Source of the DNA: a virus
Reading direction: 5' to 3' (one strand)
DNA: 21,014 bases
IMG/VR virus record: IMGVR_UViG_3300018415_000053
Location: 1-21,014 of that record
The position numbers were made by a program, and so were the translations under genes. Below the pieces are notes generated by a model. The model saw nothing but the letters and a program-made list of their open reading frames with translations, had not been told where the DNA came from and ran no database searches. Below, one piece after another: positions 1-21,014 of the stretch (position 1 is the stretch's first letter; each line of letters starts with the position of its first letter).

Positions 1-1
1 T

Positions 2-424
2 ATTTTACCTTCTTTTAATAATCACATTCTTTTAATGGGAAGAGAAATGGGAATTCCTTTTGGAATTAGATTTGATGATAAATTTAATTGTACACTACAT
101 CACCTAGGAACTGAAATTAGTCCAAAGACGTTAAGTACAGGGGAAAAGAAAAAGGTTGACTTTGTAATTATTATGGCTTTAATGAAAATGATTAAAGTTA
201 GGTTCCCATCGCTTAATATTCTGTTTTTGGATGAAATCTTCTCATCTATCGACTCGGATGGTGTATACCATATAATTAACATACTTCATAATACAATTCA
301 AGATATAGGCCTTAATACCTTTGTTATCAACCATACTGTATTACCAAGTGAATACTTTGATAAGAAGATAGAAATTACTAAAGATGCAGGTTTTAGCGAA
401 TTTAACATTGAATCTATTGGATAA
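2..424 (+). CDS. 46: Recombination endonuclease subunit gp46-like (SMC/Rad50 family ATPase), C-terminal part
   Basis: The reading frame is open from base 2 with no stop upstream, so this is the 3' end of a gene that begins outside the window. The visible part is the C-terminal ATPase lobe of an SMC/Rad50-type protein. It has an ABC-type signature (LSTGEKKKVD), a Walker B segment (ILFLDEIFSSID) and a histidine switch (VINH). In T4, gp46 pairs with the nuclease gp47 to resect double-strand ends for recombination-dependent replication and host DNA breakdown. The T-G-E-K form of the signature, rather than S-G-G-E, fits phage gp46 better than bacterial SbcC. The Walker A lobe and coiled coils are outside the window, so completeness cannot be judged. 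A gp47 partner is not visible here. Confidence 0.85.
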   Translation: MLPSFNNHILLMGREMGIPFGIRFDDKFNCTLHHLGTEISPKTLSTGEKKKVDFVIIMALMKMIKVRFPSLNILFLDEIFSSIDSDGVYHIINILHNTIQDIGLNTFVINHTVLPSEYFDKKIEITKDAGFSEFNIESIG

Positions 425-430
425 ATAAAC

Positions 431-438
431 TATAAATT
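431..438 (+). promoter_or_regulatory. Candidate late promoter (TATAAATT)
   Basis: TATAAATT differs from the T4 late promoter core TATAAATA at one base and lies 19 bases before the ATG of the gp15-like gene, in the short gap after gp46. If used as in T4, the transcript would begin only a few bases before the start codon. Confidence 0.4.
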
Positions 439-449
439 AAATTCAGTGG

Positions 450-1439
450 ATGAGTGCCTATAATCAGGAATACAACAAGGATAATACTATATTAAGATAC
501 TTAGTAGTATCAATGCTAGCAGAATTAAGTGAAAAGGTCTATTACTATAACCAGGTAGATGAAACTACTCTTAAAAAGATTAATGTACCTTTCTTCTATT
601 CTATCTCTGGTAATGAAAGATTTCTTTTAGATAATTTTATGTTTGATGCGGAAGCCTCTGGTAAGGCCATAGGCGATTATGAAGTAGTACCTAGAGGTAT
701 CTTACAGATGAATTCAATGTCTATTGATTCATCGGCCCAAACAAATAAATTCACGAGAGCCGAATTTGTAAGAGAGTGGGAAGGTGTTTTAAAAACATTT
801 TCGCTGGAGACTAATTTCTTACCGGTGACTATGGGGTTTGGCGTAACATTAATATGTTCTAATAACCTAGAAATGCTAAAAATTACTGAAGCTGTCATGA
901 GCAAGCTTTACAAAGGGACTCTTTTTAGTTGTGATTTAGGTATGATGAGAGTCCAGGCAAGCATGTCAGTACCAGAAGATTATTCACAGGATAGGTTATT
1001 TGAGTGGGGACTTAATGACAAAAAAGAATTTCAGGTTACTTTTGATATGGAATTAAGATCTTTTATGCCTGTTTTTGAAAATGGTATTTTATTGCCTGAA
1101 ATAGATTTTATAACTAAAGAAGCAATAAAGAATAACCCGGATGCAAATGGCGTTGGACAATTTAGATGTGGGGCGGATGGGGATATAGGAATTTACTTTG
1201 GTGGTGTATTCCAGAAATTTGTGTTTACCGATGAAAATATTATTAAGGCGCCTGAACAATCGTTACAAAGCAATTTATCATATACAGATCCTAACAGTAA
1301 ACAAACCGGTGGACCTTATGATGTTAGGGAAATAGATACTTCTAAAAAAGAAAAAGAAAGTGAATTAAGTAAAAGCTACAGAAATGCTAATGCTAGAATT
1401 AATTCAGATAATTCAGGATTAGGTTCAGTAGATAATTAA
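450..1439 (+). CDS. Probable tail sheath stabiliser / tail terminator, gp15-like
   Basis: This 329-residue protein has no strong motif, but its layout follows T4 gp15 (272 residues). A short N-terminal helix precedes a strand like gp15's RVPITYASKEHF (here INVPFFYSISGNERFL, residues 44-59). Next comes a central segment PRGILQMNSMSID (81-93) matching gp15's PRINLHLVDFSY. A strand then leads to a helix (TLICSNNLEMLKITEAVM, 133-150) like the gp15 segment ending in EQILPYF, and then KEFQVTFDMELRSFMP (192-207) resembling gp15's EWSLTFEVNGWMYP. In T4, gp15 caps the tail tube and sheath and joins the tail to the head neck. The last ~65 residues are polar and probably disordered. The match is by eye at low identity, so the assignment is moderate; another tail or neck terminator is the main alternative. 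Confidence 0.5.
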   Translation: MSAYNQEYNKDNTILRYLVVSMLAELSEKVYYYNQVDETTLKKINVPFFYSISGNERFLLDNFMFDAEASGKAIGDYEVVPRGILQMNSMSIDSSAQTNKFTRAEFVREWEGVLKTFSLETNFLPVTMGFGVTLICSNNLEMLKITEAVMSKLYKGTLFSCDLGMMRVQASMSVPEDYSQDRLFEWGLNDKKEFQVTFDMELRSFMPVFENGILLPEIDFITKEAIKNNPDANGVGQFRCGADGDIGIYFGGVFQKFVFTDENIIKAPEQSLQSNLSYTDPNSKQTGGPYDVREIDTSKKEKESELSKSYRNANARINSDNSGLGSVDN

Positions 1440-1453
1440 CTCTAAGATCTTAG

Positions 1454-1463
1454 AATATATAAA
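1454..1463 (+). promoter_or_regulatory. Candidate late promoter (AATATATAAA)
   Basis: One of six exact AATATATAA copies in the window. It starts 29 bases before the ATG at 1483 and is followed by ACAAAT, as are several other copies. It resembles the T4 late core TATAAATA and lies in a 43-base gap between genes. Confidence 0.55.
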
Positions 1464-1482
1464 ACAAATCAAATTCTATAAT

Positions 1483-3447
1483 ATGGAAAAAGTTATTAAA
1501 GAAGGACAAACTCAGGTTTACATGGATGGTGCAATTGAGCAACAGGCCGGAGTAAATACTGATGCACCTTACCTTAATACACCTAACCAGCAGTTAATTG
1601 ACATTGTTGGTGTTTTGTTTGCCCAGAGTGGTAAAACTAAACTTGATGGTAGAAATGGTAAGGTTGTTGAAAGTGGTCCAATGACAGACTCACAAGTATT
1701 AGCTATCCTAGTTGGAATGGGAATTCCCCAACAATTAGGAATGAGTGCTATTAATGCCTTCAAAGGAAATCAAATTACTGAAAACAATAATAAACAAAAA
1801 AATCATAACAAAATGAACTTTACACTTGCCGAACTGCATGAAAATGTTATGAAGAGCATTAATGCCTTAAACGAAATGAACTCTGATCAATCCAGAGTTT
1901 CTTATTCTGCTAAAAATGCACTTAACATTTTAGAAGAATCTCTTAAGGCGTTTCCAATGAGATTTAAAAACGAGGAAACAGAAGTAATCAGTGAAGAAAT
2001 TGAAAACAGTGTTAATCCTATGCTTAAGTTTAGCATTGCAAAACAACTTCACAGAGACCTTGCTTCTTCTGAATGGTTAAACCCAATTAAAGAATTAAGA
2101 TCTTATATTGCTGGGGCTTATACAGATACTAAATGGTCTTTCAGAATTTCTGAAGCAATCGAAAGAACAAAAGGCCAAAGAGGTAAACTTTATGAAGGTC
2201 TTGTTAATGACTTAGAAGGTCTTCTTACTGAATCTTCTGATTCTATTAAGACTAAATTCTCTGCTATTGCTGCTAAGAACCCATGGTCTTTAGATTGTAA
2301 AGCCATTGTAAATGAAATGAAGGCAGAAGATAATAAGGCAATTGAAAATGGCGGTGGAGCTATTTCTACTATTCTTTCACCAGTATTGGAATCTGAAAAT
2401 GGATTAACATTCCACCTACACGGTAAGAATTACATTTTTGATGGAAAGACAATTTCTGAAACTAAAGTTGAAGATGCTAGATTCTTTGACGTATTGGAAG
2501 GTTTAGGAATGTTTAAAAATATGAACGGTACTTTAGTTACTTTCGGTGAAAGCGGTAAAACTTTAGAATACAACTTAACTGAAGGTACTCTTAAGCTTGG
2601 TAATGTTGATTTATCAAATTCAAGTATCATTGAAGTAAAAGAAGCATTAATGGTTAACAACTTCTTTGGTTACAGAAATCAATGGAAAATTAATAATGTA
2701 TGTAAGTTCTTTGAATCTGTTGATCTTCTTGCTGAAATGGATAACTTTACAAACATTACATCAACTGAATTTACAAATCTTTTCTTAACACTTATTGGAG
2801 TACAGGAAGGTATCTATGTAAATAAGGTTAATTCTGCAATGCACTTAAATGAAATGGTATTAGTAGAATCTGCAACTGAAACCGTTAAGTTAGTAAAAGA
2901 ATTTATTAACTACGATGCTAGCCCAATTCTTTCTGAAAGACTTATTGCTGAAAATGATGAAGCTGCTAAAGTAGAAAAAGAAAGATCTGAGATTTCTGAT
3001 AAGATTTCTTTCTTAGAAGAAAAGAAAGCTAAAGTTAAGGAAGCAATTAACAAGCTTGGTGAAACTGAAGAACTTACTGAAGCAATGAATCTGTTGGAAG
3101 AAGAAATTTCTAAATTTGAAAAATCTTTACAAGAAACTTATGACAGAGTTGTATTAGGTGGAAATAAAGGTGATAAATCTAAAACTCATAAAGGTGAAGA
3201 TTATGAGGAAGAGGATGAAAAGGACGAATCAGTAACAGAAAAAAAAAGTCGTAAAGAATACCTAGACGATGGATTCGTTGAGGCTGAGGTAAACAAAAGC
3301 GGAAACGGTCTTAGAAAAGGACAAGAAGTTTATGTAAGTGCTGAAGACTATACTTCTCTTGGTGATAGCGATTCATTAGAATGTATAGATTACAAAACAG
3401 GTAAAACAACAATCTGCCCAAAAGGTCAACTTAACGTTAAGATCTAA
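1483..3447 (+). CDS. Large protein of unknown function, coiled coil and acidic tail
   Basis: I do not recognise this 654-residue protein. Residues 1-98 form a small predicted helical domain ending in an N/K/Q-rich linker (99-110). Methionine 111 then begins a long helical region (about 111-290). Residues 300-400 look beta-rich (FHLHGKNYIFDGKTI; TLVTFGESGKTLEYNL). Residues 488-556 form a charged coiled coil, followed by an acidic linker (570-582) and a small C-terminal beta domain (about 590-654) with two cysteines. It has its own late-promoter-like sequence, and a strong terminator follows, so it is probably a single-gene transcript or the last gene of one. Its position among head and tail genes suggests a virion or morphogenesis role, but nothing in the sequence proves it. 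The ATG at 1813 (Met111) could be a second, internal start. Confidence 0.8.
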   Translation: MEKVIKEGQTQVYMDGAIEQQAGVNTDAPYLNTPNQQLIDIVGVLFAQSGKTKLDGRNGKVVESGPMTDSQVLAILVGMGIPQQLGMSAINAFKGNQITENNNKQKNHNKMNFTLAELHENVMKSINALNEMNSDQSRVSYSAKNALNILEESLKAFPMRFKNEETEVISEEIENSVNPMLKFSIAKQLHRDLASSEWLNPIKELRSYIAGAYTDTKWSFRISEAIERTKGQRGKLYEGLVNDLEGLLTESSDSIKTKFSAIAAKNPWSLDCKAIVNEMKAEDNKAIENGGGAISTILSPVLESENGLTFHLHGKNYIFDGKTISETKVEDARFFDVLEGLGMFKNMNGTLVTFGESGKTLEYNLTEGTLKLGNVDLSNSSIIEVKEALMVNNFFGYRNQWKINNVCKFFESVDLLAEMDNFTNITSTEFTNLFLTLIGVQEGIYVNKVNSAMHLNEMVLVESATETVKLVKEFINYDASPILSERLIAENDEAAKVEKERSEISDKISFLEEKKAKVKEAINKLGETEELTEAMNLLEEEISKFEKSLQETYDRVVLGGNKGDKSKTHKGEDYEEEDEKDESVTEKKSRKEYLDDGFVEAEVNKSGNGLRKGQEVYVSAEDYTSLGDSDSLECIDYKTGKTTICPKGQLNVKI

Positions 3448-3462
3448 TCATACCCATAATCT

Positions 3463-3500
3463 AAAAGCCGGTAGTCAATAATAAACTATCGGCTTTTTTT
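3463..3500 (+). terminator. Rho-independent terminator
   Basis: A 12-base stem, AAAAGCCGGTAG (3463-3474) with CTATCGGCTTTT (3486-3497), contains one G-U pair and an 11-base loop, and runs into a T tract. It lies 16 bases after the stop of the 654-residue protein and directly before the candidate promoter of the sigma factor gene. Confidence 0.85.
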
Positions 3501-3501
3501 G

Positions 3502-3509
3502 TATATAAT
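3502..3509 (+). promoter_or_regulatory. Candidate late promoter (TATATAAT)
   Basis: TATATAAT starts 27 bases before the ATG of the gp55-like gene and directly follows the terminator T tract. A new transcript here would let the sigma factor drive its own gene. Confidence 0.45.
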
Positions 3510-3528
3510 AATAAATAAAACACATGGG

Positions 3529-3894
3529 ATGGCTAGAAAAAGAAATTACCTAAATAATAGAGATCTGCTTGAAGAGATAAAAAAATCTAAAGAGCAAGAT
3601 GAATTAACACCAAAGGCATTAGAATTCCTAATGCTATTAGCAGATAAATGTTCAAGAAAATTATCATATGCAAATCCTGACGATAGGGATGATTGTATAG
3701 CTTATGCTTATATGGATCTTTACAGGTACTGGAGAAACTTTAATCCAGAGAAAAGTACTAATGCATTTGCATATTTTACTGAAATAGCAAAGAGAGGCTT
3801 TGCAAAGGGGTGGAATAAATTACATCCAAAGAAATATGCTGGAACTGTATCAATTAATGGAAGTGCAGACAGTGACGGTATCTATACGATTTAA
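3529..3894 (+). CDS. 55: Late-transcription sigma factor, gp55-like
   Basis: This small helical protein (121 residues) matches the sigma-region-2 core of T4 gp55, the factor that directs host RNA polymerase to late promoters. Shared features are YLNNRDLLEEIKK (7-19; gp55 has YVNNKELLQAI), a middle helix with LLADKCSRKLSY (36-47), DDCIAYAYMDLYRYWRNFNPEK (55-75, gp55: ADGIEASIKGLHNFDETK) and NAFAYFTEIAKRGFAK (78-93, gp55: NPHAYITQACFNAFVQ). I start it at ATG 3529; longer reading in frame would need a TTG inside the terminator T tract. T4 gp55 has 185 residues and a C-terminal sliding-clamp-binding peptide (SLDFLYE). Here the protein ends at SDGIYTI with no such peptide visible. The gp4 gene follows after 5 bases, suggesting co-transcription. 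Confidence 0.75.
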   Translation: MARKRNYLNNRDLLEEIKKSKEQDELTPKALEFLMLLADKCSRKLSYANPDDRDDCIAYAYMDLYRYWRNFNPEKSTNAFAYFTEIAKRGFAKGWNKLHPKKYAGTVSINGSADSDGIYTI

Positions 3895-3899
3895 ACTTA

Positions 3900-4376
3900 A
3901 TGAGTATAAAGAAAGTAAAACCAACTTCAAAGTCAGGATTTAAACAAGGATATTATAAACCTCATCATCCTAAAAAGTATATGGGACCAGGTCCTATTAT
4001 CTATAGAAGTAGTTGGGAGAGAAAGTTTTGTCATTGGTGTGATCATAATGAAGATGTTATAAATTGGATATCTGAACCTTTTTCTATAAAGTATTTTAAT
4101 ATCTTAGATAAAAAGTTTCATAATTATTATCCAGACTTTTATGTTAAAATGAATAAGAATGGTATCGTTGAAGAGTATGTGGTTGAAATTAAACCAAAAG
4201 CCCAGCTACAAAAACCAAAGGCACCAAAAAGAAAAACTGCAAAGGCTATGAAGAATTTCCAATACGGATATGAAACTTATGTTAAAAACCTTTGTAAGAC
4301 TGAAGCATTAAATAAAGCAGCTCAATTGAGAAACTTTAAAGTAATGCTATTAACCGAAGATTCAAAGTTATTCTAA
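3900..4376 (+). CDS. 4: Head completion protein gp4-like, PD-(D/E)xK nuclease fold
   Basis: This 158-residue protein matches the T4 gp4 family (about 150 residues), needed to complete packaged heads before tail joining. The family pattern is clear: YRSSWERKFCHWCD (35-48), INWISEPFSIKY (54-65), YYPDFYVKM (76-84) and VVEIKPKAQLQ (94-104). Asp79, Glu96 and Lys98, with Glu40 upstream, have the arrangement of a PD-(D/E)xK endonuclease site like that of TnsA-type nucleases. The N-terminus is basic with a GYYKPHHPKKY segment. Its stop codon overlaps the next ATG (TAATG), so the two are probably translationally coupled. The family assignment is firm; nuclease activity is inferred from the residues. 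Confidence 0.8.
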   Translation: MSIKKVKPTSKSGFKQGYYKPHHPKKYMGPGPIIYRSSWERKFCHWCDHNEDVINWISEPFSIKYFNILDKKFHNYYPDFYVKMNKNGIVEEYVVEIKPKAQLQKPKAPKRKTAKAMKNFQYGYETYVKNLCKTEALNKAAQLRNFKVMLLTEDSKLF

Positions 4377-4951
4377 TGGCAATAGTAGGATCATTTACTG
4401 AAGATTTGGATATTTACCTTGCAGAAAATAAAGGTCGTACTGGAGCATCTAAAGCATCTGCAAACGATTTATATAAAGTAGGTGTAAAAGATACTGGTGT
4501 TTTAGAAAACGGGAAAATGTATTGCTTTGAATATTTTACGCCTGACGAATTTTTCTATGATACTAACCCAATTGTTTTAGGACTAGGTAAAAGTATAGAT
4601 AATCATCAGCTTGGGATAAATTTACATTATATTCCCTATGAAGCAAGAATACCATTTCTTACCGATGTAGTTAGATCTTTTCAGAGTGTTATAGCTCAAC
4701 AGCTAAAAGGTGCAACTGGGAATCCTAAATCACAAGGTAGTCTTAAAGAATTTACTTATGATAATTTAAAGTCTTCGTTGGCAAGAAAATACAATCTTAC
4801 TTATGCAATAAGACAATACAGATTAGATAGAATCAGAAAACCTAAAGTATTAGGTTATGAAGATTGGTACATTGGTGCTGTTAATAACCAAAACAAATTT
4901 TTTGGAGGAAACATTAACGAGGCACAAGCATTATATTACAAGAATATATAA
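4376..4951 (+). CDS. Conserved T4-like family protein; possibly DNA-end protector or baseplate related
   Basis: This 191-residue protein resembles a family I remember from marine T4-like phages. Members have a KMYxFxY segment (here GKMYCFEYFTPDEF, 46-59), a YDxxPxVL segment (YDTNPIVLGLG, 61-71), a conserved LNLHY core (GINLHYIPYEARIPFL, 80-95), and a C-terminal half that ends in a tryptophan-containing segment (here YEDWYIGAV). I recall this family being annotated as DNA end protector (gp2-like), but I am not sure of that. In T4 itself the gene after gp4 is gp53, a baseplate wedge protein that does not look similar. The start overlaps the gp4 stop, so it is co-translated with the head-completion gene. 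Its stop codon overlaps the promoter-like sequence of the portal gene. Confidence 0.45.
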   Translation: MAIVGSFTEDLDIYLAENKGRTGASKASANDLYKVGVKDTGVLENGKMYCFEYFTPDEFFYDTNPIVLGLGKSIDNHQLGINLHYIPYEARIPFLTDVVRSFQSVIAQQLKGATGNPKSQGSLKEFTYDNLKSSLARKYNLTYAIRQYRLDRIRKPKVLGYEDWYIGAVNNQNKFFGGNINEAQALYYKNI

Positions 4952-4952
4952 A
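4943..4952 (+). promoter_or_regulatory. Candidate late promoter (AATATATAAA)
   Basis: Exact AATATATAA, starting 27 bases before the portal ATG. It overlaps the last codons and stop of the upstream gene, so the signal is kept even without a free gap. Confidence 0.55.
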
Positions 4953-4969
4953 CAATAAAAGATAATAAT

Positions 4970-6619
4970 ATGGCAGGTTTTACTGATAGAAGAGGACCAT
5001 TAAGTACTGGTAATCCCGTTAGAAAAATTCTTAAGGATCTTTCTAATTTAGGTATGGCATATGATGATATGATCATACGCAATTCTCGTGCTGTTGGTTT
5101 TACTGAAAATCAAATGGGTTATACATTTAACCCTATGGGCTCTGATTCTGATGATATGTATAGCGCATTTGCTGCATTATCATTAACGGATACTTCAATG
5201 AAAAAGAATATCTCTATCTTTGATAAAGATTATGAAAGAAAGAGAGACCAACTTAGAGAATATGCAGTACAAGATGAAATAGAAGATATCCTAGATGTAA
5301 TAACCGATGAAGCAATTGTTTTTGATGAAAGTAATTATATGGCGTATGCAGACTTTCATGGTCATATTGCATCATCCATTGAAGATGAAATTGGGGATAT
5401 TTACAATAACATTTATAATTACTTTGGTTTTAACGATTCAGTATCTCCCTGGAATTATTTTAGAAAATGGTTAGTTGATGGGTTTCTTGCATTTGAAATA
5501 GTTTACAATGATAAGCAAACAGAGATTATTGGATTCAAAGAATTAGATCCTATCTCCTTAATGCCAGGTATTGATACTGATACTGGTAAAAAACAATGGG
5601 TACAATACAAAGGACAAGGCGCCAAAGAAAGAAAGCTTTGGGATTCTCAAATTATTTACCTTTCTTACTCTCAGGTTAATTCCCCTATGAGAATATCTTA
5701 CGTTGAAAGATTAATAAGATCATTTAACCTTTTAAGAATTATGGAAACAACCAGAATTATATGGGCTGTTTCTAATGCTTCCTTTAAGACTCAATTTATT
5801 ATCCCGGTAGGTGGTAAATCTAAAACAAGAGCAAAACAATCATTGGCACAGTTAATGAATTCCTACAGAGAAGTTGTTGATTTTAACCAAGAAAGCGGCG
5901 AAATTGTTACAAATGGTAAACCAATGTTACCTTTTAATAAAGAATATTGGTTACCATCTAAAGATGGTGAATCACCAGAAATAAGCACAATCGGTGGAGA
6001 TGGTCCAGATTTAGGAGATACTGAATCTCTTAAGTATTTTGCTGATCGTTTAAAGTTAGCTTCTAAGATTCCTTTTTCTAGATTTGATAAAGAAGGTGGT
6101 AATACTTATGATATGGATGCCAGTGGTATGTTAAGAGATGAAATTAAGTTTTCTAAATTTATTAATAGATTAAGATCAATTTGGCAAGAAATCTTAGTTA
6201 AGCCAGTATATCTTCAAATGTGTCTTAATCACCCAGAATTAAAAAATGATGTTTCTTTTAAATCTGGCTTAGGACTTAATTTTGTTAAGGATAATGTATT
6301 TGAAGAAATGAAAGAAATGGAATTGCAAACCAAGAGAGTTGATTTCATTGGTAATCTGAAAACTCAATTAAGTACAATGACAGCAGAAATGGAGGAAATT
6401 CCATACTTTGATTTAGGATTCCTTGTTAAGAGATATGGTGGATTTACTCGTGAGGATTTAAAGGCCAATGCAAGAGCTAAAGAAAGAGCCGATTTAGAGA
6501 AGGAAGGTTATAAAGAAGAGGATATTGAAAAGATCCTTTTAGGAGCCGATAAGGCTGATTTTAAACCAGAAAAGAAAGCAGATGGAATAGATGAAGATCC
6601 ATTAGCCGGCTTTGGATAA
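4970..6619 (+). CDS. 20: Portal vertex protein gp20
   Basis: This is a 549-residue T4-type portal (T4 gp20 has 524), the dodecameric ring through which DNA enters the prohead and to which the neck attaches. Matching segments are DEIEDILDVITDEAIVFDE (102-120), FRKWLVDGFLAFEIVYN (164-180), the helix ERLIRSFNLLRIMETTRI (246-263), EYWLPSKDGESPEISTIGG (325-343), DLGDTESLKYFADRLKLA (347-364) and the following IPFSRFDKEGG (367-377). The C-terminus is charged and lysine-rich (about 500-549). It is followed by the prohead protease and capsid genes in the same order as T4 20-21-22-23. The start has no Shine-Dalgarno sequence, only an A-rich leader. Confidence 0.93.
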   Translation: MAGFTDRRGPLSTGNPVRKILKDLSNLGMAYDDMIIRNSRAVGFTENQMGYTFNPMGSDSDDMYSAFAALSLTDTSMKKNISIFDKDYERKRDQLREYAVQDEIEDILDVITDEAIVFDESNYMAYADFHGHIASSIEDEIGDIYNNIYNYFGFNDSVSPWNYFRKWLVDGFLAFEIVYNDKQTEIIGFKELDPISLMPGIDTDTGKKQWVQYKGQGAKERKLWDSQIIYLSYSQVNSPMRISYVERLIRSFNLLRIMETTRIIWAVSNASFKTQFIIPVGGKSKTRAKQSLAQLMNSYREVVDFNQESGEIVTNGKPMLPFNKEYWLPSKDGESPEISTIGGDGPDLGDTESLKYFADRLKLASKIPFSRFDKEGGNTYDMDASGMLRDEIKFSKFINRLRSIWQEILVKPVYLQMCLNHPELKNDVSFKSGLGLNFVKDNVFEEMKEMELQTKRVDFIGNLKTQLSTMTAEMEEIPYFDLGFLVKRYGGFTREDLKANARAKERADLEKEGYKEEDIEKILLGADKADFKPEKKADGIDEDPLAGFG

Positions 6620-6637
6620 AAAGTTTACAAAGATTGT

Positions 6638-6647
6638 AATATATAAA
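6638..6647 (+). promoter_or_regulatory. Candidate late promoter (AATATATAAA)
   Basis: Exact AATATATAA, starting 28 bases before the ATG of the protease-scaffold gene, followed by TCAAAT. It lies in a 46-base gap after the portal gene. Confidence 0.55.
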
Positions 6648-6665
6648 TCAAATAACTAGTAGAAA

Positions 6666-8459
6666 ATGTCAGGAAAAAAATTATTGATTCTTGAGAGAGC
6701 AAAGTCAAACCTAGATATAACTACCGGCGAGGACGGTTCGGTTGTATTGGAAGGTGTCTTTACCGAGTTTGGTGTTCGTAACAAGAATAACAGAATATAT
6801 GAGGAAAAGGAAGTAATGCCTCATATTAATGAATTACAAGAAAAAGTTAAAACCAATAAGCTTTTAGGTGAATTAGATCACCCTAAAGATTTTGATGTTA
6901 GTTTGGCTAATGTGTCTCATGTTGTTGAATCATTAGATTACGATCCTGCTAAAAAGCAAGTTATTGGTAAAATTAGATTATTAAATACATCTAAAGGTAA
7001 AGAAGCACAAGCTCTTATTAAAGATGGCATCCCTTTACATATTTCTAGTAGAGCTGCCGGTACGGTAGATGAAAATGGTAAAGTTAAAATTAAGAAATTC
7101 TTTACTTATGACTTAGTAGCAGATCCTGGCTTTGAAAATGCTGAGTTATCAAGAGTAAATGAATCTTTTGGTTTTGGTAATGATGAAGGTATATTAATCT
7201 ACGAAATGGAAGAAACTGAAAATAACACCGATAATAAAAAAGATCTAACAATGGAAAATAACAATTTTGTAACTGTTGAAGATTTTCAAAAGTATACGGA
7301 ATATGTATCCGGAGTTCTAAGTAATGTTAAAGAATCGGCCAATTCTAACAATGATGAGGTGATCGAGAAACTTATTAAGTATTCCGAGCATATTGCAGAG
7401 AAGGTAAATCAGGTTACTGATTATGCTGAATACTTATCTGAAAATCTAGATAAAAACATTTCATACTCTGATTACTTAGCAGAGAATGTAAATTCAATTA
7501 AAGACTATGCGTCTTACTTGGCCGAAGAACTTGACGGAAGTATTCAATATGCTGAACATGTAGCTGAAATGGCTGATAAAGGAATTCAATATTCTAACTA
7601 TGTTGCTGAAAACTTAGAAAAGAGCATTGACTATTCCGAATATGTAGCCGAAAAGGTTGATCAAAACATTGCTTATTCTGAGTATCTTGGCGAAGGTCTT
7701 GAAAAGAGTATTAAGTATTCTGAGTACATCGCTGAAAATGTAAACTCTGTTGAAGGTGAAGCACTTAACGAAGGAATGGCCGTAAACGCTGAAGCTATGC
7801 CATCAATGGAAGAAATGCAAAAGATGGTCGATGAAGGAATGACATATGAACAAGTTTGTGAACAATATCCTTCATGCGATAAGGCAAGATTAAAAGAAAT
7901 GTATGAAGCTTGTGGTAAGAAGCACGAAGGAAAGGATTACAAAAATTCTATTGAAGAAAAATTAGATAAACTGATTGCTGCTGCAGAAACTAAAAATGTA
8001 TCCGAAATGCATTTTATGAACTTCTTAGGAGAGGCTAAGAAGAATGAATTTAATTCTTTATCCGAAAATAAGCAAGCTGCAATAGTTGAATCAATGAATG
8101 CTCAACCAATTATGTCTACTATTCAGGCAGAAAACATTTGGGAATCTAATTTCATTGAAAAGAAAAGAGAATTAAATGTAATTGATGATATGCCTGAAAA
8201 GTTCAGAGCAAAATGGAATAACCTTTCTGAAGCTCGCCAAGCTCAAATCATCGCGGAATCTAAATTCCACCCAGTTAATAACCAATACGGCATTAACAAC
8301 TTCTGGTCTACAAGAGATCTTAGAGATACTCAAGTTATAACAGAATCCATTAATGAAAGTAAAACCGCTGCTGAGGCTGCAAACAAAAAAGAACCATTAG
8401 TAAATGAATCTTTTGCTGCTGACCTTATCAACAAAGTTAAGTTTAATCTGGGTAAATAA
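6666..8459 (+). CDS. 21: Prohead protease (gp21-like) fused to a repeat-containing scaffold (gp22-like)
   Basis: This 597-residue protein is about as long as T4 gp21 (212) and gp22 (269) combined, with extra. Residues 1-165 are the protease: FTEFGVRNKNNRIY (32-45), LGELDHPKDF (67-76) with probable catalytic His72, and PLHISSRAAGTV (123-134) with probable catalytic Ser127 or Ser128. Residues 180-200 are a polar linker. From about 200 the protein is helical and acidic, as expected of a core scaffold, with nine exact-length 14-residue repeats (239-364). A further helical region runs to 597, with a basic C-terminal helix after NESF. Many (L/I/V)-x-E sites, the T4 protease's target type, occur in the scaffold half (for example LAE, IAE, ITE, INE). 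An ATG at 7251 (Met196) at the linker's end could be a separate start for the scaffold, as Nu3 is inside lambda C. No separate gp22 gene is seen between this gene and the capsid gene. Confidence 0.85.
   Translation: MSGKKLLILERAKSNLDITTGEDGSVVLEGVFTEFGVRNKNNRIYEEKEVMPHINELQEKVKTNKLLGELDHPKDFDVSLANVSHVVESLDYDPAKKQVIGKIRLLNTSKGKEAQALIKDGIPLHISSRAAGTVDENGKVKIKKFFTYDLVADPGFENAELSRVNESFGFGNDEGILIYEMEETENNTDNKKDLTMENNNFVTVEDFQKYTEYVSGVLSNVKESANSNNDEVIEKLIKYSEHIAEKVNQVTDYAEYLSENLDKNISYSDYLAENVNSIKDYASYLAEELDGSIQYAEHVAEMADKGIQYSNYVAENLEKSIDYSEYVAEKVDQNIAYSEYLGEGLEKSIKYSEYIAENVNSVEGEALNEGMAVNAEAMPSMEEMQKMVDEGMTYEQVCEQYPSCDKARLKEMYEACGKKHEGKDYKNSIEEKLDKLIAAAETKNVSEMHFMNFLGEAKKNEFNSLSENKQAAIVESMNAQPIMSTIQAENIWESNFIEKKRELNVIDDMPEKFRAKWNNLSEARQAQIIAESKFHPVNNQYGINNFWSTRDLRDTQVITESINESKTAAEAANKKEPLVNESFAADLINKVKFNLGK
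7380..7757 (+). repeat. Nine tandem 42-base repeats encoding 14-residue units
   Basis: Nine units begin with Tyr at residues 239, 253, 267, 281, 295, 309, 323, 337 and 351 of the protease-scaffold protein, with no insertion or deletion. The consensus is Y-(S/A)-(E/D)-(Y/H)-(L/V/I)-A-E-(N/K)-(V/L)-(N/D)-x-(S/N)-I-x. Fourteen residues equal two heptads, consistent with a coiled coil. Every unit carries (L/V/I)-(A/S/G)-E, which resembles a gp21 cleavage site. The DNA copies have diverged at silent positions, so this is a protein-level repeat. Confidence 0.9.
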
Positions 8460-8508
8460 ATAAAGAAATTCAATCTTATAGTTAAGAAGCAAAAAACTAA
8501 AGATAGAT

Positions 8509-8516
8509 TATACAAA
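8509..8516 (+). promoter_or_regulatory. Weak candidate late promoter of the capsid gene (TATACAAA)
   Basis: The 81-base gap before the capsid gene has no exact TATATAA. The closest sequence is TATACAAA, 32 bases before the ATG, one base off the form found upstream of neighbours. The rest of the gap is A-rich leader without a Shine-Dalgarno site. Confidence 0.25.
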
Positions 8517-8540
8517 AAGTGCAAAAAATAAAATACTAAA

Positions 8541-10295
8541 ATGTACGCAAATCAATTAATTAACGAGGCTGAGGTTCAAAAGACCTGGGGCCCTATCATT
8601 GAGGAGGCTACTGGTATCACTGAAAAGTCTAAGTTATCTTGGATGTCTAAGTACTGCCACTACCACAACCTTAATGAGAGTGTATATAATACTGTACACT
8701 TAAATCCTAACATGAATGTTCAAGGTATGAACGCTGTGGAATTCCCAAGCGATCCTACTACAATGAACAACTTCAACAACGGTATGACTTCTGGTTCTGG
8801 TGACAGACCATTTTCTTTGTTGCCACTTGCTATGCAGGTTGCTGCTCAGACTGTAGGTTTAGACTTAGTACCTGTTGTACCAATGCAAGGTCCTATGGGA
8901 GTTCTTACTTACTTAGACTTTGTATACGGTGGAGGTAGAGTAACAGATGCTGGTGGTAAAGTTACCGATTCTGCTCCTCTTTTAATTAAAGCTCCATTGA
9001 CAATGGCGTCTGGTGTTGCTGCTTTAGCTGTAAATGATCTCGTTTACGCTTCTTCTGCTGCAAGAACTGGTACTGAAGGTGCATCTTACGAATTAACTTA
9101 CGTAGGAAAATCTAGAATTGACGGTTACGCAATCTTCCGTGTAAGAGGTAACGGTACTTTAGATCCAACTACTGCAGGTTCTTTCGCTCAAGGTGAAGAA
9201 GGTTATGAAGCTATTTACGAAGCTGTTGCAAACGCTGTAAATTTCTATGATGCTGCTGCTGCTCAAGCTGGTGATGTAGTTGGTACTTGGGACGGTGCTG
9301 CTGAGTATGTTAAAGCTTTAGAAGATCACATTCCTGGATTCTCCGGTAATGCTTTTGAAGATAACAACCCATTAAACGGTGCTCCTACCTTTACTAATGA
9401 ATCTATTGATGGAACTGATCCTTACCAAAGAGGTGTAGGTGAAGCCACTCCGGATAACATTATGGGATTAAGCTTGTTTAACAAGTCAGTTGCTGCTAAG
9501 ACTTACCAAGTTGCTGCCGCTGTGACCAGAGAGCAAGTTCAAGATCTTAAGCAATTCGGAATTGATGCAGTTGCTCAAGTAGAAGCTGTATTGGTTAATG
9601 AGTTAACTCAGTCAATCAACAAATACATCTTGGATAGAATCTTCAGAAATGGAGCTCAAAATTCAACTAATGTAAACGCTGTTGATGGATTGAACTTATC
9701 TATTTACTTAGGTAATGCTGCTGATGCTGCTACTGCTACTGTAAACTTAGGTCCAGGTAATGGAACTAACACTAACGTAACTTATACATTGAATAAGACG
9801 TTGGTAGGAACAGGTGGCGAAACACAAGGATCATTACAACGTAGATTGTATACTAAGATTCTTGCTGCTTCTAACTTGATCGCAACAAGAGGTCGTAGAG
9901 GTCCTGCTACCTTCGCAGTATGTTCTGGAGAAATTGCTACGGCACTTCAGGATATCGCAGGTTTCGTACCTTACCCACTATCAAATACAATCAACCAAGC
10001 CGGCGGATCTTTATATCCAATCGGTGCTTTGGCTGGTGTAACTATTTATGTTGATCCAAACATGGCTTGGACTGACTATAGAGTTGCTGTAGGTAGAAAA
10101 GGTGATGGTAATTCTCCTGGTTTGGTATTCATGCCTTACTTAATGGCTGAATCTGTTGAAACAATCGCAGAAGGAACTATGGCTCCTAAAATCGCGGTTA
10201 AATCTAGATTCACTTTAGTAGACGCTGGATTCCACCCAGAAACTATGTACTACACTGTAGGATTCGCATTCGGTGCTTCTGTATCGATCATCTAA
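8541..10295 (+). CDS. 23: Major capsid protein gp23
   Basis: This 584-residue protein is a T4-type capsid protein (T4 gp23 has 521) of the HK97 fold. Its N-terminus KTWGPIIEEATGI (14-26) resembles gp23's NKWKPLLEGEG. DLVPVVPMQGPMGVLTYLDFVYG (108-130) matches gp23's DICGVQPMNSPTGQVF segment, and VTREQVQDLKQFGIDA (328-343) matches the TTELAQDLRAVHGLDA helix. The middle region is Ala/Gly/Thr-rich and longer than in T4. Candidate maturation cleavage sites are LNE|S after Glu46, the best placed, and INE|A after Glu9. The gene follows the protease-scaffold gene and ends at a strong terminator. Codon use looks more uniform and G/C-richer than its neighbours, as expected of a very highly expressed gene. 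A GroES-like protein near the window's end may assist its folding. Confidence 0.93.
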   Translation: MYANQLINEAEVQKTWGPIIEEATGITEKSKLSWMSKYCHYHNLNESVYNTVHLNPNMNVQGMNAVEFPSDPTTMNNFNNGMTSGSGDRPFSLLPLAMQVAAQTVGLDLVPVVPMQGPMGVLTYLDFVYGGGRVTDAGGKVTDSAPLLIKAPLTMASGVAALAVNDLVYASSAARTGTEGASYELTYVGKSRIDGYAIFRVRGNGTLDPTTAGSFAQGEEGYEAIYEAVANAVNFYDAAAAQAGDVVGTWDGAAEYVKALEDHIPGFSGNAFEDNNPLNGAPTFTNESIDGTDPYQRGVGEATPDNIMGLSLFNKSVAAKTYQVAAAVTREQVQDLKQFGIDAVAQVEAVLVNELTQSINKYILDRIFRNGAQNSTNVNAVDGLNLSIYLGNAADAATATVNLGPGNGTNTNVTYTLNKTLVGTGGETQGSLQRRLYTKILAASNLIATRGRRGPATFAVCSGEIATALQDIAGFVPYPLSNTINQAGGSLYPIGALAGVTIYVDPNMAWTDYRVAVGRKGDGNSPGLVFMPYLMAESVETIAEGTMAPKIAVKSRFTLVDAGFHPETMYYTVGFAFGASVSII

Positions 10296-10306
10296 TTCTA
10301 TTTAGG

Positions 10307-10316
10307 TATATAAATA
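10307..10316 (+). promoter_or_regulatory. TATAAATA sequence directly upstream of a terminator
   Basis: TATATAAATA includes an exact T4 late core, TATAAATA (10309-10316), just after the capsid stop codon. It lies only 7 bases before a terminator hairpin, so a transcript from it would terminate almost at once. It may be a chance AT-rich match. Confidence 0.25.
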
Positions 10317-10323
10317 CTTTAAG

Positions 10324-10352
10324 AAAGGTTCGCCGAAAGGCGGACCTTTTTT
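10324..10352 (+). terminator. Rho-independent terminator of the capsid gene
   Basis: An 11-base stem, AAAGGTTCGCC (10324-10334) with GGCGGACCTTT (10339-10349), has one T-G pair and a GAAA tetraloop and is followed by a T run. It lies 28 bases after the major capsid stop codon. Confidence 0.92.
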
Positions 10353-10366
10353 GTTTTAATATCTCT

Positions 10367-10376
10367 AATATATAAT
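10367..10376 (+). promoter_or_regulatory. Candidate late promoter (AATATATAAT)
   Basis: Exact AATATATAA, starting 27 bases before the ATG of the coiled-coil head protein and after the capsid terminator, so this gene appears to have its own promoter. Confidence 0.55.
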
Positions 10377-10393
10377 AAAATCAAAATATAGTA

Positions 10394-11488
10394 ATGAGAA
10401 AGGTAAAATCATACGATGAATTTGTAAATGAAAATATTGGAGCTGCATTAGGTAGTCCTGTTAAATTTGTAAAGATTAAAAATAATGCTAAAAAGTATCA
10501 ACAGGCTAAAGTACAACAGGCTTTAAATAATGTTGACTTTGAAAAGAAAAAGCAAGCATCTAAAGGTGACTTAGATAAAAAGGCAATGGATACTCTTAAG
10601 GCTGCTAATGCTGCAAAGAATCAGGCCCTTAAAGATAAAGCAAGTGCTATTAATCAGAGAATGAAAGATTTGGCTACCACAGATGGTCTTAAAAAAGTTG
10701 TAACTCTTGCTACAACTAAAGCAAATGTAGCAGCAGCAGAAACTGCACTTAAATCAGCAGATGCCGAAGAAACTAAACAACTAAAAGTTAGAATTCAAAA
10801 ACTTAACAAAAGAGCCGCCGATGCTCAGAGTGATCTTAAGGATTATGAATCTTCTGCAAAGGAAGAGCCACAACAAAAGAATGAACCGGCTACACAGAAA
10901 GTAGATGATGTTGGTAAAAATGAAGATCCTCAGGGCGATGCTAAAAAGAAAGCTGTAGAAGATGCACAAAAAGAAGTAGATAAAGCAAAGGCAGCATATG
11001 ACGCAGTTAAAGACGGTGATGATGAAAAGGCTAAACTTCAAGCTGAAATCAAATTTAAACAAGCACAACAGAAAAAAGCTAAGGCTGAAGGTAATACTGA
11101 ATTAGTACAAGGGCTTGGTGATGACATAGGAGAAGTTATGAAAAAGATACAGGATTTAGATAAAACTCCTGATGATCCTACTGCAAAATTAGAAGCTGAT
11201 ATTAAAGCCTATAATGATAACATAGAAGCTGAACGAACTACTATGAATAAAGCTGTTAAAGATTTAGAACAGGCCAAAAGAGATTTAAAAACTGGTAGAG
11301 GTTCAGAAGAACAGGTTCAAAAATTACAAAAGGCAATCGAAGATAGTAAAGAAGATATTGCTGAACTTAAGAAAAAGGAAGCTGATGCTAAAAAGCAATT
11401 AGCAAATTTATCAAAACCTAACGAATCATTTCAACCGCTTGAGGAATCTGTTTCCGAAAAGTTTAGAAGGTTAATGAAGAATGTATAA
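10394..11488 (+). CDS. Probable internal head or prohead-core protein with capsid-targeting N-terminus
   Basis: This 364-residue protein is very rich in Ala, Lys, Glu, Asp and Gln and is almost wholly helical, with coiled-coil stretches at about 35-160 and 180-340. Its N-terminus, MRKVKSYDEFVNEN, closely resembles the capsid-targeting sequence of T4 internal proteins (MKTYQEFIAEA), which directs them into the prohead and is removed by gp21 after the Glu. Here the equivalent cut would follow Glu13 (VNE|N). The C-terminus, NESFQPLEESVSEKF plus a basic end, resembles that of the protease-scaffold protein (NESFAADLINKVKF). It lies next to the capsid gene behind its own promoter-like sequence. It may be an internal protein packaged with DNA or a second core scaffold like gp67/gp68; the sequence does not decide between them. 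Confidence 0.65.
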   Translation: MRKVKSYDEFVNENIGAALGSPVKFVKIKNNAKKYQQAKVQQALNNVDFEKKKQASKGDLDKKAMDTLKAANAAKNQALKDKASAINQRMKDLATTDGLKKVVTLATTKANVAAAETALKSADAEETKQLKVRIQKLNKRAADAQSDLKDYESSAKEEPQQKNEPATQKVDDVGKNEDPQGDAKKKAVEDAQKEVDKAKAAYDAVKDGDDEKAKLQAEIKFKQAQQKKAKAEGNTELVQGLGDDIGEVMKKIQDLDKTPDDPTAKLEADIKAYNDNIEAERTTMNKAVKDLEQAKRDLKTGRGSEEQVQKLQKAIEDSKEDIAELKKKEADAKKQLANLSKPNESFQPLEESVSEKFRRLMKNV

Positions 11489-11972
11489 AGTCCGTAAGAT
11501 AAACTTTGGATGGTATAAAAGGAGGCATGGTATTCTATTAGAGAATCTGCCTCCTTTAAAGCAACGATTTATGATAGAGAATAATTATCTTAAATGGTTG
11601 GATTCTGATATTCAGGCATTTGAAGTTATCTTTAAGGTTGAGGATATGAATGAGCATGAAAAAAATCCTAACCGTATCCTTTGGAATCCTTTTAGAGAAA
11701 CCTTTACAAATATTAAAGAATTAGAAAAAGACTCCGATTTAGTAGATTGGAATTGTGGAATCTGTAAAGTAGAAATTAAATCCCGGATGGATTCTAAAAA
11801 GGTTGAAAACTTTGTATGTAAGAAATGCTCAGAGGCACATAACTCACGGAATAAAAGGGTCGATCAAAGGATAATAGATTCGTCCATTAAATTTACTAAA
11901 CACTGTAAATCTCTTCTAAAAGGTGAACAAAGGGAGTTTCTCACTTATGTACGCAGATCATCTAAAAGATAA
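11481..11972 (+). CDS. Small zinc-ribbon protein of unknown function
   Basis: This 163-residue protein has two CxxC pairs, Cys92/Cys95 and Cys113/Cys116, separated by 17 residues, the layout of a zinc ribbon. The N-terminal part has GWYKRRHGILLENLPPLKQRF (10-30) and a WNPFRETF segment (68-75); the C-terminus is basic. Its ATG lies inside the last codons of the upstream gene (8-base overlap), so the two are probably co-translated. Its 3' end overlaps the antisense gene by 15 bases. Zinc ribbons occur in nucleic-acid-binding and transcription proteins, but I cannot assign a role. Confidence 0.7.
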   Translation: MYKVRKINFGWYKRRHGILLENLPPLKQRFMIENNYLKWLDSDIQAFEVIFKVEDMNEHEKNPNRILWNPFRETFTNIKELEKDSDLVDWNCGICKVEIKSRMDSKKVENFVCKKCSEAHNSRNKRVDQRIIDSSIKFTKHCKSLLKGEQREFLTYVRRSSKR

Positions 11973-12746
11973 TGCTTCTTCTATTGATATCTTTTTAAAT
12001 GTGTTAAGTTTACTTGTAAGGCATGCATTAAATATTTGAATGTCTTTACCTTTTAACTCATTTTTTAGAATTTCAAATCCTGGTAAAAATTGATTCTTAT
12101 AAATATTTTCGCCGGTTGCAGCAGTAGGATACCCATCATGAAAATGACTAGACTTACCGTCGTTTCCCATATCATAACCTAATAAGACTATTCGTTTGGC
12201 TCCTAAGTGAATTGCTAAATTAATAGCTGCATATCCGCTATTATTACCATGAGCCAATGTATCAGGAGATTCCTCAAATCCAAATTTTCTTCCTCTTTTA
12301 AGAATATGAACATCGTTAGAGTATTGCCTAGGCCTAATGGTAAATTTTAATCCTTTGTAATTATTAATTTCTTTTTCTAACCAGGTCCAAACTCTACCAT
12401 CTGTCCAATACATAGCATCAGCTTCTGGCCAAAACTTTATGGCTTTATTAATGGCAATGCTTTTTTTGTTTCTTAATCTATTCCAGTCAAACCCTTTAAG
12501 GGATGGACCTCCACCTATAAGATAAACAGTTTGCCCTTTCCATATAGGACTAACCTTTTTAAACACTTTAGGTGTAACATAAGGCACAGGTTTATTTTTA
12601 CCTCCTTTCATTTGTGCTGGCGAAACTACCTTTTTAACTACATTCTTTTTAACAGACCCTCTGGTTATCTGTGAAGGTTGATTTGAAGAATTGTCTTTAG
12701 GCAATGTAATTACTACAGTTTTCTTAATTTTTCTTACTCTTCTCAT
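11958..12746 (-). CDS. DUF115/sialyltransferase-like (GT42-type Rossmann) protein
   Basis: This 262-residue protein is the only gene on the minus strand. After a basic, low-complexity N-terminus (1-65) there is a Rossmann-like domain: VYLIGGGPSLKGFDWNRL (74-91), AINKA (98-102), YWTD (113-116) and SGYAAINLAIHLGAKRIV (170-187) followed by LLGYDMG (188-194). The GxGPSLKxxDxxRL motif and the SGYxAxxLAIxLGxKxIxLxGxD motif are shared with the DUF115 family and, more distantly, GT42 sialyltransferases such as CstII. Related phage proteins are often annotated 'norphogenetic protein', with no proven role. A nucleotide-sugar-dependent modification of phage or host surface is plausible. The gene is convergent with the zinc-ribbon gene and divergent from the clamp loader, which suggests an independently acquired or independently regulated gene. 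Confidence 0.7.
   Translation of the reverse strand: MRRVRKIKKTVVITLPKDNSSNQPSQITRGSVKKNVVKKVVSPAQMKGGKNKPVPYVTPKVFKKVSPIWKGQTVYLIGGGPSLKGFDWNRLRNKKSIAINKAIKFWPEADAMYWTDGRVWTWLEKEINNYKGLKFTIRPRQYSNDVHILKRGRKFGFEESPDTLAHGNNSGYAAINLAIHLGAKRIVLLGYDMGNDGKSSHFHDGYPTAATGENIYKNQFLPGFEILKNELKGKDIQIFNACLTSKLNTFKKISIEEALSFR
11964..11995. terminator. Weak possible bidirectional terminator at convergent gene ends
   Basis: AAAAGATA (11964-11971) can pair with TATCTTTT (11988-11995) around a 16-base loop. A-runs on one side and T-runs on the other suit both directions. The stem is short and AT-only, and it lies within the 3' end of the antisense gene. Confidence 0.3.
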
Positions 12747-12792
12747 TGCAGATTTTTTTATTTATTTGATTTGAAACCTTATCCTTTTTTTG

Positions 12793-12802
12793 CATATAAA
12801 AA
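12793..12802 (+). promoter_or_regulatory. Candidate promoter of the clamp loader gene (CATATAAAAA)
   Basis: CATATAAAAATAAAT starts 27 bases before ATG 12820, in the 73-base divergent gap between the antisense gene and the clamp loader. It is similar to the sequence before the gene at 16174. On the opposite strand the gap holds CAAATAAATAAA, which may serve the antisense gene. Confidence 0.4.
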
Positions 12803-12819
12803 TAAATCTATCTTATTTT

Positions 12820-13782
12820 ATGAAAAATATGCAAAACATACTTTTGACTGAAAAGTACAGACCACAGTCTCTAGATGATCTCATAACCCCAAAAAGAGTA
12901 GGCGATAAATTAAGTAAAGGTGTTTACCAACATTTATTATTACATGGTAGCCCAGGGACTGGCAAAACTTCAGCTGCTAAGGCATTAGTAAAACACTTTA
13001 AGCACCCTTATCTTTACATTAATGCATCAACTGATACCTCTGTTGATGTTGTTAGAAATAGAATTACAGACTTTTGTGCTAATCGTTCTATCATGGATGA
13101 ACCTGGGAAAATGAAGGTTATTATTCTTGATGAGATTGATGGTGTGTCTGACCAATTCTTTAAAGCATTGAGAGCTACTATGGATCAATTTAATGTTAAT
13201 GCAAGATTTATTGCAACATGTAATTACATTAACAAAGTACCTGATCCAATACAATCAAGATTTGAAATGATTGATTTTGATTTTTCCAAAGAAGAAGAAA
13301 CCGAAATAATGAAAAGCTACATTATGAGAGTTTTTCAAATCTGTAAAGAAGAAGGTATTGGAATAGATAAACATGCAGCGGTGGAGTTAGTAAAAAGAAA
13401 ATTCCCTGATTTAAGAAATATGTTAAATCAGTTACAAGGTTTTAAATCACAAGGCTTAGAAACAATAACTGTTGATGATATTAAGAAGTTTAGTTCGGTG
13501 TATAGAGATATTTATGATTTGGTAATAGATGGTGAAGATCCTGTTAAAAATTATCAATATATGCTATCTAATTATGCCAATAGAACAGATGACGTACTTT
13601 CTTCATTAGGTGCTGAATTTATAGAATTTATAAAACAAGATAGACAATCATATATTCAATTTATACCACAAATAATTGTAACAGTAGCAAAATACCAATC
13701 TCAACGTCAACTTGTAATTGATCCTGCTGTATCAATGCTTGCGTGTATATATGAATTACAAACAATAGTTAATGGAGCATGA
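12820..13782 (+). CDS. 44: Sliding-clamp loader large subunit gp44 (AAA+ ATPase)
   Basis: This 320-residue protein is the same length as T4 gp44 (319) and carries the RFC-type boxes: TEKYRPQSLDDLI (10-22), Walker A GSPGTGKT (43-50), Walker B VIILDEIDG (100-108), sensor-1 region FIATCNYINKV (130-140) and the arginine-finger SRF (146-148). Gp44 with gp62 opens the gp45 clamp onto primer ends, and the loaded clamp also activates late transcription in T4. I start it at ATG 12820; the frame can be extended to a TTG at 12790, but the family box begins only a few residues after the ATG. Its stop overlaps the ATG of a 54-codon ORF. The partner gp62 is not adjacent, unlike T4, but a candidate lies at 16174. 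Confidence 0.92.
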   Translation: MKNMQNILLTEKYRPQSLDDLITPKRVGDKLSKGVYQHLLLHGSPGTGKTSAAKALVKHFKHPYLYINASTDTSVDVVRNRITDFCANRSIMDEPGKMKVIILDEIDGVSDQFFKALRATMDQFNVNARFIATCNYINKVPDPIQSRFEMIDFDFSKEEETEIMKSYIMRVFQICKEEGIGIDKHAAVELVKRKFPDLRNMLNQLQGFKSQGLETITVDDIKKFSSVYRDIYDLVIDGEDPVKNYQYMLSNYANRTDDVLSSLGAEFIEFIKQDRQSYIQFIPQIIVTVAKYQSQRQLVIDPAVSMLACIYELQTIVNGA

Positions 13783-13943
13783 CACCAGAATTTTTAGAAT
13801 TACTTATTAAAGAATATCCTAATAATTATACGTTAGGAGATGCAGTTAGAAGGTTTAAATGGTTAAAGACAGAGTATCCTGATTTGAACATTATTGAATT
13901 AGAAAATAAATTTATGGATGATAACTTTCAATCTAAACCATAA
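13779..13943 (+). CDS. Small 54-residue ORF coupled to the clamp loader gene
   Basis: This frame starts at an ATG that overlaps the gp44 stop (ATGA) and encodes 54 residues, beginning MTPEFLELLIKEYP and ending FQSKP. It is helical, with aromatic and charged residues (VRRFKWLKTEYPDLNIIELE). Stop-start overlap of this kind is used repeatedly in this genome, supporting real translation. I do not recognise a family. It fills most of the 191 bases between gp44 and the RNase H gene. Confidence 0.6.
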   Translation: MTPEFLELLIKEYPNNYTLGDAVRRFKWLKTEYPDLNIIELENKFMDDNFQSKP

Positions 13944-13948
13944 CCTGT

Positions 13949-13960
13949 TATATTTAAATA
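13949..13960 (+). promoter_or_regulatory. Possible promoter of the RNase H gene (TATATTTAAATA)
   Basis: TATATTTAAATA lies 25 bases before the RNase H ATG, at the spacing of the other promoter-like sites, but its core differs (TTTAAATA rather than TATAAATA). It may be a degraded or different promoter class. Confidence 0.3.
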
Positions 13961-13973
13961 AAATACACACTAT

Positions 13974-15200
13974 ATGAAAAAAACAGGTAGACATACTTTT
14001 GTTATAGATGGCAATTATTTTTTATTTAGAACCCTCTATGTAATTCCAAGTAGATCCAAAAAGGCAGGTTTACTAGGAACTGATGAAGACGTTCAGTCTT
14101 TTGTAAAAAAGCTCGCAACAGATTTTGCATATCAAGTTAGGCTTTTTGAAGGTCTTATTGATAAAATTGTGTGGACTGTAGATTCAAGATCATGGAGAAA
14201 GGACTTTTACCCAGAAGCCGATTATAAGGGTAATCGTAAACAAGACAGTAACATTAACTGGGATAATTTCTCAAAGGCTACATCTGATTTTATTTCTATC
14301 TTATCTAAACAGGGTGTTATTATTTCTAAAATTGATGGCGCTGAAGGTGATGATCTTATGTATGCATGGAATACTGAATCTCTTGCAAATGATAAATCAG
14401 TAATTATGTTTACTGGTGATAGAGACCTTGTCCAATTAGTTGATAAGAGTAAAAACAATAACACTCATACTATTCTGTTTTCACCTGCTCATAAGAAGCT
14501 GTATACTTATCAAGGTTTTTCTGAGTGGATGAATACTGAAAATACTGAAGAATCTTCTGATAATGTATTTGATGTACTCAAAACGTCAGTCTCACCAGAA
14601 AATCAAGCTAAGAAATTACTTAAAGAATTGGTCCGTAAGAAAAAAGTATCTATTATAGAAGTTGATCCTGAAGACTTCCGCTTCCGTAAAGTTCTTACTG
14701 GTGATGCTGGTGATAATGTACCTCCTGCATATTACTATACTTCTAAAAATCGCAGATACGGTATCAGTGAGAAAAAGGCAACTGCTATTATTGCAGAGTT
14801 TAAGGAAAAGCATGGCCATCTTTCTCATATGTATCTTTATAATGATGAGTATGTTACTGACCTGGCAAATATGACTGTGCGAGTTATGAATGCCAAGCAT
14901 ATGAGCCGAGAGCAAATCATTTCTAATATTAAGTCTAATGTAAACCTTATGGTTCTTGCCGCGGAATCAATCCCAGAGGGTATTCTTGATGAAATGTTTA
15001 AATCTGTTGAATCAAAATTAAATCTTAAAGGATTACAGTTAAAGTCCATTTCAACTATGAAATCTTTATTGGAAGGAACTGAATATGCCAAAGAGATTGA
15101 TAATTCTTTTAAGGCGTCATTCTTTAAAGATGACGATTCCGATGATAATAATGATATGTCTTTTATCAAAGGAAATAAATCACAAAATAAAATGTTTTAG
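13974..15200 (+). CDS. rnh: RNase H / 5'-3' exonuclease (FEN/PIN family), T4 Rnh-like
   Basis: This is a 408-residue FEN-type nuclease. It shows the acidic metal-binding residues in order: Asp12 (FVIDGNYFLFR), Asp70 (VWTVDSRSWRKDFYP, 66-80, followed by ADYKGNR), Glu124/Asp126/Asp127 (DGAEGDDLMYAW), Asp149/Asp151 (TGDRDLVQL) and Asp244/Asp247 in the helix-hairpin region (GDAGDNVP). In T4, Rnh removes RNA primers from Okazaki fragments with gp32 and the clamp. T4 Rnh has 305 residues; the extra length here lies at about 175-235 and in the C-terminal tail. The tail is acidic (383-394) and ends SQNKMF, which resembles a sliding-clamp-binding peptide. The neighbouring clamp loader genes fit a lagging-strand role. 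Confidence 0.85.
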   Translation: MKKTGRHTFVIDGNYFLFRTLYVIPSRSKKAGLLGTDEDVQSFVKKLATDFAYQVRLFEGLIDKIVWTVDSRSWRKDFYPEADYKGNRKQDSNINWDNFSKATSDFISILSKQGVIISKIDGAEGDDLMYAWNTESLANDKSVIMFTGDRDLVQLVDKSKNNNTHTILFSPAHKKLYTYQGFSEWMNTENTEESSDNVFDVLKTSVSPENQAKKLLKELVRKKKVSIIEVDPEDFRFRKVLTGDAGDNVPPAYYYTSKNRRYGISEKKATAIIAEFKEKHGHLSHMYLYNDEYVTDLANMTVRVMNAKHMSREQIISNIKSNVNLMVLAAESIPEGILDEMFKSVESKLNLKGLQLKSISTMKSLLEGTEYAKEIDNSFKASFFKDDDSDDNNDMSFIKGNKSQNKMF

Positions 15201-15203
15201 AAT

Positions 15204-16133
15204 ATGAAAATTTGCAAAATATTATGGTCAACCAACAGGTTAGAATATCTGATACCTACATTACAAACATCAGATGAATTTATAGATTGGGGAGACCATG
15301 AAGTAGATGGTATATTTATTGATGATATGCCAACTGATAGAAATGATGAGACTATGAGGTTCTTAGCAGAATCTCATGGTTATAATTACATAAGACTTCA
15401 TGAAGAAAATAAAGGATTAACTAATACGTGGGAAGAGTCAATCGATATCTTATCTAATTTAGAAAAAGATTATGATTTTATTTGGCACCAAGAAGATGAT
15501 CTAATCATAAATAATTACATTAAGATAGATGATCTAATAAATTACTTAGATGAAAATAAATGGTGTTTACAGGTAGTTTTAGCTTATCAAGCTGAATGGT
15601 ATTCGAAGCAGTCTGATCGTAAAATTAGTGAGTTACCTTTAACAAAGTGGAATAATTATCACATCATATCTAAAAATCATTTTAATGATTGTACATTTGA
15701 TACATCATTTTCATTAACCAGAGCCAAAGAATTTTTAGATGCAATTAAAATGTGGAAAGAAGATGCCATTCCTGAACTAGTGGAACTTGCTGTTCATTCA
15801 GATTACATAAAAGAGCACGTATTTTGCGAGGGCGGTATATGGTACGTAATGAATGCATACAATAATATTATTAATGATAAGTCAGAAAAAAATCATTGGG
15901 CAATTTCTTTTTATAGTGAAGATAAGAAAAATTTAGTTGAACATGTTGGTGAGTGGTCTTGGGGTCAAAGAGTACCACCGTGGTTGGTTAAAGGTAAGAT
16001 TGATGCTTTGGAAAAATCTCCAGATATTTGGGATGATGGTCATAAATACCAAGTTAGTAAAATGAAAGAAATGATGGAAGACCCTAGTAAAAAAGTCTCG
16101 TCTCGTACTTGGGAAAGATTGGATGAATCATAA
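15204..16133 (+). CDS. Glycosyltransferase-like protein (GT-A/GT2 type)
   Basis: This 309-residue protein has the look of a family-2 glycosyltransferase. A beta strand starts the fold (KICKILWSTNRLEYLIPTL, 2-20), followed by GIFIDDMPTDRND (36-48), HEENKGLTNTWEESI (66-80; like the N-x-G-x-x-x-x-x-N region of GT2 enzymes) and FIWHQEDDLIIN (92-103). In the last segment EDD stands where GT-A enzymes carry the metal-binding DxD. The C-terminal part has WSWGQRVPPWLVKG. It starts 3 bases after the RNase H stop. It might glycosylate phage DNA, a virion protein or a host surface molecule; the sequence does not tell which. With the antisense DUF115-like gene it is one of two sugar-related genes among the replication genes. 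Confidence 0.7.
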   Translation: MKICKILWSTNRLEYLIPTLQTSDEFIDWGDHEVDGIFIDDMPTDRNDETMRFLAESHGYNYIRLHEENKGLTNTWEESIDILSNLEKDYDFIWHQEDDLIINNYIKIDDLINYLDENKWCLQVVLAYQAEWYSKQSDRKISELPLTKWNNYHIISKNHFNDCTFDTSFSLTRAKEFLDAIKMWKEDAIPELVELAVHSDYIKEHVFCEGGIWYVMNAYNNIINDKSEKNHWAISFYSEDKKNLVEHVGEWSWGQRVPPWLVKGKIDALEKSPDIWDDGHKYQVSKMKEMMEDPSKKVSSRTWERLDES

Positions 16134-16151
16134 ACAAACTGCAAAGTTATT

Positions 16152-16161
16152 CATATAAATA
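16152..16161 (+). promoter_or_regulatory. Candidate late promoter (CATATAAATA)
   Basis: This contains an exact T4 late core, TATAAATA (16154-16161), 20 bases before the ATG at 16174, in the 40-base gap after the glycosyltransferase gene. Confidence 0.5.
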
Positions 16162-16173
16162 TAAAATAGGTTA

Positions 16174-16593
16174 ATGAAATTATTTGATTACATAAAGGTT
16201 TTGTTTGGTAAAGATCAACACTGGGATAAGTTATCTAATTATGATAAATCTAAAAATTCATTTATGACTAATAGATTTATGAGTATTAAGTTCCCAATCC
16301 AAGCTAACTTATTTAACTCTCTTAAAATAGACCCCGTTGGCCAAGCCGAGGCATGGCGCTTAGTATCATCTAAATTTAATAGAGTACCTGGTTTTATTTA
16401 CACAAAAGTAAAAAAGACACAAAAGCAAAAGGAAAAGGAATGGGCTCCTAATCCAAAGGCATTAGAATTTTACATGAAACTTAATGAGATTGGGGAAAGA
16501 GAATATAGAGAAGCATTAAAATACAATCCATCACTAATTCAATCCTCGATAGATATATTAGAAAAACAGATGGGAAATGATGCTAATAGATAA
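16174..16593 (+). CDS. Possible clamp loader small subunit, gp62-like
   Basis: This 139-residue protein is a divergent candidate for gp62. Residues 22-48 (NYDKSKNSFMTNR, then FMSIKFPIQANLFN) fit the family pattern D/K-Y-S-x-F-M-V-N-x-x-L-S that T4 gp62 shows as KDYSKFMVENALSQF. They are followed by a short-spaced helix (60-70) and an aromatic/basic end at GFIYTKVKK (73-81), similar to gp62's GKRYGKWAKL. T4 gp62 has 187 residues; this one is shorter, with a C-terminal helical extension different from T4. It lies in the replication block with gp44 and RNase H. The assignment rests on by-eye pattern matching. The downstream gene begins inside its last codons. Confidence 0.45.
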   Translation: MKLFDYIKVLFGKDQHWDKLSNYDKSKNSFMTNRFMSIKFPIQANLFNSLKIDPVGQAEAWRLVSSKFNRVPGFIYTKVKKTQKQKEKEWAPNPKALEFYMKLNEIGEREYREALKYNPSLIQSSIDILEKQMGNDANR

Positions 16594-17245
16594 TACCTTC
16601 GAATTAGGAATACCTACACATATTTCTTTTGTCCTATTTAAGTATGACTATTTTGATAGCATCATAATAAGTAGAGTTAAAAAAGAATGCAAAAACCTAT
16701 CTAAAGTAGATGGTGAATATACAGTAAAGGTATCTTCGTTTATTAATGCAATTAAAACCTCTAAAAGAATTAGAAATGAAATTGAAAAGGTACAAGATTT
16801 AGGTTTAATTCCTGATCCTTCAATAAAGCCTAATTCAATTTATTTTTTATGGTCAATTTTTAGAAAGTTAGAAAACATTCAGTTTTTAACATTTACTGTT
16901 AATAACGATAAAAAATATACGCGACTTATTAAGAATGAAAATGGTTTACCGATTCATAGTTTTCATTTTAAAATAGTTGAAGGAATTTTTGATTTAACAC
17001 AGATTTTTTCTAGGGAAGAATTAGATAAATTTAACAAAACTCTTATCGAGTTTAAAATTCTTAAAAATAAGTATCTTGAGAGAAAGCCTTATTTCTACAT
17101 GAAGGCAACTGCCATAATAGACATTTTAGCTTCAATGGAGATTGATGGTAAAATAGATATGTTTAACATAGTGGATCATATTGACCCTAAGTTGGAGGAA
17201 GATGATCCTACATTGATTGTAAAAACTGATTATACCCCGTTCTAA
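16577..17245 (+). CDS. Unknown protein
   Basis: I do not recognise this 222-residue protein. It starts with ATGATG inside the end of the previous gene (17-base overlap; the second ATG at 16580 is equally good) and ends with a TAATG overlap into the methyltransferase-like gene, so it belongs to a translationally coupled run. It is mixed alpha/beta with many Phe, Ile and Lys residues, a helical segment at about 53-72, PNSIYFLWSIFRKLENIQFL (85-104) and an acidic C-terminus (DHIDPKLEEDDP). No signal peptide, membrane segment or metal motif is visible. T4 RegA, which lies near gp62 in T4, does not look similar. Confidence 0.65.
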   Translation: MMLIDNTFELGIPTHISFVLFKYDYFDSIIISRVKKECKNLSKVDGEYTVKVSSFINAIKTSKRIRNEIEKVQDLGLIPDPSIKPNSIYFLWSIFRKLENIQFLTFTVNNDKKYTRLIKNENGLPIHSFHFKIVEGIFDLTQIFSREELDKFNKTLIEFKILKNKYLERKPYFYMKATAIIDILASMEIDGKIDMFNIVDHIDPKLEEDDPTLIVKTDYTPF

Positions 17246-17766
17246 TGTTAAAAAGAGAATCTTATACATTTAATGGAATTTCTGAATTGCCTTCTGTTTC
17301 TTGGAATCAATATTTTAGTAATTCAGCAATAGGAAATGAATATGAGGTTTTATGGGATACTGATACTAAAGAGCTGTTAATGTCTAATACTGAAGTTGAA
17401 CATTCAACCAATAAACTTTTTTTTGACTCTATCTTTAATGAATGTAATGTTTTATCAATTGGGTATGGCATAGGATTTATTAATGAAATGATTAGAAAAA
17501 GGAATGCACGCTTAACAGTCATTGAAAAAAACCAAGAAGTGATTAATCTTGAAACCAAAAACATTGATGATATTAGAGTTATCATTGGAGATGCGTTTAA
17601 TTTTAATTATGAAAGTACATTTGAAAACGAAAAATTCGATATAGTTTACTGGGATCCTTCTGGCGGAAATGAAAATTTATTTGTACCATGGGACCAGCTT
17701 AAATCTATTTTAAAGCCTAACGGTAAGATCATTGCTTGGAATATTGGCGGAAGTTCAGAGATGTAG
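17245..17766 (+). CDS. SAM-dependent methyltransferase-fold protein (spermidine synthase/MnmC-like)
   Basis: This 173-residue protein has the class I SAM fold: motif I LSIGYGIGF (70-78), an acidic end of strand 2 in TVIEKNQEVI (Glu94), motif III with IIGDAFNF (113-120), and FDIVYWDPSGG (131-141) in the catalytic-loop position. The TNKLFFDSIF segment before motif I and the DPSGG after strand 4 resemble spermidine-synthase-like and MnmC-type proteins more than DNA methylases (no DPPY/NPPY). Its substrate is unknown. It is coupled to the upstream gene by TAATG and is short for the family, ending soon after strand 5 (KIIAWNIGG), so it may lack a C-terminal lobe. Confidence 0.7.
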   Translation: MLKRESYTFNGISELPSVSWNQYFSNSAIGNEYEVLWDTDTKELLMSNTEVEHSTNKLFFDSIFNECNVLSIGYGIGFINEMIRKRNARLTVIEKNQEVINLETKNIDDIRVIIGDAFNFNYESTFENEKFDIVYWDPSGGNENLFVPWDQLKSILKPNGKIIAWNIGGSSEM

Positions 17767-17776
17767 AATATATAAA
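17767..17776 (+). promoter_or_regulatory. Candidate late promoter (AATATATAAA)
   Basis: Exact AATATATAA followed by ACAAAT, beginning one base after the methyltransferase stop codon and 26 bases before ATG 17793. Confidence 0.55.
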
Positions 17777-17792
17777 CAAATAATGTTTGTAT

Positions 17793-18053
17793 ATGAAAAA
17801 GATAATTAATTGGGTCAGTGGGCTCTTACGAGACGAAAAAGGTACACCTTCATCAAAAAGATTTATTGGTATAGTTGCAGGTCTTTCTTTATGTGCAGCT
17901 TTATTTATTAATCTTTATACTGAACACCCGGTAGAACCATCAATTGTAAATGCAGTTGCTGCTATTTGTATCGGCGGTTTAGGATTAGCTTCAGCTGATA
18001 AAATCTGGGCTAAGAAAACCAGTGAAAGTAAGGAACAACAAATAAACTCATAA
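17793..18053 (+). CDS. Two-helix membrane protein, possible holin
   Basis: This 86-residue protein has an amphipathic N-terminus (KKIINWVSGLL), a DEKGTPSSKRF segment (14-24), two hydrophobic segments (about 24-42 and 50-67) and a charged C-terminus. That size and layout fit small phage holins, and the DEKG-PSSKR motif is one I associate with holin-like proteins in Bacteroidota phages. No endolysin gene is visible beside it, so a lysis role is only inferred; a virion membrane protein is an alternative. I start at ATG 17793, since the frame's longer form needs a TTG only two codons upstream. The large virion-type gene follows after 3 bases. Confidence 0.6.
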   Translation: MKKIINWVSGLLRDEKGTPSSKRFIGIVAGLSLCAALFINLYTEHPVEPSIVNAVAAICIGGLGLASADKIWAKKTSESKEQQINS

Positions 18054-18056
18054 TTA

Positions 18057-20012
18057 ATGGCAGTTAACGGAACTACGACAAATGCCAACGGGGATGCTAT
18101 ATTAATTAGCCTCCAAGAGCCTTATAAAAATGTGGTTGAGGTATTAGGATATACTGATGTTACTAAAGGCGAAAATACTGGTGTTTATTTTAATAAGCAA
18201 TTTAGGTGGGGTACAGACGGTGTAACATATTCTGATTATATCACTCTTACTAATGCGAATCTGGAAGCTTTATTATTAGATCCAAATAAACCATTTTGGA
18301 TTCAATATAGGTATGAACAGGTGGGCGATGGCACTTTGGAATTCGAATCTATTGCATTAGAGCTGGTAACAGATGGTGGTGTAATATGTAGAGTTCCGCA
18401 AATAGAATGTGGTGCTGAAGGATGTATTGGGTTACCAAACCTAGTAGTGGATTGTTGCGGTGAATCGTGGAATCCTTATGATTTAAGTAGAGCATCTGCA
18501 ATGTATGATCAGCTTTCAGCAGTAACTTCTAATCTTTTTGGGTTCTGTGTTGACTATTTTAAGACTAAAGCTGACCAAAGAAGTAGAGATGTTATTTTAA
18601 AAGAATATTCATTATTTGATGTTATTCAAGAAGCTGAAGTAAAGATACTTATTCCTGATAATGAATTACCTACAAGGGAGATTCAGTTTAATCCAATGAT
18701 GATGGATTTTCCGGTTCAGTTTGAAGTTCATATTGTTAAATCTGCATTTGAAGCAGTCTTCGGTGCTGGTGCGAAACCAGAAATGAGAGACTATTTGTAC
18801 TTTAAACAATATATGAATCGAATGTATGAAGTTGACGCTATTGCCGAAGCTGATGATTTTCTCTACAGTGGCTCTTATTGGAGAGTAAGTCTTGTACCAT
18901 ATCAACAAAGGACAGCCGTTGGTTTTAGTGATTCTCTTGCAGGTAAGAATGCAGAAGCTGATACTAAAGCATTAGTTTCAGATTTAGATAAATTTAAAGT
19001 AGAAAGAGAAGATGAATTTGAAGACGTTAGAAAACCTAATCAATATAACACTATAGGAAGTTTATGTAATGATTATGTAAGAAGGGTATTAGATAAGAAG
19101 CTAATTATTAAAGAAGAAAATGTTTATAATGAATGGACTATCATATCTAAATATCATTATGAATTAGATTCAATGAGAACTGCAGAAGAAGCCATTGAAT
19201 ACAGATATAATCAAGGATGGGCAGCGGAAGAAGACAGGGCCTTTACGTTTTGGGCAAGACCTCAGTATAAATCGCCTATAGGAACTAATGTATTAATTCT
19301 TTCTATAGTAGATGACAATGGAAAAGTTAAATTTAATACTGGTGGATTACCTACCTTTGGTCAAGCCTTAAATGTTGGCGATTGGATTTCTATTAGTGGA
19401 ACACAATCATATAATGGAATAGCTAAGATAATTAAAATAGATGGAGATTCTATTACTTTAGATGAATCGTATGTAGATAATGTTACTTCAGGTACTCCTA
19501 AGTTTAACAAGGAGACGAGTAATAATTTTATGATTTATGAAAATGATTTACTTCCACCGACGCAATTTGTATCTCTTACTTATACTCCTAATTGGTTTAT
19601 TATGAAAATAAACGACAAGTATTATAAGTGGAAATTGACCCAATCATTGGCAAAAGATGAATGGTATGCATTTGTAATTAATCTTAATGCTACTTCTAGG
19701 CAGTTAAGTCTTTATGTCTATGACACACCAGAAACATCAGGTTCAATAAATCCTAACCTTACAGCAAAACTATCTAAGATTTTTTACGAATCAAAGACTT
19801 ATACGCCCGTAGGTGTAGTAAATGATTTAAAATGGAAACTTTTAGGATCACAGACCGATTTAACTAATATAAGAATTTGGGAAAAACCAATAGAAGAAGA
19901 ATTACAAAGCTTAATTCTTAGTCAATACGTTGTTAAAGATACTCATTTAACTTTATTGCTGGATAACGCTTCACCAGAATTGTTACTTCAGACAGTTTCT
20001 GATGCCCGTTAA
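18057..20012 (+). CDS. Large virion-type protein with Cys cluster and possible LamG-like C-terminus
   Basis: This 651-residue protein has four visible parts. An N-terminal beta domain (about 10-105) carries the RWGTDGVTYSDYITLT pattern (50-65) seen in phage neck, tail and baseplate proteins. A cysteine cluster follows (Cys111, 118, 123, 133, 134). Then comes a mixed region (about 140-300) with LYFKQYMNRMYEVDAI (247-262) and WRVSLVPYQQRTAVGF (275-290). The C-terminal half (about 390-640) is beta-rich with WYAFVINLN (536-544) and LTNIRIWEKPI (602-612), typical of LamG/concanavalin-type jellyrolls that bind sugars or cover virion surfaces. I cannot match it to a named T4 protein; neck, baseplate or adhesin roles are possible. 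It sits just upstream of small terminase. Confidence 0.6.
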   Translation: MAVNGTTTNANGDAILISLQEPYKNVVEVLGYTDVTKGENTGVYFNKQFRWGTDGVTYSDYITLTNANLEALLLDPNKPFWIQYRYEQVGDGTLEFESIALELVTDGGVICRVPQIECGAEGCIGLPNLVVDCCGESWNPYDLSRASAMYDQLSAVTSNLFGFCVDYFKTKADQRSRDVILKEYSLFDVIQEAEVKILIPDNELPTREIQFNPMMMDFPVQFEVHIVKSAFEAVFGAGAKPEMRDYLYFKQYMNRMYEVDAIAEADDFLYSGSYWRVSLVPYQQRTAVGFSDSLAGKNAEADTKALVSDLDKFKVEREDEFEDVRKPNQYNTIGSLCNDYVRRVLDKKLIIKEENVYNEWTIISKYHYELDSMRTAEEAIEYRYNQGWAAEEDRAFTFWARPQYKSPIGTNVLILSIVDDNGKVKFNTGGLPTFGQALNVGDWISISGTQSYNGIAKIIKIDGDSITLDESYVDNVTSGTPKFNKETSNNFMIYENDLLPPTQFVSLTYTPNWFIMKINDKYYKWKLTQSLAKDEWYAFVINLNATSRQLSLYVYDTPETSGSINPNLTAKLSKIFYESKTYTPVGVVNDLKWKLLGSQTDLTNIRIWEKPIEEELQSLILSQYVVKDTHLTLLLDNASPELLLQTVSDAR

Positions 20013-20019
20013 AATTTGG

Positions 20020-20029
20020 AATATATAAT
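20020..20029 (+). promoter_or_regulatory. Candidate late promoter (AATATATAAT)
   Basis: Exact AATATATAA followed by ACAAAT, 25 bases before the ATG of small terminase. Confidence 0.55.
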
Positions 20030-20044
20030 ACAAATTTAGTATTA

Positions 20045-20653
20045 ATGGAAGAAAACCCGAAAGAAAAGTTTAGAGATAGCATTGGGGATTTACTTAATGA
20101 TTTACCTGATGAAGTTCCTGGATTAGATGATACTCCACAATTACCTAAGGTTAGGGCAGAAGGTACTCAAGCCGTTGCATTAACTAAAGCCAAAGGAAAG
20201 GCTAAAAAGGTAATGACTAGTCTTCTTAAATTTTATTTAAGTGAAGAAATTATAGCCGAGCATGAATACATTCAAGCAAAGGCACAATTAGACGAATATG
20301 CTTTAGGAATGTTGATAAGGCAGATGGAGAACAGCGAAGTTGCTATATCTAGTTTAATGGACATAATTAATGAAGGGGATGTTTCTCCTAGGATGTTTGA
20401 AGTACTTAGTGATTTGCAAAGAACTCTTTTAGACATCATAAAGAGTCAAACCATGTACATGGTAGCTATTGAAGAAAATGCTAAAAAGACAAGTAGAGAT
20501 ATAGATGTTTATCATGGAAGCCCTGAAGGGGATTCAAGATCAAAAACATCAGGATTAAAATCTAGAGGTACTAAAGATTTAATGAGAGCATTACAAGAAA
20601 CTATTAACGAAGAAGATATTCAAGATGTTGACGAAGATGAAAATGAAGAATGA
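20045..20653 (+). CDS. 16: Small terminase subunit gp16-like
   Basis: This 202-residue protein matches the layout of T4 gp16 (164 residues), which forms an oligomer that regulates the large terminase during headful packaging. Shared features are an acidic N-terminus with DLPDEVPGLDD (19-29; gp16: DLPGIDGEE), a helical core, the SPRMFEVLSDLQRTLLDIIK helix (114-133; gp16: [22 protein letters not shown]) and YHGSPEG (156-162; gp16: FMGSPTEL). Between these is a long helix pair typical of the oligomer core. The C-terminus is acidic. The GroES-like gene begins inside its last codons (11-base overlap). The assignment rests on several matched segments in the right order. Confidence 0.75.
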   Translation: MEENPKEKFRDSIGDLLNDLPDEVPGLDDTPQLPKVRAEGTQAVALTKAKGKAKKVMTSLLKFYLSEEIIAEHEYIQAKAQLDEYALGMLIRQMENSEVAISSLMDIINEGDVSPRMFEVLSDLQRTLLDIIKSQTMYMVAIEENAKKTSRDIDVYHGSPEGDSRSKTSGLKSRGTKDLMRALQETINEEDIQDVDEDENEE

Positions 20654-20909
20654 TTACATTCTCACTGAAGAAATACCACAAGAAACACAAACCAAGGGAG
20701 GTTTATGGATTCCTGAAGAAAAGTATAACCGCAAGGCTTTAGTTATTGAAGCATCAGATGGATTAGAAGTTAAGAAAGGTGACAAAGTAATAAAAACAAT
20801 AGGAAAGGGTACAGAATATACCTTTGATGATAAAAGATATGAAATCTTACATATTAATCATATCCTAGCCGTAATAAAAGAAGATGCCACAGAAACCACA
20901 AGCACCTAG
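20643..20909 (+). CDS. GroES-like co-chaperonin, gp31-type function
   Basis: This 88-residue protein follows the GroES plan: DYILTEEIPQETQTKGGLWIP (4-24) with a K-G-G-hydrophobic-x-x-P mobile-loop region, KALVIEASDGLEVKKGDKV (31-49; GroES: V-K-V-G-D-x-V), GKGTEYTFDDKRYEIL (54-69) and INHILAVI (71-78; GroES: DDILAVI). T4 gp31 replaces host GroES for folding of gp23; a phage co-chaperonin here would suit the same role. ATG 20643 gives an 88-residue product; ATGs at 20625 and 20637 are in frame, but the family begins near MKNDYIL. The mobile loop is much shorter than in GroES. It overlaps the genes on both sides and lies among the packaging genes. Confidence 0.75.
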   Translation: MKNDYILTEEIPQETQTKGGLWIPEEKYNRKALVIEASDGLEVKKGDKVIKTIGKGTEYTFDDKRYEILHINHILAVIKEDATETTST

Positions 20910-21014
20910 TGCAGGATTTGACTTTAGTGTAGGTAAAGCTGAACAAGCCTTTTCATGGACAAGTGAAGGTGTTGAGCAACTTATGCTTGCATTGGAAGAA
21001 GGCTATAAACCTAA
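20884..21014 (+). CDS. 5' end of a gene, possibly large terminase (partial)
   Basis: An ATG inside the GroES-like gene (26-base overlap) opens a frame that runs off the window with 43 complete codons, beginning MPQKPQAPSAGFDFSVGK. Part of it looks helical (GVEQLMLALEEGYKP). T4 gene order would put gp17 after gp16, but the visible part has no ATPase motif, so the identity is a guess. Confidence 0.5.
   Translation, partial: MPQKPQAPSAGFDFSVGKAEQAFSWTSEGVEQLMLALEEGYKP

Follow-up and report, generated by a model that had tools for sequence, protein, structure and literature searches.

What is a scaffolding protein doing with nine 14-residue repeats, each carrying what looks like a protease site, and is it the cutting of the repeats or their number that matters to the phage? 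The question is raised by a 597-aa protein encoded in an uninterrupted open frame of the window, the 21,014-nucleotide stretch of DNA analyzed here, which comes from a large, bacteria-infecting, uncultured virus. The frame lies between a gp20-like portal gene (4970–6619; Portal_T4 match, 2.3e-72) and a gp23-like major capsid protein gene (8541–10295; Gp23 match, 1.6e-32). As detailed below, the 597-aa protein is a T4 gp21-type (S77) prohead protease joined to a scaffold domain within a T4-like head module. Table 1 collects the features discussed.

Table 1. Features of the protease–scaffold fusion and of the adjoining capsid gene (window coordinates; a slash marks a putative cut).
Feature	Position	Strand	Basis
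Protease–scaffold fusion ORF, 597 aa	6666..8459	+	Open frame; PF03420 1.8e-14; phrog_207 1.3e-36; flanked by portal and capsid genes
S77/gp21-type prohead protease domain, residues 1 to about 160, H72/S127/S128 invariant	6666..7145	+	PF03420; fold match to T4 gp21 (5jbl); invariant residues
VNE/S, residues 164–167, putative protease/scaffold cut	7155..7166	+	Identical in 37/37 close homologues; N165–E166 invariant in all aligned relatives
Met196, where in-frame initiation probably yields a scaffold-only product of 402 aa (to 8459)	7251..7253	+	Present in all relatives; synonymous minimum in group A
Degenerate extra unit YTEYVSGVLSNVKE, residues 210–223	7293..7334	+	Fits the unit pattern in most group A proteins, 29 residues ahead of unit 1
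Nine 14-residue units, residues 239–364, predicted two-heptad helical rod	7380..7757	+	Register; nine in 49/49 group A proteins; period 3.5; AF2 helix
Module of about 45 residues, residues 380–424, in some relatives only	7803..7937	+	Recurs in another protein of a related phage
LNE/S, residues 44–47 in the N-terminal part of the major capsid protein, putative propeptide cut	8670..8681	+	37/37 group A

The protease assignment draws on both sequence and structure. The PF03420 match scores 54.1 bits against a curated cut-off of 27, a model of the full-length protein has T4 gp21 as its top PDB match (5jbl; E 1.6e-8, TM by target 0.70), and 5jbl is the sole match in a profile search (9.3e-5). H72 and S127/S128, candidates for two of the catalytic residues, are invariant across the aligned relatives. 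T4 gp21 (MEROPS S77) thus shares fold, family, and a gene position between portal and capsid with residues 1–160, and it carries ITE/S near its own C terminus, just as the fusion has an [LIV]xE/S site behind its catalytic domain. The two differ in that T4 gp21 has its own gene, whereas the protease of the fusion is continuous with the scaffold, and in that the fusion enzyme seemingly accepts V at P3.

The interval between portal and capsid genes holds no separate scaffold gene, and the second half of the 597-aa protein is therefore the probable scaffold. Like T4 gp22, it leads from the protease to the capsid gene, is rich in protease sites of the [LI]xE type, and is mainly helical, by prediction in this case. 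Unlike T4 gp22, which is encoded by its own gene and has no 14-residue array, it is fused to the protease and contains one. No sequence similarity between the two could be detected (hhalign E 0.41; BLASTP E 0.062 over 21 residues), so homology was dropped and the scaffold half is gp22-like only in place and character. Matches of the array to DUF5601, ApoLp-III, and other Pfam families were weak, fell under the cut-off, and are in keeping with helix-like composition.

The array consists of nine units of 14 residues each, beginning at residue 239 (base 7380): YSEHIAEKVNQVTD, YAEYLSENLDKNIS, YSDYLAENVNSIKD, YASYLAEELDGSIQ, YAEHVAEMADKGIQ, YSNYVAENLEKSID, YSEYVAEKVDQNIA, YSEYLGEGLEKSIK, and YSEYIAENVNSVEG. 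As the sequence-only reading of this DNA had noted, they stand in perfect register, and every one has [LVI][ASG]E at positions 5–7. That reading called the repeats exact, which is true of their length and register and not of their sequence: the DNA copies in the window are about 62–81% identical to a reference copy, and Tandem Repeats Finder did not report the 42-base array.

To place the array among its relatives we drew on homologues from IMG/VR and phage records. Group A is the window's own family (about 70–100% identity; its records are genome fragments without completeness estimates), group B a second lineage (about 43–53% identity over aligned columns), and group C a huge-phage lineage (about 37% identity) that takes in LR756501, LR756502, LR756504, and LR745206 (635–735 kb). 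Within one group A protein, the units share a mean of only 43% of their residues with one another, whereas orthologous units of different group A phages are 84% identical, indicating that the array is old and that its number has been maintained by selection. The corresponding DNA identities (59% on average from unit to unit versus 82% between orthologous units) rule out a recent DNA duplication or a repeat artefact. The presence of the array in 49 distinct close homologues as well as in more distant lineages places it beyond chance.

Scored blind to position 7, nine units are found in all 49 distinct group A proteins and in 9 of the 11 group B proteins. In group B, L082 departs from nine with about 12 units, and L164 scores in part only; L165, which has nine, stands apart from the other group B members in the protease tree, on weakly supported forks. 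A strict pattern gives 11 units in 49 of the 57 group C proteins and 10, 12, or 13 in the others; when the scoring is relaxed to include degenerate flanking units, the range becomes 11–16. The uncultured, unannotated genomes LR756500–LR756504 and LR745206 (462–735 kb) share the fusion, the type of unit, the Met, and the NE site with the window, but they have 10–13 units to its nine, those of LR756500 being about 12 and degenerate. Throughout groups A and B the spacing within the array is 14, whereas the linker behind it is strongly variable in length. A 45-residue module of the linker (MPSMEEMQKMVDEGMTYEQVCEQYPSCDKARLKEMYEACGKKHE) is absent in short-linker relatives; it recurs, with 36% identity (1.1e-17), in a 666-aa protein of a group B phage (L266, 677–2677).

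The composition of the units points to a helix with a repeating hydrophobic face. The hydrophobic spectrum of the array has its maximum at 3.50 residues; a 14-residue repeat permits several harmonics, and the dominant one here is that of a coiled coil. Positions 2, 6, 9, and 13, the a/d positions of two heptads, form the best buried stripe, and hydrophobic averages suggest that Tyr1, Tyr/His4, Glu7, residue 8, and Lys11 face outward. An AF2 model places helix at residues 230–261 and 268–358 with a pLDDT of about 35–49; long helices modelled without their partners often score this low, but we count the low confidence in the repeats against our preferred explanation. Heptad periodicity within a helix predicted from a single chain is consistent with a coiled-coil-like rod, which agrees with the rod proposed from sequence. 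Nine units of helix would measure about 190 Å (126 × 1.5 Å). Each unit would contribute two heptads to a long coiled-coil helix, and the outward-facing Tyr1, Tyr/His4, and Glu7, recurring every 14 residues (about 21 Å), would suit rods that pack alongside one another or touch the shell.

The high conservation of these same outer-face residues could also be read as the mark of a multivalent docking strip, with one capsid or internal protein bound per unit, in which case the copy number of the partner and not length would be conserved. A possible partner is encoded elsewhere in the record of a 508-kb phage, where a stand-alone 65-aa ORF (L267, 618–815, minus strand) amounts to about three similar 14-residue units (YQEYVMEALNAQID, YSEYIAKELDKSIS, and YTEYLNSTSDELIS), mostly without the Glu7 site. 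However, such an ORF was seen once, in a different lineage, and a search of the window yielded no partner with a matching repeat, which makes docking a decidedly unlikely explanation of the array.

A different function was proposed by the sequence-only reading, in which the unit is a protease cassette and the rod is cut after each Glu7 into uniform 14-residue peptides. Glu7 is indeed present in 332 of 333 unit copies in group A and in nearly all copies in group C, and P3 of the unit is always L, I, or V. The density of [LIV]xE, 7.1 per 100 residues in the array and 6.1 in the other scaffold, resembles that of T4 gp22 (7.4) as opposed to mature T4 gp23 (1.1), and T4 gp22 is degraded by gp21 to small peptides (PMC9958956). 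T4 gp21 cleaves after L/I-X-E and is documented to do so for L and I only (PMC9026906). Outside the repeats, the scaffold has 17 [LIV]xE sites where about 6 are expected, with L, I, and V each about threefold enriched at P3 and M, A, and F not significantly so; given the enrichment of V-x-E, V at P3 is plausibly accepted by the protease of the fusion. As evidence against cleavage, V at P3 is weakened accordingly, the V-x-E motif being enriched like L-x-E and I-x-E both in the non-repeat scaffold and in the protein encoded at 1483–3447. The P1' residue was likewise dropped as decisive evidence against cleavage, because the N that commonly follows E in the units also follows the E at the aligned site of the capsid protein, both in group B (LYE/N in most members) and in group C (INE/N).

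Cutting at every unit is nevertheless not a conserved property. Most group B members have lost the E of three units, position 7 being K or S in unit 1, L in unit 4, and K, T, or S in unit 9, and yet they keep nine units in unchanged register; L082, a 462-kb phage, has Glu7 in about half of its units. As stated, the proposal that each unit is cut to yield uniform peptides is not supported by these relatives; what does find support is the gp22-like density of sites in the scaffold. Moreover, the conservation of Tyr1 and Tyr/His4 comes close to that of Glu7 although neither is needed for cleavage, which argues that the unit is constrained by structure. The recurrence of the site adds little, since permuting the 14 columns identically in all units places [LIV]xE in one register in 9/9 units in 7.7% of cases; the nine cleavage sites of the array are in effect a single site copied nine times. 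Many units may still be cut, and cutting at each unit is possible as far as the sequence goes, but we consider the cassette unlikely to be what the unit is for.

At the opposite extreme, Glu7 might be purely structural, engaged in salt bridges or rod–rod contacts, and the rod might be removed by cuts before S/A/G outside the repeats or as a large fragment. Such a role would suit the outward position of Glu7 in the heptad pattern, beside Tyr4 and Lys11, and the retention of register in group B despite the loss of E. Of 17 conserved [LIVMFA]xE sites outside the array, 11 are followed by S, A, or G, as against one unit (unit 8, with G in some members) in the array of the window's family. This distinction loses force because the capsid proteins of groups B and C have N as P1' of their aligned site, because V/L/I-x-E is enriched across the scaffold generally, and because T4 gp22 is itself broken down to small peptides (PMC9958956), so that an exclusively structural Glu7 appears somewhat unlikely.

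The better-supported reading of these comparisons is that the conserved property is the number of 14-residue units, or the length of the rod, rather than cutting at each unit. The suggestion that unit number sets scaffold length holds up insofar as the number is fixed; control of length may follow from it. As a whole, we find it fairly probable that the nine units form a rod of conserved length in a core scaffold of the gp22 type, which follows a gp21-type prohead protease in the same chain and is provided with an internal start and maturation cuts. Unit number would be its conserved length parameter. On maturation the protease would probably release itself at VNE/S (after residue 166), and the scaffold would probably be broken at [LIV]-x-E sites, those of many units among them, into fragments that exit; this scheme does not require that every unit be cut.

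A bolder version of the preferred reading takes the 14-residue unit as the quantum of a molecular ruler, in which unit count sets rod length and rod length sets head size, while the unit also carries the cut site for dismantling. We think it unlikely that all of this applies; if it did, the 9 units of the window's lineage and the 10–13 of the huge phages would be tied to head size. It is a long-standing question how head size is determined by the T4-type core, and a review notes little progress on the size mechanism and the structure of the core (PMC3012670). A scaffold built from countable units, with a count that is fixed per lineage and differs in huge phages, allows the idea of length control to be tested directly.

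The preferred model also has to account for how protease and scaffold are separated and how enough scaffold is made. A cut at the conserved VNE/S site would free the protease from the scaffold; for T4 gp21 itself, processing at the C terminus has been suggested (PMC9026906). Thirty residues past this junction, within an otherwise variable linker, Met196 (ATG at 7251) is kept in every group; the single apparent exception in the survey reads MNR, which the search pattern failed to catch. In group A, codons 188–198 have the lowest amino-acid-corrected synonymous variation in the gene (ratio about 0.30). The same analysis revealed no constraint at the internal start in group C, which we count against the preferred explanation. 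The T4 core contains about 580 copies of gp22 versus 55–100 of gp21 (PMC9958956, PMC5694885), an excess that a pure 1:1 fusion could not reach, and a nested start is therefore the simplest solution. We infer from the conservation of Met196 that initiation probably also occurs there and provides scaffold in excess over protease. Such a start would show a route from a protease–scaffold fusion to scaffold excess. It is a different thing from the second start of T4 gene 21, Met45, which produces a short gp21 (PMC9026906) and not a scaffold-only product. We also considered frameshifting on the A-rich run that precedes ATG 7251 as a way of splitting the two halves, and dropped it because the upstream sequences of group C have no such run.

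Phage lambda offers a parallel in its nested protease and scaffold genes C and Nu3, which share one frame and in which an in-frame start produces the scaffold alone. The fusion likewise holds protease and scaffold in one frame, its nested start would yield scaffold alone, and the in-frame internal start codon is conserved in every group (the synonymous minimum in group A only). The lambda C protease, however, belongs to an unrelated family, and for the fusion it is conservation that speaks for internal initiation. A literature search on internal initiation and Nu3 found nothing to the point.

Fusions of this kind are also found outside groups A–C. Cultured examples are Tenacibaculum phages PTm1 and pT24 and Chryseobacterium phage MA9V-1, whose "prohead core scaffolding protein and protease" is, as in the window, a single ORF upstream of the capsid gene, with the protease followed by a scaffold-like part, but these proteins have neither the 14-residue array nor a Met at the place of Met196. 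The MA9V-1 fusion (L089, 3911–7954), a protein of 1347 aa, contains many regularly placed NES/NEA motifs that resemble interdomain cut sites. Two partial relatives occur in Bacteroidota assemblies, and together with the Bacteroidota hosts of the array-less fusion phages they make a Bacteroidota host likely for the window's virus. A second, short protease-like ORF (134 aa), distant from the head genes, is present in a 429-kb record of the L082 phage (L268, 769–1173, minus strand).

Two other proteins of the window may belong to the head. The protein encoded at 10394–11488 begins with MRKVKSYDEFVNEN, which looks like a head-targeting sequence with a VNE/N cut, and the 666-aa protein of L266 has a similar N terminus (MSKLKNFDEFVNEN). 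The 654-aa product of 1483–3447, which matches no PHROG family, has 35 [LIV]xE sites versus 16 expected and is probably an inner head protein processed by the protease. Finally, the window encodes a GroES-like co-chaperonin at 20625–20909 (phrog_3188, 1.5e-14).
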